The notes beneath the pieces are model-generated. The model was not told where the DNA came from, made no database searches, and worked only from the letters and a program-made list of their open reading frames with translations. This document shows positions 1 to 64,000 of a stretch of 64,000 nt of DNA, piece after piece; positions within the stretch are counted from its first letter, which is position 1, and each line of letters begins with the position of its first letter. The DNA is from Marinobacterium sediminicola. GTDB taxonomy: Bacteria; Pseudomonadota; Gammaproteobacteria; Pseudomonadales; Balneatricaceae. Made by a program: the position numbers and the translations under genes. The DNA lies in NCBI RefSeq assembly GCF_022343685.1, contig NZ_CP092123.1:1550001-1614000 (forward strand). The letters are read 5' to 3'.

Positions 1-1140
1 TTTGCGGAACCAGTTGAGCGATGACAGCTGTTCACGCAATTGCTCCTCGAGCTCTCGGGCGCTCAAGCCGGTATGGCTCAGCAGCTGATGAAACTGCGGC
101 GAAGCCTTGATGTCCAGATCGATAAACTCGGGATGATAGTAAAGGATCAGTTCGTAGTCGGGGTTTTCACCCAGGATGCGACTCATAGTGGCATCCAAGT
201 GCTGACTGACCTCACGCCGCGAAGGCATCACCGGGCAGAAAACATCGCCATGAATTTCGTCATCGTAGGTATCGATATGGAAGATGACATGGCCTATGTT
301 GTCGAAGCGGTTTTGAAGTTTACAGACGACGTTATCGCCGATGTAATGGCCTTCCGCAGCACTCAGGTGTGGAGCAACCTGAAGGTGCATCTCCAGCAGA
401 CTTTGATTGCCCATGAGTCGGCTTTTGAAGCTGTGAACGTTGATTACGCCATCTACGCTCAGAACCTGTTCACGCAGCTCTTCGACACGGTCTTCAGGAA
501 GGGCTGTATCAACCAGTTCTGTAACACTCTTGGCAACCAGGTCCCAGCCGATTTTACCGACCAGAAGGGCAACGAGAACAGCTGCCAGGGCGTCCAGCCA
601 CCATACTCCTGCCATCGCTCCGGCAACGGCAAGGAGGACAACAATGGATGAAAGTGCGTCTGTCCGGCTGTGCCAGGCATTGGCAATAATGAGATCGGAT
701 TGCAGTTTTTTCCCGATCTTGAGTGTGTAACGGAATATCCATTCCTTGCCCACTATGGACAATGCAGCAGCCAGCAAGGCTGGCCAGGTGGGAAGGGGGG
801 GATGCTCCACCGCAAAGAGCAAGCTCACACTGTCGTAGGCCATAGCGCCGCCAACGCCAACTAGGACGACACCCAAAGCTACGGTTCCGACGGTTTCAAA
901 ACGACCGTGTCCCCATGGGTGGCTATCATCCGGAGCGCGGTGAGAAAGGCGTAGTACGGCTACCACCATGAAATCGGTCAGCAGGTCGGAAAGCGAGTGA
1001 ATACCATCTGCAATGAGGGCGCTTGAATTTGCAATTACACCTATCAGAATCTTGAGAACACCCAGCACAGTATCCAGAACGGCCCCGATGATGGTGACAC
1101 GTTCGGCTGCCCGGCGACGTTGATCAAGTTGCTCCTGCAT
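1..1140 (-). CDS. Cation diffusion facilitator (FieF-like), 3' end outside window
   Basis: Translating the minus strand from the ATG at 1140 gives 380 codons open to the window edge, so the C-terminus lies outside. The product is a cation diffusion facilitator: an inner-membrane antiporter exporting divalent metal ions (Zn, Fe, Cd or similar) in exchange for protons. The family metal-site motifs are visible: an HxxxD in GIHSLSD near residue 47, the HPWGHGRFE signature after the second membrane helix, and a second HxxxD in HSRTD near residue 160. A cytoplasmic dimerisation domain follows the six helices, and the protein continues well past the usual ~300 residues, so it is a longer-tailed variant. 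The metal cannot be read from sequence. Confidence 0.9.
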   Translation of the reverse strand, partial: MQEQLDQRRRAAERVTIIGAVLDTVLGVLKILIGVIANSSALIADGIHSLSDLLTDFMVVAVLRLSHRAPDDSHPWGHGRFETVGTVALGVVLVGVGGAMAYDSVSLLFAVEHPPLPTWPALLAAALSIVGKEWIFRYTLKIGKKLQSDLIIANAWHSRTDALSSIVVLLAVAGAMAGVWWLDALAAVLVALLVGKIGWDLVAKSVTELVDTALPEDRVEELREQVLSVDGVINVHSFKSRLMGNQSLLEMHLQVAPHLSAAEGHYIGDNVVCKLQNRFDNIGHVIFHIDTYDDEIHGDVFCPVMPSRREVSQHLDATMSRILGENPDYELILYYHPEFIDLDIKASPQFHQLLSHTGLSARELEEQLREQLSSLNWFRK

Positions 1141-1476
1141 GGGTTCCGTACTCCGCTGAAAACAGCCAGCTATTGTACCTTTATATGGTCATACACTCTA
1201 GGGCGGCTCTTGTATCTGGTTCTGCAGACATCGCAACATATTGATTATAAAGAACAAAAAACACCTGTACAAAAAATGTACAATCTGTGTCGAAGCAAGA
1301 AATTATGGGTGCTGAAGCACTTTGGTAATGAAATTTTCACAGTGTTATCCACAGTAGATGTGGGTAGGCTGACGCAAGCCAGCGATCACGCGGATTACAC
1401 CCAATGCTGACATTGTTCCTTCATGCTGTATCACTTAACATGTTGGGTCGTTTCGGTTTGCTCAGGATGGCTTTCC
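1141..1476. other. Divergent intergenic region, 336 bases
   Basis: This gap separates the minus-strand efflux gene from the plus-strand transporter, so it must hold both promoters. It is AT-richer than its surroundings. It contains a single consensus DnaA box, TTATCCACA, at 1345-1353, and two copies of the self-complementary hexamer TGTACA five bases apart at 1266-1282, which could be an operator. No coding sequence or RNA gene is recognisable. Confidence 0.5.
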
Positions 1477-2364
1477 ATGCAGTCTTCGTATCTCACCCAG
1501 TTGATTCTTCCTCTGGCGCTGTTCAGTATCATGCTGGGGGTGGGAATGACGCTGAATCGTTCCGATTTCATTCGATTGTGGCGAATGCCTGGTGCTGTTC
1601 TGCTTGGGGTAGTGGGGCAGCTGATCCTGCTGCCGTTGCTGGGGGGACTAGTGCTATGGATGGCAAACCTGCCGCCACTGCTGACGGTCGGGCTGATGAT
1701 CCTGACATTCGCCCCCGGAGGGGCGACTTCCAACATGCTGACGTTGCTGGCCCGAGGTGATACGGCCTTATCCATCACCCTTACAGCTGTTACAAGTCTG
1801 ATAACACCCTTCACCTTGCCTCTCTTGACGGTGCTGACATTGCACTTTTACGGGTTGTCAGATGAGCTACCTGATTTCCCGGTAGTGATCACGATTCTGA
1901 AGTTCATGCTGGTGACATTGCTACCGGTTGGGTTGGGGCTCTTGGTCGCAAGCTGGAAGCCGGATTGGTGTGGTCGTTTATTGAAGCCCGTTAAGGTTTG
2001 TTCGCTGGTCTTTATGATCGGAATTGTGACAGCGATCGTTCGCGCCAATTGGGATCGCCTTCCTGAGTTGATCGTCCAGGTGGGTCCTGTTGCGCTGTTG
2101 TTGGCGGTTGTTGCGATAGTGGCGGGTTACCTGTTGGCAAGATTGGCGGGAATGCCGGATGAGCGGCGTGTGACCTTGGCAATTGAAGTGGGTATTCAGA
2201 ATGCCGGGACGGCCCTGCTGGTGACCGGTGGCTTACTACAGAGCGCGGAAATGTCTGCCAGCGCGCTTATCTATGGCGTGATGATGCAGCTGCCTGCGCT
2301 GTTGATACTGGGCTGGCGTAACCGTGATCTGGTGATCCAGCCCGTGCGAGTGAGAGACAGCTGA
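1477..2364 (+). CDS. Bile acid:sodium symporter family (BASS) transporter
   Basis: A 295-residue polytopic membrane protein of the bile acid:sodium symporter/arsenical-resistance-3 fold. Visible features are about nine hydrophobic helices, the early GVGMTL stretch, the APGGATSN motif near residue 85 typical of the sodium-binding crossover of this family, and GIQNAGTALLV near residue 235. It probably takes up an organic anion with sodium; the substrate is not predictable. The reading frame is open from 1423, but the ATG at 1477 has an AGGA ribosome site six to nine bases upstream, whereas 1423 has none, so 1477 is preferred. It stands alone, with queE convergent just downstream. Confidence 0.8.
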   Translation: MQSSYLTQLILPLALFSIMLGVGMTLNRSDFIRLWRMPGAVLLGVVGQLILLPLLGGLVLWMANLPPLLTVGLMILTFAPGGATSNMLTLLARGDTALSITLTAVTSLITPFTLPLLTVLTLHFYGLSDELPDFPVVITILKFMLVTLLPVGLGLLVASWKPDWCGRLLKPVKVCSLVFMIGIVTAIVRANWDRLPELIVQVGPVALLLAVVAIVAGYLLARLAGMPDERRVTLAIEVGIQNAGTALLVTGGLLQSAEMSASALIYGVMMQLPALLILGWRNRDLVIQPVRVRDS

Positions 2365-2374
2365 GTCTCGTACC

Positions 2375-3007
2375 TCAGTCGATGCCTGTGATCTTGTGTG
2401 TCTGCAAGCTCAGGCGCCACTGAGGGTGTGCCATGCAGTAGTCGATGCAGCGTCGTGTATGTGCGCTCTGCAGGGGGCTGTCCAGTGGTTGCAGGAAAAA
2501 ATGGCGGAAATTCAGATGTGAGAAACGTTCCGGCGGTGCCGCACTTTGCGGAAAAACCAGCTTGAGTTCGTCGCCTTCTGTGATGATGACATCACTGCTG
2601 CCCTTGGGGCTGACGCAAATCCAATCGATACCGGACGGGAGCGGTTTGGTGCCGTTGGTTTCAATGGCAATTTCAAAACCCCGTGCATGCAGAGCATCGA
2701 TCAAGGGTGTATCCAGTTGAAGTGCAGGTTCTCCACCGGTGCAGACTACGTAGCGTTGGCCTTCATGAGTATCTGGCCATAAGCTTTCGATCCGTTCAGC
2801 CAGTGCTTCAGCGTCGCTGAACTTGCCACCGTTCTGGCCATCGGTGCCAATGAAATCGGTATCGCAGAAGTCACAAATAGCGTTGTGACGGTCCTGTTCT
2901 CGACCGCTCCACAGGTTACAGCCGGTGAAGCGGCAAAAGACAGAGGCGCGGCCGCTCTGAGCGCCTTCACCCTGCAATGTGTAGAAAATTTCTTTAACGC
3001 TGTACAT
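2375..3007 (-). CDS. queE: 7-carboxy-7-deazaguanine synthase
   Basis: Radical-SAM enzyme of 210 residues that converts 6-carboxytetrahydropterin to 7-carboxy-7-deazaguanine, the ring-contraction step of preQ0/queuosine synthesis. It opens with MYSVKEIFYTLQGEG, the family start. The cluster motif is C-x14-C-x2-C (CNLWSG...CDFC) instead of the canonical Cx3Cx2C, the variant known from proteobacterial QueE. GGEPALQ and the ETNGT strand are SAM-fold signatures. The ATG at 3007 is chosen because AGGAG lies five bases upstream and the protein then starts at the conserved N-terminus; the frame itself is open to 3316. A perfect FNR box lies about 46 bases upstream. Confidence 0.95.
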   Translation of the reverse strand: MYSVKEIFYTLQGEGAQSGRASVFCRFTGCNLWSGREQDRHNAICDFCDTDFIGTDGQNGGKFSDAEALAERIESLWPDTHEGQRYVVCTGGEPALQLDTPLIDALHARGFEIAIETNGTKPLPSGIDWICVSPKGSSDVIITEGDELKLVFPQSAAPPERFSHLNFRHFFLQPLDSPLQSAHTRRCIDYCMAHPQWRLSLQTHKITGID

Positions 3008-3046
3008 GCATGCTCCTGCTGATTGAGGCGTCAGTGTATCGGCAAT

Positions 3047-3060
3047 TTGATAATGATCAA
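3047..3060 (-). promoter_or_regulatory. FNR/Anr box upstream of queE
   Basis: TTGATAATGATCAA matches the FNR consensus TTGAT-N4-ATCAA at all ten fixed positions. It lies 40 bases upstream of the queE start. A plausible -10 (GATACA, read on the minus strand at 3040-3035) would put the box centre near -25, which suggests repression rather than class II activation. The box is seen directly; its role is inferred. Confidence 0.7.
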
Positions 3061-3170
3061 GCCGTGCAGGCAAAACAGGCTGATGCCGGACAAAATGAAC
3101 CGCAGTCGAGGGCAAGAGGGGATTGGCGGGTAAAGAACGCCAAGCGAATTGGCTCGGCGTTAGAGTGGGA

Positions 3171-4082
3171 TCAGGCTTCGGGTTCACCGCCAAAGGCGTC
3201 AAGCAATTCCGGCAGGAGGCGAGCATACTCCAGTCCCATGCGTGCCAATTCGGTATCCCGTGCGGCAAGCACATCTTCGGGAGTATCGGCATCCAGTTGC
3301 TCGCGATATTCGTCACTGAGGCGAAGTCGATGCAGGCTCAGGTCTTCATGAAGTACAAAGCGAATCTGCTGCTGCCAGTCGAGCGCGAGCCTTTTGACGA
3401 GCATACCGGCACTCAGATGAGCACTGATTTCATCACATAGCAGGTCCTGACCTTTGGCACTGATCTTACTGCCTTCGGTCATCGGGTCACGCAATTCGCA
3501 TTCATCTTCCAGAGCCCAGCCTTGCGGCATAGCCTCTCCCTGCAACCATGACGTCATCACTTTATCGGCTGAGATGCAGGTCTGGGGCAGTTTGACGATC
3601 AGTGAGCCCAAGGCCTCACGCAGTTGATTGAGGAGCTCTTCGGCGCGCTTGTGACTGGATGCATTGACGACAATCCACCCTTGCTGGGGCATCAGCACGG
3701 CTTCAGTGCGTCGACGCCGAGTAAAACTGCGCGGCAGCAAATCCATGATGACGTCATCCTTGAGCTGTAACTTCTCCTTGCGATAGACCTTGCGCGACTG
3801 CTCGGCTTCGATCAGTGCAACTTTTTCGTCAAGTTGTTCGCGAACGACACTGGCGGGGAGGATCCGCTCCTCCTGCATCAGGTTGACCAGCAGAAAACCG
3901 TTGCTGCTGAATACCAGCATGTCTTCTGCTTCTGAAACTGGACAGCCCCAGCCGCTCCGGCTCATTTCCTGGCTGCCGCAGGGCGTGAACGGATGCGCGC
4001 TGAGAGCTTGTTCAAGGTGCTCTTGAGTCAGGCCGGCAGGGGGATCAAAGCGGTAGAAAATAAGGTTTCGAAACCAGAGCAT
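3171..4082 (-). CDS. rdgC: Recombination-associated protein RdgC
   Basis: Ring-shaped, nucleoid-associated DNA-binding protein that modulates RecA activity; 303 residues, the normal family length. The N-terminal MLWFRNLIFYRF and the internal LPRSFTRRRRTEAV region near residue 115 are characteristic of RdgC. The ATG at 4082 is preferred because GGGAG lies six bases upstream; a further in-frame TTG four codons earlier would overlap that ribosome site. It is transcribed alone, with about 160 bases to queE downstream on the same strand. Confidence 0.95.
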   Translation of the reverse strand: MLWFRNLIFYRFDPPAGLTQEHLEQALSAHPFTPCGSQEMSRSGWGCPVSEAEDMLVFSSNGFLLVNLMQEERILPASVVREQLDEKVALIEAEQSRKVYRKEKLQLKDDVIMDLLPRSFTRRRRTEAVLMPQQGWIVVNASSHKRAEELLNQLREALGSLIVKLPQTCISADKVMTSWLQGEAMPQGWALEDECELRDPMTEGSKISAKGQDLLCDEISAHLSAGMLVKRLALDWQQQIRFVLHEDLSLHRLRLSDEYREQLDADTPEDVLAARDTELARMGLEYARLLPELLDAFGGEPEA

Positions 4083-4145
4083 GATGTCTCCCAAAAAAAT
4101 GTCATTTGCTGAGCATGGGGATTCTAACGTGGCTGGCGCTCATGT

Positions 4146-4598
4146 TCACTGAGAAGCGTCGACGAGGGCTCTGTCGATCGCCTGATCGAGATAGTATCCG
4201 TAAAACTCGGTTGAACTGATGCCCACCAGCGGCTTATCCAATACATCCCCATCAAGGTCCAGCATCAAAACACTGGGAAAGAGGCTGACGCCATAACGAT
4301 CTGCCAGAGTCTTGTGGCTAACGCTGTTGCCATTTTGGTCCACCACCTCACCACCCATGCCAACTTTCAGCTCGCGCACAATGAGCTCGTCCCTTTGCCG
4401 GTTGTGCAATGGCAGCAGAAAATCGCTTCGTACAGTGTCGCAGTAGGGGCAATCAGGCTGTGAAAACATGAGCACCAGCAGTGTGTTGGCTGGATAGGAT
4501 TCGCGCAGGGCTGCAAGGCCTGTAAATGGCGATAGTGCTTCGCTGGCCCTGCAGGGAGCGCAAAGCAACAAAAAAAACAGGATGGCAATCGGCTTCAT
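4146..4598 (-). CDS. Exported thioredoxin-fold protein (SoxW-like)
   Basis: 150-residue protein with an N-terminal signal peptide (MKPIAILFFLLLCAPCRA) and a thioredoxin fold whose active site is C50-P-Y-C53 in SQPDCPYC. The cis-proline loop appears as SLFPSVLMLD near residue 107. It is therefore a periplasmic thiol:disulfide protein, reminiscent of SoxW and other thioredoxin_2 proteins, and may reduce or isomerise periplasmic cysteines. The spacing FxQPDCPYC is closer to DsbC/SoxW than to cytoplasmic thioredoxin. A GGGAGGAG ribosome site precedes the ATG. The partner protein is not evident from its neighbours rdgC and apt. Confidence 0.75.
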   Translation of the reverse strand: MKPIAILFFLLLCAPCRASEALSPFTGLAALRESYPANTLLVLMFSQPDCPYCDTVRSDFLLPLHNRQRDELIVRELKVGMGGEVVDQNGNSVSHKTLADRYGVSLFPSVLMLDLDGDVLDKPLVGISSTEFYGYYLDQAIDRALVDASQ

Positions 4599-4722
4599 GG
4601 CAGCTCCTCCCTGACCATGCCTATTGGAGTAGGTAGCTGATCAGTATACCTGTGATATAGGTCTGCAGTCGCTGGCAGATACGCGGAAGCTCAGTGTGAG
4701 GCTGGCAGTTTGTTGGGCTTGA

Positions 4723-4762
4723 GGTTCAGGCTGTGAATCCAGGTCTGGCACAAGCCTGAACC
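4723..4762. repeat. 10-bp inverted repeat downstream of apt
   Basis: GGTTCAGGCT (4723-4732) is repeated as AGCCTGAACC (4753-4762) with a 20-base loop. On the minus strand it lies about 40 bases after the apt stop but has no T-run, so it may be an mRNA 3' stabiliser or a Rho-type end rather than an intrinsic terminator. Confidence 0.35.
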
Positions 4763-4803
4763 ATCAAATAGGGCAGCACAAATGAAGAGGTCTGTCCCTT
4801 GGA

Positions 4804-5345
4804 TCAGAGGCCTTCATAAGCCAGCAGGGAGTAGACGGGGATGCCTGCTTCCTGAATGCGGGTAGAGCCCTGCAGGTCCGGCAGGTCAATCAGGGCAGCG
4901 GCTTCAATAACTTCAGCACCGAGCTTCTTGATCAGGGTGCAAGCTGCCAGCAATGTGCCACCAGTCGCTATCAAGTCATCAAACAGAAGGACGCGATCAC
5001 CTGTTGTAACTGCGTCGGTCTGCATTTCAACGGCGGAAGTGCCGTATTCAAGCGTGTATTCCTGGTGGATGGTTTCACCCGGAAGCTTGCCTTTCTTGCG
5101 CACCAGAACCAGTGGCAGATTGAGCTGATATGCCATGATAGCGCCGAAAAGAAAGCCACGTGCATCGATACAGGCAATATGAGTAATGTCACTGTCTATG
5201 TAGCGCTGAATGAAGCATCGGAAACCATGCGCATTGCCTTGGGATCCTTGAAGATCGGTGTAACATCGCGAAACACGACTCCAGGTTCCGGCCAGTCCTC
5301 AAGCGAACGGATCACGGATTTGACATAGAATTCATCGTAGGACAT
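4804..5345 (-). pseudogene. apt: Adenine phosphoribosyltransferase, frameshifted
   Basis: Adenine phosphoribosyltransferase salvages adenine to AMP with PRPP. Reading from the ATG at 5345 (ribosome site GGGAG eight bases upstream) gives a normal Apt N-terminus, MSYDEFYVKSVIRSLEDWPE through MRMVSDA, and then a stop after about eight wrong codons. The correct frame resumes at FIQRYIDSDITHIACIDARG and runs to 4804, including the PRPP-loop LLFDDLIATGGTL and the adenine-binding ARGFLFG. One base is missing near 5213-5217 relative to a 180-residue intact protein. As written, the gene yields only a short fragment or a 110-residue piece from an internal ATG at 5136. The cause may be a genuine deletion or a sequencing error. 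Confidence 0.85.
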
Positions 5346-5370
5346 TCGGTAACTCCCAGTTGGCGCTCAA

Positions 5371-5412
5371 TTGATATAACTCAATGCCGCAGTGACGGAA
5401 TACAGGTGTAAT
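5371..5412 (+). promoter_or_regulatory. Candidate Anr-activated promoter (FNR box plus -10)
   Basis: TTGATATAACTCAA (5371-5384) matches the FNR consensus at nine of ten positions. A -10-like TGTAAT (5407-5412) lies with its centre 32 bases from the box centre, the same spacing as at the hemN promoter in this window. This predicts class II activation and a plus-strand start near 5419. On the minus strand the same geometry would start inside apt, so the plus direction is favoured. Confidence 0.5.
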
Positions 5413-5418
5413 GCAGGG

Positions 5419-5495
5419 GTTGGGTTACACATTGAGATGGCTACTTCATTGTGCAACTTGGGACGTAGCTTCACACGAAGCTACGTCTTTTTTTA
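5419..5495 (+). ncRNA. Candidate Anr-dependent small RNA (~77 nt)
   Basis: The predicted start near 5419 and the perfect intrinsic terminator ending at 5495 define a transcript of about 77 nt running opposite to both flanking genes (apt and anr are on the minus strand). No open reading frame of note lies within it. Because no plus-strand gene precedes the terminator, a noncoding RNA is the simplest explanation. FNR-family control of a small RNA has precedents in E. coli FnrS and P. aeruginosa PhrS; there is no sequence similarity that I can recognise. The transcript itself is inferred. Confidence 0.45.
5462..5495 (+). terminator. Strong intrinsic terminator, plus strand
   Basis: GACGTAGCTTC (5462-5472) pairs perfectly with GAAGCTACGTC (5477-5487) around an ACAC loop, followed by eight T. 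The T-run is only on the plus strand side, so it cannot serve the minus-strand genes on either side. Confidence 0.85.
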
Positions 5496-5540
5496 TTCGG
5501 GCGGGTGCTGTGCTTAACCAATGTGGACGGCTCTCGGTGC

Positions 5541-6317
5541 TCAGGAAGTAGATTGTTCCTGATGAGTGGGACACTCGCCATCACGGGATTCGCCAGACAG
5601 GCGATACATCTCTTCAAGATTGGTCAGTTCGACCTCTTTGCCGTCAACGCGCATCAACTCCATCTTTTGAAAGCGAGTAAAAATACGGCTGACCGTTTCC
5701 ACGGCGAGGCCAAGGTAGTTGCCAATTTCATTGCGGGACATGGACAGACGGAAGTTCGAAGCCGAGTAGCCCCGTGCCTTGAACCGCTGAGAGAGCTTGA
5801 GCAGGAAGGTCGCAACACGCTGTTCAGCGTTTTTCTTGGACAGCAACAGCATCATCTGCTGATCATCACGCAACTCTTTGCTCATGCTGCGCAACATCTG
5901 GCGACGCAGCTCGGGCATTTGCCCTGAAAGCTCGTCAAGACGCTCAAACGGAATTTCGCAAACGGTAGTGGTTTCCAGCACTTTAGCGGACATCGGATAG
6001 GTTTCAGCGTCATAACCGCTTAGACCTACGAGCTCGCCGGGGAAATAAAAGCCGGTGATCTGCTCCTCACCTTCGTTTGTCAGCGTGTAACTCTTGATCG
6101 TGCCCGCGCGAATTGCAAAAACCGAGCTGAACGGCTCGCCCTGGTGGAACAGGTGTTCACCTTTTTTCAGTGGTCGACTTTTTTCGATGATGTCATCCAG
6201 ACGGTCGATGTCGGTCAGGTCCAGTGAGACAGGCAGGCAGAGAGAACTCAGGCTGCAGGTCTTGCAGTGTACCTGGGACAGGCTATGTAGCTTTCCTTGA
6301 TTTTTGCAGTCGGCCAT
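5541..6317 (-). CDS. anr: FNR/Anr family oxygen-sensing transcription regulator
   Basis: 258-residue Crp/Fnr-family regulator that binds an oxygen-labile [4Fe-4S] cluster and activates or represses anaerobic and microaerobic genes. The four cluster ligands are visible: C18, C21 and C27 (C-x2-C-x5-C) and C120. A cyclic-nucleotide-binding-like beta roll (residues ~35-135) and a C-terminal helix-turn-helix follow; the recognition helix carries ETVSR, the E-SR residues that read TTGAT half sites. The ATG at 6317 has AAGGAT seven bases upstream; the frame is open to 6374 but those codons lack a ribosome site. Located between apt and hemN as in pseudomonads. The FNR boxes in this window are its likely targets. 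Confidence 0.95.
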
Positions 6318-6393
6318 GAGGGCATCCTTTGGTTGGTTAGTCACACGATGGCTATACGCCGCATTATGTAACATTTACCCTCGGGGGTGAAGC

Positions 6394-6415
6394 GAAAGGC
6401 CCGTGAACCGGGCCT
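6394..6415 (-). terminator. Probable terminator after hemN
   Basis: AGGCCCG (6397-6403) and CGGGCCT (6409-6415) form a 7-bp GC-rich stem with a 5-base loop just after the hemN stop. On the minus strand it is followed by a short TTT, so termination may be partial. Confidence 0.5.
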
Positions 6416-6420
6416 CGACT

Positions 6421-7812
6421 TTAGATGATGCGTGAGAAATTCTGAGAGTGTTGCTTTTTGGGGATATAAGCATCAAACGCCATGCAGATGCGACGAATGA
6501 GCAGGCGGCCTGCAGGGGTTACTTCGATTCCGGTTGGCGACAGATGGACCAGACCGTCGGAATTAAACTGCAGCAGTTCCTCTTGTTCATCAGCAAAATA
6601 CTGGTCAAAGTCGATGTCGAAACGCTGTTCGACGGCCTTTTTATCCAGCTTGAACTGGCAGATCAGCTCGGTGATTACCGCGCGACGGATATGGTCATCG
6701 AAATTCAGTTCTACACCACGCTTGACCGCATGCTGCTGTTGCAGCACGGCCTGGCTATAAGCCGAGATGTCGTGTTCATTCTGATAATAGACATTACCGA
6801 TTTGGCTGATCGCCGAGACTCCCATGGCCACAAGGTCGCAGTCGGCATGTGTGGTATAGCCCTGGAAGTTGCGATGCAACTTGCCACTTTGCTGCGCTAT
6901 GGCCAATTCATCGTCAGGCTTGGCAAAATGATCCATGCCAATGTAGACATAGCCTGCGTCCAGCAGTCTGTTGATACTGTTTTGCAGTATGGCCAGCTTC
7001 TCTTCAGCAGAAGGCAGGTCTTCGGCGCGTATATGCTTCTGTGAACGGAAGCGGTCAGGCAAGTGAGCATAATTGAAGACCGACAGGCGGTCAGGGCTCA
7101 TTGCAATGACGGTATCAAGGGTCTCTTCGAAGCTCTGCTCTGTCTGGTGCGGAAGACCATAGATGAGGTCCATGTTGATCGACTTGAATCCCAGCTCGCG
7201 GGAACGATCCAGAACGGCGCGGGTCTGTTCGGTTGGCTGAACACGATTGACTGCCTCCTGAACTTTCAGATTAACATCCTGTACGCCAAGACTGATGCGG
7301 TTGAAGCCGATTTCCCGCAGGACACCCAGAGTGTCATGACCTGCCTCACGGGGGTCGATCTCGATGGAATAGTCACCGAGGTCGTCATCGCGCAAATTGA
7401 AATTGCGACGCAGGGCCGCCATCAGTTCCCGCATCTGTTCGTCACTGATGAACGTAGGAGTACCGCCGCCCCAATGAAGCTGATTGACGGTTCGGTCTCC
7501 ACGATACCACTGCGAAAGCTGATCCATCTCCTGATACAGGGTGTCGAGGTAGGGTTGGGCTTTCTTGCGGTTACGGGTGATCACCTTGTTACAGGCACAG
7601 TAATAACAGACATGTGCACAGAAAGGGATGTGAACATACAGCGACAATGGCGCATTTACGTCGGCGCTCTCTCTTCCGGCGGCGATCAGCTGGTCAGCGG
7701 TAAGACCCGAGTCAAACTGAATGGCGGTCGGGTAGGAGGTATAGCGAGGGCCGGCAAGGTCATAACGACGAATAAGATCAAGATCCCAGCTGACATTGCT
7801 CTGTTGAGTCAC
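6421..7812 (-). CDS. hemN: Oxygen-independent coproporphyrinogen III oxidase
   Basis: Radical-SAM enzyme of 463 residues that decarboxylates coproporphyrinogen III to protoporphyrinogen IX without oxygen in haem synthesis. The cluster ligands C65-x3-C69-x2-C72 are followed by C74, as in E. coli HemN. WGGGTPTF (SAM binding), the N-terminal YDLAGPRYTSYPTA and the C-terminal helical domain are all present, and the length is standard. It starts at GTG 7812 with GAGGTG six bases upstream. Its promoter carries a perfect FNR box, consistent with induction when oxygen falls and haem is needed for the cbb3 oxidase encoded upstream. Confidence 0.97.
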   Translation of the reverse strand: MTQQSNVSWDLDLIRRYDLAGPRYTSYPTAIQFDSGLTADQLIAAGRESADVNAPLSLYVHIPFCAHVCYYCACNKVITRNRKKAQPYLDTLYQEMDQLSQWYRGDRTVNQLHWGGGTPTFISDEQMRELMAALRRNFNLRDDDLGDYSIEIDPREAGHDTLGVLREIGFNRISLGVQDVNLKVQEAVNRVQPTEQTRAVLDRSRELGFKSINMDLIYGLPHQTEQSFEETLDTVIAMSPDRLSVFNYAHLPDRFRSQKHIRAEDLPSAEEKLAILQNSINRLLDAGYVYIGMDHFAKPDDELAIAQQSGKLHRNFQGYTTHADCDLVAMGVSAISQIGNVYYQNEHDISAYSQAVLQQQHAVKRGVELNFDDHIRRAVITELICQFKLDKKAVEQRFDIDFDQYFADEQEELLQFNSDGLVHLSPTGIEVTPAGRLLIRRICMAFDAYIPKKQHSQNFSRII

Positions 7813-7844
7813 AACTACACCTCACGGATAAAATCAAAGGGGGC

Positions 7845-7886
7845 ATTATAGGCTGTGGGCGAACACAGGGGCTTGATAAGTATCAA
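7845..7886 (-). promoter_or_regulatory. hemN promoter with perfect FNR/Anr box
   Basis: TTGATAAGTATCAA (7873-7886) is a perfect FNR box. A consensus -10 TATAAT (minus strand, 7850-7845) lies 32 bases away centre to centre, which is class II geometry with a start near 7838 and a 5' leader of about 26 bases before the hemN GTG. The box overlaps the stop codon of the upstream TauE-like gene. Confidence 0.85.
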
Positions 7887-8560
7887 GCGTGCGGCAGCCA
7901 TAGCTGCCATGGCAAGGTTGCGAGGCCAAACAGCATGACAAGAATACCGGCACCCCTGCGAACGCCGTTCTGTTGCATCAACTGACGCAGCTGCCGAGCA
8001 AGCAGTGCAGTCGTCATCATTGCCGGAAGGGTTCCCAGACCAAACATCAGCATCAGGGTTGCACTGCCTGTCGGCCCGTCACTGATGCTGCCTGCCCAAA
8101 TCAGGGTGGTATATACCAGGCCGCAGGGCAGCCAGCCCCAGAGTCCACCAAGCGCCAAAGACCTGGGCAGAGTATTGGCAGGCAGGAGCGACCGGCTGAT
8201 GGGCTGAATGCGCTTCCAAAGATGCCCGCCCAAACGCTCGAGATAGGCAGCACCTTGCCACCATCCAGCGATATACAATCCGGTGACAACCATGATCAGT
8301 GCGGCCAAGGTCCTGAGTCCGATTGTCAGTTCAGGGCTACTGGCCAGTGATTGCCCCAGGAAGCCCATCAACACACCAGCAATCATGTAGCTGAATACGC
8401 GACCAAGATTGAATGCCACCAGCAGAGGCAAGCCTCCGGACCCGGCTGCCCCACGACTCATGGCAACGCTACCGGCGATACCGCCACACATGCCGACACA
8501 ATGTGTACTGCCGGCGAGCCCAAACAGCAGGGCTGAAAGGATGTGAGTCGGGTCAATCAA
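7883..8560 (-). CDS. TauE/SafE-like membrane protein of the cbb3 oxidase cluster
   Basis: 225-residue protein with about six membrane helices and the N-terminal GLAGSTHCVGMCGG motif of the sulfite-exporter TauE/SafE-like family that accompanies ccoS in many proteobacteria. In several species this family affects copper handling and cbb3 oxidase maturation, and the conserved H-C-x3-C could bind metal; I infer a maturation role from position. The only usable start is TTG at 8560: an in-frame stop lies two codons upstream and the next ATG is about 23 codons inside, past the conserved N-terminus. TTG overlaps the ccoS stop (TTGA), so translation is probably coupled. Confidence 0.8.
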   Translation of the reverse strand: MIDPTHILSALLFGLAGSTHCVGMCGGIAGSVAMSRGAAGSGGLPLLVAFNLGRVFSYMIAGVLMGFLGQSLASSPELTIGLRTLAALIMVVTGLYIAGWWQGAAYLERLGGHLWKRIQPISRSLLPANTLPRSLALGGLWGWLPCGLVYTTLIWAGSISDGPTGSATLMLMFGLGTLPAMMTTALLARQLRQLMQQNGVRRGAGILVMLFGLATLPWQLWLPHA

Positions 8561-8757
8561 GACTTATGATCCTGCTTGTCATCCTTGGCTGGGCGAGCGT
8601 CGTCCGGGATCAGCTGTTCATCATCCTCAAAAAGAATCCGGTGCGCAGGCGATTCGAGATCATCAAACTGGCCTTGTCGGACACTCCAGAAAAAAGCCCA
8701 GAGTGCGACACTGACCAGTATGATGGCGATTGGAATCAACAGGTAGATGATTTCCAT
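8557..8757 (-). CDS. ccoS: cbb3-type oxidase assembly protein CcoS
   Basis: Small (66-residue) membrane protein with one N-terminal helix (IIYLLIPIAIILVSVALWAFFW) and the conserved GQFDDLESPAHRILF segment that defines CcoS. CcoS is needed for insertion of haem b and copper into the cbb3 catalytic subunit. The ATG has GGGAG upstream, starts three bases after the ccoI stop, and its own stop overlaps the start of the TauE-like gene, so ccoI-ccoS-tauE read as one translationally coupled unit. Confidence 0.95.
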   Translation of the reverse strand: MEIIYLLIPIAIILVSVALWAFFWSVRQGQFDDLESPAHRILFEDDEQLIPDDARPAKDDKQDHKS

Positions 8758-8760
8758 TAA

Positions 8761-11214
8761 TTACTCCCGGAGCTTGCGACGAATCCGTGGCAGGCGAGAT
8801 AAACGCATGGCGTTGCCAACCACGATCAAAGAACTTGCGGACATGCCGACTGCTGCCATGTATGGGGCAATAAACCCCATAGCGGCAAGCGGCAGGGCGA
8901 CAAGGTTATACAACAGTGCCCACGACAGGTTTTCACGAATCACCATGCGTGTCTTCCGAGCTACCATGAGCGCCAGTGCGAGCCTTTCCAGTTCGCTTGA
9001 AATCAGAACGGCGTCGGCACTGGTTTTGGCAAGATCAGTGGCAGATCCCATGGCAATGGAAGTACGTGCACCTGCGAGTACAGGAATATCATTGATTCCA
9101 TCACCGACCATGATCACGCTGGCACCATTGCTCTGCAGTTCATTTATATAGGCCAGTTTCTGGTCAGGAGAAACGCCCTGTTTGACGGTCTCTATACCAA
9201 GCTCATCAGCAACACGAGCCGCTGCAGATGAGTCATCTCCGGTTAGCATGCCAACCTTGAGCCCGAGACGCTTTAATACGTTGAGGGTAAAAGCGGCATC
9301 CTTTCGAATTTGGTCATCAAGAGCGAACCAGGCCAAAGGCCCCTGGTCATCAGACAGCAGAAGCCATTGCCGTTCATGGTCAGGCTGATCTGGCGTGACA
9401 CCCTGATACAGCTCAGCCGCATAACTGGGCTTGCCAATGCGGTAGCGTACTCCTTCTACTTCACCCTCAACCCCGGCATTAACCTTTACGCGGGTGTTGA
9501 CGGACGGAATCTGGAAGTATGGATGAAATGCACGCGCAATGGGGTGCTCCGAAGCCTGTTCCAATGCGGCAGCAATAGAGTAGGGGTTGATGCTATTAAG
9601 TTCACGTGCCGGCTGCATCTGCTGAATACTGAGATTACCCTCAGTCAAAGTGCCGGTTTTATCGAAAATAATGTGGGTGGCGCTGGCCAGTCCTTCCAGT
9701 ACGTGGCCTCGGGTAATCAATAAACCCTGCTGGCGCAAGGTGCCCGTTGCTGCTGTCAGAGCGGTGGGTGTTGCCAGGCCCAGCGCGCAGGGACAGGTCA
9801 CGACCAGCACAGAAAGGGTTATCCAGAATGCATCCTCTGGTGATATGAAATACCAGCTGCCAGCAACAGTCGCAGAGGTTATCAGAACTGCAAGCACAAA
9901 GTAGCGTGCAACACGATCCGCAATGCGAGCGGTAACAGGTTTTTCTGCATGCGCACGGTCAAGCAGGCCGACTATGGCTGAAAGGCGCGTATTAGGTCCG
10001 ACATCGGTGATTCGAATCTTCAGCGGATGCTCAACATTGATGGTACCGCCGACAACAGGATCGTCGATGTTTTTGCTGATTGGCAGGTATTCTCCGGTCA
10101 AGGCTGACTCATCGACAGCACTGCTGCCTTCTAGAATGATGCCATCCGCAGGTAATGTGTGGCCGGGCCTAACCAGAACCACGTCGCCAGGTTTGAGTTC
10201 GGTGGCCGGAACCATTTTTTCTCGGCCCTCTTCCAGTAGGGTGGCACTGGCCGGAAGAAGATCAAGCAATGCGTTCCCCGCCTTGCCCGTGCGATGACGA
10301 GCCTGCATCTCAATGTAGCGACCAATGAGCAGGAAAAAGGTGAACATGGTGACCGAATCGAAATAGACTTCGCCGGTATTCATGATCGTCGCCCAGACAC
10401 TGGCAAGATAGGCGCCACCAATGGCAATCGATACAGGAACATCCATGCTCAACTGACGAGTCTTCAGGTCTCTGAAAGCCGTCAGGAAAAAGGGTCGAGC
10501 TGAATAAAGGACGACAGGAGTGGCAAGAATCAGGCTGCTCCAGCGAATGAACTCGACGAATCGAGCTTCCATATCCTGAAGTGCACCAGCATACAGGGCG
10601 ATTGCCATCATCATGACCTGCATCATGCCGACACCGGCAACGCCGAGGCGCCTGATCGCGCGCTTATTCTCCTGCTCCAGCAGCTGCTCTTCACGGTTTG
10701 GGTGGAACGGATGGGCCTTGTACCCTATGCGAAGCACCTCTCCGAATAACTTGCTGAGCTTGGTTTGGCTGGGGTCCCAGACTAAACGAGCGCGATGGTT
10801 GGTCATGTTGACGCTGAACTGGGAAACGCCTGGCTGCTGGCTGAGGTGGTGCTCAAGGAGCCAGACACAAGCAGCGCAGGTAATGCCTTCGATAACCAGC
10901 ATGGCTTCGGCTTGCTCATCGCCGGTGTGGCGAACGAACTCGGCCTGGATGGCTTCAGAATCATAGAGCGCCAACTCATCTGCCAGGTGGGCCTCACTGC
11001 TGATGCGTGAGTCCATAGTAGTCGCCGAGGCGTCGCGATGGCGGTAGAAACCATCCAGCCCGCCATCAACAATGGTCTGTGCGACTGCCTGGCAGCCGGG
11101 ACAGCACATCGATTTTTGTTCACCACCAATGATGGTGGTGTAATCAGTACCTGGTGGGACGGGCAGCCCGCAGTGGAAGCAGGGTGCCAATGCCTGTGTC
11201 CTTTGAACGCTCAT
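8761..11214 (-). CDS. ccoI: Copper-exporting P1B-type ATPase for cbb3 oxidase assembly
   Basis: 817-residue heavy-metal P-type ATPase (CcoI/FixI/CopA2 group) that moves Cu(I) to the periplasm for the CuB centre of cbb3 oxidase. Visible are an N-terminal extra Cys region (C12-x2-C15 and CCPGC at 37-41), a metal-binding TCAAC at 113-116, the transmembrane CPC at 474-476, the phosphorylation site DKTGT at 518, and a GDGIND hinge near residue 700. The N-terminal Cys cluster is typical of FixI rather than CopA. It begins shortly after the ccoH stop and is followed by ccoS. Confidence 0.95.
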   Translation of the reverse strand: MSVQRTQALAPCFHCGLPVPPGTDYTTIIGGEQKSMCCPGCQAVAQTIVDGGLDGFYRHRDASATTMDSRISSEAHLADELALYDSEAIQAEFVRHTGDEQAEAMLVIEGITCAACVWLLEHHLSQQPGVSQFSVNMTNHRARLVWDPSQTKLSKLFGEVLRIGYKAHPFHPNREEQLLEQENKRAIRRLGVAGVGMMQVMMMAIALYAGALQDMEARFVEFIRWSSLILATPVVLYSARPFFLTAFRDLKTRQLSMDVPVSIAIGGAYLASVWATIMNTGEVYFDSVTMFTFFLLIGRYIEMQARHRTGKAGNALLDLLPASATLLEEGREKMVPATELKPGDVVLVRPGHTLPADGIILEGSSAVDESALTGEYLPISKNIDDPVVGGTINVEHPLKIRITDVGPNTRLSAIVGLLDRAHAEKPVTARIADRVARYFVLAVLITSATVAGSWYFISPEDAFWITLSVLVVTCPCALGLATPTALTAATGTLRQQGLLITRGHVLEGLASATHIIFDKTGTLTEGNLSIQQMQPARELNSINPYSIAAALEQASEHPIARAFHPYFQIPSVNTRVKVNAGVEGEVEGVRYRIGKPSYAAELYQGVTPDQPDHERQWLLLSDDQGPLAWFALDDQIRKDAAFTLNVLKRLGLKVGMLTGDDSSAAARVADELGIETVKQGVSPDQKLAYINELQSNGASVIMVGDGINDIPVLAGARTSIAMGSATDLAKTSADAVLISSELERLALALMVARKTRMVIRENLSWALLYNLVALPLAAMGFIAPYMAAVGMSASSLIVVGNAMRLSRLPRIRRKLRE

Positions 11215-11222
11215 GTTTTAAC

Positions 11223-11741
11223 TCACTGTTGAGGGGCCAGAGAGTATTGGAGCTGTTCGGTATACGGAGGCAAAATCTCCTGACGCAACTGCCAGCTTTC
11301 ATTGTCAGGCGAGAGGGAAAGATAGCGCTTGCCGCTGATATGGCCCTCGAGGCTACCGGCATAAAGTCCTTTGCCATCGACACTGCGCAGAATAAGGATC
11401 TGGTCGTACTTCTGATGAGTCGGGTGAATGATGTTGAGATTAAGAATCTGTGGCTGTTCTTCAAGATTGCCGGTAAGCCGCAGATTGATATCGCCTGTAA
11501 GTGTGTCCAGTCGCAAATCTGCGTTGAGATCCAGTGCGCGCGCCGCATCGGCCTTGGAAGTGTCGATGTTCATGCCTCGTGCGACTTTATAGTAATCCTC
11601 CTTGACCACTCCGTCACTGGTGGTAACAGCGACGTACATGAAGAAGGTGGAATAAATCAGCACAGCGATCAGCGGTGCCAGAATAAACCAGAGCCAAGGC
11701 TGTTTGAACCAGGGAGCAGGGGGGGGGACGTGCGTGTTCAT
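11223..11741 (-). CDS. ccoH: FixH/CcoH family cbb3 assembly protein
   Basis: 172-residue protein with one N-terminal membrane helix (PWLWFILAPLIAVLIYSTFF) and a periplasmic domain containing VVKEDYYKVARGMN, the signature of the FixH family, which associates with cbb3 oxidase during assembly. The ATG at 11741 has AAGGAG six bases upstream; the frame is open to 11786 but those codons lie inside a terminator hairpin. It heads the ccoHIS-tauE unit. Confidence 0.9.
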   Translation of the reverse strand: MNTHVPPPAPWFKQPWLWFILAPLIAVLIYSTFFMYVAVTTSDGVVKEDYYKVARGMNIDTSKADAARALDLNADLRLDTLTGDINLRLTGNLEEQPQILNLNIIHPTHQKYDQILILRSVDGKGLYAGSLEGHISGKRYLSLSPDNESWQLRQEILPPYTEQLQYSLAPQQ

Positions 11742-11755
11742 GACACTCCTTGCAT

Positions 11756-11784
11756 AAAAAGACGGCCGGGATGAACCGGCCGTC
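11756..11784 (-). terminator. Intrinsic terminator between ccoG and ccoH
   Basis: GACGGCCGG (11761-11769) pairs with CCGGCCGTC (11776-11784), read on the minus strand and followed by five T. It lies after the ccoG stop and ends about 15 bases before the ccoH ATG, so ccoHIS needs read-through or its own promoter within ccoG. Confidence 0.8.
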
Positions 11785-11813
11785 ATTCTAAACTAATTTA
11801 ACGTTTCCGGGGA

Positions 11814-13238
11814 CTATCGTTGAGGAATAGGACCAAGGAAACGGCTTTCAGTTTCAATTCTGATGTTGGAATTATCAACCGCCTCAACCATGAACTGAAT
11901 GGTTGTGTTGTTGGACTTGAGGATATCCGGGTCAATTTGCAGCCGAACCGGGTATGACAACAATTCACCTGCAGCAACCGCTATATGAGTGTCGGTCGCG
12001 ATTTCCAGTCCCTGCAGGCCTGAAACGGAAATGATGTAACGATGATCGGTCTGCTCCTTGTTGGCAACCTTCAAGGTGTAGACGTTTTCAATCAGGCCTG
12101 AGGGCGTATTGTTGTAAAGCTGGCCGCGGTCACGAATAACATCCACTTCAAGAGGGACGCGATCGGTCAATGCCCAGATGAAGGCACCGAACATGGTGAT
12201 GAGGGCGACAAAATATCCTATCAGGCGTGGGCGCAGCAATTTTGTCTGCTTGCCGTTGAGTGAGTGTTCGGTGGTGTAACGCACGAGGCCTCGTGCATAG
12301 CCCATACGATCCATCATGTCATCACAGGCATCTACGCAGGCGCCACAGGCAACACACTCATACTGGAGGCCATCGCGAATATCGATCCCGACAGGGCAGA
12401 CATGTACGCAAGCATGGCAGTCAATACAGTCGCCTAGTCCCGTATCATCCTTAACAGCGTTCTTCTTGCGGCTGCCACGGGGTTCGCCACGTGCTTCGTC
12501 ATAGGAAATGATGAGCGTATCCTGGTCAAACATGACGCTCTGGAAGCGTGCATAGGGGCACATATAGATGCAGACCTGCTCACGCAGCCATCCGGCATTG
12601 CCATAGGTCGCAACCGTGAAGAACGCCAGCCACCAGGTTTCCCATGGGCCAAGATCCCATGCCAGGATGTTGGGAATGAGCTCGCGAATGGGAGAAAAAT
12701 AGCCCACGAAGGCGATTGCAGAAGCGATTGCAATCAGTATCCAGATAAGATGTTTGGCGCTTTTTCGAATCGCTTTTTCCTTGCTCATGGGTTGCTTGTC
12801 CATGCGCATGCGCTTGTTGCGATCGCCTTCCGTGATGCGCTCAGCCCAGATAAACAGCCAGGTCCAGACAAATTGTGGGCAGGAATAACCACACCAGAGA
12901 CGTCCGGCAAACACCGTAACGAAGAAGAGGGTGAAAGCCAGAATGATAAGCAGCCATGAAAGCAGCATGAAGTCCTGAGGCCAAAAGGTCAGGCCGAAAA
13001 TATGGAATTGGCGATTGGGGAGGTCAAACAGGACGGCTTGGCGTCCATCATACTGAATCCAGGATACGCCATAGAACATAGCGAGCATCATGAAGCTGGA
13101 GATGATGCGCAGATTCTTAAACAAGCCTTTATAGAACTTGACGTAAATATGTTCGCGCTTGGCATAGAGGTTGTAGTTTTCAACCTGGTCCTTGCCTTCC
13201 TTGCGAGGTGTTACGTCTTTTACCGGTATCTGATTCAT
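11814..13238 (-). CDS. ccoG: cbb3 oxidase accessory protein CcoG (FixG/RdxA)
   Basis: 474-residue polytopic membrane ferredoxin. It has about five membrane helices, a GRLWCGYSCPQ motif near residue 112, two ferredoxin-type [4Fe-4S] motifs (CIDCHACVHVCP and CVACGACVDACD, residues ~265-300) and a C-terminal immunoglobulin-like FixG domain. CcoG supports cbb3 assembly and has been proposed to reduce Cu(II) for CcoI. It sits between ccoP and ccoH and has its own promoter region after the ccoP terminator, plus a strong terminator behind it, so it appears monocistronic. Confidence 0.96.
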   Translation of the reverse strand: MNQIPVKDVTPRKEGKDQVENYNLYAKREHIYVKFYKGLFKNLRIISSFMMLAMFYGVSWIQYDGRQAVLFDLPNRQFHIFGLTFWPQDFMLLSWLLIILAFTLFFVTVFAGRLWCGYSCPQFVWTWLFIWAERITEGDRNKRMRMDKQPMSKEKAIRKSAKHLIWILIAIASAIAFVGYFSPIRELIPNILAWDLGPWETWWLAFFTVATYGNAGWLREQVCIYMCPYARFQSVMFDQDTLIISYDEARGEPRGSRKKNAVKDDTGLGDCIDCHACVHVCPVGIDIRDGLQYECVACGACVDACDDMMDRMGYARGLVRYTTEHSLNGKQTKLLRPRLIGYFVALITMFGAFIWALTDRVPLEVDVIRDRGQLYNNTPSGLIENVYTLKVANKEQTDHRYIISVSGLQGLEIATDTHIAVAAGELLSYPVRLQIDPDILKSNNTTIQFMVEAVDNSNIRIETESRFLGPIPQR

Positions 13239-13272
13239 TCCAGTACCTACTGCTGATTGCGTCGACAGGTCA

Positions 13273-13305
13273 ATTCCTAATCTATTAGGAATCCTGAATA
13301 TTATA
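13273..13305 (-). promoter_or_regulatory. ccoG promoter -10 and 20-bp palindromic operator
   Basis: A consensus TATAAT (minus strand, 13305-13300) is followed, at the predicted start point, by the perfect palindrome ATTCCTAATCTATTAGGAAT (13273-13292; 9-bp arms, 2-base centre). No good -35 is seen. A dyad at +1 to +20 suggests a repressor site; it does not match FNR, Fur, IscR or CueR consensus as I know them. Confidence 0.5.
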
Positions 13306-13316
13306 CTAGTTCGACA

Positions 13317-13354
13317 ATAAAAAAGGCGACATGACTTGCGTCATGCCGCCTTTT
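13317..13354 (-). terminator. Intrinsic terminator after ccoP
   Basis: On the minus strand AAAAGGCGGCATGAC pairs with GTCATGTCGCCTTTT (one G-U/mismatch position) around a GCAA loop and runs into TTTTTTATT. It ends the ccoNOQP transcript. Confidence 0.85.
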
Positions 13355-13370
13355 CTTCAGCACTACGACA

Positions 13371-14267
13371 TTACTTGTTGGACAAGCTGTAGACGTATGC
13401 TGAGATCAGCTGGATCTTGTCCTCAGACAGAAGGTCTTTCTGTGCCGGCATTACGCCAGCGCGGCCAGCACGGATGCTGTGAGCAACCTGCTTGAATGAG
13501 CCGCCGTAGAGCCAGATGTCGTCAGTCAGGTTAGGAGCGCCCAGTGCATGCATGCCTTTGGCATCAGCTCCGTGACATGCGGTGCACAGTGCCTGGAACT
13601 GCTTCTCACCATTGGCAACGTCAGTACCTGGAGCTGCTTCCTGGCCGCTCAGGGTCAGAACGTAGCTAGCTACGTCACGGACACCGTCTTCGCCCAGTAC
13701 GTCAGCCCACGCAGGCATACCACCGTTGCGACCGTTTGCAATGGTCTGCTTGATAGTGGCAGGATCGCCACCGTACAGCCAGTCATTGTCGGTCAGGTTC
13801 GGGAAGCCGATGGCACCAGTGCCAGCTGAACCGTGACAAACGGAACAGTTGTTGGCGAACATGCGCTGACCCATTTTCAGGCCTGCTTCGTTCTCCGGCT
13901 TCTGCAGATCTTCGATAGACAGTGCAGCGTACTTGGCAAATACCGGACGGTATACTTCTTCAGCATGCTGCATTTCCGCTTCCCACTGGTTGGCGGAAGT
14001 CCAGCCCAGCATGCCTTTGAAGTTACCCAAACCCGGGTACAGCATCAGGTAGCCCAGACCGAAGATAACGGTGGCAACGAACAGGTAGAACCACCACTGC
14101 GGCAGCGGGTTGTCATACTCTTCAATGCCGTCAAAGGAATGGCCAACGGTTTGGTCAGTCGTTTCCTTGAATTTTTCACTCTTGCGTGTCGCGAAGAGTA
14201 GCCATGTGCAGCCGAAGATGACTGCCAGGGTAATTACAGTTACCCATGCGCTCCAGAAAGCACTCAT
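13371..14267 (-). CDS. ccoP: cbb3-type cytochrome c oxidase subunit III (dihaem)
   Basis: 298-residue membrane-anchored dihaem cytochrome c, the electron entry subunit of cbb3 oxidase. Two haem-attachment motifs are visible, C141-x2-C144-H145 and C228-x2-C231-H232, each followed by a distal Met in an MPAW/MPAQ loop. An N-terminal helix and the conserved YDNPLPQWW segment with the second helix (~51-77) anchor it. The ATG overlaps the ccoQ stop. Followed by a strong terminator. Confidence 0.97.
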   Translation of the reverse strand: MSAFWSAWVTVITLAVIFGCTWLLFATRKSEKFKETTDQTVGHSFDGIEEYDNPLPQWWFYLFVATVIFGLGYLMLYPGLGNFKGMLGWTSANQWEAEMQHAEEVYRPVFAKYAALSIEDLQKPENEAGLKMGQRMFANNCSVCHGSAGTGAIGFPNLTDNDWLYGGDPATIKQTIANGRNGGMPAWADVLGEDGVRDVASYVLTLSGQEAAPGTDVANGEKQFQALCTACHGADAKGMHALGAPNLTDDIWLYGGSFKQVAHSIRAGRAGVMPAQKDLLSEDKIQLISAYVYSLSNK

Positions 14268-14464
14268 TTGTTGTCTCTCCTGTTATGGGTCCCTTCCTGG
14301 TCTTGCTGCTTTTCTTCATCCTGCTTCTCTTCGTCCGCGAAGGGGAGCTGTGATGCTTCATCAAAGCCTTTTTTGTTGCCGGGCAACAAGACCCATGCAA
14401 ACAGCCCGATGAAGGTGAGCAGCATTACAACCGGCAGATAGGGACCATAAACCTCATAACTCAC
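14264..14464 (-). CDS. ccoQ: cbb3-type oxidase subunit CcoQ
   Basis: Small single-helix subunit (66 residues) that stabilises the cbb3 complex, particularly the CcoP interaction. The helix LPVVMLLTFIGLFAWVLLPG is followed by the FDEASQLPFADE segment typical of the subunit and a highly charged tail. It starts at GTG 14464, six bases after the ccoO stop, and its stop overlaps the ccoP ATG. Confidence 0.93.
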   Translation of the reverse strand: MSYEVYGPYLPVVMLLTFIGLFAWVLLPGNKKGFDEASQLPFADEEKQDEEKQQDQEGTHNRRDNK

Positions 14465-14470
14465 GGAAAA

Positions 14471-15091
14471 TTACCGCTGGTTGGTATAAACAGAGTGGGT
14501 TTTGCCCAGTGACTGCAGGTAGGCAACCAGAGCGTCAACCTCGGTTTTGCCTTGAACCTCTTCACGAGCAGAACTGATCTGTTCATCGGTGTACGGTACG
14601 CCAAGGTTGCGCAGTGCTTCCATTTTGGCCACGGTATCCTTGCCGCTCAGCTTGTTTTCAAACAGCCAAGGGTAGGATGGCATTTTGGACTCGGGTACCA
14701 CATCACGCGGGTTATACAGGTGAGCTTTCTGCCAGTCGTCAGAGTAACGGCCGCCGACACGTGCCAGGTCTGGACCAGTACGCTTGGAGCCCCACAGGAA
14801 CGGGTGTTCCCAGACGAATTCATTGGCAGTTGAGTAGTGACCGTAGCGCTCGGTTTCAGCACGGAACGGACGGATCATCTGAGTGTGGCAGACGTGGCAG
14901 CCTTCCTTGATGTAGATGTCACGGCCTTCCAGCTCGAGTGCGCTGTAGGGGCGCAGGCCTTCAATCGGCTTTGTCGTAGCGCTCTGGAAGAACAGAGGTA
15001 CGATTTCCGCCAGACCACCGCCGCTGATCGTAATGATGATCAGCAGGATCATGAGGCCGATATTCTTTTCAATCGTTTCGTGTTTGATCAT
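14471..15091 (-). CDS. ccoO: cbb3-type cytochrome c oxidase subunit II (monohaem)
   Basis: 206-residue monohaem cytochrome c subunit. One N-terminal helix (~11-35) anchors a periplasmic domain with the haem-attachment motif C65-H-V-C68-H69, part of the [10 protein letters not shown] stretch, and a conserved QMIRPF loop. The ribosome site GAGGAG lies upstream of the ATG. It passes electrons from CcoP to the catalytic subunit CcoN, immediately upstream. Confidence 0.97.
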
Positions 15092-15113
15092 TGCTATCTG
15101 CTCCTCGTCTCAA

Positions 15114-16544
15114 TCAGGCCGCCTGCGCAGAAGGTTCAGCTGCCTTGACGGAGCTGCCACTGCGAACGGTCTGCCAAACGTTGAAGGCCATCAGCAGCAT
15201 ACCGGTCAGGAAGAACATGCCGCCAATCCAGCGAACCAGGTAACCCGGATGGCTGGCTTCAAGCGCCTCGACGAAGCTGTAGGTCAGGGTGCCGTCTTCG
15301 TTTACTGCGCGCCACATCAGGCCCTGCAGGATACCGTTAACCCACATGGAGCAGATGTACAGAACGGTACCGATGGTTGCGAGCCAGAAGTGCGTATTGA
15401 TCAGGCCAACAGAGTACATCTGAGCCTTGCCGAACAGTTTCGGGATCATGTGATACACAGCGCCGATGGAGATCATGGCTACCCAGCCCAGAGCACCCGC
15501 ATGCACGTGACCAACGGTCCAGTCAGTGTTGTGTGACAGGGCGTTAACGGTCTTGATGGACATCATCGGGCCTTCGAAGGTGGACATGCCGTAGAAGGAT
15601 AGAGATACCACCAGGAAGCGCAGGATCGGGTCAGTACGCAGTTTGTGCCATGCACCGGACAGAGTCATCATGCCGTTGATCATGCCACCCCAGGACGGAG
15701 CCAGCAGAATCAGTGACATCACCATGCCTACAGACTGGGTCCAATCCGGCAGTGCGGAGTAGTGCAGGTGGTGACCACCAGCCCAGATGTAGGTCGCGAT
15801 CAGAGCCCAGAAGTGCACGATGGACAGACGGTAGGAGTAAATCGGACGCTCAGCCTGCTTGGGTACGAAATAGTACATCATGCCCAGGAAGCCGGCAGTC
15901 AGGAAGAAGCCTACCGCGTTGTGGCCATACCACCACTGAACCATCGCGTCCACGGTGCCCGGGTAAACGGAGTAGGACTTGGTCAGCGTAACGGGGATAG
16001 CCAGGCTGTTGACGATGTGCAGCACCGCAACAGTGATGATGAACGCCATGTAGAACCAGTTACCCACATAAATGTGGGAGGTCTTGCGGTTCTTGACGGT
16101 GCCAAGGAATACAACGGCATATGCAACCCAGACTACGGCGATCAGGATATCGATCGGCCATTCCAGTTCAGCATATTCCTTTGCACTGGTCAGACCCAGC
16201 GGCAGTGTGATGGCTGCAGCCAGAATAACAGCTTGCCAGCCCCAGAAAGTGAATGATGCAAGAGCATCAGAAAACAGTCGGGTCTGACATGTGCGCTGTA
16301 CCACGTAGTACGAGGTAGCAAAAAGCGCACAGCCACCAAACGCGAAAATTACCGCGTTGGTGTGTAACGGACGGATACGTCCGTAGGTCAACCAGGGAAT
16401 GTCAAAGTTCAGTGCAGGCCACACCAGCTGGGCGGCGATCAGTACGCCGACGCCCATACCGACGATGCCCCAGACCACCGTCATGATGGCGAACTGGCGC
16501 ACGACTTTGTAGTTGTAAGTCGGGTGTTCAGTTGCAGTGCTCAT
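15114..16544 (-). CDS. ccoN: cbb3-type cytochrome c oxidase catalytic subunit I
   Basis: 476-residue, roughly 12-helix haem-copper oxidase subunit that reduces oxygen to water with high affinity. Conserved histidines for haem b, haem b3 and CuB appear in [32 protein letters not shown] and [10 protein letters not shown]. It heads the ccoNOQP operon and is preceded by an FNR box about 290 bases upstream, giving an unusually long predicted leader of some 250 bases. Confidence 0.98.
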
Positions 16545-16804
16545 GTCAGGCTCTCATCAACAAGCTAATAGTAGTAAGAAGAGTTCCACCGGCAATTATC
16601 TGGGAATACCCACGGCTTTTCAATGTGATGGAACCTTTAACTGTGGTTTATTGTCGCAGGGCAAGTTTTGAATTGCATTTCAGAGGATGTGATTCTGTGT
16701 CTGTGGGATAACCTTGATAATTCAACGGGATAGTGGGTGAGTGTTGAGCACGGTTGCTCCCTTTGTTCAGCTTGTTAGGGGGTGTTTTCGGGTTTTTTTC
16801 GTTA

Positions 16805-16844
16805 TTTATAATTCCGTTATCTGGATTTGGTTGATATGGATCAA
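16805..16844 (-). promoter_or_regulatory. ccoNOQP promoter with perfect FNR/Anr box
   Basis: TTGATATGGATCAA (16831-16844) is a perfect FNR box. A -10 TATAAA (minus strand 16810-16805) is 30 bases away centre to centre, giving class II geometry and a start near 16797. Low oxygen should therefore switch on the high-affinity oxidase through Anr. Confidence 0.8.
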
Positions 16845-16890
16845 ATCCCTTTTTTTGTGAGTATTAACGGCTAATTACCCTTTAGTACGG

Positions 16891-16919
16891 TTGTTATTAG
16901 ACCAATGGATTACTATAGT
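16891..16919 (+). promoter_or_regulatory. rlmM sigma-70 promoter
   Basis: TTGTTA (16891-16896), 17-base spacer, TATAGT (16914-16919). The predicted start near 16926 leaves a short leader containing the GAGGAGAG ribosome site of rlmM. Confidence 0.6.
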
Positions 16920-16942
16920 TCGCGCACTTTCGAGGAGAGCTC

Positions 16943-18022
16943 ATGACTGAAGTAAACACAGTGTTGCTGTATTGCCGCTCCGGCTTTGAAAAAGAGTGTG
17001 CAGCTGAAATCACAACCCGTTGTGCAGAGGTCGGTATATACGGATATCCGCAATTTGAAAATCAGCAGGGTTACGTGCTGTTTCGTTGTCACGAGTCTGA
17101 CGGTGCCATAACGGCAATGCGCAAGCTTCGTTTTCGGAGTTTGATTTTTGCGCGTCAGTGGATCGCTTGTGCGCCGTGTTTGGAAAATCTGTCCTCATCC
17201 GATCGCATCAGCCCGATTGCCATTCTCGTTGCAGAACTGCCACCAACCAGTGAGTTGATGGTAGAGGTTGCTGATACGACCGAGGGGCGTGAGTTGCATG
17301 GCTTTGCGCGCAAATTCAGCTCTGCACTTGCTCAGGCACTGAGGCGTGAAGGTCTAATGCAACCGCGCAAACAACGTGCTGACTGGCGCCTGCACGTTTT
17401 TGTCGTTGATGGTCGTACCCTCTGGGTTGGTGTTGCAGCTTTGGGTAACAGTTCATCCTGGCCCATGGGTGTGTTACGTCTCAAGTTTCCTCAGCAAGCG
17501 CCCAGTCGCTCGACCCTTAAACTGGATGAAGCCTGGCATTACTTTATACCCCAGCGCCGCAGGGATGAGCTTTTAAGAGGCGGAATGAGTGCCGTTGATC
17601 TGGGGGCTGCTCCAGGTGGCTGGACCTGGCAGCTTGTGAATCAGCACATGTTCGTCACGGCGGTCGATAATGGTCCAATGAATGAAGACCTGATGGAGTC
17701 GGGGCAGGTTGAGCATCGTCGTGAGGATGCCTTTACCTTTGTGCCTTCCAAGCCGGTTGACTGGATGGTGTGTGACGTAGTCGACAAGCCTGCTCGTGTG
17801 ACCGAATTGATGTTGTCCTGGGCGCTTAACGGCTGGTGCCGTAATGCCATCTTTAACCTGAAGCTGCCGATGAAACAGCGCTTTGATGAGGTGGAGCGCT
17901 GTCTAGGCTACCTGCGTGCGGAACTGGATGCAGCCGATATTGACTACCGGCTGCAGGCACGTCATCTCTATCATGATCGTGAAGAAATTACCTGTTGGCT
18001 CTCATTGACCCCTGAAGGTTGA
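16943..18022 (+). CDS. rlmM: 23S rRNA 2'-O-ribose C2498 methyltransferase RlmM
   Basis: 359-residue SAM-dependent methyltransferase that modifies C2498 of 23S rRNA. A THUMP-like N-terminal region opens with VLLYCRSGFEKECAAEI, and the Rossmann domain begins with the SAM-binding AVDLGAAPGGWTWQL near residue 220. The catalytic K-D-K-E type residues fit K199, D268 and K301 regions (DWMVCDVVDKP; FNLKLPMK). An excellent ribosome site (GAGGAG) precedes the ATG. It ends two bases from the convergent downstream gene. Confidence 0.95.
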   Translation: MTEVNTVLLYCRSGFEKECAAEITTRCAEVGIYGYPQFENQQGYVLFRCHESDGAITAMRKLRFRSLIFARQWIACAPCLENLSSSDRISPIAILVAELPPTSELMVEVADTTEGRELHGFARKFSSALAQALRREGLMQPRKQRADWRLHVFVVDGRTLWVGVAALGNSSSWPMGVLRLKFPQQAPSRSTLKLDEAWHYFIPQRRRDELLRGGMSAVDLGAAPGGWTWQLVNQHMFVTAVDNGPMNEDLMESGQVEHRREDAFTFVPSKPVDWMVCDVVDKPARVTELMLSWALNGWCRNAIFNLKLPMKQRFDEVERCLGYLRAELDAADIDYRLQARHLYHDREEITCWLSLTPEG

Positions 18023-18023
18023 A

Positions 18024-18305
18024 TCAGTGTTCAAACACGGTAATTTTTTCTTCTGTTTCAAGCATCGGGTTGATCTGGTCCATCATCTCGCGTCGTTCAT
18101 CAGAGGCTTGCCATAAGAGCCAGTCATTCTCTGATCTGTAGGTGGCGAGGATAACCCGATGGTTGGGGTCAGATGTGTTGTGCAGCGCCTCGCCCGATAT
18201 GAAACCCGGGAAATGCATTGCTTTTTGCAGGGTTTCCCGCGAAGCCTGCTCATAGTGTTTACTCAACTCATCTGCTACGTGACGCTCAATCAGTACACGA
18301 ATCAT
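18024..18305 (-). CDS. Antibiotic-biosynthesis-monooxygenase (ABM) fold protein
   Basis: 93-residue ferredoxin-like alpha/beta barrel of the ABM superfamily (MIRVLIERHVADEL at the start, FPGFISGEAL in the middle, VILATYRSENDWLLW strand-helix). Members include quinol and haem-degrading monooxygenases as well as proteins without known activity, so the reaction is not assignable. It is convergent with rlmM and divergent from tusA; AAGGAG precedes its ATG. Its proximity to the redox-sulfur genes tusA and trxC may be incidental. Confidence 0.75.
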   Translation of the reverse strand: MIRVLIERHVADELSKHYEQASRETLQKAMHFPGFISGEALHNTSDPNHRVILATYRSENDWLLWQASDERREMMDQINPMLETEEKITVFEH

Positions 18306-18431
18306 TGGCTTACTCCTTGAGAGATGGTCTCTATATCAGGATAATTGCTTCTTCAGAGGTCGCAAGCCCGTATCGTTGATACAGGCAAATTGTTTAATCA
18401 TTCAATGCTGTCGGGGGAGTTTCTGGCCTGC

Positions 18432-18677
18432 ATGAATAAATCCGATGTCGATCACACGCTCGATGCGAGCGGTCTGCTCTGTCCCGAGCCGGTTATGCTG
18501 CTGCACAACAAGGTTCGGGAGATGTCCGCCGGCGAGGTGTTGCGGGTGATTGCGACAGATCCTTCTACACAGCGTGATATTCCCAAGTTTTGTACGTTTC
18601 TGGGGCATGAACTTGTCAAGCAGGTGGTCCTGGAAAGTGAAACCTATGAGTATCTAATTCGGAAAGGGGCTGGCTGA
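18432..18677 (+). CDS. tusA: TusA family sulfurtransferase
   Basis: 81-residue sulfur-carrier protein of the TusA/SirA family. The conserved [13 protein letters not shown] carries the sulfur-accepting C17 in the CPxP motif. TusA passes persulfide sulfur from IscS to the tRNA 2-thiouridylation relay. The ATG at 18432 gives the normal family length; upstream in-frame starts (18345, 18405) add non-conserved residues without ribosome sites. The GTG of the next gene follows the stop directly, so the two are probably co-translated. Confidence 0.88.
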
Positions 18678-19244
18678 GTGTCAGATCTGGTCGATCTGCA
18701 GCAGGCGGTAGAGTCGCTGCTGCAGGAGTGTGAATACAGGTTGTCCGCCGTCGAAAAGCGCAAGCGGACAGCAACGGGTACAACAGAGAGTCAAACCGTG
18801 AATCAAGCAGCCAATAGCAAGACCCGCTCCAAGAACCGTGCCGCAAATCAGGCCGCACTGGAGCAGCTGATCGAGGCTTATCCGCAGACCTTCAGCCGAG
18901 AAAACGTTCGCCCTCTCAAAATTGGCATTCAGGAAGATCTGATTGCCGATGAGAAGCTGGCGAGGAACCGGATCAAAAGAGCGCTGGCAACCTACGTTCG
19001 TTCACTTGCCTATCTGCGCAGCGTGCAGGAAGGTGTTGAGCGTGTTGATCTTAAAGGTGAAGCGGCTGGCTTGGTGACGGCCAGTGAAGCTGAACACGCT
19101 CAGGCCAAAATCAAAGAGATTCAGGCGCAGCGACGCGAACGTCAAAAAGAGCAGCGTGAGCAAGAGCAGCAGCAGCGTAAGCGTGAGAAAGATGAGCGTT
19201 TGAGCCGCAAGCTGGAAGCGCTGGTTAATCTCAAGGGTCGTTGA
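18678..19244 (+). CDS. ProQ/FinO-domain RNA-binding protein
   Basis: 188-residue protein. Residues ~55-150 form a ProQ/FinO domain: AALEQLIEAYPQTFSRENVRPLKIGIQEDL is followed by the RIKRALATYVRSLAYLRS stretch. ProQ-type proteins bind structured RNAs and small RNAs as global chaperones. Here the N-terminus is a short helical extension and the C-terminus is a highly charged coiled-coil-like tail rich in Q, E, R and K, replacing the Tudor domain of E. coli ProQ. The start is GTG at 18678, immediately after the tusA TGA; an ATG start is not available nearby. Role as a ProQ-like RNA chaperone is by family. Confidence 0.85.
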   Translation: MSDLVDLQQAVESLLQECEYRLSAVEKRKRTATGTTESQTVNQAANSKTRSKNRAANQAALEQLIEAYPQTFSRENVRPLKIGIQEDLIADEKLARNRIKRALATYVRSLAYLRSVQEGVERVDLKGEAAGLVTASEAEHAQAKIKEIQAQRRERQKEQREQEQQQRKREKDERLSRKLEALVNLKGR

Positions 19245-19264
19245 GCCGTTGAAATCAGACTCGA

Positions 19265-19304
19265 GTGTCTCCATCTAATGCGTTAATGCACTAGATGGAG
19301 ACGC
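19265..19304 (+). promoter_or_regulatory. Stem-loop sequestering the trxC ribosome site
   Basis: GTCTCCATCTA (19267-19277) pairs perfectly with TAGATGGAGAC (19292-19302); adding a G-U and a G-C pair extends the stem to 13 bp around a 14-base loop. The 3' arm contains the GGAG ribosome site of trxC, whose ATG is at 19307. No T-run follows, so this is not a terminator. It should reduce trxC translation unless opened. Confidence 0.6.
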
Positions 19305-19306
19305 CA

Positions 19307-19741
19307 ATGAACGATTCATTGCATATTTCCTGTCCTGTTTGTCTTGCGACCAACCGCATACCTTCGGCAAGACTCAAACATTCTCCCCAATGCGGTCGTT
19401 GCAAATCACAGCTCTTCGCTGGTCATCCGGTTGAAGCTGACAGTGAGACATTCAAGCGAATAGTGGCGAATACCGATATTCCGGTGCTGGTGGACTTCTG
19501 GGCCGAATGGTGTGGTCCCTGCAAGATGATGGCCCCCATTTTTGCCCAGGCTGCTCTAGAGTTGGAACCCGAATGTCGGCTGATCAAGGTTAATACAGAG
19601 CAGGCGCAACAGCTTGCGAGTCATTATCAGATTCGCAGCATTCCAACCCTGATGTTGCTGCATCGTGGTCAAGAAGTGGGTCGTCAGGCTGGTGCGATGG
19701 ACCTCAACAATCTGCAACGATGGGTCCGATCGCACCTTTGA
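19307..19741 (+). CDS. trxC: Thioredoxin 2 (zinc-binding)
   Basis: 144-residue cytoplasmic thioredoxin. An N-terminal zinc finger with C9-x2-C12 and C29-x2-C32 precedes a thioredoxin domain with the catalytic W-C69-G-P-C72-K and the cis-proline SIPTLMLL. This arrangement is diagnostic of TrxC, a disulfide reductase involved in oxidative stress. The ATG at 19307 is used because GGAG lies seven bases before it; the ATG at 19295 has none. The ribosome site is inside a strong hairpin. Confidence 0.93.
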   Translation: MNDSLHISCPVCLATNRIPSARLKHSPQCGRCKSQLFAGHPVEADSETFKRIVANTDIPVLVDFWAEWCGPCKMMAPIFAQAALELEPECRLIKVNTEQAQQLASHYQIRSIPTLMLLHRGQEVGRQAGAMDLNNLQRWVRSHL

Positions 19742-19748
19742 TATGTGG

Positions 19749-21695
19749 TTAGCTGAGTGTGCTCGGTACGCCGTGCAGGTAGCCCTGGGTACCGTCTATT
19801 TTCATCTTTTCCAGTTCTATTCGCTGAGAGTCTCGCTCAACATGCTCCGCATAGGCCTTGATTTCGAGGCTGTGGGCAACGCTGATCAGGCTGCTGACGA
19901 AGAATCGGTCCTCGTCACTGCGATCAATATGACGAATCAATGAGCCATCGATCTTCAGGTAGTCCGGGCGCAGGGCATAAAGATAGCTGAAGCCATTGGG
20001 GTGTGTACCGAAGTTATCGACCCCGAAGTGTATATTGAGGTCTGACAGTGTACTGCGCAGTGCCTTGATGCTTTCCATGTGAGTAAGGATTGCCGTCTCA
20101 TTGATCTCGATACTCAAGCGGCTGGTGACTCCGCTGTGTTTGAGCGTGTTCAGCAGCCACTCGATAAAGGCGGGTTCAGCGAGCGCCTGATTTGCCAGAT
20201 TGAGGCTCAGGACAGGGCATTCGGGCTTTTGCTGCAGGTGTTGAAGTGCATGTTTGACAATGGCGCGGTCGATCTTTTCCAGCAGGTTCAGGTCGCGGGC
20301 AACGCCGAAGAAATCACCTGCCTGGCAGGGGGTGTTGTCCTGATCCAGAATACGCGCAAATACTTCAGCATGTATACACTGGTTTTGATTATCAACCAGC
20401 TGTTGCTGCTGCAGGAAAATCTGCTCGTTGTGAATGGCTGTTGCGACATGTCGTTGCCATTGGTCAGACCAGCCCTGTTGATGCTGTTGAGTATGATAAA
20501 GCGCGATGCTGCGGTTGCCGCCCTGTTCGGCTTCCTGTTGCGCCAGCCGCGCCTGCGTCAACAGTTGCTCAGAAGTGGTGGGTGTGTCACATGAGGCAAT
20601 GCCAATGCTGAGAATATCGGCGCTCTCTACCGCACCGGTCTGCTTTTTGACCTGACTGCGTACCTGATGCAGCAGAGGCTCCAGTAATAGTTGCCAATCA
20701 TCCAGACTGCGGCGTTGTGCCAGCAAAACGAGGTCGGCGCCACCTATGCGTCCCACGACGTGTGGTCCCAGATTCTGCCCAAGTGCCTGAATGCTCTGCG
20801 CACAACGGCTGATCAAGTGGTTGGTAGCATCCTCTCCCAGCAAGTGGTTAAGCGCCTGCAGGTCGTTCAAATGGAAAATCAGTAGAGAAGCAGGGCCGAA
20901 GTCCTGGCGGTATTCCAGGTGTTCGGTCAGTTGTGTCAGGGTGGCGCGTCGGTTGTTCAGGCCGGTCAGACTGTCTCTGTAGGCGGTACTTCTCAAGGAC
21001 TCGATATTGCGATTCTGCTCGTCAAACATCAGTTGCACCTGACGAACCATCAGGTTCATGGCTGATACGACCTGTCTCAATTCGCGGGTTCGAGGCAGTA
21101 CAGGTTGCTCGATGTACTCGCGACGTGCAAGAGCCATTGCCTGATGTTCGACGCCTTGTAAAGGTCGTAGCAGGTGACGCATCAGCCAGGACAGGATGAT
21201 GGCTGAAATCGCGGACAGGCTGGCAAACAGGAGCAGGGCATTGCGGACGCCTTGCCAGAGTTTCTCGTAGGCATAACCTGCCCTGCTGCGTACATGAATA
21301 CTTCCAACCTGCTGCCATTGAAAGGCGATCTGTCGAGACTTTTCGGGCGGTGTGATGGGCATCAGATGAATGAACCAGTTTGGCGCTTTGATGACGCTGG
21401 CCGGGTCATATGTCTTGCTGTACAGGGTGTTGTTGTTGCTGTCCGTCACTTCGATTTGTTGATAGAAGCCGCTATCAAAAATCGCATTGACGGCTGTAGC
21501 GATGGTGGCCTGGTCCTGCTGCTGCATGTAGGGAGCCAGATAAAGTCCCAGGTGCGTTGCACTGTCCTCGGCATGAGATTCCAGTTGCGTCAGCAGGGTG
21601 TCACGGGAGCTGTCAGACAGAATATAGAGAGTGCTGAGGACCAACCCTAGCAGAACGGCAAGTACAGTTGCGATCAGCTGGTTTGTCAATGACAT
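19749..21695 (-). CDS. lapD: c-di-GMP receptor LapD
   Basis: 648-residue inner-membrane receptor. Order: N-terminal helix (~5-27), periplasmic LapD/MoxY_N domain, second helix (~150-170), HAMP region, GGDEF-like domain (~235-385) whose signature is degenerate (RIGGADL), and an EAL-like domain (~405-640) whose EAL reads EVF. Both output domains are therefore catalytically dead, as in LapD, which senses c-di-GMP through the EAL domain and binds the periplasmic protease LapG. LapG is encoded immediately upstream of it on the same strand with two bases between, confirming the assignment. Confidence 0.93.
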   Translation of the reverse strand: MSLTNQLIATVLAVLLGLVLSTLYILSDSSRDTLLTQLESHAEDSATHLGLYLAPYMQQQDQATIATAVNAIFDSGFYQQIEVTDSNNNTLYSKTYDPASVIKAPNWFIHLMPITPPEKSRQIAFQWQQVGSIHVRSRAGYAYEKLWQGVRNALLLFASLSAISAIILSWLMRHLLRPLQGVEHQAMALARREYIEQPVLPRTRELRQVVSAMNLMVRQVQLMFDEQNRNIESLRSTAYRDSLTGLNNRRATLTQLTEHLEYRQDFGPASLLIFHLNDLQALNHLLGEDATNHLISRCAQSIQALGQNLGPHVVGRIGGADLVLLAQRRSLDDWQLLLEPLLHQVRSQVKKQTGAVESADILSIGIASCDTPTTSEQLLTQARLAQQEAEQGGNRSIALYHTQQHQQGWSDQWQRHVATAIHNEQIFLQQQQLVDNQNQCIHAEVFARILDQDNTPCQAGDFFGVARDLNLLEKIDRAIVKHALQHLQQKPECPVLSLNLANQALAEPAFIEWLLNTLKHSGVTSRLSIEINETAILTHMESIKALRSTLSDLNIHFGVDNFGTHPNGFSYLYALRPDYLKIDGSLIRHIDRSDEDRFFVSSLISVAHSLEIKAYAEHVERDSQRIELEKMKIDGTQGYLHGVPSTLS

Positions 21696-21697
21696 CC

Positions 21698-22417
21698 TTA
21701 TTGCTCCTGGGAGTTGAGATTGACGCGATTGTTTTCCACCCGGGACTGTACGCTGGTCCAGGGTTTGAGTCGATCAGAAGTGCCCACCAACTCGGCGCGT
21801 CGGCCTTTTTTGCTCAGCCAAAGGCTGTCGCCGTTGAAAGTATAGACATGCAGCAGGTCCGGACGCTGATTCGCTGGACGAATTTCGCCGATGAGATTGT
21901 CCAGCACGACCGGCATGGCCGATGGACTTGAATAGTAGGTTAGCACCATGTGGGCCTGGTTCAGCTCAAGGGACTTGACGTAGGCCAGGCTCATTTTGGC
22001 TTCCGCCACGCCGAGTGCTTTAAGTGTGTAGTACTTGGCGATGGAAAAATCCTCGCAGTCACCACCATTAGTGATCAGAAACTCGACCGGGGTCGCCCAG
22101 TAATCTTCCTGGCCCCAATGGATACGATCATCGATAAAACGAACCTGATTGAAAAAGCGATTCACGGTTTCGAGTTTCTCGCTCTCAGGCAGGTGGGCGG
22201 CTTCAGCCAGCAGGTTTTGCCAAGCGGTTAAGCGTTTGGCTGCATCTTCGCCATACAACTGGCGATACTGATCTATCTGCTTGCTGTCCAGCTGCAAGGG
22301 GGCTTTGCCGGTTGCAAGGGCCGCAAGGCAAACAAGAAGCAGTAAAAAGGCTGAAGCAGCATAGAGGCAAGTGCTCTTGCGCAATGATGGCGAGAGTGCA
22401 GACAAATCCATTTCCAC
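21698..22417 (-). CDS. lapG: Periplasmic cysteine protease LapG
   Basis: Transglutaminase-like cysteine protease of the LapG family that cleaves the N-terminus of a LapA-type surface adhesin, releasing cells from a biofilm. An N-terminal hydrophobic signal (~15-37) exports it. The catalytic triad is visible: C121 in TNGGDCEDF, H156 in NQAHMVL and D173 in VVLDNL. The start may be GTG 22417 or ATG 22411 two codons later; ribosome sites do not decide. LapD next door inhibits it when c-di-GMP is high. The adhesin and its type I secretion system are not in this window. Confidence 0.94.
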   Translation of the reverse strand: MEMDLSALSPSLRKSTCLYAASAFLLLLVCLAALATGKAPLQLDSKQIDQYRQLYGEDAAKRLTAWQNLLAEAAHLPESEKLETVNRFFNQVRFIDDRIHWGQEDYWATPVEFLITNGGDCEDFSIAKYYTLKALGVAEAKMSLAYVKSLELNQAHMVLTYYSSPSAMPVVLDNLIGEIRPANQRPDLLHVYTFNGDSLWLSKKGRRAELVGTSDRLKPWTSVQSRVENNRVNLNSQEQ

Positions 22418-22459
22418 CCGGATATCGTGAGCTCATCATGGTCGAAAACAGGGCGTCAC

Positions 22460-23524
22460 TCAACCCTCATTATTGACGCTGGGCATCATTCCGCACTGGC
22501 CCAGTAATTTTTGCCAAGCGCGTGTGTGGCGGTTGCGGGCTTGCAGATAGGTTTGCCAGGCACTTTCAGGCTGTTTGCCGAACAGTTGAACAAAATACTC
22601 TGCCGTTGGTGCGGTTGTGGGGAGCTGATTGACCAGTTTCAGCCACTGAGAGCGCCATTGCTGGCCTGTCCGATCAACTATGGACATCCAGGGTTGGAGT
22701 TGCCCGGCGTAATAGCGCTGGAATACATTGCGAATGATTTCTGCCTGGGGGGTCGGTTTGCGGTTGAAACAGATGGGGCGACGTTCAAGTCGCGCCTCGA
22801 TGGCCTGTGCGGTCTGTTCCAGCGTTTGTGTCAACATTAAAAGACTGTGCAGCCAATCGGCGCCAAATTCAGAGCGGTAGAAGGTCTCGTAGCTGTTTTC
22901 CAGATCCTGAATCCAGTTTGGCTCATCCCAGTCGTCACGCTCAGACAGGGTTGCCAAGTGTTGAAATGGCTCAAAGGCTTGCATCAGTCCGTTAAAGTTG
23001 TCCAGAGCAAGTTGATTCAGAGGTTTCGCCTTGAGGGCAAAATGTTGGCTGATTTCGTCGGAATTGAAGATGGCATTGCTGATGACCAGTGGATAGTTGA
23101 TCCGCTTGGACTCCTCGATCCGGTTCAGGCGATTGAGCAGGGCGAGTGTATCCTCATCCTTGTCTTCAATTTGCTCAAGGTCGAGGATGCACTGGCGGAT
23201 GCGAGGGAGGAAGCGGGTCTCATAAATCAGGCGTTGCGAGGGTAAGGCCAGCTTGCCAAGCGATGTGTTGCGTTCGCCAATCAGCTCCATTAAACCACAG
23301 CGGCGAAAGTCCAGGACGTCCAACAGGCCTTCGTGAATTTCATCGACTGGCAGTGAGCGTTCTCGCTTGGGCGGAAACGGGGGCGGGAGCAGACTGAAGT
23401 TCAGTTGGTAGTCAGAGTCGATGGCATTGCCAACTCGATAAGCATAATCACGCAGCTTGTCTTCATGAACCTGGTCGCTACAGCCGCTGAGCACAATGAT
23501 CAGAAGCAGCAGTATTGATCGCAT
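22460..23524 (-). CDS. DUF3080 lipoprotein
   Basis: 354-residue predicted lipoprotein: signal MRSILLLLIIVLSG with lipobox LSGC (C15). The remainder matches the DUF3080 family of gammaproteobacteria (LRDYAYRVGNAI near the start, FRRCGLMELIGERN near residue 75, helical, tryptophan-rich). Function is unknown. Its first 47 bases overlap the end of the MATE gene, and it lies upstream of lapG on the same strand. I see no catalytic motif. Confidence 0.8.
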   Translation of the reverse strand: MRSILLLLIIVLSGCSDQVHEDKLRDYAYRVGNAIDSDYQLNFSLLPPPFPPKRERSLPVDEIHEGLLDVLDFRRCGLMELIGERNTSLGKLALPSQRLIYETRFLPRIRQCILDLEQIEDKDEDTLALLNRLNRIEESKRINYPLVISNAIFNSDEISQHFALKAKPLNQLALDNFNGLMQAFEPFQHLATLSERDDWDEPNWIQDLENSYETFYRSEFGADWLHSLLMLTQTLEQTAQAIEARLERRPICFNRKPTPQAEIIRNVFQRYYAGQLQPWMSIVDRTGQQWRSQWLKLVNQLPTTAPTAEYFVQLFGKQPESAWQTYLQARNRHTRAWQKLLGQCGMMPSVNNEG

Positions 23525-24869
23525 GACGTGCTATCCGTATCAGGCGTGTTGTTAACAATACGGCACCGGCGCTGAGACCGATCAGCAGGCCGTACCAAAG
23601 ACCGGCAGCGATCATGGCTGGGGCAATCAAGTCGGTAAAGCCGAGGATATATCCTGTCGGCAGGCCGATCAGCCAGTACGCGATGAACACCATGACAAGA
23701 GGAATGCTGGTGTCTTTATAGCCACGCAGAGCACCTGCTGCGCTGACCTGCAAGGCGTCTGAAAACTGGAAGACGGCAGCAATACTGATCAACGTTGTAG
23801 CCAGTAAAAGAATCGGTTCTTCACCCGTGTAGAGGCCGGCAATGTCTCGGGCCAGGAGCAGGGAAAGGCTGCAGCTGAACAGCGCAATGAACAAGGTAAT
23901 CATAATGCCTGTGATGGCGGCATACCGGGCTGCTTCCGGCTTGTCGCTGCCCACCAGATGGCCAACCCTGATGGTAAGCGCCATTGCGATGCTTAAAGGA
24001 ACCATGAAAATCATTCCGGTGTAGCTGATTGTGATCTGATTGGCGGCAATAACCACTTCGCCATGAGGCGCGAGAATCAGAGCCAGCACGCAGAACATGC
24101 TGGCTTCGATCAGGAGAGAGAAGCCGATCGGAATGCCTAGCTTCAACAGCTGCAGCAGCTGTTCCAGTTGCGGTGGTTGCCATTGGAGAAACAGGGACAG
24201 AGGCTTAAAGCGTGGACTTTTACAGAGGTAGAGGGTGCCGGCGATCATCATGATCCACATGACAATGGCTGTGGCATAACCGCAGCCCACGCCCCCCATG
24301 GCTGGAAGCCCCAGTTTGCCGAAAATCAGCACATAATTAAGGGGGATATTGCACAGTACACCCAGAAGCCCGATGCGCATGACCGGATGGGTTTTACCAA
24401 AGCCCTCGCAGTAACTGCGGATCACCTGATAGAACATGAACGCTGGAAATCCCCAGCTGATCGCATCCAGGTAATCCTGGGTCTTGGACTGAAGCTCGGG
24501 CTCAAGCTGAAGCAGCGACAGAATTGGGTCTGCAGAGCGTAAGAGACTTATCCCGATCAAGCCAAGTACTGCAGCAATCCAGAGTCCCTGGTGCAGGGGA
24601 AGGCGCGAGTCTGCTTCACGGTTGGCGCCGACCAGGTGAGCTACAATCGGTGTGGTTGCCATAAGAATGCCGGCCAGGGCCAGAAACAGGGGGAGCCAGA
24701 GGCTGCTGCCCAGTGCGATGGCGGCCAGATCCTCCGTGCCAGCACGTGCGGCCATGAGGGTATCAATAAAACCCATAGCATTCTGGGCCAGCTGAGCCAC
24801 CATGATGGGCCAGCCCAAATGTAGCAGATAGCGGACCTCAGCGTTGCGTTTTTGACTCAAACCTAACAC
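23478..24869 (-). CDS. MATE family multidrug efflux protein (NorM-like)
   Basis: 463-residue transporter with 12 predicted helices in two homologous halves; the GWPIMVAQLAQNAMGFIDTLMA first helix and GLPAMGGVGCGYATA region are typical of NorM-type MATE exporters, which extrude cationic drugs and dyes against sodium or protons. The frame begins at GTG 24869. A perfect minus-strand -10, TATAAT (24881-24886), lies only a few bases before it, so either the message is nearly leaderless or translation begins at the TTG three codons later. It overlaps the DUF3080 gene by 47 bases. Confidence 0.9.
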   Translation of the reverse strand: MLGLSQKRNAEVRYLLHLGWPIMVAQLAQNAMGFIDTLMAARAGTEDLAAIALGSSLWLPLFLALAGILMATTPIVAHLVGANREADSRLPLHQGLWIAAVLGLIGISLLRSADPILSLLQLEPELQSKTQDYLDAISWGFPAFMFYQVIRSYCEGFGKTHPVMRIGLLGVLCNIPLNYVLIFGKLGLPAMGGVGCGYATAIVMWIMMIAGTLYLCKSPRFKPLSLFLQWQPPQLEQLLQLLKLGIPIGFSLLIEASMFCVLALILAPHGEVVIAANQITISYTGMIFMVPLSIAMALTIRVGHLVGSDKPEAARYAAITGIMITLFIALFSCSLSLLLARDIAGLYTGEEPILLLATTLISIAAVFQFSDALQVSAAGALRGYKDTSIPLVMVFIAYWLIGLPTGYILGFTDLIAPAMIAAGLWYGLLIGLSAGAVLLTTRLIRIARHAINTAASDHCAQRL

Positions 24870-25045
24870 GGCGAGATATTATACTCTGGAGATAAGAATG
24901 GTGTTGGGAGGAAAAGCGCTACGCGCTTCCCTGCATCAGCTATGATGACGATTCACTCCGTGAACGCGGCCAAGCATATGCCGGTGTTCAGTCCAGTGCA
25001 ATCCCGAGACGGTAACGGTGGTACCGATCAAGTTGGAGGTGATAG

Positions 25046-26497
25046 ATGAAGCTCAAGGATAGCCGCTTGCTTCGCCAGCAGGCATATGTTGATGGTCGAT
25101 GGGTCGATGCGCTCAGTGGTGAAACCTTCGCGGTCTGCAATCCGGCCACCGGTGAAGAGATTGTGCAGGTTCCATGGATGGCAGAAGCCGATGCCGCGGC
25201 GGCAGTTGAGGCTGCGGAGAGCGCGTTTGTTAAATGGCGCAAAACCACAGCCAAGGAGCGTGCAGTCATTTTGCGTTGCTGGTACGAGCTGATGCTCGAT
25301 AACGCCGATGATTTGGCCTTGCTGATGACGCTTGAACAAGGCAAGCCATTGTCAGAAGCCAAGGGAGAGGTGATCTATGCCGCCAGCTTTATCGAGTGGT
25401 TCGCCGAAGAGGGTAAGCGTGCGTACGGAGAGATTGTGCCCAGCCACAAGCCTGATACCCGTATTCTGGTCAGTCGCGAGCCGGTCGGAGTTGTTGCGGC
25501 AATCACGCCGTGGAACTTTCCGTCTGCCATGATTACACGCAAGGCCGCACCCGCTTTGGCTGCCGGCTGTACCTTCATTTGCAAGCCGGCCGAGGATACG
25601 CCTCTGTCAGCACTGGCGCTGGCGGAACTGGCGGAGCGGGCCGGTGTGCCGGCAGGTGTGTTTAACATCATTACCGGTAATCCCAAGGCGTTGGGTGCGA
25701 TACTTACGGGCAGTGAAAAGGTGCGCAAGCTTTCGTTTACCGGTTCGACCGGTGTCGGTAAGTTGTTGATGGCGCAGTGTGCCGATACCGTCAAGCGTGT
25801 TTCACTCGAGCTTGGCGGCAATGCACCATTTATCGTGTTTGATGATGCCGATCTGGATCGCGCACTTGATGGCGCCATGGCATCCAAGTACCGCAATACC
25901 GGACAAACCTGTGTGTGTACCAACCGTTTTCTGGTTCAGGCAGGCATCTATGACCGTTTTGTCGAAGGGCTGGCCGCCCGTACGGCGGCACTTAAGGTCG
26001 GTTCTGGCCTTGAGCCGGATGTGCAGCAGGGGCCGCTGATCAACCAGGCTGCTGTTGAAAAGATTCAGGCACATATCGATGATGCAGTTGCCAAGGGGGC
26101 CGAGGTGGTCTGTGGTGGCAAACCTCATGAGCTGGGGCGCACCTGGTTTGAGCCGACTGTGCTCAAAAACGTCACGACGGATATGTGTGTGGCACGTGAG
26201 GAAACCTTTGGGCCCTTGGCTCCGATTTTTAAATTCACCGATGAAACCGAGGCCATCGCCATGGCCAATGCGACCGAGTATGGTCTGGCTGCGTACTTCT
26301 ACAGTCGTGATCTTGGGCGTTGCTGGCGCGTGGCTGAAGGTCTGGAATATGGCATGGTCGGTATCAATGAAGGCGTGATCTCGACCGAGCTTGCGCCTTT
26401 TGGTGGCATCAAGGCTTCCGGCTTGGGTCGGGAGGGTGCGCGTCAGGGACTGGAAGAGTATCTGGAGTATAAGTACATGTTGATGGGCGGGTTATAG
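25046..26497 (+). CDS. gabD: NAD(P)-dependent succinate-semialdehyde dehydrogenase
   Basis: 483-residue aldehyde dehydrogenase that matches the succinate-semialdehyde dehydrogenase group. Visible are ITPWNFPSAM (Rossmann entry), FTGSTGVGKLL (cofactor), the general base ELGGNAPFIV and the catalytic cysteine in GQTCVCTNRF, and EEYLEYKY at the C-terminus, all as in GabD. The reaction oxidises succinate semialdehyde to succinate in GABA degradation. Start ATG has the near-ideal GGAGGTGAT ribosome site. No GABA transaminase is adjacent, so related semialdehydes such as glutarate semialdehyde are also possible substrates. Confidence 0.85.
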   Translation: MKLKDSRLLRQQAYVDGRWVDALSGETFAVCNPATGEEIVQVPWMAEADAAAAVEAAESAFVKWRKTTAKERAVILRCWYELMLDNADDLALLMTLEQGKPLSEAKGEVIYAASFIEWFAEEGKRAYGEIVPSHKPDTRILVSREPVGVVAAITPWNFPSAMITRKAAPALAAGCTFICKPAEDTPLSALALAELAERAGVPAGVFNIITGNPKALGAILTGSEKVRKLSFTGSTGVGKLLMAQCADTVKRVSLELGGNAPFIVFDDADLDRALDGAMASKYRNTGQTCVCTNRFLVQAGIYDRFVEGLAARTAALKVGSGLEPDVQQGPLINQAAVEKIQAHIDDAVAKGAEVVCGGKPHELGRTWFEPTVLKNVTTDMCVAREETFGPLAPIFKFTDETEAIAMANATEYGLAAYFYSRDLGRCWRVAEGLEYGMVGINEGVISTELAPFGGIKASGLGREGARQGLEEYLEYKYMLMGGL

Positions 26498-26511
26498 GGA
26501 CGTCATCGTTT

Positions 26512-26541
26512 AAAAAAACGGGGCCTCATGGCCCCGTTTTA
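26512..26541. terminator. Bidirectional terminator between gabD and phaC
   Basis: ACGGGGCC (26518-26525) and GGCCCCGT (26530-26537) form a perfect 8-bp stem with a TCAT loop, with seven A before and four T after. It can terminate both convergent transcripts. Confidence 0.85.
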
Positions 26542-26558
26542 CTTGCGGTAGTTAGCGC

Positions 26559-28304
26559 TTAATCGAGTCGGTTGCGCACGTAACTGCCAGGGGCAGCTTC
26601 AATGACCTGGTAGTGATCATTGCCATATTCGGCTGGTGCAGGCACTTTCTTGCCGGCGCGACGGCGCAGCCAGTCGCTCCAGTGGTTCCACCAGGAGCCC
26701 TCTTGGCGTTCAGCGGACTCGAGCCAGGCATCCGGGCCCTTGCCCATTTCGCCCTTGATCCAGAAGTTGCGACGGTTTTTCTTGGCCGGGTTGATGACCC
26801 CGGCAACGTGGCCGCTGGCGCCAAGTACGAATTCCACTGTGCCGCCAAGCAGATCCGTTGCCTTGAAGGTGCCTTTCCAGGGGGCAATGTGATCTTCCAT
26901 TGTCGACAGGAAGTAGCAGGGTGTTTTGACCCGGCGGAGATCGATCGGCTCGCCACAGATGGTCAGCGCATCCGGCTGGATCAACTTGTTTTCCAGGTAC
27001 ATGCGGTTGATGTAGAAAGTATACATCTCGGCAGGCAGGTTGGTTGGATCGCTGTTCCAGTAGAGGATGTCGAAAGGTGGGGGTGTCTGACCCTTGAGGT
27101 AGTTGTTCACCACGTAAGACCAGATCAAGTCATTGGAGCGCAGCATGTTGAACGAAGTGGCCAGCTCGCGACCGTGCAGTATGCCTTCGTTCTGGACCTT
27201 GGACTCCAGGTGTTTGACCTGATACTGATCGATATAAACGCACAGGTCGCCCGGATCGCTGAAGTCGATTAATGTGGTCAGGAAGGTACAGCTGCCAACG
27301 GAATTGTCCTTCCGGTTGGCCAGGACAGCCAGAGCAGACGCCGTCAGTGTGCCGCCAACACACCAGGACACCAGATTCAGTTTTTCCTGTTGGCTGATGT
27401 CCTTGGCAACCTCGATGGCTTTCAGGATGCCATCACCGACATAGTCATCCCAGCTGAGGTTGCGCTGTTCCGGTGAGGGGTTGGTCCATGAAATCAGGTA
27501 AACATCCTGTCCCTGCTCAAGGCAGTAGCGGACAAAAGAGTTGTCAGGTTGAAGATCCAGAATATAGAACTTGTTGATGCTGGGAGGAATGATCAACGTC
27601 GGGCGTTCATAGGTCTGTTCGGTCAGCGGTTTGTAGTGAATCAGCTGGAAAATGGGGTTCTGATATACGACTGCACCCTCAGTCGTGGCCAGATTGGTGC
27701 CCAGTTCAAACGCATCCTCGTCGGTCATCGAGATGCGGCCCTTGTCGATATCACTTAGCAGGTTCTTGAGTCCATCAACCAGACTGGCGCCTTTGGTCTC
27801 GAGAGCTTGCTGCAGCACTTCAGGGTTGGTGACGGCGAAGTTGGTCGGTGACAGCGCATCAACATACTGCTGCGTATAGAACTCAAGCTTCTGCTGTTCC
27901 TGGGGAGACAGTTTGGCGTTATGAGCCATCTCCATCAGCATGCGTGATGTGAGCAGGTAGGACTGCTTGATGTAATCGAAAACAGGATTCTTTGACCACT
28001 CTTCAGCCTTGAACCGGCGGTCGCCGGGAGGCGGCTCAGCAACCGGGTTCTCGCTGGTGTTGCCGCTAAGCAGGTTACGCCAAAGATTGAACTGCGCTTG
28101 CTGATAGTCGGCGATGGCACGGATCCAGACTGTTGGGTCCTCCAGTGAGCGCGTGGCCAGCTCAGTCCAGGATTGTGTGAATTGGCGCAGGATGTCGTCT
28201 CCACCTGTGGCAGAGAACATCTCCAGCACCTTGCTGGTTTCTCGATTTACGTAGTTGATGAATTCCTGAGGGTCCGTTGCGATATTGCCGTTTGTATCCG
28301 TCAT
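26559..28304 (-). CDS. phaC: Class I poly(3-hydroxyalkanoate) synthase
   Basis: 581-residue PHA synthase that polymerises short-chain (R)-3-hydroxyacyl-CoA into storage granules. The lipase-like box SWCVGGT holds the catalytic cysteine (C315 here, C319 in the Cupriavidus enzyme), with the aspartate in FLSTMEDHIAPW and the histidine in ASGHVAGVINP. Length and the N-terminal helical domain make it class I. The ATG at 28304 is preferred over 28337, which has no ribosome site. A second, class III synthase lies at 55053-56991. No phaA/phaB or phasin gene is beside it. Confidence 0.95.
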   Translation of the reverse strand: MTDTNGNIATDPQEFINYVNRETSKVLEMFSATGGDDILRQFTQSWTELATRSLEDPTVWIRAIADYQQAQFNLWRNLLSGNTSENPVAEPPPGDRRFKAEEWSKNPVFDYIKQSYLLTSRMLMEMAHNAKLSPQEQQKLEFYTQQYVDALSPTNFAVTNPEVLQQALETKGASLVDGLKNLLSDIDKGRISMTDEDAFELGTNLATTEGAVVYQNPIFQLIHYKPLTEQTYERPTLIIPPSINKFYILDLQPDNSFVRYCLEQGQDVYLISWTNPSPEQRNLSWDDYVGDGILKAIEVAKDISQQEKLNLVSWCVGGTLTASALAVLANRKDNSVGSCTFLTTLIDFSDPGDLCVYIDQYQVKHLESKVQNEGILHGRELATSFNMLRSNDLIWSYVVNNYLKGQTPPPFDILYWNSDPTNLPAEMYTFYINRMYLENKLIQPDALTICGEPIDLRRVKTPCYFLSTMEDHIAPWKGTFKATDLLGGTVEFVLGASGHVAGVINPAKKNRRNFWIKGEMGKGPDAWLESAERQEGSWWNHWSDWLRRRAGKKVPAPAEYGNDHYQVIEAAPGSYVRNRLD

Positions 28305-28423
28305 AAATGCCTGCTTCCAATCTGCTGTTCTGGACATCAATACCGGCGAATACTCGGCTGCCGGTTGCTACGGGCTGATGGCACGTCACTACCTGTTGAG
28401 CATGTAGCGGTGTTACCACATGG

Positions 28424-28443
28424 CGACTCCGATGGCGGAGTCG
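28424..28443. repeat. Hairpin in the phaC upstream region
   Basis: CGACTCCG (28424-28431) and CGGAGTCG (28436-28443) form a perfect 8-bp stem with an ATGG loop about 120 bases upstream of the phaC start, between phaC and the divergent glutaredoxin-like gene. There is no T-run; it could be an operator or a leader structure. Confidence 0.4.
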
Positions 28444-28601
28444 TGGCAAGTCAGCTCAACTATTACAATACTCTTGAGTCTCGAATAGGCAACCCTAACG
28501 ATCATATGTTGCAATTTTTTGTATGTGTCCGTCTCAGGTTGGATTGCTGCAGGTGCGGTAATCAGTAAGAATGGCAGACTGAGTTCATTAGGAGTTTCGG
28601 T

Positions 28602-28853
28602 GTGCTGTATTTGGATTTGATGACGACCGAGGGGTGTCATCTATGTGAAGACGCGATTGCAGTGCTGCAGCAGGTGCTGGTAGCAGGCCAGGCAGAGGTC
28701 GACCTGGTCGATATTGTATATGAGCCAAAATTGATGGAGCTATATGCCGAGCGAATTCCTGTTCTGGTTGATCGTGGGACTGGGCAGGAACTGGGGTGGC
28801 CGTTCGAGGCTCAGCAGTTGCGACAGTTCATAGACGCGTTGCCACACTGCTGA
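28602..28853 (+). CDS. Glutaredoxin-like protein (DUF836 family)
   Basis: 83-residue thioredoxin-fold protein with the redox motif C-H-L-C (TTEGCHLCEDA) near residue 12 and a cis-proline in RIPVLVD near residue 53. The size and motif fit the glutaredoxin-like DUF836 family. Starts at GTG 28602 with AGGAG seven bases upstream; divergent from phaC and convergent with slt, nine bases after its stop. Confidence 0.8.
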   Translation: MLYLDLMTTEGCHLCEDAIAVLQQVLVAGQAEVDLVDIVYEPKLMELYAERIPVLVDRGTGQELGWPFEAQQLRQFIDALPHC

Positions 28854-28862
28854 GCCTGATGG

Positions 28863-30806
28863 TCAGTCTTTACTGTTCAAGGCCAGGGTCGAGAACTCCT
28901 GTTCACTGAACAGGGTTACATTTTGGTCGTTCAAGCGTTCGTAGATGACTCTGAAAGACAGCACGTTCTGTACATAATTCCGTGTTTCATCGAAAGGTAT
29001 GGTTTCGATCCAGATATCCAGAGGCAGCTTGCCGCGAGCGTCCAGCCACTGGCTTACCCTTCCTGGGCCAGCATTGTAAGCCGCCGTGGCATACACCTTA
29101 TTGCCATTGAAACGCTCAAAAACTTCACTCAGGTAAGCTGTGCCCAGCTGGATGTTGGTGTTTGGTTCACTCAAGTCTGAGAGTCCCCCTAAGGTAATGC
29201 CGTGGCGTCTGGCGGTTGCACGAGCAGTTGCTGGCATCAATTGCATCAGGCCGCGTGCGCCCACGCGAGATTTGGCGCCCATCCAGAAGGCGCTTTCCTG
29301 GCGTGTAATTGCCAGTGCCCAGGACGGCGAGATATCACGATTGCTGGCATGGAGCTGAAACAGTTCGGGATAGGGGTTGGGGAACCTCAATGTCATGTCA
29401 TCCCACTGGCGGCTACTGATCGCGCCTCTGATGCCTTGATGATGCCATCCCCAGCGATTGACCAGGTGAGCTGCAAGGTGGATCTGTTCTGGGCTCATCT
29501 CGGCTGTTGCCAGGTTCCATTCGGAACGTGCATCCGAGAAACGCTCCAAAGCCAGTAATTCTCGGATGCGAGTGAACGCGGGAGTGGTGGACAGGGCCTC
29601 AAGCTGGTTGCTGTCCAGCTGGGCTGGCTGATTATTCAGAGAATATTCACGTCCCAAAATTTGGGCTGCCATGAATCCATAGAAACTGCGTTCTTGTGCC
29701 AGTGTGGCCAGAAGGGCGGTGTTCTCTTGTCCAACGGCCTGCTGGGCGATCGCTTTCCAGTACCGCCAGCGATCCGACTGGCGCTCACTTTCCGGTAGTT
29801 TAGCGATCAGGTAAAGCACCTCATCCCACTTCTTTTCGCTCAACGCCAAACGGATACGCCAGCCGGTCAATTCCGAGTGTTCATGTTTTGGATCCAGCTC
29901 GGCCAGCAGGTTTTGACCTTCAGTATTCGGGAAACGTTTCGCGAACCAGACACCCAAATAGTTGGTTAATTCGGCCTGTTTTTCCGGACTGAACTCAAAG
30001 CGTGAACGTTCGCGTATCCAGAGCCTCAGTGCCGCCTCAAGGTCCTGTCGTGCCAGCCGCTTGACGACCATTTCCAACAGTACGGGAGCACTGTCAGCAC
30101 CCGGTTTCAGCCTGTCGGGTTCGCTCAGGAGCAGTCCTGGGTTCTGATAAAGAGACAGGATTCGGTCAGCTTCAGCCAGATCTGCAGGATCAGTAATGAA
30201 GCGTTTGACATAGGTAGACAGGCCAGAGCGTCCGCTTATCAGTGCGGCCCTGTAACGTTGTAGAGCATCAGAGGAGCGAAAGTTTTCGGATTGAAGCCAG
30301 GCATCGAACAGAGGATCACACAGGTCGGGCTGAGAGTGGCCCACTGTCCATAATTCTCTGGCTTCATTCCAGGCTGCTGTCAATCTGTCCTGTTCAAGCA
30401 GAGACCGACCATTAAGGCACCGGAGTTCAGTGCTGGGACGCTGGATTTGCTGCCAGGCGGAATCAAAGGCATCCCAATGGCCCTGTTCGCCAGTGTGACG
30501 AGCCCAGGCAAACAGTATACGACCATGCAGGGGAGTGTCAGCATTACGTTCAAGGAAGTCGTTAATGATCTCGGGGGACTGGCTATCCAGAGAAGCACTC
30601 AACAGACGGTATTCCAGGTAGGGATACAACGGATATGCCGATAATAACTGGTGTGTGGACTCGCTGATATTCCCCGGAGCGGTAACAGCTGTGGAGTAAT
30701 GTTCAACAAAGCTTTGACGGAGTGGATGTTGATCTTTTGAATCAGCGGCCTGGACCTGGGCTGTCACCAGAGCGCCAATCAGTATCATGCGGCAAGGCTT
30801 AATCAT
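28863..30806 (-). CDS. slt: Soluble lytic murein transglycosylase
   Basis: 647-residue periplasmic enzyme that cleaves peptidoglycan to 1,6-anhydromuropeptides. A signal peptide (MIKPCRMILIGALVTAQVQA) is followed by a long superhelical U/L domain and a C-terminal lysozyme-like domain with the catalytic glutamate in ITRQESAFW and the conserved GLMQLMPATA and AYNAGPGRV motifs. Slt70 architecture is complete. The ATG at 30806 has AGAGGA five bases upstream and starts directly at the signal peptide; the frame is open to 30836. Confidence 0.93.
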   Translation of the reverse strand: MIKPCRMILIGALVTAQVQAADSKDQHPLRQSFVEHYSTAVTAPGNISESTHQLLSAYPLYPYLEYRLLSASLDSQSPEIINDFLERNADTPLHGRILFAWARHTGEQGHWDAFDSAWQQIQRPSTELRCLNGRSLLEQDRLTAAWNEARELWTVGHSQPDLCDPLFDAWLQSENFRSSDALQRYRAALISGRSGLSTYVKRFITDPADLAEADRILSLYQNPGLLLSEPDRLKPGADSAPVLLEMVVKRLARQDLEAALRLWIRERSRFEFSPEKQAELTNYLGVWFAKRFPNTEGQNLLAELDPKHEHSELTGWRIRLALSEKKWDEVLYLIAKLPESERQSDRWRYWKAIAQQAVGQENTALLATLAQERSFYGFMAAQILGREYSLNNQPAQLDSNQLEALSTTPAFTRIRELLALERFSDARSEWNLATAEMSPEQIHLAAHLVNRWGWHHQGIRGAISSRQWDDMTLRFPNPYPELFQLHASNRDISPSWALAITRQESAFWMGAKSRVGARGLMQLMPATARATARRHGITLGGLSDLSEPNTNIQLGTAYLSEVFERFNGNKVYATAAYNAGPGRVSQWLDARGKLPLDIWIETIPFDETRNYVQNVLSFRVIYERLNDQNVTLFSEQEFSTLALNSKD

Positions 30807-30952
30807 CGGGTCCTCTCGGGTTGCCTGGGGGAGCATTAACGGCAGTGTATATCGAGTTGGTTGGGAAAATCACCTCAGCCAAGGGTTTTCAGTGTTAAAC
30901 ACAATTTCAGGTACACTAGCGGCTGATATTACATGACAGGGTGCAAGTCTTT

Positions 30953-32839
30953 ATGCCGTTGGTGAAGTTTGAGGGTGTTTCGGTCAGTTTCAGCGCGGCG
31001 CCGCTGCTGGATAATGTTGATTTCCAAATCGACCCGGGTGAGCGGATCGCTCTGGTAGGCCTGAATGGTGCAGGCAAGTCGACATTGATGAAGCTGGTTT
31101 CGGGCGAAATTCATGCCGATCATGGGACTGTATGGCAGGACCCGGCTATTCGTGTAGCCAAGTTGCCGCAGATGCTGCCGGCGGCTGATGAGCGCCGTGT
31201 GTACGATGTGGTTGCGGAAGGGCTTGCAGATGTAGTGGCGTTTCGGGAAGCCTACGACCAATTGTCACATCAGACTGATGCGGCATCGCTGCAGAAGCTG
31301 GAGCGACTCCAGCACCAGTTGGAAGCTCGGGATGGATGGCATCTGGAACAGCAGGTACAGACAGTGCTGGACCGCCTGGGATTGGATGCCGATACCCGAA
31401 TGGCCGAACTTTCTGGTGGCTGGCGCCGACGTGCTGCACTTGGCGCGGCCCTGGTGCAGAAGCCGGATCTGCTGCTGCTGGACGAGCCGACCAACCATCT
31501 TGATATCGAAACCATTGAATGGCTGGAGCAGATGATGCTCGATTTTCGAGGTTCCATTCTGTTCGTATCCCATGACCGCGCCCTGGTTGAGAAGCTTGCG
31601 ACACGAATCGTTGAGCTTGATCGCGGTAACCTGACCAGTTTCCCGGGCAGTTATAATCGTTACCTTGAGCTGAAGCAGCAGTTGTTGGAAGAGGAGGAGC
31701 GTCAGAACGCCGAATTTGACAAGAAACTGGCTCAGGAGGAGCGATGGATTCGTCAGGGAATCAAGGCCCGTCGCACGCGTAACGAAGGACGTGTGCGCGC
31801 TCTGGAGCAGATGCGACGCGAACGTTCACAGCGGCGCGAGCGTCAGTCCAGTGCCAGCTTCGGCCTGGAAGAGGCGCAAAAGTCGGGCAAACTGGTTGCC
31901 GAGCTTGAACAGGTTTACATGTCTTACGAAGGCAAGCCGTTGCTGCAGAACTTCTCCATGAAAGTGCAGCGAGGGGATCGTATTGGTCTTATCGGGCCCA
32001 ATGGCAGTGGTAAAAGTACCTTGCTTAAGATCATTCTGGGGCAGTTGCAACCGGATGAAGGCAGCGTGCGACTGGGTACCAAGCTCGAGGTGGCTTATTT
32101 CGATCAGCTGAGAGGGCAGTTGGATCCCGAAAAAAGCGTGATCGATAACGTGTCTGGCGGGCGTGAAAGCATCGAGATAAACGGCCAGAACAAGCACATC
32201 ATTGGTTACCTTCAGGATTTTCTGTTCAGTCCTGAGCGCGCCAGGACGCCCGTGAAGGCGCTGTCCGGTGGCGAGTGTAACCGTCTGTTGCTGGCACGCC
32301 TGTTCAGTCAGCCGGCGAACGTGCTGGTTCTGGATGAGCCGACCAACGACCTGGATATTGAAACCCTTGAATTACTGGAAGAAATTCTGCTGAATTTCGA
32401 TGGTACTATCCTGCTTGTCAGTCATGATCGACGCTTCCTTGACAATGTTGTGACCAGCTCGGTTGTCTTTGAAGGGAAAGGGCAGGTGCGCGAATATGTG
32501 GGTGGCTACCAGGACTGGTTACGTCAACGTCCAGTCAAAAAGGTATCAACTGCCGAACAGAAAGCCGAGAGCAAGGCAGCTGAAAACAAGCCGGTTAAGA
32601 AGCAGAACAAGAAGCTCAGCTATAAGCTGCAGCGTGAGCTGGATCAGCTGCCTGCTCAGCTGGAAGATGCTGAGCAGGCGCTGGAAGCGTTGCAGACGGT
32701 GGTAGCGTCACCCGATTTCTATAGCGGTGATCACGCCAAGGTAGCAGACACGCTGGCCAAACTGCATGAGCAAGAGCAGCAGCTGGAGCAGCTGATGGAG
32801 CGCTGGGTGGAGCTGGAGGCGATGCAGGAGGGGGATTAA
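30953..32839 (+). CDS. uup: ABC-F ATPase Uup
   Basis: 628-residue cytoplasmic ABC-F protein: two nucleotide-binding domains (Walker A GLNGAGKST and GPNGSGKST; signatures LSGGW and LSGGE; both with LLLDEPTNHLD-type Walker B) joined by a charged linker, followed by a C-terminal coiled coil (~560-625) that binds DNA in Uup. Sequence and length closely follow E. coli Uup, implicated in precise excision control and ribosome function. ATG 30953 is chosen over GTG 30941. Convergent with uspA, overlapping by four bases. Confidence 0.93.
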   Translation: MPLVKFEGVSVSFSAAPLLDNVDFQIDPGERIALVGLNGAGKSTLMKLVSGEIHADHGTVWQDPAIRVAKLPQMLPAADERRVYDVVAEGLADVVAFREAYDQLSHQTDAASLQKLERLQHQLEARDGWHLEQQVQTVLDRLGLDADTRMAELSGGWRRRAALGAALVQKPDLLLLDEPTNHLDIETIEWLEQMMLDFRGSILFVSHDRALVEKLATRIVELDRGNLTSFPGSYNRYLELKQQLLEEEERQNAEFDKKLAQEERWIRQGIKARRTRNEGRVRALEQMRRERSQRRERQSSASFGLEEAQKSGKLVAELEQVYMSYEGKPLLQNFSMKVQRGDRIGLIGPNGSGKSTLLKIILGQLQPDEGSVRLGTKLEVAYFDQLRGQLDPEKSVIDNVSGGRESIEINGQNKHIIGYLQDFLFSPERARTPVKALSGGECNRLLLARLFSQPANVLVLDEPTNDLDIETLELLEEILLNFDGTILLVSHDRRFLDNVVTSSVVFEGKGQVREYVGGYQDWLRQRPVKKVSTAEQKAESKAAENKPVKKQNKKLSYKLQRELDQLPAQLEDAEQALEALQTVVASPDFYSGDHAKVADTLAKLHEQEQQLEQLMERWVELEAMQEGD

Positions 32840-33276
32840 CCCTCCTCTTTCACCCGGATGGCCAGCACGTCACACTTGGCTCCGTGGAGTACTCCGTTTG
32901 CGGTGGAGCCGAGAAGCAGGGCCAAACCATGACGACCGTGACTGCCTACGATCACCAGGTCAGTACCCAGCTCTTCCGCTGCTCGATGAATTTCCGTTTC
33001 GGTGTGTCCGGTGACAATGATTTTCTTGTTGACCGGATAGCCAATGGTTTCAGCATACTGGTCCAGTTTGCTGCGGGCATGCTCATCGAGCTGTTCCTGA
33101 ATGGTGGTAAGGTCCATTGGAACATCGCCGCCATAGGCAAAACTGAGCGGCTCCACGACGTGGATCAGGTTTAACTCGGCCCCGAATGCTTGCGCCATCT
33201 GGGCTGTTTTGGATGCCAGTTGAGCTGATTCCTCTGACAGATCCAAAGCGAGCAGAATGCGGGTGTAAATACTCAT
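32836..33276 (-). CDS. uspA: Universal stress protein A
   Basis: 146-residue Usp fold. The N-terminal strand MSIYTRILLALDLS and the ATP-loop consensus G-2x-G-9x-G-S (GSHGRHGLALLLGST) are present. UspA-type proteins accumulate in growth arrest and stress. The ATG at 33276 has AAGGA nine bases upstream and matches the family start; the frame is open to 33384. Convergent with uup with a four-base overlap. Confidence 0.9.
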   Translation of the reverse strand: MSIYTRILLALDLSEESAQLASKTAQMAQAFGAELNLIHVVEPLSFAYGGDVPMDLTTIQEQLDEHARSKLDQYAETIGYPVNKKIIVTGHTETEIHRAAEELGTDLVIVGSHGRHGLALLLGSTANGVLHGAKCDVLAIRVKEEG

Positions 33277-33488
33277 GCGCTTAATCCTTCCGTTGGGCTG
33301 CATGTTGCAACCGTTCGACTGGGTGTTCTTCCAGCAGAATAGCATCAAGCATGGTGGGAGTCCCCCGTTCAGATCAAGAAACACTATCGGAGTCTTAAGG
33401 CCTACTGTTGCCTGCCTGTCAGGACGGTTATGATCCGGGACGAAACGAAGCGGCTGTAAAACAGCCAGTTTGGAGGCGCAAAGTACAA

Positions 33489-33995
33489 ATGAAGTGGCTG
33501 ATTATTGGCTTTATTCTGGCATCCCTGATTGGGTCTGTCATGTGGGTGATGCCCAGTCCGCGTCAGCGTTATCAGGCGCAGCTGCGTATGCGTGCGCGTC
33601 AAATGGGTATTCAAGTCCAATTGGCTCGCATCACGCTGCCGCGCGCCAAGGGTGAAGTGGAGCAGGAGACGGTGAGCGTACCCGCCTACCGTTTCATTCG
33701 TGACAATCTGGAGCGCGTTGAGCGTGATAACTGGCCCAGTTGGGAAGTGCATCGATTAGAGACCATCGACAACGAGGGATTGCCGGCAGGCTGGAGTTGG
33801 CTCAAGGGGCAGGGGCGCTTGTCCAGTGAGGCGAAGGTTCAGCTGGTTGCGCTGCTGGAAGCGCTTCCGGAAGATGTGGTGGGTGTAGAGTCCACCCCGC
33901 TGCATCTGTCACTCTACTGGCACGAAAAGGGAGAGGCTGATCGTATCGATCAGTTGCAGTCGCTGGTGAAGCCGTTGCTGGCGAACAAGATCTAA
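33489..33995 (+). CDS. Unrecognised membrane-anchored protein
   Basis: 168 residues with one N-terminal hydrophobic helix (MKWLIIGFILASLIGSVMWVM) and a soluble remainder rich in arginine and glutamine near residues 22-40. I do not recognise a family. The downstream part contains regularly spaced W residues and an IDQLQSLVKPLL tail. The frame is open from 33408 but the ATG at 33489, preceded by GGAGG, starts at the helix. Its neighbours are uspA and another unknown membrane protein on the opposite strand, with which it converges. Confidence 0.65.
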   Translation: MKWLIIGFILASLIGSVMWVMPSPRQRYQAQLRMRARQMGIQVQLARITLPRAKGEVEQETVSVPAYRFIRDNLERVERDNWPSWEVHRLETIDNEGLPAGWSWLKGQGRLSSEAKVQLVALLEALPEDVVGVESTPLHLSLYWHEKGEADRIDQLQSLVKPLLANKI

Positions 33996-34000
33996 GATGC

Positions 34001-34729
34001 TCAGGACGACTCGTTCAGGTAGTCGTCCAGTGACTCTGCCAAAGCACCGGCGCCAAGGTTGCGTTTGGGTTGCAGTTGATCAATTGCGGCTTGCAGTTCG
34101 TCCAGCTTCGGCTGTTTCTGGCGCTGAGGTGCCGTAGCTCGTACCAGCACAGCCTTGGCATGTTTGAGGTGACTGAGTGCGGTGTGCTTGTCGCCCATCT
34201 CCATTAGACGATTGGCCTGATGATGGTGAGCGTCAGCGACCAGAGAGACATTCAGCCAGTACAGTTCCTGTTGGTAGGTTCGTGCCAGTTGGCCGGTCAT
34301 TTTGCCACCCTTGGCCATCTGGATGATCAGTTTTTCAGCGAAATTGATGTAGATCTGGGCTCGCTTGACAGCTCGGTCGCTGTTGAAGCGCGATTTGTCC
34401 GGGCGGCTGCGGTCGCTGGTTTCCTTAAGGTCACTGATTTGCGTCATGAGTTCGGAGTCAGGTGCCAGAAGACTGATCTCTTCTATCAAAGCCATGGCGT
34501 GCTGGTTAAGCTTGTCCACGATGTCCTGTCGACAGCCGCTTTCCTTCAGTATCGCCAGGGCATTCAAAGTGTGTTCTGCCTGGGTCTTGAGCCAATTCAA
34601 GCGCTCATGGCGCTTTTCCGACGCCTGCTCTCGAGTGGTTATGACATAATTTACCACCAGAGCCAGTATGCCGACGCCTGAAAGCATGATTACAAGATAC
34701 AGGTTGTCTCCAAGCATGTGGTTTGGCAC
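34001..34729 (-). CDS. Unrecognised single-helix cytoplasmic-facing protein
   Basis: 242 residues with one hydrophobic helix (LYLVIMLSGVGILALVVNYVI, ~10-30) followed by a basic, helical cytoplasmic domain. Conserved-looking stretches include LNWLKTQAEHTLNALAILKE and AQIYINFAEKLIIQM. I see no catalytic motif and do not recognise the family. The start is GTG 34729 or ATG 34717. Convergent with the unknown gene at 33489, and it precedes topA divergently. Confidence 0.6.
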   Translation of the reverse strand: MPNHMLGDNLYLVIMLSGVGILALVVNYVITTREQASEKRHERLNWLKTQAEHTLNALAILKESGCRQDIVDKLNQHAMALIEEISLLAPDSELMTQISDLKETSDRSRPDKSRFNSDRAVKRAQIYINFAEKLIIQMAKGGKMTGQLARTYQQELYWLNVSLVADAHHHQANRLMEMGDKHTALSHLKHAKAVLVRATAPQRQKQPKLDELQAAIDQLQPKRNLGAGALAESLDDYLNESS

Positions 34730-34817
34730 TCTGAAAAAAGAACTAATTTACATCAGATACCGGGCAGAATGTAAGCGATAAGCCTGTTCATCGATTTTGT
34801 CTTGACTAAGAGTTCGC

Positions 34818-34846
34818 TTGACGCTGAGAGCACCACACCTTATATA
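34818..34846 (+). promoter_or_regulatory. topA sigma-70 promoter
   Basis: TTGACG (34818-34823), 17-base spacer, TATATA (34841-34846): a near-consensus promoter with a predicted start near 34853, about 40 bases before the topA ATG. Confidence 0.8.
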
Positions 34847-34892
34847 TGCTCGCAGTTTATGAGTTGCCCGTCGTAAAAAGGATCCGTATCTC

Positions 34893-37526
34893 ATGGGAAA
34901 AACCCTTGTCATTGTCGAATCACCGGCAAAGGCCAAAACGATCAACAAGTATCTGGGCAGCCAGTATGTGGTCAAATCCAGTGTCGGCCATATTCGCGAC
35001 CTGCCGACCAGCGGTAGTGCCAGCAAGAGTGATCCCAAGGAGCGTGCCCGGCAGGCAGCCTTGACGCGCAAAATGTCACCGGATGAAAAAGCCGAATATA
35101 AGAAGAAGAAAGCACACCAGCAGCTAATTGCTCGCATGGGTGTTGATCCTGATCATGACTGGGAAGCTCATTATGAAATTCTTCCCGGAAAGGAAAAGGT
35201 CGTAGAAGAGCTGAGAAAGCTTGCCAAGAACGCCGACGCCATTTATCTCGCAACGGATTTGGACCGTGAAGGGGAGGCGATTGCCTGGCATTTGCGTGAA
35301 GCCATCGGTGGAGATGACAATCGTTACCGCCGCGTTGTATTCAATGAGATTACCAAAAAGGCCATTCAGCAATCATTTGAAGAGCCGGGTGATCTGGATC
35401 TGAATCGTGTCAATGCACAGCAGGCGCGACGTTTCCTGGATCGAATTGTGGGCTACATGCTGTCACCTCTGTTGTGGGAGAAAATTGCCCGTGGCCTTTC
35501 TGCGGGTCGGGTGCAGTCGGTAGCAGTAAAGCTGATCGTCGAACGTGAGCGTGAAATTCGAGCGTTTATTCCCGAAGAGTACTGGGAGGTCCATGCAGAT
35601 ACCCAGACAGCGGGTAATGATTCGCTTCGTCTTCAGGTCAGCAAGTACGAGGGCAAGGCCTTCCGGCCGCTGAATGCAGAGGAAACTGAAGGCCATTTGG
35701 CGCGCCTCAGAGCCGGTACCATGCTGGTGGACAAGCGCGAGGATCGGCCAACCAGCAGCAAGCCTTCTGCGCCTTTCATTACTTCGACATTACAGCAGGC
35801 AGCCAGCACTCGTCTGAGCTTTGGCGTCAAGAAGACCATGATGCTGGCGCAGCGTTTGTATGAAGCAGGCTACATCACGTATATGCGTACAGACTCAACC
35901 AACCTGAGTGCTGAAGCGGTAGCCGCTTGCCGTGATTACATCCTGGAACATTACGGTCAAGACTACCTTCCCGAGCAGCCTTTAAGCTACACCAGCAAGG
36001 AAGGCGCTCAGGAAGCACATGAAGCGATTCGTCCTTCCGATGTGGCTCTAACAGTAGATCAGTTGAAGGGAATGGAGCCTGACGCACAGCGTCTCTATGA
36101 CCTGATTCGTCGTCAGTTCATGGCGTGCCAGATGACACCGGCGCTCTATACCAGTACCCGTATTCATGTGACCTGTGGTGATTACGAATTGACCACCAAG
36201 GGGCGCATCCTGCGTTTTGATGGTTATACCCGCGCATTGCCGCCGAAGGGGCGCAGCGATGAAGACATCATCTTGCCAGACATTCAGCAGGGTGAATCCC
36301 TGTCGGTGGTGGAATTCGAGCCCAAGCAGCACTTCACCAAGCCGGCGCCCCGGTATACCGAGGCCAGTCTGGTCAAGGAGCTTGAAAAGCGTGGTATAGG
36401 TCGTCCGTCCACCTATGCATCGATCATTTCCACGATTCAGGATCGTGGCTATGTTCAGGTCCAGGGGCGTCGATTCTATGCCTGCAAGATGGGCGATATT
36501 GTCACCGAGCGTCTGAATGAGAATTTTTCGGATCTGATGGATTTCAGTTTCACGGCGCGTATGGAGCAGAAGCTTGATGAAGTGGCTCAGGGTGATATCG
36601 ACTGGAAGCGACTTCTGAACGACTTCTATCAGGGCTTTACCCATAAGCTGAGTGAGGCGCAGGGCGATGAGCATGGGATGCGACCGAATACGCCAACTCC
36701 GACCGATATTGCCTGCCCTGAATGCGGCCGTCAGATGATGATCCGTACTGCCAGCACAGGTGTGTTCCTGGGTTGCTCGGGCTACAACCTGCCGCCTAAG
36801 GAACGCTGCAAGTCCACCATCAACCTGATTCCCGGGGATGAAGTGGTTAGCGTCGACGGTGATGATGAGGAAGAGTCCCGTATCCTCCGCAACAAACACC
36901 GATGCAAGCTCTGTGATGCGGCGATGGATTCCTACCTGATCGATGAGAAACGAAAACTGCATGTGTGTGGTAACAACCCTGACTGCAGTGGTTTCGAAGT
37001 GGAAGAGGGCAGTTACAGAATCAAGGGATACGATGGCCCCAGTATTGAGTGTGACAAATGCGGTTCCGAGATGCAGCTCAAAACAGGTCGTTTCGGCAAG
37101 TTCTTCGGTTGCACCAACAGTGAATGTAAAAACACCCGTAAGTTGTTGAAGAATGGCGAGCCGGCACCTCCCAAGATGGATCCTGTGCTGATGCCGGAAC
37201 TGAAATGCCAGAAGGTGGATGATACCTACGTGCTTCGTGACGGTGCCAGTGGTCTCTTTCTGGCGGCAAGCCAGTTCCCCAAGATGCGCGAAACACGTGC
37301 GCCTCTGGTTAAGGAATTGATTCCACACAGGGACGAAATTGATCCCAAGTATGCTTACTTGATGGATGCGCCTCAGCAGGACCCTGAAGGTAATCCTGCT
37401 GTGATACGCTTCAGTCGCAAGACCAAGGAACAGTATGTTATGACTGAAGTGGAAGGTAAGGCGACGGGCTGGAAGGCTTTTTATCGCGATGGACGCTGGC
37501 AGGAGGAGCAGGGCAGCAAGCGCTGA
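34893..37526 (+). CDS. topA: DNA topoisomerase I (type IA)
   Basis: 877-residue enzyme that relaxes negative supercoils. TOPRIM domain begins with [19 protein letters not shown]; the acidic residues lie in [15 protein letters not shown]. The catalytic tyrosine is in [14 protein letters not shown] near residue 330, followed by the YPF-like ESA region. Three C-terminal four-cysteine zinc fingers (CPECGR..., CKLCDA..., CDKCGS...) and a further C-terminal domain bind DNA. DUF6586, sulA and lexA follow, as in pseudomonads. Confidence 0.97.
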
Positions 37527-37564
37527 CCTGTCCATCAAACAGGGATTTAGCAAGAGCAGCAACG

Positions 37565-38092
37565 ATGAGTGATGTTTACGCAGTTCGTACCAATCAGAAA
37601 TTGAATTTTGCCCGCTTGCATATCAAGGCACTGGTGCAGGCACAGGAAACTCCGCAGTGGAGTCAGCATCCGCGTATTGAGTCCTACCATGAGTCAGTGC
37701 TTTTTTTTATGGCCAGTGGTTATGCTTCGCTGCTACGTGAGATTGCAGAAAACTACAAGCTCGATCCGGCCTCGATTTATCGATTTGAAGATCTGATCGA
37801 CCAGCTTGAAAAAACCGGGCAAGAATCACCCGAGGCCAATGAGCTGGCTAACCTGGAGGCTGATCCTGCTAGTTGGCTGCACAAGGTGCTGAAGGCCTAT
37901 CAGGCCTGTTGGGACGCAGCGGATCATACGTCGCAAACGACAGCCAAGGATGCGAGTGTTTCCGAAATTCATGTATTGCAGATCAATCCTGACCATGCAG
38001 AAGATCGTGATGTGCTCGCCGAGTATAACGACTGGCTACAGGCATTCCGTGATTTGCTGGAACGCCTGCGTGCCAATATGCAGGAGTGGTGA
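37565..38092 (+). CDS. DUF6586 family protein
   Basis: 175-residue soluble protein of unknown function found next to topA in Pseudomonas and relatives (DUF6586). It is helical and begins with VYAVRTNQKLNFARLHIKAL; no catalytic motif is visible. It starts 38 bases after topA and may be co-transcribed with it; it converges with sulA, ten bases away. Confidence 0.75.
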   Translation: MSDVYAVRTNQKLNFARLHIKALVQAQETPQWSQHPRIESYHESVLFFMASGYASLLREIAENYKLDPASIYRFEDLIDQLEKTGQESPEANELANLEADPASWLHKVLKAYQACWDAADHTSQTTAKDASVSEIHVLQINPDHAEDRDVLAEYNDWLQAFRDLLERLRANMQEW

Positions 38093-38102
38093 CGGATTCT
38101 GC

Positions 38103-38525
38103 TCAGTGCCGCACCAGGATGGCCTGAGCATTACCGCAGCTGGCGGCCAGGTACAGCTGTTGTAATGGCAGCGATCGTCCGGATTCATGCCACGCGATCA
38201 CCGTGTGAGAGGTGCCTGCTGACAATGCCTGTTGGCACAGACGAATGGTGTCGTGTTTGTTGTCTCGGCTGTGCAGGGACAGGATATGGCTGGTGATCGC
38301 GCCAGCTTGAGTCAGAAGTTTCCTGCTGAGATCGGCAGGAGGGTTGATCAGTGTCAGCCAGCGATTGTCACGGCTCAATTGAGAGATCATCGGCAACAAG
38401 ACCGGGTGCAGTGAAACTCGGCTGTTATGCAGCAGAATTTCAGTGACGCGACTCGTTTCGAGCATGTCGCTCTCATGGAGCTGCGTGGTGTTGCTTGTAA
38501 CGCGTGCATAATCAATGGCAGGCAT
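38103..38525 (-). CDS. sulA: Cell division inhibitor SulA
   Basis: 140-residue protein resembling pseudomonad SulA, which binds FtsZ during the SOS response to delay septation. The conserved core NRWLTLINPPADLSRKLL and the Lon-degradation-prone C-terminus are present. It lies 13 bases downstream of lexA on the same strand and must be read from the lexA promoter and its LexA boxes, so damage induces it. Confidence 0.85.
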   Translation of the reverse strand: MPAIDYARVTSNTTQLHESDMLETSRVTEILLHNSRVSLHPVLLPMISQLSRDNRWLTLINPPADLSRKLLTQAGAITSHILSLHSRDNKHDTIRLCQQALSAGTSHTVIAWHESGRSLPLQQLYLAASCGNAQAILVRH

Positions 38526-38538
38526 GGCTCAACCTCGT

Positions 38539-39150
38539 TTAGTGACCTTGCCGAATGACACCTACACCCAGACCTTCGATAATCAATTCCTGTTCTGACA
38601 GGTCGACTTCGATTGGGGCAAAGTCCTCATTCTCAGCAATCAGAAATACCTTGTGGCCATCACGCTTGAAGCGCTTGACCGTCACATCGTCACCGATCCT
38701 TGCAACGACTATTTGACCATCCCGTGCGTCAGGAGTCTGATGAACGGCAAGCAGGTCGCCATCCATAATGCCGATATTCTTCATGCTCATTCCCTTTACC
38801 CTGAGCAGGTAGTCTGCACGTGGGCGGAAGAAGTCGGCTGAAATGGTGCATTGATCCTCAACATGCTCTTGGGCAAGGATGGGTTCCCCTGCGGCGACCT
38901 GGCCAATAATCGGCAGGCTTTCGGAGCCAGTGGCATCATCATTTTCCGGCAAGCGGATGCCGCGCGAAGTGCCTTTGGTGAGTTCGATCGCGCCCTTGCG
39001 TGCGAGAGCCTTCAAATGCTCTTCAGCAGCATTGGCTGATCGGAAACCCAATTCCCGTGCTATGTCGGCGCGGGTTGGCGGATACCCGGTTGAGTCTATG
39101 TAGTGCTTAATGCACTCCAGTACTTCAGTTTGTCGTTTAGTCAGTTTCAT
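38539..39150 (-). CDS. lexA: LexA repressor of the SOS response
   Basis: 203-residue repressor. N-terminal winged helix ([17 protein letters not shown]; recognition around [10 protein letters not shown]), A87-G88 self-cleavage site in QVAAGEP, and the S122/K159 serine-lysine dyad in GMSMKNIG and TVKRFKR. RecA filaments trigger its self-cleavage. The ATG at 39150 matches the conserved N-terminus. First gene of lexA-sulA; its own promoter carries LexA boxes for autoregulation. Confidence 0.97.
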
Positions 39151-39174
39151 AGCGGCCGTCACTCAATCGATTTA

Positions 39175-39190
39175 CTGTGATTTTATACAG
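39175..39190. promoter_or_regulatory. SOS (LexA) box, perfect CTGT-N8-ACAG
   Basis: CTGTGATTTTATACAG lies 25 bases upstream of the lexA ATG, the expected autoregulatory operator. Confidence 0.88.
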
Positions 39191-39214
39191 TAAGTGTAAT
39201 AGGTCAAGCGTTAT

Positions 39215-39230
39215 CTGTTTAAATATCCAG
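39215..39230. promoter_or_regulatory. Second, imperfect SOS box facing dinG
   Basis: CTGTTTAAATATCCAG matches the LexA consensus except for one base (CCAG for ACAG). It lies 45 bases before the dinG GTG and 24 bases from the perfect box, so LexA may control both directions. Confidence 0.6.
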
Positions 39231-39274
39231 TATCTTGGTAAAATTGTGTGACTGAATTTCAATGGGGATAGATC

Positions 39275-41386
39275 GTGCTGAGTGACGATCAGAAACGGGA
39301 GATACAAGAGGCCTATAGCCGCTTCCTCAAAAGCAGAGGGCTAAAGGCGCGTCCCGCTCAAAAGCAGATGGTGGCGGCTGTTGCGCGCACGTTGGCGAAA
39401 GCTGATTCGGCCGCTGCGCAAGCAGAAGCAGGCCCGGTCGTTGGCGTGGTTGAGGCGGGTACCGGCACCGGAAAAACCATAGCTTACCTGCTGGCGGCAA
39501 TCCCTTTGGCACGAGCCAAGGAGTGTCGACTGGTTCTGTCGACAGCCACAGTGGCTTTGCAGGAGCAGTTGATCAACAAGGATCTTCCCGAAGTCGAAGA
39601 ACATGCAGGTCTGGCAATGAAGTACCGTCTTGCCAAGGGACGGGGGCGCTACCTCTGCCTTAACAAGGTTGAAAGTTTGCTCGAACAGCAGGGCTTGCTG
39701 GGCCAGATGGCGTTGTATGAAGATGAAGCTGCACAACAACTTGAGCCCGAGGTGCTCAATCGTTATCAATCATTGATGGATGAGTATGCGGTCGGTCGTT
39801 GGGATGGGGATCGAGACGCACTCAGCGAGGAAGTTGATGACCAAATCTGGCAGCCGTTGACCAGCGATCATATGCAGTGCAGCAATCGCCGTTGTCTGAA
39901 TTTCAGTGCTTGTCCATTCTATCGTGCACGTGATCGTCTCGAAGAAGCGGATGTGATTGTTGCCAATCATGATCTGGTTTTGGCTGACTTGGCGCTGGGT
40001 GGGGGCGCTATCCTTCCGGAGCCTGAGAAAACCATCTACATCTTCGATGAGGGTCATCACCTTGCGGATAAGGCCAGCGGTCACTTTGCCTTTGGTGCGC
40101 GTCTTGAAAGCAGCCGTCGTATGTTGCGTTCAGCTCAGAAGCAGCTCGCTCAGCTGTTGCAGGACACAGGTTCGGCGGTTCAGTTGACTGGTCCTGTAGA
40201 GCGACTCCAACGGCCTTTTGAGGACATGAATATCGGGCTCGAGCAGTTGGAACTTTTGCTGCGACCTATGATGAATGAACATTCCAAGGATCGTTATCGA
40301 TTTCCTGGAGGCAAGCTGCCGCACCCTTTGATTGAGCCCAGCGCAATGCTTGCACAGGCGGCTGATCGTGCGCAGCAGCATCTTGAGCAGATTGTTGATG
40401 TACTCAAGGAAGCGCTTGAAGGAAGTGTTGCCGATATACCGCGTGCTGCTGCTGAGCGTTGGTTTCCTCAACTGGGTACTCTGTGGGGAAGAGTGCAGCA
40501 TATTGCCTGGCTAGCGCACAGTTATGCTCGTGAGGATGTGGAAGGTAAATCTCCAACCGCACGATGGATCAATCGGCATGAAACTCCCGCCGGTGATGAT
40601 CTTGAACTGCGCAGCGCACCCGTATCAGCAGCCGACACGCTGTCGGATCATCTGTGGCGTGTGTGCCATGCCGCCGTACTCACCTCGGCGACGTTGACGG
40701 CGCTGGGACGTTTTGATCAGCTTTTTGCTTCTTTGGGTTTACCTGCGGACACGGATGCGATTCGCCTCGACAGTCCTTTTGACTATGCGAATAATGGTGT
40801 GCTTGAAGTGCCTCTTATGAAGACTGATCCTGGTCAGCCTGACGCGCATACAGATGAAGTGCTGGAGTTGCTTGAACGCGAGTTGCAGTCAGTCAAGGCA
40901 GGGCTGGTGCTGTTCAGTTCCTGGCGACAAATGCGATCGGTGCTTGAACGTCTGGATGAATCCATTAAAAATAGCGTGTTGGCGCAGGGAGAATACAGTA
41001 AACAGGAAACCCTGCGTCGTCATCGTGAGCGTATTGACGGTGGCGATCCCAGTATTATTTTCGGTTTGGCATCTTTTGCCGAGGGTGTTGACCTTCCGGG
41101 CAATTATCTGACCGATGTTTTTATTACCAAACTGCCGTTCAGTGTCCCGGATGATCCGGTCGATGCTACCATGGCAGAATGGATTGAAGCGCGCGGCGGC
41201 AACGCTTTCACCGACTGGACTGTCCCGGCGGCATCCATGCGCCTTACGCAGGCGGTGGGGCGTTTGTTGCGAACAGAGCAGGATCGTGGACGTGTTGTGC
41301 TATTGGATCGTCGAGTTGTCACAAGACGCTATGGCCGACAACTGTTAGACTCTCTGCCTCCGTTTCGGCGCGAAATCAACCGTTAA
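39275..41386 (+). CDS. dinG: ATP-dependent DNA helicase DinG
   Basis: 703-residue XPD-like superfamily 2 helicase that unwinds R-loops and other structures after damage. Walker A is EAGTGTGKT, the Walker B box reads DEGHH, and motif VI is QAVGRLLRTEQDRG. The iron-sulfur cluster cysteines are in GRYLCLN, then CSNRRCLNFSACPF. GTG start at 39275 with GGGGA upstream. It is divergent from lexA with SOS boxes between, matching the damage-inducible dinG of E. coli. Confidence 0.93.
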   Translation: MLSDDQKREIQEAYSRFLKSRGLKARPAQKQMVAAVARTLAKADSAAAQAEAGPVVGVVEAGTGTGKTIAYLLAAIPLARAKECRLVLSTATVALQEQLINKDLPEVEEHAGLAMKYRLAKGRGRYLCLNKVESLLEQQGLLGQMALYEDEAAQQLEPEVLNRYQSLMDEYAVGRWDGDRDALSEEVDDQIWQPLTSDHMQCSNRRCLNFSACPFYRARDRLEEADVIVANHDLVLADLALGGGAILPEPEKTIYIFDEGHHLADKASGHFAFGARLESSRRMLRSAQKQLAQLLQDTGSAVQLTGPVERLQRPFEDMNIGLEQLELLLRPMMNEHSKDRYRFPGGKLPHPLIEPSAMLAQAADRAQQHLEQIVDVLKEALEGSVADIPRAAAERWFPQLGTLWGRVQHIAWLAHSYAREDVEGKSPTARWINRHETPAGDDLELRSAPVSAADTLSDHLWRVCHAAVLTSATLTALGRFDQLFASLGLPADTDAIRLDSPFDYANNGVLEVPLMKTDPGQPDAHTDEVLELLERELQSVKAGLVLFSSWRQMRSVLERLDESIKNSVLAQGEYSKQETLRRHRERIDGGDPSIIFGLASFAEGVDLPGNYLTDVFITKLPFSVPDDPVDATMAEWIEARGGNAFTDWTVPAASMRLTQAVGRLLRTEQDRGRVVLLDRRVVTRRYGRQLLDSLPPFRREINR

Positions 41387-41391
41387 TCTGA

Positions 41392-43347
41392 ATGGATCCG
41401 ATCTTGAGTACTGAAGACAAACAGACCACAGCTGCAGAGGGCTCTGAACTGAAGCCCAATTCCAATCGCCCGCGTCGTCGTCGTCGCTCACGCAAGCCGC
41501 GTGAAGCAGGCGGCCAGCAGGGCAGCTGGACACCGGTGATGTTCAAAGTGCCAGTTGTTGAGGGCAAACGCCGTTTTCACGACTTCGGCTTGCCTGACGT
41601 TCTGATGCATGCCATAGCGGACCTTGGATTTGAATACTGCACTCCTATTCAGGCGGCCACGATTCCTCATGCGTTGCAGGGACGTGACCTGATCGGCAAG
41701 GCGCAGACCGGAACCGGTAAAACGGCTGCTTTCCTGATCGGTATCATGACCGATCTGTTGGACTTTCCTCTTGAGGGCGATCGCAAACTCGGTGAGCCTC
41801 GCGCGCTGATCATTGCGCCGACGAGGGAGTTGGCTCTTCAGATCGCCGCCGATGCTGAAGGTCTTGGCAAATATACCGATCTGTCAGTGGTTTCCCTGGT
41901 GGGAGGGATGGATTATGAAAAGCAGCGCAAAGCGCTTGCTGACAAGCCGGTTGATATTCTGGTTGCGACACCAGGGCGTCTGATCGATTTTGTCCGCTCT
42001 AAGGAAGTGGACCTCTATCACGTTGAAGTATTGGTTCTGGATGAAGCTGACCGCATGCTGAGCATGGGTTTTATTCCGGACGTGCGTACCATTATCCGTC
42101 AAACCCCGCGTAAGGGGGCTGACCGTCAGACCCTGCTGTACAGCGCGACCTTTACCGATGATGTGATGCGACTCGCAGAGCAGTGGACTCTCGAGCCTGT
42201 GACCATAGAAATTGAATCTGAACACAAGACGACCGATAACGTGGCGCAAAAAGTCTTTCTTGTGTCCAGCAAGGAAAAATATCAGTTGCTGCGTAACTAC
42301 CTGAGAGTCAACGGTATTGAGCGCGCCATTGTATTCGGTAATCGGCGTCATGAAACACGCGCCCTTGCCGAGCGGTTGAGCAAGGATGGTATCAAGGCTG
42401 CGCTCATGTCCGGTGAAATTCCCCAGAACAAGCGCCTCAAAACCCTTGAAGATTTCCGTAACGGCAAAATCGAGGTTTTGGTTGCGACGGATGTGGCAGG
42501 TCGCGGTATTCACATCGATGGCGTGACTCATGTGATCAACTATCAGCTTCCGGAAGATGCCGACGATTACGTGCATCGTATCGGTCGAACCGGGCGTGCA
42601 GGTCAGACAGGAACTTCAATCTGCTTTGCCTGTGAAGATGACTCCTTCCTGATACCTGAAATCGAACGGGAAACAGGCGTTAAGCTGGAGTGTATCCACC
42701 CGGATGGTGAGCTGTTGAAGCCACTGTCTGAAGTCGATCGTGACAAGGCCACCGAAGCGACTAAGCCCAGTGAAGCACAGGATGACGCAGCTGAGCCGGA
42801 TCAATCACCTGAAGAAGAAAAGCAAGCTGAGGCGGCGCAGGAATCAGACGTCAAGCAGCAGGATGATCAGCTCGAAGACTCAACGCGCCAGTCTGACACG
42901 GCCCTGGAGGTCAGTGCCAGCCCAGCGGAAGAAGAGTCTGTTGAGCCTCGCAATGAGCTGCAGGCTGAAGATGTCCAGTTTGATGCTGGCCAGATGATGG
43001 TTGCACAGTCAGACGACGCGCCTGCTCCTGCGGTGAATAAGCAAGAGGCCGAGTCTGCTGTTGAAGTTGAAAAGACTGTTGAACCTGATGTTGTGGTTGC
43101 AGGATCATCCCCTGAACAGTCTGAACAGTCTGAACAGTCTGAACAGTCTGAACAGTCTGAACAGTCTGAACAGTCTGAACAGTCTGAACAGTCTGAACAG
43201 TCTGAACAGTCTGAACAGTCTGAACAGTCTGAACAGTCTGAACAGTCTGAACAGTCTGAACAGTCTGAACAGACTGAACAGACTGAACAGACTGAACAGA
43301 CTGAAGATACAAAGCAGGCTGATGAGACCAACCGAGCAGAGAAATGA
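41392..43347 (+). CDS. RhlB-like DEAD-box RNA helicase with repetitive acidic tail
   Basis: 651 residues. The helicase core (~60-430) carries the Q motif, Walker [13 protein letters not shown] in [11 protein letters not shown] in YSATFT and HRIGRTGR, and is closest to RhlB. The N-terminus is very basic ([13 protein letters not shown]). After residue ~440 the chain becomes acidic, low-complexity and probably disordered, ending in 17 perfect Ser-Glu-Gln triplets plus PEQ, three TEQ and TED. RhlB is normally ~400-430 residues, so the tail is an extra ~200 residues. It starts six bases after dinG, perhaps co-transcribed. Confidence 0.85.
43111..43299 (+). repeat. 9-bp tandem repeat array (TCTGAACAG) in the helicase tail
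   Basis: 21 units of 9 bp: one CCTGAACAG, 17 identical TCTGAACAG (43120-43272) and three ACTGAACAG. The unit is a multiple of three, so copy changes keep the frame (Ser-Glu-Gln). The identity of the 17 central copies implies recent expansion or active slippage. Confidence 0.97.
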
Positions 43348-43556
43348 GCGATAAGCATAATCTGCGTCGTATCAGTACGGTGCTGGCAGTTATTGCCAGC
43401 GCCTTTTTTGCGGCGATTGCGATAGCTGGGTACCAGCGTACAGAAGACCTTGGCCAGTTGATGGTTTTCCTTGGGCTTTCCGTTTTCGCTTTTGCTGTAG
43501 TGAAGTTCCTGTTTTTTGGAATTGGTCGTTTGCTGGACAAGATCGATCAGTCCTGA
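43344..43556 (+). CDS. Small two-helix membrane protein
   Basis: 70-residue protein of unknown function with two hydrophobic helices ([19 protein letters not shown] and [23 protein letters not shown]). The ATG overlaps the helicase stop (ATGA), indicating coupling. I do not recognise the family. Confidence 0.7.
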
Positions 43557-43601
43557 TGTGAGCCTGAAAGGGCTCTCATGCTCAACCTGAAGGAAGAGAT
43601 T

Positions 43602-44630
43602 ATGCATTCCCAGCCCCCTGTTGCCGTGTTGGGTGGCGGTAGTTTTGGTACCGTCCTGGCCAACCTGATGGCTGAAAAAGGTCTGGATGTTCGCCTTTGG
43701 ATGCGAAATGAGGCTGCTGTCGCTCAAGTGAATCAGCAGCACCGTAATGAGCGCTATCTGCCTGGGCGTGATCTTGCGTCCACCTTGACGGCAACCACGG
43801 ACCTTGGGGAGGCGCTGACCGGAACCCAGGCGGTCTTTATTGCAATTCCAAGCAGTGCCTTCAGGGATGTGCTTAAGCATGCCATGCCGTGGCTAAGGCC
43901 AGAACAGCTACTGGTCAGTACTACCAAAGGGATAGAGGCGGGTACTTTCTGTCTGATGAGTCAGATTATCGAGCAGGAGTGCCCGAGGGCTCGATTGGGT
44001 GTACTCAGTGGTCCCAATCTTGCCAAGGAAATCGCTCAAAAACAGCTGACTGCAACTGTGATTGCAAGCTCTGATGCCGAGCTGCGCGAGCAGGTTCAGG
44101 CGTTGCTGCATACCTCCTGCTTCCGTGTATATGCCAGTACTGATACCTATGGTGTTGAACTCGGGGGCACTCTGAAGAACATTTATGCCATTGCTGCCGG
44201 ATTGAGTGCCGCTTTGGGTATGGGTGAAAACACCAAAAGCATGTTGATGACACGCAGCCTTGCCGAGATGAGTCGCTTCGCGGTGAGCCTGGGGGCTAAC
44301 CCAATGACATTCCTTGGCCTGGCCGGCGTGGGTGATCTTATTGTTACCTGCATGTCTCCGCTGAGCCGGAATTACCGTGTTGGATATGCGTTGGGCGAGG
44401 GTAAAACGCTCGATGAGGCCGTTGCTGCGCTGGGTGAGGTCGCTGAAGGTGTAAATACACTCCGCCTGGTGAAGGAAAAGGCTGAGAGCCTGGGTATCTA
44501 CATGCCACTGGTCTCAGGGCTCTACGAGGTCGTGTTTAATAGTGCGCCTGTCAAGGAGGTTGCGCGAGGCATGATGCTCAATGTTCAGAGTACTGATGTA
44601 GAGTTCGTATTGCCGCGGCAGGAGTGCTGA
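43602..44630 (+). CDS. gpsA: Glycerol-3-phosphate dehydrogenase [NAD(P)+]
   Basis: 342-residue cytosolic enzyme that reduces dihydroxyacetone phosphate to sn-glycerol-3-phosphate for phospholipid synthesis. The cofactor loop [14 protein letters not shown] is at the start; the catalytic lysine region [13 protein letters not shown] and [12 protein letters not shown] are present. The ATG at 43602 has AAGGAAGAG upstream, better than 43578. sixA overlaps its last base. Confidence 0.95.
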
Positions 44631-45094
44631 TGCGGCTGTTTATCCTCCGTCATGCCGAAGCTGAGCCTGGTGCCGATAACGACCCTGGCCGCCGTTTGAC
44701 TCCTCGGGGTGAGTTGCAAGCCAGGTCCCTTGCGCACCAGTTTGAGTCTGTTTCCGATGATTTTCAGCTGCTCAGTTCTCCCTGGTTGAGGGCTGTTGAA
44801 ACAGCCTCAAAATTGTTGGCTGGTAATTCCGAATGTGTGACCACCTATAACCTGACGCCTGCGGCTTCTGTAATTGACGCCGGTGTGTTCCTTGAGTCGT
44901 GTTTTCAAGCCTCACACACTCTGGTGGTGGTTACCCATCAACCTCTTTGTGGTCGGTTGATCAATTGGCTGGTTGATGGGCGTGATCAATCGCTGTCGAT
45001 TGCTCCCTGTAATGGTGCGTTACTCGAGCTTGACTGGCCTGCTGCCGGTATGGCGAGGCTGGTCCGCTGGATTGCTCCCGAAACATCCCTGTAA
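44630..45094 (+). CDS. sixA: Phosphohistidine phosphatase SixA
   Basis: 154-residue histidine-phosphatase-family protein; LRHAEAEPG carries the RHG active-site histidine and the second catalytic histidine is in VTHQPL. SixA dephosphorylates phosphohistidine on PTS-type proteins. The ATG overlaps the gpsA stop (TGATG), so the two are translationally coupled. Confidence 0.88.
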   Translation: MRLFILRHAEAEPGADNDPGRRLTPRGELQARSLAHQFESVSDDFQLLSSPWLRAVETASKLLAGNSECVTTYNLTPAASVIDAGVFLESCFQASHTLVVVTHQPLCGRLINWLVDGRDQSLSIAPCNGALLELDWPAAGMARLVRWIAPETSL

Positions 45095-45106
45095 AGAGAT
45101 ACTTCC

Positions 45107-45955
45107 ATGATGGCAGAAGAGCTGCGCTTTGAAGTGAATGGGCAGTTAATGGCTGCCCGTGCTATTGGTCCCGTCGATGGGCGGCCTGTTTTGGCTCTGC
45201 ACGGTTGGCTCGATAATGCTGCGAGCTTTCGCGCCCTGGAGCCGCATCTGGAATCTGTTCGTCTGGTTGCGCTGGATCTTGTTGGGCATGGTTTTTCGGC
45301 TCACCGACCAGAGGCCATGCCATATTATATCTGGGATAACGTGGCGGATGTCCTGGCTGTTGCCGATGAGCTTGGCTGGGAGCGTTTTCATTTGCTGGGT
45401 CATTCGATGGGGGCGGGCGTCTCGTCTCTTCTGGCGGGTGTTATGCCTGATCGTGTGCTCAGTCTTGTTCTCCTTGAAGGTTTGGCGCCCATGGCCGATT
45501 CACCCGAAGAGTTGCCTGAGAAAATGGCGCTGGCAATCCGGCGAAGGCAGCGGCGGGAGCGCACCCCTAAGTACTACCCGGATATCGATGCAGCTGTTCA
45601 GGCGCGAATGAAGGGCAAGTTTCCGGTCACGGAACAGGCGGCTCGTTGGCTGGTCGAACGGTCTATAGTACATACACCTCAGGGTTTCCGCTGGCGCAGT
45701 GATCCCGCTTTGGTTTTGCCGTCGGTAATGCGCTTGAGTGAAGATCAGGTACGTGCTTTCCTGAGCAGAATTGATTCACCTGCGCTGTTGCTCATGGGGA
45801 GCGAAGGTATAGGGACGCCTCTGCTGGATGAACGCGCTGAGCTGATTGCCGGTCTGCGCCGTATAACTTTCGAAGGTAATCATCATTTGCACCTGGAGGA
45901 AGGGCCGGCACGATTGATGGCTGCCGCGATCAATGACTTCTACGCGGGAGTTTAA
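45107..45955 (+). CDS. Alpha/beta hydrolase
   Basis: 282-residue alpha/beta hydrolase with the oxyanion stretch ALHGWLDNAASF, nucleophile elbow GHSMGAG (Ser near residue 99) and a late histidine in GNHHLHLEE. It resembles esterases/lipases; the substrate is unknown. Part of the gpsA-sixA cluster, 13 bases after sixA. Confidence 0.82.
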   Translation: MMAEELRFEVNGQLMAARAIGPVDGRPVLALHGWLDNAASFRALEPHLESVRLVALDLVGHGFSAHRPEAMPYYIWDNVADVLAVADELGWERFHLLGHSMGAGVSSLLAGVMPDRVLSLVLLEGLAPMADSPEELPEKMALAIRRRQRRERTPKYYPDIDAAVQARMKGKFPVTEQAARWLVERSIVHTPQGFRWRSDPALVLPSVMRLSEDQVRAFLSRIDSPALLLMGSEGIGTPLLDERAELIAGLRRITFEGNHHLHLEEGPARLMAAAINDFYAGV

Positions 45956-45974
45956 GGATCCAAGGAGAACATCG

Positions 45975-46823
45975 ATGAAAGCTATGTTATTGGCTCTGTT
46001 GTCTGCAATTCTGCTTTCAGCACCACTTCATGCACAACAGGCCGCTCTGCCGTTTGGGTTGGAGCCATTCCCGCTTTCGTCCGTGATTAATCAGCAGGAG
46101 CGTTATGACCCCGACTATCGCCTGATGTTGGGAGGTATCGTCAAGATCAACGGACTTGTTCGCAGTGACCGTGAGCAGCGTTTGCAGGCACAGCTGACTC
46201 GAATTACGTGGCAGCTGCCAGGCGGTTACCCTCCTGAGTCCGGATTTAATCATGTGAGGCAGCAATTGCTTGCACAGGGCGCTGAAGTGCTCTTTGAGTG
46301 TGCTGGCCGTCAGTGTGGACCCAGCAGTTTGTGGGCCAACGATATTTTTGGTCAATCCCGTCTCTACGGTGTCGACCGCTCTCAGTTTTATGCTGCTCTT
46401 TCACTGCCCGAAGCGCATGTGGCGATATATGCCGTGAGAAGAGGTAATGGCCGGGTATACCTGCATCTGGACTTGCTCGAGCATGATGCGCCGACTGTAA
46501 CCGAGTTGAGTGTTAGGTTGCGCGAACAGGGCTATGCCGAGCTGTCGGATTGGCCGGACTCGACGGATCGTGCCGTCCAGGCGCTTTTGGACTTACAGGA
46601 TACGTACCCTGATCGTGAGATTTGGCTGGTGGTGCATTGGCGTGGCGAGGACCTGGATTTAACGCTGCGTCAGTCTGAGGAAGCTGCGAGCAGGTTGCTT
46701 CGTCTGTTGGGTGATAAAGGAGGTGATCTTGGCCGAATCAGGGCGCAAGGAGTGGGGGCGCTGGTTCCCAGTGTTCTCGGAGGGCGAAGCCAGGTTGCGG
46801 TGGTCCTACTGAAGGAGGGCTAA
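45975..46823 (+). CDS. DUF4892 exported protein
   Basis: 282-residue protein with a signal peptide (MKAMLLALLSAILLSAPLHA). The central part matches DUF4892 (LPGGYPPESGF, FECAGRQCGPSSLWANDIF), found in pseudomonads and relatives, and the C-terminus (EAASRLLRLLGDKGGDLGRIRAQGVG) resembles an OmpA-type peptidoglycan-contact segment. Function unknown. AAGGAG precedes the ATG at 45975; it starts 20 bases after the hydrolase. Confidence 0.78.
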   Translation: MKAMLLALLSAILLSAPLHAQQAALPFGLEPFPLSSVINQQERYDPDYRLMLGGIVKINGLVRSDREQRLQAQLTRITWQLPGGYPPESGFNHVRQQLLAQGAEVLFECAGRQCGPSSLWANDIFGQSRLYGVDRSQFYAALSLPEAHVAIYAVRRGNGRVYLHLDLLEHDAPTVTELSVRLREQGYAELSDWPDSTDRAVQALLDLQDTYPDREIWLVVHWRGEDLDLTLRQSEEAASRLLRLLGDKGGDLGRIRAQGVGALVPSVLGGRSQVAVVLLKEG

Positions 46824-46851
46824 GTGCCCTCCCTGTCGTGCTATACGAATG

Positions 46852-47397
46852 TCAGTTGTTGACCAGTGACATGAACTCGGCGCGGGTGGCCGGATTGCTA
46901 CGGAAAGAGCCCAGCATCATCGATGTTTTCATTGAAGCATTCTGCTTTTCAACACCGCGCATCATCATGCACATGTGCTGCGCTTCAATCACAACGCCTA
47001 CCCCGGACGCTCCGGTGACACTTTGAATCGCCTCAGCGATCTCCTTGGTCATATTCTCCTGAATCTGCAGGCGACGGGCGTACATGTCAACGATGCGTGC
47101 CAGTTTTGACAGGCCGAGTACTTTGCCATTGGGGATGTAGGCGACGTGTGCCTTGCCGATAAACGGCAAGAGGTGGTGTTCGCACAATGAGTAAAGCTCG
47201 ATGTTCTGTACAACGACCATTTCACTGTTGTCTGAGGGAAACAGAGCGTCGTTGACCACTTCGTCCAGCGTCTGATTGTAGCCGCGGGTCAGGAAACGCA
47301 TCGCCTTGGCGGCTCGGGTGGGGGTGTCCTTGAGCCCGTCACGGTTCAGGTCCTCTCCAAGCTGTTCAATAATCTGGGCGTAGGCTGTTTCCATCAT
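46852..47397 (-). CDS. folE: GTP cyclohydrolase I
   Basis: 181-residue zinc enzyme that converts GTP to dihydroneopterin triphosphate, the first step of folate (and preQ0) synthesis. The zinc/catalytic residues C72, H74/H75 in LCEHHLLPF and C143 in [13 protein letters not shown] are present; the length is a little shorter than the usual ~220 residues because the N-terminal extension is short. ATG 47397 or ATG 47394; GAGGA is just upstream. Convergent with the DUF4892 gene. Confidence 0.95.
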
Positions 47398-47486
47398 GGA
47401 TCCTCGGTTACTCGACGCGTCTTGGGAAAACGGCGTAAATTACTTGATTATCACACTCGGGTAAAGAGCGGTGGCGTGCTCAGCCA

Positions 47487-48554
47487 TTACTGCCCCGCCA
47501 TCAGTTTGAGTCTCAGTGCCACATTGTTGCGAGAATCGGCGTTTCGCAATGCTTCTTCCAGTGTGATGCGGCCTTCACGATAGAGGTTAAGCAGATTGCT
47601 GTCGAATGTGTGTGCCGCACTGTTGCTTGATTGGTCAATGGCTTCCCGTATCCGTGAATATTCACCACGAGCGATGAGCTTGGCGATATATGGAGTATTG
47701 ATCAAAACCTCTGTGGCAGGAATCAAGTGGCCATGAGTATCCCGGATCAGGCGCAGAGATACTATTGCCTTGAGGTTGAGCGCGAGATCATTGTTCACTT
47801 TGTGCTTGTCGGTGTCATGGAAGAAATTTGCAATGTGTTCTATCGCTTGAACACTGTTGTTGGCATGGAGTGTGGACAGGCACAGGTGCCCTGTTTCAGA
47901 GTAACGAACCGCATGCTCGGTAGTCACCGCATCACGGATTTCTCCGATCACAATGACGTCCGGTGCCTCACGCAGTGCATTCTTCAACGCGTTGGCATAT
48001 GAGAGGGTGTCTACACCCACCTCACGCTGATTAATCAGGGACTTTTTGTTGCTGTGCAAGAACTCGATCGGATCTTCGATGGTTAGTATGTGGCCGCTGG
48101 CATGCTGATTGCGATATTCGATCATGGAGGCCATGGAGGTTGACTTGCCTGACCCTGTGGCACCGACAATCAGGACCAGGCCACTTCTCAGCATAGCTAA
48201 CTGTTTGAGAGCTTCGGGCAGGTTGAGCGACTCAATACTTGGAATGCTGTGGCGGATCATGCGAATAACCATCGCAACATTACCGCGCTGGCGGTACACG
48301 TTAACCCTGAAGCGACCGGTATCCGGTAGGTCGTAAGCGAAGTTCATTTCAAGTTCTTCCTGAAACTGCCGAACCTGAGGTTCGTTCATCAGTGAACGGG
48401 CCAGTTCGGTGATGCTTTCTGCACTCAGGCGGTTGTCATCAACCGGTTTGATGACGCCTTCTGTCTTGATCATTATGGGGGATTCGGCGCTCAGAAAGAG
48501 GTCGGAAGCGCCGGTTTTGGACATCAGTTGGAGGTGTTTATGCAGATCCAGCAT
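47487..48554 (-). CDS. pilU: Type IV pilus retraction ATPase PilU
   Basis: 355-residue PilT/PilU-family ATPase. Walker A GATGSGKST and the Asp and His boxes (TIEDPIEFLH; LCLSTLHANN) are present. The SYANALKNALREAPDVIVIGEIRD stretch is conserved. PilU assists PilT-driven retraction. PilT is not beside it here, unlike in many pseudomonads. Features such as NREVGVDTLSYANA and the C-terminal RITLEEALRNADSRN match PilU rather than PilT. Confidence 0.86.
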   Translation of the reverse strand: MLDLHKHLQLMSKTGASDLFLSAESPIMIKTEGVIKPVDDNRLSAESITELARSLMNEPQVRQFQEELEMNFAYDLPDTGRFRVNVYRQRGNVAMVIRMIRHSIPSIESLNLPEALKQLAMLRSGLVLIVGATGSGKSTSMASMIEYRNQHASGHILTIEDPIEFLHSNKKSLINQREVGVDTLSYANALKNALREAPDVIVIGEIRDAVTTEHAVRYSETGHLCLSTLHANNSVQAIEHIANFFHDTDKHKVNNDLALNLKAIVSLRLIRDTHGHLIPATEVLINTPYIAKLIARGEYSRIREAIDQSSNSAAHTFDSNLLNLYREGRITLEEALRNADSRNNVALRLKLMAGQ

Positions 48555-48629
48555 CGTCTGTTCCTGTCCTTTGAATGGGGGGTAACCTATTCAAGAATAG
48601 ACGCTGGAATGGTCTCGTAGAAGTGAATC

Positions 48630-49202
48630 CTAGCGCTCACGCTTGAGCAGGACATAAACGGCGCCGGTGCCACCGTCTCTGGGTTGTGCAGAGCAGAATG
48701 CAATGACCGGGTTTAGCTGACGAAGCCAATCATTGACACAGGACTTGAGTAGTGCCGGCTGGCCCGGCTGGGTATGCGCTTTGCCATGGACTATGATGAC
48801 GGCGCGCAATTGCTGGCGTACAGCATCTCGGATGAAGCTGCTGAGCTCGTCGCGAGCCTGGTCAACGGTATAGCCGTGAAGGTCCAGGCCAGCTTCCCAG
48901 GGAATATGTCCCTGGCGCAAACGCTTGAGTAACCGAATTTGTACACCGGGTGAGGCAAAGAGTAGCTCGTCGCTGGATTCAATGATCTCGCTAGCTTCCG
49001 AAGACAGGCCGTCAATAACCTGCTCGATCTCTTGAGCTGCGGCTTGTCGACGGTAGTGCGAGGCCTGATCAGGAGCTGCTTTAAGTCGGGGCTTCAGCGA
49101 TGCAGGCTCAATATGACGGTCATGCTTCAGGCGTTTGACGCCCTGCATGGCGCTATTGAAATCAAGATCATCGTTCGAATCTGTATCAGTTGGATAAGAC
49201 AT
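48630..49202 (-). CDS. Smr-domain protein
   Basis: 190-residue protein with a C-terminal Smr domain: LDLHGYTVDQARDEL, VIIVHGKA, and a terminal GGTGAVYVLLKR (DxH, HGxG and GGxGxxxV motifs). Smr domains cleave or bind nucleic acid; stand-alone gammaproteobacterial copies such as SmrA/SmrB act on RNA in ribosome rescue. ATG 49202 is preferred to TTG 49211. It is divergent from prmB, which modifies ribosomal protein L3 (the smrB-prmB pairing is widespread). Confidence 0.86.
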   Translation of the reverse strand: MSYPTDTDSNDDLDFNSAMQGVKRLKHDRHIEPASLKPRLKAAPDQASHYRRQAAAQEIEQVIDGLSSEASEIIESSDELLFASPGVQIRLLKRLRQGHIPWEAGLDLHGYTVDQARDELSSFIRDAVRQQLRAVIIVHGKAHTQPGQPALLKSCVNDWLRQLNPVIAFCSAQPRDGGTGAVYVLLKRER

Positions 49203-49269
49203 GGCGTTCAACGGGGGTTTTCATTAACATAATCGCCCTAATGCAGCGAAACTTATTATCAGGCGAACT

Positions 49270-50187
49270 ATGAAGTCGGATCAAGCCGCGATTAGCGAGC
49301 ATTTGTTTACCCTTCGTGACTACATTCGTTGGACATTGAGTGAATTCAACCGTCATCAGGTGTATTTCGGTCATGGCCATGTATCGGCGTGGGATGAGGC
49401 CAGTCAGCTTGTGTTGAATGCGGTTGACCTGCCCTGGGATACTGATCCTGCAGTACTGGATGCTCGCCTGACGCCGTCAGAGCGCTTGAAGGTGCTGGAA
49501 TATGTTCGCTTGCGTACCGAGGAGCGGAAGCCGCTGCCTTATATCACAGGTGAAGCCTGGTTCATGGGGCTACCGTTCCATGTTGATGAGCGAGTACTGA
49601 TCCCACGTTCTCCGATTGCGGAGTTAATAGCACAGGAATTCCAGCCTTGGCTTCGTCCTGGGCCAGTGGAGCGTATTCTTGATCTCTGCACCGGCAGTGG
49701 CTGTATTGGAATTGCCTGTGCGTTTGCCTTTCCGGAAGCGGAGGTTGATCTGGCTGATATCTCAACCGAGGCGCTTGAGGTGGCCAGACACAATATTCAG
49801 CGGCATGAGCTTGTCGATCGGGTTCGTGCCTGTCAGGGAGACTTGTTCGGTGCTGTGCCCGGGGAACGTTATGACCTGATTGTCAGCAATCCTCCGTATG
49901 TGGATGCTGATGACCTTGCCAGCATGCCTGCCGAGTATGCCCACGAGCCTGCATTGGCGCTGGGATCAGGTCCGGACGGGCTGGATATTACACGTCGGAT
50001 TCTGCGCGAAGCAGCTGACTATCTGAGTGAAGATGGTTTGCTGGTTGTGGAAGTTGGTAACAGTGAGGTACACCTCATGTCGAGCCTGCCGCAGCTGCCG
50101 ATTGTGTGGGTCGAGCTTGAGCAGGGCGGCAACGGCGTATTTGTGGTTACCGCCGATGAATTGCGTGCGCACCGTCATTTGATATGA
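49270..50187 (+). CDS. prmB: Ribosomal protein L3 glutamine methyltransferase
   Basis: 305-residue SAM-dependent N5-glutamine methyltransferase. The N-terminal helical domain and SAM motif [13 protein letters not shown] are followed by the catalytic NPPY in [12 protein letters not shown]. The position next to aroC and an smr gene is the conserved prmB-aroC arrangement of gammaproteobacteria. Confidence 0.93.
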
Positions 50188-50240
50188 ATTCCGGTGCGGC
50201 CATCCCGGCCCGCACCCGACAGTTATAGAGTAAGAGCACT

Positions 50241-51338
50241 ATGTCCGGAAACAGCTTTGGAAAACTGTTTACAGTCACGACCTTTGGTGAAAGTCACGGC
50301 CCCGCGCTGGGCTGTATCGTTGATGGCTGTCCTCCCGGGATCGAGTTGAGTGAAGCCGATCTGCAGGTGGATCTGGATCGTCGTAAGCCCGGTACTTCTC
50401 GTCATACCACTCAGCGTCGTGAAGCTGATGAGGTGCGTATTCTGTCCGGCGTGTTCGAGGGTAAAACGACAGGTACCTCGATTGGGCTGCTGATAGAAAA
50501 TACTGACCAGCGCTCAAAGGACTACTCCAATATTGCTGAGACGTTCCGTCCGGCGCATGCGGATTACGTCTATTCTCACAAATACGGTTTCAGAGATTAC
50601 CGTGGCGGTGGTCGCTCATCGGCGCGTGAGACCGCCATGCGCGTGGCTGCGGGTGCCATTGCCAAGAAGGTGCTGGCGCAAAAGGGTATTCAGGTGCGTG
50701 GCTATCTGTCACAACTGGGGCCTATCGCAATCGATATGAACCGTTTCGACTGGGATCAGGTCGAGCAGAATCCCTTCTTCTCGCCGGATACGCAGGCGGC
50801 GCTGGAAATGGAAAAATATATGGATGCCCTGCGTAAAGAGGGTAATTCCATTGGTGCCCGTATCTCCGTTCAGGCCACCGGGGTGCCGGTTGGGCTTGGA
50901 GAGCCTATCTTTGACCGTTTGGATGCTGAATTGGCGCATGCACTGATGAGCATCAATGCGGTGAAAGGGGTGGAGATCGGTGACGGCTTCGCGGTAGTCA
51001 ATCAGAAAGGCACAGAGCATCGTGACGAAATGACCCCTGAAGGGTTCTTGTCGAATCATGCAGGTGGCATTCTCGGCGGTATTTCGACCGGGCAGGCCAT
51101 TGAGGCACACATTGCACTCAAGCCGACTTCCAGCCTGCGTTTGCCCGGACGAAGCATCAATGCAGCCGGTGAGGAGATCGAGGTGGTTACTCAGGGGCGT
51201 CATGACCCCTGTGTGGGTATTCGTGCGACTCCAATTGCTGAGGCCATGATGGCCATAGTGCTGCTTGATCATATGCTCAGGCACCGAGGGCAGAATGCAG
51301 ATGTGGATTCCGGGTTGCCGGTCCTTAAGCAGCTCTGA
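50241..51338 (+). CDS. aroC: Chorismate synthase
   Basis: 365-residue flavoenzyme that converts EPSP to chorismate, the common precursor of aromatic amino acids and folate. [15 protein letters not shown] at the start, [14 protein letters not shown]-like segment ([13 protein letters not shown]) and the C-terminal [18 protein letters not shown] are diagnostic. Normal length. It follows prmB, 54 bases downstream. Confidence 0.97.
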
Positions 51339-51401
51339 GGCATAACTGGTTGATATTATAGATACAAGATGATTTTTTTCTGACAGTCTGGCGTTTTTTG
51401 C

Positions 51402-51429
51402 TTGAAATTTGGGCATAACGCGGTATAAA
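51402..51429 (+). promoter_or_regulatory. speD promoter
   Basis: TTGAAA (51402-51407), 16-base spacer, TATAAA (51424-51429). The predicted start near 51436 gives a leader of about 180 bases before the speD ATG. Confidence 0.6.
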
Positions 51430-51435
51430 GGCGGC

Positions 51436-51616
51436 AGAATTTGATACGTCCCAACCCTTTGGGTTGTGCGGGGTTCATGGAGCGATCTGGAAAGGTGCCT
51501 GATGACGCACTCGCCCGGTAGCATTAACGCTTACATGGTGCTCAGGCATGGCTCGGAAGGTTGGGTTTTTGTTTTTTGAACTCTGTGTAAGCACAGACTT
51601 GTCTGGAGTCATCCCC
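51436..51616 (+). promoter_or_regulatory. Structured speD leader with alternative pairing and T-run
   Basis: CCCAACC (51450-51456) can pair either with the adjacent GGGTTG (51461-51466, three-base loop) or with GGTTGGG (51559-51565), which is followed at once by TTTTTGTTTTTT (51566-51577). TGCCTGA (51496-51502) pairs with TCAGGCA (51542-51548) inside the outer stem. This is terminator/antiterminator geometry 40 bases before speD. Pairings are read directly; regulation is inferred. Confidence 0.45.
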
Positions 51617-52114
51617 ATGCAAGAAGCGATAGACCTAGCGTCTGAAGTGAACGACCAAGAGGCTGAAGGCAGTGTTGCCGAATGGCCCGCCTATTCCCAG
51701 GGCGACGATGAAGAGCGACTTGACTACTTTATCGAGCGTGATGGTCACCGTTATGCCGGTACACACCTGATCATCGACTTGCGTGGTGCATCACGCCTGG
51801 ACGATCTTGAGGTGATGGAAAAGGCACTGCGCGATTCCATCAAAGCGGCCAAGGCAACACTGCTGCATATCCATTTGCACCATTTTACCCCCAACGGCGG
51901 AATATCCGGCGTGGCGGTACTGGCAGAGTCACATATCAGTGTGCACACCTGGCCCGAGCGTAACTTTGCGGCTTTCGATATCTTCATGTGCGGTGAATCC
52001 GAGCCTGCCAAGGCGGTTCCCGTTCTTGAAGCGGCGTTCACGCCGACGGAAGTGAATGTCGAAGAAATTCTGCGTGGTAAGGTGAGTATTGATGACGACG
52101 ACTACCTATCTTGA
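51617..52114 (+). CDS. speD: S-adenosylmethionine decarboxylase proenzyme (SpeD/SpeH type)
   Basis: 165-residue pyruvoyl enzyme that decarboxylates AdoMet to supply aminopropyl groups for spermidine. The cleavage/active-site segment [13 protein letters not shown] contains S105, which becomes the pyruvoyl group after self-cleavage; CG in DIFMCGES supplies the proton donor. It is the short prokaryotic form, with an acidic N-terminal extension of ~45 residues. ATG 51617 has TGGAG upstream; the frame is open to 51548, where AGG is too close to the start to be used. speE overlaps its end. Confidence 0.93.
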
Positions 52115-52949
52115 GAAGCTCTACGCCGGTTACGGGCAAAGCTTCACCCTGGATGAGGTGCTGTTTGAGCATCGCACCGAACATCAGGAGCTGATCATTT
52201 TCCGTAACAGGGAATTCGGTACTGTTATGGCGCTGGATGGAATCATCCAGACGACTGAGCGTGACGAGTTCATCTACCACGAAATGATGACTCATGTACC
52301 GATCCTGGCGCACGGTAATGCCAAGCGTGTATTAATTATCGGTGGTGGTGACGGTGGCATTCTGCGTGAAGTGCTGCGTCATGAAAGCGTCGAGCACGTG
52401 ACTCAGGTCGAGATTGACCAGGCTGTAATCGACATGTGCAAGCAGTATCTGCCGAACCATTCAGCAGGTGCTTTCGATGATCCGCGAGCGAATATCGTTA
52501 TTGCCGATGGCGTCGAGTTCGTGAATGAGTGCGCCGACACCTTTGATGTGATCATTTCGGATTGCACGGACCCTGTAGGGCCGGGTGAAGTGTTGTTCTC
52601 CAGTCGTTTCTATGAAGGCTGTAAGCGTTGTCTGACACCGGGGGGCGTTTTTGTCGCCCAGAATGGCGTTGCCTTCATGCAGCCGGATGAAATCCTGACC
52701 ACGCGCCGTCGTCTCGGACCCTATTTCGCTGATCAGTATTTCTATGCCGGTGCTGTGCCGACATACGTGGGCGGAGTCATGGCCTTTGCTTGGGCAAGTG
52801 ATAACGCCGAGCTGCGACAGCTCGACGTAACGACTATTCGTGCACGCTTCGAGCAAAGCGGTATCGAGACTCGCTACTACAATCCGGCGCTCCACGTTGC
52901 AAGCTTTGCGCTGCCTCAGTATATGGTTAAGGCGCTTGATGGCTTGTAA
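52092..52949 (+). CDS. speE: Spermidine synthase
   Basis: 285-residue aminopropyltransferase that uses decarboxylated AdoMet and putrescine. The binding core [26 protein letters not shown] and [12 protein letters not shown] is typical. ATG 52092 overlaps the end of speD by 23 bases and is preceded by AAGGTGAG; the genes form a spermidine-synthesis operon. A strong terminator follows. Confidence 0.95.
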
Positions 52950-52974
52950 ACATAAGCTGTACCTCTGATACTCA

Positions 52975-52999
52975 AGCCGGCCCTGTGCCGGCTTTTTTA
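52975..52999 (+). terminator. Intrinsic terminator after speE
   Basis: AAGCCGGC (52975-52982) pairs with GCCGGCTT (52988-52995) around CCTGT, followed by six T. Confidence 0.9.
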
Positions 53000-53013
53000 T
53001 TGACCAAGTACCT

Positions 53014-54165
53014 ATGCCCTATATCCGACTTTCCGGCTTTTATCTGTTTTATTTCGCTCTGCTGGGTACCTTGTTGCCTTATTGGACGCTTTATCTGCAG
53101 TCGCTAGGCATGGAGGCGGCCACGATCGGCTGGCTCATGGGGATCCTGCATGTGTCACGCGTGTTGGCGCCCAATGTCTGGGGTTGGCTTGCAGATCGTA
53201 CAGGTCGTCGTGTTGCGATAGTAAGGCTGGGGGCCCTGGCCAGCTGGATCTGCTTTCTGGGAATCTTCTGGCAAACCGAGGCGATGGGTGTCGCTCTGGT
53301 CATGGCATCATTCAGCTTCTTCTGGAATGCGGTGTTGCCTCAGTTTGAAGTCATCACGCTCGGGTATCTCGGGGTCAATCAATCGCAGTACAGCCGGATT
53401 CGACTTTGGGGATCAGTGGGCTTTATCTGTGCGGTGGTCATGATTGGCTGGCTGCTGGATGCGGTCAGTATTGACTGGTTGCCGGTGGTTCTGTTCGCAA
53501 TGCTGTTCATAATCTGGTTAAACACGCTGTTGATTGGCGATCAGAACGATACTGCAACTGAGGCAGAGGCTGACAGCCGGACGATTGGAGCGATTTTGCG
53601 TCAGCCGCAGGTGTGCGTGTTTTTTGTGGTGTGTTTTTTGGTTCAGCTGAGCCATGGGCCCTATTACACCTTCTACAGCGTTATGATGCAGGAGCTTGGC
53701 TACGATCGTATCGAGATCGGCTTGTTGTGGGGTTTGGGTGTGATGGCCGAGGTTCTGCTCTTCGTCTTTATGCCGCGCATCCTTGAACGATTCAATATGC
53801 GGCACATTTTACTGGTCAGCCTTGTGCTTTGCGTCTTGAGGTGGGCGCTCACGGCTCTGTGGCCGGATCAGATATGGGTAATGCTGTTTGCACAGTGTCT
53901 GCACGCTGCTACTTTTGGAAGTCTTCATGCGGTTGGTATTGCGCTGGTGCAGCATTACTTCACTCCCTCTACTCAAGGAAGAGGGCAGGCGCTGTTTTCC
54001 AGCCTTGGATTCGGTGCGGGCGGTGCGCTGGGTGCGGTGGTGGCCGGTCAGCTGTGGAGTGACCTGGGTGCAATGACTTTTGCGATCGCTGCAGGGGTTT
54101 CGGTTCTGGCGATTGTGTTGACATCCATCTGGATTTACCCGGATAAAGTGCAGCAAAATGACTGA
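53014..54165 (+). CDS. MFS transporter (MFS_1-like, HcaT-related)
   Basis: 383-residue permease with 12 predicted helices and the WGWLADRTGRR A-loop motif after helix 2. It belongs to the MFS_1-like group that includes the E. coli 3-phenylpropionate transporter HcaT. Substrate cannot be assigned. It begins 14 bases after the speE terminator. Confidence 0.82.
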   Translation: MPYIRLSGFYLFYFALLGTLLPYWTLYLQSLGMEAATIGWLMGILHVSRVLAPNVWGWLADRTGRRVAIVRLGALASWICFLGIFWQTEAMGVALVMASFSFFWNAVLPQFEVITLGYLGVNQSQYSRIRLWGSVGFICAVVMIGWLLDAVSIDWLPVVLFAMLFIIWLNTLLIGDQNDTATEAEADSRTIGAILRQPQVCVFFVVCFLVQLSHGPYYTFYSVMMQELGYDRIEIGLLWGLGVMAEVLLFVFMPRILERFNMRHILLVSLVLCVLRWALTALWPDQIWVMLFAQCLHAATFGSLHAVGIALVQHYFTPSTQGRGQALFSSLGFGAGGALGAVVAGQLWSDLGAMTFAIAAGVSVLAIVLTSIWIYPDKVQQND

Positions 54166-54230
54166 AAATGTTGTTTTGAGAGGTCATTGCTATAGTATGA
54201 GGTGCATATGAATATTTCGGGTGAGCGCGC

Positions 54231-54485
54231 ATGAATTTCAAAATTGATATCGAAATGACGCCCGACGAGTTGCGCCGGGCGCTGGGTCTGCCAGATGTTT
54301 CCGCGTTGCAGCAGGAAATGATCGATAAGTTCAGGGAGCAGATGAATGCGGGTGTGGAAGGTTACGATCCGCTCACATTTCTGAAGCCCTATCTAAACAG
54401 TGGTATCGGTTCGATGGAAGCCTTTCAGAAACTGCTTTTCGGAATGATGAGTCAGTATGGTAAGGACAAACGCGACGCCGATTGA
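54231..54485 (+). CDS. DUF6489 family protein
   Basis: 84-residue protein, acidic and helical (MTPDELRRALGLPDVSALQQEM and MEAFQKLLFGMMSQYGK). Small proteins of this type lie next to phaR in several PHA-producing gammaproteobacteria (DUF6489); function unknown. GGTGAG precedes the ATG. phaR starts 14 bases after its stop. Confidence 0.7.
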   Translation: MNFKIDIEMTPDELRRALGLPDVSALQQEMIDKFREQMNAGVEGYDPLTFLKPYLNSGIGSMEAFQKLLFGMMSQYGKDKRDAD

Positions 54486-54498
54486 ATGGAATATTTGG

Positions 54499-55047
54499 AT
54501 GAGTCAGAGTGGATCAGGAGAATCAGCCGTGCGGATTCTGCGTAAATATACCAATCGTCGATTGTACGATACCTCGCGCAGCTGCTATGTCACATTGGAA
54601 GATGTGAAGCAGCTCGTGCTCAGTGGTGAGACCTTTCAGGTTCAGGACTCCAAAACCGGCAATGATTTGACCCGTAATATTCTGCTGCAAATCATCAGTG
54701 AGCAGGAAGCTGAAGGGCACGGAACACTGCTGACCAACCAGGTACTTCAGCAGCTGATCCGCTTTTACGGTGACAGTATGCAGGGCATGATGAGCCAGTA
54801 TCTGGAGCAAAGTATAGCGGCATTCCTTGAGCATCAGGATCGTATCCGTGAGCAGATGCAGACGATGATGGGAGCCGCGAACCCGCTGACCATGATGGGG
54901 CGTATCGCTGACCAGAATATGGCCGTCTGGAACATGTTTGCCCCACGCACAGCGGAAGGTGGCGAGGGCGGTGAGGCTAAGTCTGGCCAGCCCGAAACCG
55001 AGGCCCCCGCCAAGAGCGACACCAGCAAGGGTGGTTCAGGTCAATAA
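54499..55047 (+). CDS. phaR: PHA synthesis repressor PhaR
   Basis: 182-residue regulator whose N-terminal PHB/PHA accumulation domain (VRILRKYTNRRLYDTSRSCYVTL) is highly conserved; it binds DNA and PHA granules, repressing phasin and sometimes its own gene until polymer titrates it. The C-terminus is glycine- and acid-rich. ATG 54499 matches the family start; the frame is open to 54457. Convergent with the class III synthase phaC. Confidence 0.9.
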   Translation: MSQSGSGESAVRILRKYTNRRLYDTSRSCYVTLEDVKQLVLSGETFQVQDSKTGNDLTRNILLQIISEQEAEGHGTLLTNQVLQQLIRFYGDSMQGMMSQYLEQSIAAFLEHQDRIREQMQTMMGAANPLTMMGRIADQNMAVWNMFAPRTAEGGEGGEAKSGQPETEAPAKSDTSKGGSGQ

Positions 55048-55052
55048 CCGAG

Positions 55053-56123
55053 CTACTGTGGCTCGCGTTTTTTCAGCCAGTTGTAAATCAATGGTGGCAG
55101 CGTATGCAATGCCCTGCTGCCATTGAGCACACCGATGTGCCCTGCATCGATACCCACTTCCGTGTAGTCCTTCCCGTTGACTGCGTTTTTCAGTGCAGCA
55201 GACGCCTCTGGAGGGACCAGCTGATCTCTTTTGCCATAGATATTCAGCAAGGGTTGTCGCAAGTCGGCAAGCTTGAGATGTCTCCCTGCCAGCTCGAAGC
55301 CCTGTTCTGACATCAGCGCATTCTGACGGAAAAAAAGCTCGATAAAGTCTTTCAGGGCCTCTCCGGCAAGGTCCGGGCAGTCCTGCAACCAATGCTCCAT
55401 CAATAGATAGTGCTTTACGGTTTCATCGTCGGCGCATAGTTGTCGGCCGGCCGCCAGTCGCTTCTCCAGCCCCAGTCGCATGGGTTGCAGTGCCGTGAAC
55501 AGTTCGTTGAGTAATTTGCCGGGCAGGTTGCCGTACGTGTTTGTTGCCAGTGTGGCGTCAATTTCTTGTGCCAGGTGATTTAGAGTGAAGTTGGCAGGGG
55601 AGGTATCAGCCGGTGTCACAAGGCTGATCAGATTGCGCACCTTGTGGGGAAAAATAAGGCTGTAACACAGGCTCAGTACGCCTCCCTGACAAACCCCCAT
55701 CAGGTTAACCGGTCTGCCATTGTTATCTTGACTGGCACAGTCCACACACTGGTCAAGCAGGTCGGTGAGATAGTCTTCAAGGTTCAGAAAACGGTCGCAA
55801 CGGCTGGGGTAGCCCCAGTCGATAAGGTATACAGGAATACCTTCGTTCAGAAGGTTTTGAATCAGCGAGCGTTGCGGGCTGAGATCCAGGATCCATGGTC
55901 GATTGACCAGTGCGTAGCAAATCAGCAAGGGTGACGTCAGCTTCCGGCTGGTTGTCGGCTCAAATTTGAGCAGCTTGAGGCTGCCGGAACGAAGCAGCAC
56001 CTGGTGCGCTGTCGGCTGATGGGTATATGAAATCCTTGCGGCAGCACTGATGCACTGGTCAAGTATTTCCAGCTCATGTGACTGTTTGCTCAGCTGTTGG
56101 GGGTCAACCTTGATTCGAGTCAT
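55053..56123 (-). CDS. phaC: Class III PHA synthase subunit PhaC
   Basis: 356-residue synthase subunit with the lipase-like box GVCQGG (C145; C149 in Allochromatium), D300 in GKRDQLVP and H329 in DAGHIGV. The short length and partner phaE make it class III. The ATG at 56123 has CAAGGA upstream, lies within the last codons of phaE (20-base overlap) and starts at the conserved N-terminus. This is the second PHA synthase of the window. Confidence 0.88.
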   Translation of the reverse strand: MTRIKVDPQQLSKQSHELEILDQCISAAARISYTHQPTAHQVLLRSGSLKLLKFEPTTSRKLTSPLLICYALVNRPWILDLSPQRSLIQNLLNEGIPVYLIDWGYPSRCDRFLNLEDYLTDLLDQCVDCASQDNNGRPVNLMGVCQGGVLSLCYSLIFPHKVRNLISLVTPADTSPANFTLNHLAQEIDATLATNTYGNLPGKLLNELFTALQPMRLGLEKRLAAGRQLCADDETVKHYLLMEHWLQDCPDLAGEALKDFIELFFRQNALMSEQGFELAGRHLKLADLRQPLLNIYGKRDQLVPPEASAALKNAVNGKDYTEVGIDAGHIGVLNGSRALHTLPPLIYNWLKKREPQ

Positions 56124-56991
56124 GCCTGTCCTTGAAGTGGCTGGATGATCCTCGTTGATGTGATGCTTGCTGTTCAAGCACGCGAACTCGACGACGCAGT
56201 TCATGGTGCTGTCGGCTTAGTTCATCGTACTGAGCCAGCGTAACCAGGCCGCAGCTGGAATAGAAATGGTCAAGTTGCTGCTGCCAGTGTTGACGCAGAG
56301 CCATGGCATTATTGCACAGCGCAGCAAATGCCTGTCTGTATTCTTCCTGGCTTAGCGCCTGCTGATAGCATTCCTCGTAGGACTGGATCCAGAGTCTGTG
56401 TAGTTGTTCAAGTTCGGAAATCGTGGTGCCTTGCAGACGTTGGCTGAACAGGTCAAGTGCCGCGCTGTTGATCCGGCTTAGGTGCTCAAGGTATTGCTGG
56501 CGCGATCGTGCAAAGTCGCGCAGGTCTTCCAGAGTGGTGCGCAATTGCTGTACGAGCGAGGGTTGCAGGTGTGGTCCCAGTGTTCCCAGTAATCGTTGCA
56601 ACAGTTGGTTGACGTGTTGCAGCTCCTCATTCAGCGTTGAATTCTGTTGGCTGAATATCGCCAGCACAGTGGTTAGCTGCTCAGGCAGTGGCCAGCTTGA
56701 CAGTATCCACTCCAGATTGAGCTGATCAAGGTGCTTGCGAAAACAGTCGATCAGAGGGTCGGTTTCAATGTGGTGCTCATCGTCACACAGTGACAGCAGC
56801 TGCGAGGCAAAGTGGCGAAATTGTTCACTCTGCCGTGTAATGCGGTGAAGCAGGTCGGCATGGGGGGAGGTCTCACCCTGTGGTGATTGGCCCTCTGCAC
56901 CGGCGCTGTATTGATCGCTGTCGGGAGTGTTAAGCTCCTGCTCAAACTGCTCCAGCCACTGGCCAATCATGTTCAGCAGTTGCTCGTTCAC
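56104..56991 (-). CDS. phaE: Class III PHA synthase subunit PhaE
   Basis: 295-residue, almost entirely helical, glutamine-rich protein upstream of class III phaC with overlapping ends. It resembles PhaE in its central helical bundle (ELQHVNQLLQRLLGTLGP..., DFARSRQQYLEHLSRIN) and its placement, although PhaE diverges strongly. PhaE forms the PhaEC complex needed for activity. Starts at GTG 56991, five bases after AGAGG. Confidence 0.75.
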   Translation of the reverse strand: MNEQLLNMIGQWLEQFEQELNTPDSDQYSAGAEGQSPQGETSPHADLLHRITRQSEQFRHFASQLLSLCDDEHHIETDPLIDCFRKHLDQLNLEWILSSWPLPEQLTTVLAIFSQQNSTLNEELQHVNQLLQRLLGTLGPHLQPSLVQQLRTTLEDLRDFARSRQQYLEHLSRINSAALDLFSQRLQGTTISELEQLHRLWIQSYEECYQQALSQEEYRQAFAALCNNAMALRQHWQQQLDHFYSSCGLVTLAQYDELSRQHHELRRRVRVLEQQASHQRGSSSHFKDRHDSNQG

Positions 56992-57045
56992 TTCACCTCT
57001 CCATGAGCTGTTGGGGTGTTGATCTTAAACCAAGCCGGATAGTTG

Positions 57046-57915
57046 TTAAACGCTTGTCTCTAGCAGTCGGGTCAGCTCGCGTGCAGCATTGCTGAGCGTG
57101 CGATCACGGTGGTAGATATAACCCAAGGGGCGCACGATGGGTTCGGTACCCGTATTCAGACGTACCAGCTGATCATCGATCATGGTTTCGGGTAGCAGGC
57201 TCCAACCGAGTCCAATGCTCACCATCATACGTATGGTGTCGAGATAATCGGTGCTCATACCCAGGTTTAGTTCAAGCCCCTGCCCCGCCAGCTGCTGGCG
57301 GACCCTTTGGTGAGTAAAGGTGTCGGGCCCGGGCAGGATGGCGGGGTAACGGTTAAGCTCGGTCAGATCAAGGCGACGGTTTGTGGCCAGTGGATGATTG
57401 CGGCCTACAACGTACTGAAGCCGGTCGCTCCATACGGTTCGTGCGCAGATTCGCTCATCCTGTTCAGGAGCAAGTGTAATCAGGGCAAGCTCCAGATCAC
57501 CGCGAAGGACGCCTTCATAGGCCACCTCGGAGGCGGCGAACTGCAGATCAAGATCAACGTCAGGGTAGCTTTCCACGAAACGTTTCAGCAATGGTGGGAG
57601 TCGGTGCAAACTGATGTGGTGGCTAGCAGCCAGGGCGAGGCGGCCACCCACTCGACCGGACAGGTTGCCCAGCATGCGTTCGGCATCTTCCATGGATGCG
57701 AGAATATCGCGCGCTTTTGGCAGCAGGGCTTGGCCCGGTTCGGTCAATAGAACCTGGCGACCAATGCGGTCAAACAGGCGGCACTCAAGCTGGCTCTCCA
57801 GTAGCGCGATCCGCTTGCTGACGGCAGATTGAGTCAGAAACAGCAGTTGGGCTGCCTGAGAGAAAGAGCCGGTATCGGCAACGGTAACGAAAGCATGTAA
57901 GCCGGCAGTGTCCAT
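57046..57915 (-). CDS. LysR-type transcriptional regulator (leu-adjacent)
   Basis: 289-residue LysR regulator. N-terminal helix-turn-helix (MDTAGLHAFVTVADTGSFSQAAQLLFLTQSAVSKRIA) and a C-terminal effector domain. Divergent from leuC, as PA3122 in P. aeruginosa, so it may control leuCDB. The ATG at 57915 matches the family start; the frame is open to 57960. Inducer unknown. Confidence 0.87.
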   Translation of the reverse strand: MDTAGLHAFVTVADTGSFSQAAQLLFLTQSAVSKRIALLESQLECRLFDRIGRQVLLTEPGQALLPKARDILASMEDAERMLGNLSGRVGGRLALAASHHISLHRLPPLLKRFVESYPDVDLDLQFAASEVAYEGVLRGDLELALITLAPEQDERICARTVWSDRLQYVVGRNHPLATNRRLDLTELNRYPAILPGPDTFTHQRVRQQLAGQGLELNLGMSTDYLDTIRMMVSIGLGWSLLPETMIDDQLVRLNTGTEPIVRPLGYIYHRDRTLSNAARELTRLLETSV

Positions 57916-57970
57916 CGCGATTTTGCTATGTGAAGTTAAACAGTGGGACAGTCTATCCATTCCATAAAGG

Positions 57971-57996
57971 AATTCAAAATATAAAAATTATGAATT
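57971..57996. promoter_or_regulatory. Inverted repeat in the LysR-leuC intergenic region
   Basis: AATTCA (57971-57976) and TGAATT (57991-57996) form a 6-bp dyad around 14 bases of AT-rich DNA, a size and setting consistent with a LysR-type box. Confidence 0.4.
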
Positions 57997-58071
57997 TGTT
58001 TGTATCTAATGGCTGGATTAGGATGAGCCTCAATTGCCATGATTTCGGACTAATTCAGAGGGGAGAGCGAC

Positions 58072-59490
58072 ATGGCCGGAAAGACATTGTATGACAAGCT
58101 CTGGGATGCCCATTTGGTACGCCAGAACGATGACGGCAGTGCTTTGATCTACATCGATCGTCAGATCCTGCATGAAGTAACATCGCCGCAGGCGTTCGAG
58201 GGGCTGCGTCTGGCCGGTCGCAAGCCATGGCGTATTGATGCCAACCTTGCTACACCGGATCACAACGTGCCGACGACTGAGCGTTCAGCGGGTGTGGATC
58301 AGATTGAAGATCCTGTTTCCCGAATCCAGGTGAAGACGCTTGATGCCAACTGTGATGAGTTTGGTATCGTCGAGTTCAAAATGAATGACCAGCGTCAGGG
58401 AATTGTACATGTTGTCGGGCCTGAGCAGGGCATGACGTTGCCGGGTACAACCGTGGTCTGCGGTGATTCTCATACCTCTACCCACGGAGCATTTGGTGCG
58501 CTGGCTCATGGTATCGGTACGTCTGAAGTCGAGCATGTGCTGGCTACCCAGTGTCTGATCGCCAAGAAGATGAAAAACATGCTGGTGCGTGTCGATGGTG
58601 AGCTGGGTGCGGGTGTGACTGCAAAGGATGTCGTGCTGCACATCATTGGCGTGATCGGAACCGCTGGCGGTACAGGTTATGCCATCGAGTTTGGCGGTAG
58701 CGCTATCCGCTCCATCTCCATGGAGGGTCGCATGACCATCTGCAACATGGCGATCGAAGCCGGCGCCCGTGTAGGTCTGGTAGCCGTAGATGAGACCACC
58801 ATCGAATATTTCCGTGGCCGTCCTTTTTCGCCGAGCGAAGAGCAGTGGGATGCTGCTGTTGCGTCCTGGAAAGAACTGGTCTCCGACGATGACGCCCGAT
58901 TCGATACTGTGGTCGAGATAAAGGCTGAGGATATCCAGCCGCAGGTTACTTGGGGCACATCCCCGGAAATGGTGGCTCCGGTCAGTGCTTTGGTTCCTAA
59001 TCCAGATGCAGAATCCGATCCGGTTAAAGCGGATGGTATCCGTCGTGCACTGAAGTACATGGGACTCCAGGCTGATCAGAAGATTACCGATATCCAATTG
59101 GATCGCGTCTTTATCGGTTCTTGCACCAACTCCCGCATTGAGGACCTGCGTGCAGCTGCTGAAGTGGTCAAAGGTCGCAAGGTGGCTGCCAATATCAAGC
59201 AGGCTCTGGTCGTTCCGGGCTCTGGTCTGGTGAAGGCGCAGGCTGAGGCTGAAGGGCTGGACAAGATCTTTGTCGAAGCAGGCCTTGAGTGGCGTGAGCC
59301 TGGATGTTCCATGTGTTTGGCAATGAACCCTGACAAGCTGGGCCAGGGCGAACACTGTGCGTCGACCTCCAACCGCAACTTCGAAGGTCGACAGGGCTTT
59401 GGTGGACGCACTCATCTGGTGAGCCCTGCGATGGCCGCTGCCGCCGCCGTGACCGGCCACTTCATTGATGTACGTGAACTGATGCAGTAA
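58072..59490 (+). CDS. leuC: 3-isopropylmalate dehydratase large subunit
   Basis: 472-residue aconitase-family subunit that isomerises 2- and 3-isopropylmalate in leucine synthesis. [4Fe-4S] cysteines are in FIGSCTNSR and GCSMCLAMN; the N-terminus [13 protein letters not shown] is canonical. SD GGGGAGAG. Divergent from the LysR gene. Confidence 0.98.
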
Positions 59491-59504
59491 GACGGGAGAG
59501 TGAA

Positions 59505-60152
59505 ATGAAAAAATTTACCCAGCATACCGGTATTGCTGCACCGCTGGATCGTGCCAATGTCGATACCGACATGATCATCCCCAAGCAGTTCCTCAAGTCG
59601 ATCAAGCGAGCTGGCTTCGGGCCTAATCTGTTCGATGAGCTGCGCTACCTGGACGAAGGACAGCCGGATCAGGATTGTGCCGGTCGTCCCTTGAATCCTG
59701 ATTTTGTGCTCAATCAGCCGCGCTATAAGGGTACCAGCGTGTTGCTGGCGCGCGAAAACTTTGGCTGTGGCTCCAGTCGTGAGCATGCGCCCTGGGCATT
59801 GGATGACTTCGGTATCCGCACAGTGATCGCGCCGAGTTTTGCTGATATCTTCTACAACAACTGCTTCAAAAATGGCTTGCTGCCGATAGTACTGGCGGAA
59901 GCGCAGGTTGATCAGTTGTTCAAGGAAGTAGAAGCCGCCGAAGGTTATGAGCTGACTGTTGATCTGGAGCGTCAGGTGGTTGTAACACCATCCGGTGAAG
60001 AGTTTGCCTTTGAGGTTGACGCTTTCCGCAAGCATTGCCTGCTCAATGGTCTGGATGATATCGGATTGACGCTGCAGCACGCAGACGAAATCAAGGCCTA
60101 CGAAGAACGTCGCCGTCAGGAAGCCCCCTGGCTGTTCGGTGCTATCAAGTAA
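59505..60152 (+). CDS. leuD: 3-isopropylmalate dehydratase small subunit
   Basis: 215-residue swivelling domain partner of Leu[16 protein letters not shown] at the start and the [13 protein letters not shown] active-site loop are diagnostic. 14 bases after leuC, within the leuCDB operon. Confidence 0.97.
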
Positions 60153-60182
60153 CTCTTTTTGAATTCAAGGAAATACAGCGAT

Positions 60183-61265
60183 ATGAGCAAGAATGTACTG
60201 GTATTGCCCGGTGACGGCATCGGTCCGGAAATCGTTACTGAAGCACGCAAAGTGCTGGATCTGGTCAACGCCCGCCATGGTCTGGGGCTTGAGATCAGCG
60301 AAGCGCTGGTGGGTGGTGCCGCCATCGACGCCACCGGTGTTCCGCTGCCGGAAGAAACGCTGGCGGCAGCCAAGGCAGCTGATGCCATTTTGCTGGGTGC
60401 TGTAGGCGGACCCAAATGGGACACCAACCCGGATTTTGCCATTCGCCCGGAAAAAGGTCTGCTGGGCATTCGCTCCCAATTGGGTCTGTTCGGCAACCTT
60501 CGTCCGGCAATTCTGTATCCTCAGTTGGCGCATGCGTCAACACTGAAGCCTGAAGTGGTATCCGGACTGGATATCCTTATCGTGCGTGAACTGACCGGTG
60601 GTATTTACTTCGGTCAGCCGCGTGGTATACGCGAAAAGGAAGGCGGTATCCGTGAAGGCTTCAACACCTACGTTTACGATGAGAATGAGATTCGTCGTAT
60701 CGGTCGTGTTGCCTTTGAAGCGGCTCGTGCGCGCGACAAGCGTTTGTGCTCTGTCGATAAGGCCAACGTGCTGGAAGTAACCGTGCTCTGGCGCGAGATC
60801 ATGGAAGAGCTGTCCAAAGAGTATCCGGATGTGGAGCTGAGTCACATGTACGTCGACAACGCGGCGATGCAGCTGGTGCGTGCGCCCAAGCAGTTCGATG
60901 TCATGGTAACCGGTAACATGTTCGGTGACATTCTGTCTGATGCAGCTGCGATGCTGACCGGCTCCATCGGTATGCTGCCGTCTGCCTCTCTGGATGAAAA
61001 CGGCAAGGGTATGTATGAGCCCTGTCATGGCTCTGCACCTGATATCGCGGGTCAAGGCAAGGCGAATCCGTTGGCAACGATCCTCTCAGTCGCTATGATG
61101 TTGCGTTACTCTCTGAATGCTGGTGAAGCTGCGGATCAGATCGAAGCAGCCGTCAGCAAGGTGCTGGATCAGGGGCTGCGTACCGGTGACATCATGTCCG
61201 AGGGTATGCGCCAGGTCAGCACCTCTGAGATGGGTGATGCGGTCGTTGCTGCACTGAGCGCCTGA
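60183..61265 (+). CDS. leuB: 3-isopropylmalate dehydrogenase
   Basis: 360-residue NAD-dependent oxidative decarboxylase of leucine synthesis. [21 protein letters not shown] and [18 protein letters not shown] are family motifs. ATG 60183 fits the conserved start; AAGGA lies upstream. A hairpin and asd follow. Confidence 0.97.
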
Positions 61266-61279
61266 TCACCAGTGAATGA

Positions 61280-61308
61280 GCGGATGTCCGTCGCTGTCGG
61301 ATATCCGC
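61280..61308 (+). repeat. Stem-loop between leuB and asd
   Basis: GCGGATGTCCG (61280-61290) pairs with CGGATATCCGC (61298-61308), one G-U position, loop seven bases. No T-run follows. Fifty bases later asd begins, so it may be an mRNA processing or stability element. Confidence 0.5.
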
Positions 61309-61360
61309 CTGGTTATACCAGTGTTTCGTTTTACAGCACACAACAATATTGGGGGCACGA

Positions 61361-62476
61361 ATGAAGCGTGTAGGTTTTGTCGGCTGGCGTGGCATGGTCG
61401 GTTCTGTTCTGATGCAGCGCATGCTGGAAGAGCAGGATTTTAATCATATTGCTGAGCCGGTTTTCTTCACCACTTCTCAGACTGGAGCGGCTGGTCCTGA
61501 CATCGGCAAGGATATTCCGGCATTGAAAGATGCGCGTGATATTGACGAGCTGAAGCAGATGGACGCCATTGTTTCCTGTCAGGGTGGTGACTACACCACG
61601 GAAGTGTTCCAGAAACTGCGTGAGTCCGGCTGGGACGGCTACTGGATCGATGCTGCGTCAACTCTGCGCATGAGCGATGACAGTCTGATCGTACTGGACC
61701 CGGTTAACCGTGATGTCATTGATCGTGGTATCGATGCCGGCATCAAGAACTTCGTCGGTGGCAACTGTACCGTTTCCCTGATGCTCATGGGGCTGGGTGG
61801 CCTGTTCAAGGCCGGTCAGGTTGAATGGATCTCCTCCATGACTTACCAGGCGGCTTCCGGTGCTGGTGCCAAGAACATGCGTGAACTGATCACCCAGATG
61901 GGTCAGATCCATGCAGGTTCCGAGGCGCTGCTGGCCGATCCAGCATCTGCGATTCTGGATATTGATCGCCAGGTTGTGGAAACCATGCGTGCAGATGCCT
62001 TTGCAACCGATAACTTCGGTGTGCCGCTGGCAGGCTCGCTGATCCCCTGGATCGACAAGGCTGTGGCCGATGGTCAGAGCAAGGAAGAGTGGAAGGGATT
62101 TGTTGAGACCAACAAGATCCTGGGCCTCTCCGACAGCCCGATTCCGATTGATGGTACCTGCGTACGTATCGGTGCCATGCGCTGTCATAGCCAGGCGTTC
62201 ACCATCAAGTTGAAGCAGGACCTGCCGATGGATGAGATCGAGCAGATGATTGCTGAAGCCAATGACTGGGTCAGCGTAGTACCTAACGACCGTGAGACCA
62301 CAATCAGTGATCTGTCACCGACTAAAGTGACAGGTACGCTGAATATCCCGGTCGGACGACTGCGTAAGATGAAGATGGGGCCTGACTTCCTGAACGCATT
62401 CAGCGTCGGCGACCAGTTGCTGTGGGGGGCCGCTGAGCCTCTGCGCCGTATCCTGCGTATCCTCATCGAACGCTGA
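61361..62476 (+). CDS. asd: Aspartate-semialdehyde dehydrogenase
   Basis: 371-residue NADPH-dependent enzyme that makes aspartate semialdehyde for lysine/diaminopimelate, methionine and threonine synthesis. [15 protein letters not shown] (cofactor), catalytic C136 in GGNCTVSL and the [12 protein letters not shown] histidine are present. ATG 61361 with GGGGG upstream; the frame is open to TTG 61349. Confidence 0.97.
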
Positions 62477-62501
62477 TAGCAGTTCTGATGTAACACCTCC
62501 T

Positions 62502-62528
62502 CAGCCCGGCGTATGTCCGGGCTGTTTT
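62502..62528 (+). terminator. Intrinsic terminator after asd
   Basis: CAGCCCGG (62502-62509) and CCGGGCTG (62517-62524) form a perfect stem with a 7-base loop, followed by four T. Confidence 0.75.
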
Positions 62529-62550
62529 GCTTTGTGAGACCCTTCAAAAT

Positions 62551-63549
62551 ATGTCAATGAATGTTGCTTTAATTGGACCGAATACCCTTAAAGGGGAAAA
62601 ACTGCTGGAATTGCTGGATGAATCAGAACTGCAGGTTGACAGTCTGACCCTGTATGAAGAATCCGATACGGCAGGACGTAGTCTCATGTTCAGGGGGAGC
62701 GCTTGCAGAACCAAAGCGTTGGAAACCTTTACCGGTGAAGGATTGGCACTGGTTTTTGTGGCCGATCCTGAGCTTGGTGAAGAAACCGTCCAGGTACTTG
62801 AAGCGCAGACATCTGCAGTTGTGATCGATCTCTTTCCTCAGCGCTACAGTAAGGAGCCTCTGCTGGTGCTTCCTGCCGTCAACGGTGAGGCGCTCGCTTC
62901 GATTGACGCAGGTCGTATTATCGGTGTGCCGGGATCGGCTACTATAACCGCTGCGCTGGCCCTGTTGCCGTTGCATCATGCTTATCAGATACTTAAGCTC
63001 AATCTCACGGTGCTGTGCGCGGCATCTGAAGCCGGGCGCAAAGGGGTTGAAGCACTGGCGTCAGAAACAGCCAAGCTGCTCAATGGCCGAGAGGTTGATT
63101 CTGGATACTTTGCTCGCCAGATCGCCTTCAACCTGATCCCGGATGTGGGAGAGGTTCTGGCATCAGGATATAGCACACTGGAAGCACAGGTCATGCATCA
63201 GTTGCCTCAGTTGCTGGGAGATGAAGAGCTTGAACTTGAGGTGAGTGCTGTACGTGTGCCTGTTTTTTATGGCGATATGGTCGTCGCGCAGGCAGAAACA
63301 CGCCAGCCTCTCAAGGTTGAGGAACTCCAGTTGCTGATGGATAAAGCGGCCGGTGTGCGTTTTGATCAAGGGGCCAAAAAGCCGGCCAGTTTGGTAAATG
63401 ACGTTATCGGGCAGGATGTCGTTATCGTTAACCGGATCAGGCCTGACGTGACTGGCGAAAGCGGATTTGCCCTCCAGGCGCTTAGTGATGATCTGGGCAG
63501 GGGGAGTGCACTGGTCGCGCTGGAAATTGCGCTTGCACTACAGGCATAG
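62551..63549 (+). CDS. usg: USG-1 protein (ASADH-like pseudoenzyme)
   Basis: 332-residue paralogue of aspartate-semialdehyde dehydrogenase that follows asd, as PA3116 in P. aeruginosa. The Rossmann region MNVALIGPNTLKGEKLLELL and the C-terminal half align in order with Asd, but at the catalytic cysteine position the motif reads VPGSATITAA, without the cysteine, so dehydrogenase activity is unlikely. ATG 62551 chosen; the frame is open to 62527. Function unknown. Confidence 0.85.
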   Translation: MSMNVALIGPNTLKGEKLLELLDESELQVDSLTLYEESDTAGRSLMFRGSACRTKALETFTGEGLALVFVADPELGEETVQVLEAQTSAVVIDLFPQRYSKEPLLVLPAVNGEALASIDAGRIIGVPGSATITAALALLPLHHAYQILKLNLTVLCAASEAGRKGVEALASETAKLLNGREVDSGYFARQIAFNLIPDVGEVLASGYSTLEAQVMHQLPQLLGDEELELEVSAVRVPVFYGDMVVAQAETRQPLKVEELQLLMDKAAGVRFDQGAKKPASLVNDVIGQDVVIVNRIRPDVTGESGFALQALSDDLGRGSALVALEIALALQA

Positions 63550-63560
63550 TCGCAAAATGG

Positions 63561-63592
63561 CAGCAGAGTGAATGGTTGACCCTCTGCTGTTT
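63561..63592 (+). terminator. Weak terminator-like hairpin after usg
   Basis: CAGCAGAG (63561-63568) pairs with CTCTGCTG (63582-63589), loop 13 bases, followed by TTT only. Confidence 0.4.
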
Positions 63593-63684
63593 AAACATAA
63601 TACTTGCACAGAATATGGATCCGTAACCCTCTGATTCGTAGAGAAATGGAGAGGGCGCGCATACTACACCAAAGGGAGTAACCG

Positions 63685-64000
63685 ATGCTGCGTAAACTAG
63701 CCTTAAGCCTTGCGGTCTCAGCAGCTCTGGGGGCGTCACAGGTTAATGCCCTTGGGCTGGGCGAAATTCAGGTTAACTCAGCCCTGAATGAGCCGCTTGA
63801 TGCTGAGATTAAACTGACGCAGGTGCGGGACCTCTCTCCGCTGCAGATTCAGCCCAGAATGGCCTCGCTGGACGAGTATGCGACTTCCATGGGTAGCAGT
63901 CAGGCACGTTACCTGCGCGATATTCAGTTCCAGGTGCTGGTGTCTCCTGAAGGAACTGGTCGTATTCGTCTGAAATCGACTGAGCCGGTACAGGAGCCCT
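63685..64000 (+). CDS. fimV: FimV, N-terminal part (cut by window edge)
   Basis: The ATG at 63685, with AAAGGGAG upstream, opens a frame that runs off the window after 105 codons. It begins with a signal peptide (MLRKLALSLAVSAALGASQVNA) and continues LGLGEIQVNSALNEPLDAEI and RMASLDEYA, the conserved periplasmic N-terminus of FimV/HubP, a polar landmark protein required for type IV pilus function. It follows asd-usg as in P. aeruginosa. Confidence 0.92.
   Translation, partial: MLRKLALSLAVSAALGASQVNALGLGEIQVNSALNEPLDAEIKLTQVRDLSPLQIQPRMASLDEYATSMGSSQARYLRDIQFQVLVSPEGTGRIRLKSTEPVQEP

Follow-up and report, generated by a model that had tools for sequence, protein, structure and literature searches.

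We consider the evidence evenly balanced for the reading that positions 5371 to 5494 of the Marinobacterium sediminicola genome segment analyzed here are an Anr-activated small-RNA gene whose RNA pairs with the anr mRNA, more likely in negative feedback. The segment, referred to as the window, is a 64-kb stretch of the single-contig, 3.55-Mb genome. We also lean, slightly, toward regarding the RNA as one of an undescribed family of the Marinobacterium-Neptuniibacter-Neptunomonas group, which would be driven by Anr, lie behind the gene for its own sensor, and pair with the 5' end of that gene's mRNA; the RNA and its pairing motif would be inherited jointly and apparently also lost jointly. The features of the RNA gene and its two neighbors are as follows.

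5371 to 5384, plus strand: putative Anr/FNR box TTGATATAACTCAA, centered at -41.5 if +1 is position 5419.
5407 to 5412, plus strand: -10 element TGTAAT, seen in the sequence.
5419 to 5494, plus strand: predicted small RNA of ca. 76 nt, from a covariance model match and an alignment of 33 sequences.
5419 to 5457, plus strand: conserved 5' hairpin GUUGGGUUACACAUUGAGAUGGCUACUUCAUUGUGCAAC, from the same alignment.
5437 to 5444, plus strand: exposed loop AUGGCUAC, the predicted first contact with the anr mRNA.
5462 to 5494, plus strand: intrinsic terminator, an 11-bp stem and seven T.
5541 to 6317, minus strand: anr, gene for the predicted activator and the predicted target, recognized from Anr relatives.
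4804 to 5345, minus strand: apt, the downstream neighbor, with a reading frame that is broken in M. sediminicola.

The box at 5371 to 5384 matches 9 of 10 positions of TTGATNNNNATCAA, which we take to be the FNR box consensus and used for scoring; this is the match that the original prediction had reported. Such a box alone is weak evidence because the window holds eight sites with one mismatch or none, compared with 2.6 expected from shuffled sequence. Perfect boxes occur three times (3047 to 3060, 7873 to 7886, and 16831 to 16844), and the copy at 7873 precedes hemN. It is conservation that raises the signals of the RNA gene above chance, with the box, the -10 element, and the RNA start found in all 44 members that the covariance model detected in the family. 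The claim that the -10 element is spaced as in the hemN promoter (-10 TATAAT, with its box at 7873 to 7886) also held, both gaps being 22 bases when counted by eye. A scan of positions 5300 to 5600 found no -35/-10 pair of the sigma-70 type, which fits an activator-dependent promoter.

The spacing of these elements is nearly fixed across the 44 members. The gap from box to -10 is 22 bases in 42 of them and 23 in two, and the -10 lies 6 bases (37 members) or 7 bases (7 members) from the RNA start, GUUGG. When the G of GUUGG is taken as +1, this spacing places the putative FNR site at -41.5 in 35 members and at -42.5 in the other 9. The distance from the box to apt varies widely among loci while the distance from the box to the -10 remains near-fixed, and therefore the box belongs with the RNA. 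All 44 boxes conform to TTGA..CAA, and all have C at position 10, where the FNR consensus has A. The second half-site reads CTCAA in 43 boxes and CGCAA in one, and never ATCAA; this half-site may tune affinity or select between related regulators. We infer from these arrangements that the RNA is transcribed and that its transcription depends on Anr and responds to oxygen.

The covariance model matched the M. sediminicola genome at 5419 to 5493 (E 6.1e-19). The RNA from 5419 to 5495 has a predicted folding energy of -30 kcal/mol (z -6.88), which none of 200 shuffled sequences equaled. Among the first 39 positions of the RNA, 35 are conserved in at least 90% of the 33 aligned sequences, and 21 of those are invariant; the first 13 nt are nearly so throughout. 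No two-sided change was found in any of the 10 consensus pairs of the 5' hairpin, and for this reason the case for its fold is built on energy and near-invariance. The loop AUGGCUAC is predicted to be exposed, with unpaired probabilities of 0.82 to 1.00. The terminator, GACGTAGCTTC-ACAC-GAAGCTACGTC, has the perfect 11-bp stem that was originally described (5462 to 5472 with 5477 to 5487), followed by seven T (5488 to 5494) rather than the eight then counted. No other terminator-like site occurs in 5300 to 5600, where 0.1 would be expected, compared with 15 such sites in 3000 to 9000, where 4.8 would be expected. Each of the 11 stem pairs shows a pair-preserving two-sided change in at least 1 of the 33 sequences, and the T run sits on the plus side across the aligned sequences. 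Comparative sequence evidence thus strongly supports a conserved plus-strand small-RNA gene with an Anr/FNR promoter of the class II type.

The alignment set comprised 35 loci in which the anr-apt intergenic region is at least about 150 bases long, from which L009 to L012 had been omitted as repeats of other loci. The element was present in 34 of the 35 and absent from the Pokkaliibacter locus (L058). L006, which is identical to L005, was dropped to give the 33-sequence alignment, from which the covariance model was built. The Nitrincola loci other than L044, as well as the Amphritea, Motiliproteus, and Pseudomonas loci that have apt next to anr, have a shorter intergenic stretch and lack the element.

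Within the family, the model matched 44 of 116 genomes, in 8 of 16 genera and in a single copy each, and the carriers include Marinobacterium, Neptuniibacter, Neptunomonas, and Pontibacterium loci. All 44 members adjoin anr, which bears out the placement of the gene beside its own regulator; the exact core lies within 400 nt of anr in 42. The RNA has diverged in L130 and L133, yet there too it is located between anr and apt. Loss of the box and terminator in close relatives, which the original prediction had named as evidence against itself, was not seen, as the element is retained in all eight genomes from the genus. One further carrier, L215, with both box and -10, emerged from a search of 42 loci presumed to lack the RNA; the large-scale model searches ran stricter filters, and the family search missed it. 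L215 also has two palindromic repeats on the minus strand between anr and apt (ca. 1243 to 1400), which start with the first 10 bases of the RNA itself, GTTGGGTTAC, by chance or through common origin.

Beyond the family the RNA was rarely found. A sample of 293 genomes of the order gave eight matches, seven of them in the same family, and in a sample of 369 genomes of the class the sole match was the genome of M. sediminicola itself. A match in genome G210 of the order sample (E 6.4e-4) was attributed to chance: the stretches examined contain no anr, and by eye there is no box upstream. No Rfam 15 family reached its gathering score in the window, which upholds the earlier statement that no known homologue could be recognized. 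Identity with a known family was also rejected at E values up to 10, at which there were six weak, unrelated matches, mostly to the terminator hairpin and none to FnrS, for which Rfam presumably holds a model.

The closest relatives of the Anr protein among named species are those of Marinobacterium iners, M. alkalitolerans, M. weihaiense, and M. halophilum. In the window and the 87 loci examined with it, apt adjoins anr in 80 cases. The apt frame of M. sediminicola, which begins at 5345 on the minus strand, ends after 49 codons, and the remainder is open only as 4804 to 5136; the break may be real or a sequencing error. We do not think that apt is part of the RNA circuit.

The original prediction had named no target. 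The one proposed here lies across anr from the RNA gene, in the 5' leader of the anr mRNA.

6363 to 6391, minus strand: predicted anr promoter (TTCACC, 17 bases, CATAAT), from a consensus scan.
6332 to 6354, minus strand: predicted target within the 5' leader of anr, UAGCCAUCGUGUGAC (6354 to 6340) plus CCAAC (6336 to 6332), from duplex prediction.
6325 to 6330, minus strand: putative Shine-Dalgarno sequence AAAGGA of anr, adjoining the predicted target.

The loop AUGGCUAC is complementary to UAGCCAUC of the leader. In the leaders read, the complementarity to the loop and the 5' arm falls just after the anr -10, and the predicted pairing extends right up to the Shine-Dalgarno sequence. When both molecules are free to fold, the net gain of pairing for the window pair is 13.0 kcal/mol, which was matched by none of 200 shuffled leaders. 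Nine distinct sites in the 64-kb window surpass the anr leader in plain duplex energy, however, and thus the argument for the target rests on comparison between species.

That comparison was made in several ways. In a ranking test, each RNA was paired with its own anr leader, and the strongest duplex was ranked against blocks of the same locus; L001, L006, L009 to L012, L016, and L056, which are mostly repeats, were left out. The anr leader placed among the top 5% of blocks at 21 of the 33 loci that have the RNA, compared with 2 of 48 loci without it, for which the window RNA was used. Shuffled RNAs reached the top 5% in 4 of 198 trials at loci with the RNA and 6 of 288 at loci without. Of 41 distinct sequences from loci with the RNA, 24 have the motif GTAGCC upstream of anr; it occurs in none of 49 from loci without and in 123 of 4,880 background stretches. 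The corresponding counts for TAGCC in the anr leaders were 28 of 41, 1 of 49, and 296 of 4,880. In the 25 leaders measured, TAGCC sits 7 to 11 nt past the anr -10. The table compiled for the Anr tree covers 45 leaders with the RNA, 29 of which contain TAGCC, and 36 without, none of which does. Genomes G064 and G074 have no RNA although their congeners carry it, and TAGCC is also missing from them. Carriers of the RNA and of the motif group together on the Anr tree, a crude tree on which counts of gains and losses are ambiguous, and therefore the motif and pairing counts are not independent.

Net pairing gave a similar separation. After L130 and four repeats were left out, 28 of 39 distinct pairs of the family reached z values of -2 or lower relative to shuffled leaders, whereas nine were above -1.5 (L089, L090, L092, L097, L104, L108, L110, L129, and L132). 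In a control run the same threshold was reached by 17 of 24 anr leaders with their own RNAs, compared with 2 of 25 stretches upstream of apt, 1 of 26 upstream of hemN, and 2 of 24 reverse-complemented anr leaders. When the window RNA was paired with 60 anr leaders whose loci lack the RNA, nine reached it, and seven of those nine are Pseudomonas records. Three Pseudomonas leaders (L077, L080, and L084) had z values of -3 or lower with no such RNA beside anr, a pairing that is probably due to chance.

In M. halophilum (L121) one loop change is matched in the leader, giving a 10-nt run compared with 8 for the window RNA, and it is only suggestive of intermolecular covariation. Other candidates were rejected: Nitrincola alkalilacustris (L132) has a changed loop and a 7-nt leader match but a z of -0.1 and no net gain; L133 has a changed loop and a z of -2.7, but on its leader the window RNA equals its own RNA in plain duplex energy; and in L122 and others the leader pairs better with the window RNA than with its own.

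The comparisons show that the complementarity to the anr leader is conserved, as is the layout of the RNA gene, and we infer that the two RNAs pair in cells and that the effect is repressive. The circuit that we propose would begin as oxygen falls, when Anr would bind the box near -41.5 and activate the RNA gene in class II fashion. The ca. 76-nt transcript would end at its own terminator, and its exposed loop would first meet UAGCCAUC, at the 5' end of the anr mRNA. Pairing would then extend along the 5' arm as far as the border of the anr ribosome site and most likely hinder ribosome entry or hasten decay of the mRNA, and the outcome would be negative feedback in which Anr limits its own synthesis through the RNA.

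The main rival on the role of the RNA is a wider, FnrS-like regulon, in which the Anr-activated RNA would use its invariant 5' end or its loop mainly to control other mRNAs and pairing with anr would be secondary. We consider this unlikely, while giving it real weight. The first 13 nt of the RNA are near-invariant although the match to the anr leader varies; pairing with anr would not require a 5' end as constant as this, and thus further targets are likely. The best candidate seen is a phoX-like gene of M. sediminicola itself, in which GTAACCCAAC (L170, 8244 to 8253), a perfect complement of the first 10 nt of the RNA, stands directly before the ribosome site; relative L187 has GTAACCCAA at the same place. 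Among perfect 9-mers near starts, this gene was the only match to the 5' arm within 15 bases of a start. In both loci read, L202 and L203, GTAACCCAACGG occurs at the infB start (position 1501), just ahead of the ribosome site, and infB is another possible target in the genus of those loci. The names phoX-like and infB are readings of the sequence. A pattern search had matches in 74 of 114 genomes, among them carriers of the RNA and genomes that lack it, and by eye yielded no site shared across genera, whereas the anr leader motif recurs across genera. A duplex-energy ranking of 794 predicted open reading frame starts (864 kb of the same genome) was not used; many of its top frames look spurious, and it placed the start of anr, called too far upstream, at rank 524.

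The main rival on the sign of the effect is a positive loop, in which pairing of the 5' end would protect the anr mRNA or open its start region and so raise Anr. This is a somewhat more doubtful possibility. When the window RNA and its anr leader are folded as a complex, pairing does not hide the Shine-Dalgarno bases, and the AUG opens further than it does in the mRNA by itself. This argues against simple blocking and makes the repressive sign a matter of judgment. There is also a precedent, as one report describes the small RNA ErsA of Pseudomonas aeruginosa as pairing with the anr mRNA and activating it (PMC8575079). However, the site predicted for ErsA in that report is within the coding region (+28 to +49), elsewhere than the site proposed here, and the pairing predicted here touches the edge of the Shine-Dalgarno sequence.

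An improbable alternative to pairing with the anr leader is that the anr transcript runs on toward apt, so that the RNA would act as its antisense or polymerases would collide. The genes are convergent, and a scan of the window found no terminator-like site in the anr-apt interval on the anr strand, so that the RNA may in part act as a cis-antisense, but this explanation leaves the complementarity to the anr 5' leader and the 39 near-invariant nucleotides unexplained. It is very improbable that there is no RNA at all and that the palindromic box, 25 bases from the apt start, regulates apt or that the stretch encodes a short peptide from the ATG frame of the window copy, as the box keeps its distance to the RNA -10 while its distance to apt varies widely, the terminator covaries, and the ATG is altered in L035, L036, L040, and L044.

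The proposed anr-pairing RNA shares individual traits with several known small RNAs. PhrS of P. aeruginosa, which the original prediction named along with FnrS, is an Anr-dependent RNA that is longer, is encoded at a different locus, and acts on pqsR; the RNA described here is likewise predicted to depend on Anr and differs in length, locus, and predicted target. To our knowledge, ErsA is neither Anr-driven nor encoded next to anr. The likeness to ErsA is in pairing with the anr mRNA, here predicted and in the leader.

FnrS of Escherichia coli is a small RNA that ends at its own terminator and has a class II FNR site at -41.5, and its targets include gpmA and mqo; it is a feature of the Enterobacteriaceae, with a proposed functional equivalent in Neisseria gonorrhoeae (PMC3032703). 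The RNA described here resembles FnrS in having its own terminator and a predicted FNR site at -41.5 (35 of 44 members). Unlike FnrS, it has no Rfam match, its gene adjoins the regulator gene, and its predicted target is the regulator mRNA. SicX of P. aeruginosa is an Anr-dependent, low-oxygen small RNA at PA1414 that acts on ubiUVT; the study that describes it found no homologues beyond P. aeruginosa (PMC10247376). Both RNAs are oxygen regulated and linked to Anr, in our case by prediction, and they differ in locus and distribution, a distinction made by description rather than by sequence. The nearest parallels in circuit design are Qrr-luxO of Vibrio (PMC4211561) and OmrA/B-ompR of E. coli (PMC7398697), in which an RNA made under the control of an activator pairs with the mRNA of that activator and lowers it. 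Here too there is a putative activator site at the RNA promoter (44 of 44 members) and complementarity to the activator mRNA (28 of 39 pairs), but the regulators and RNAs are others, the signal would be oxygen via Anr, and the loop is a prediction.

Among the papers listed in the literature searched, a scope that most subscription journals fall outside, titles and opening lines of abstracts pointed to no paper on this RNA and to no oxygen-responsive small RNA in this marine group. If the reading offered here is true, it adds an RNA of that kind to the group and supplies a compact feedback device of natural origin whose pairing site is mapped. FNR and Anr are main oxygen switches in many bacteria, and an RNA loop back onto the mRNA of the switch would shape the speed and extent of commitment to low-oxygen life.
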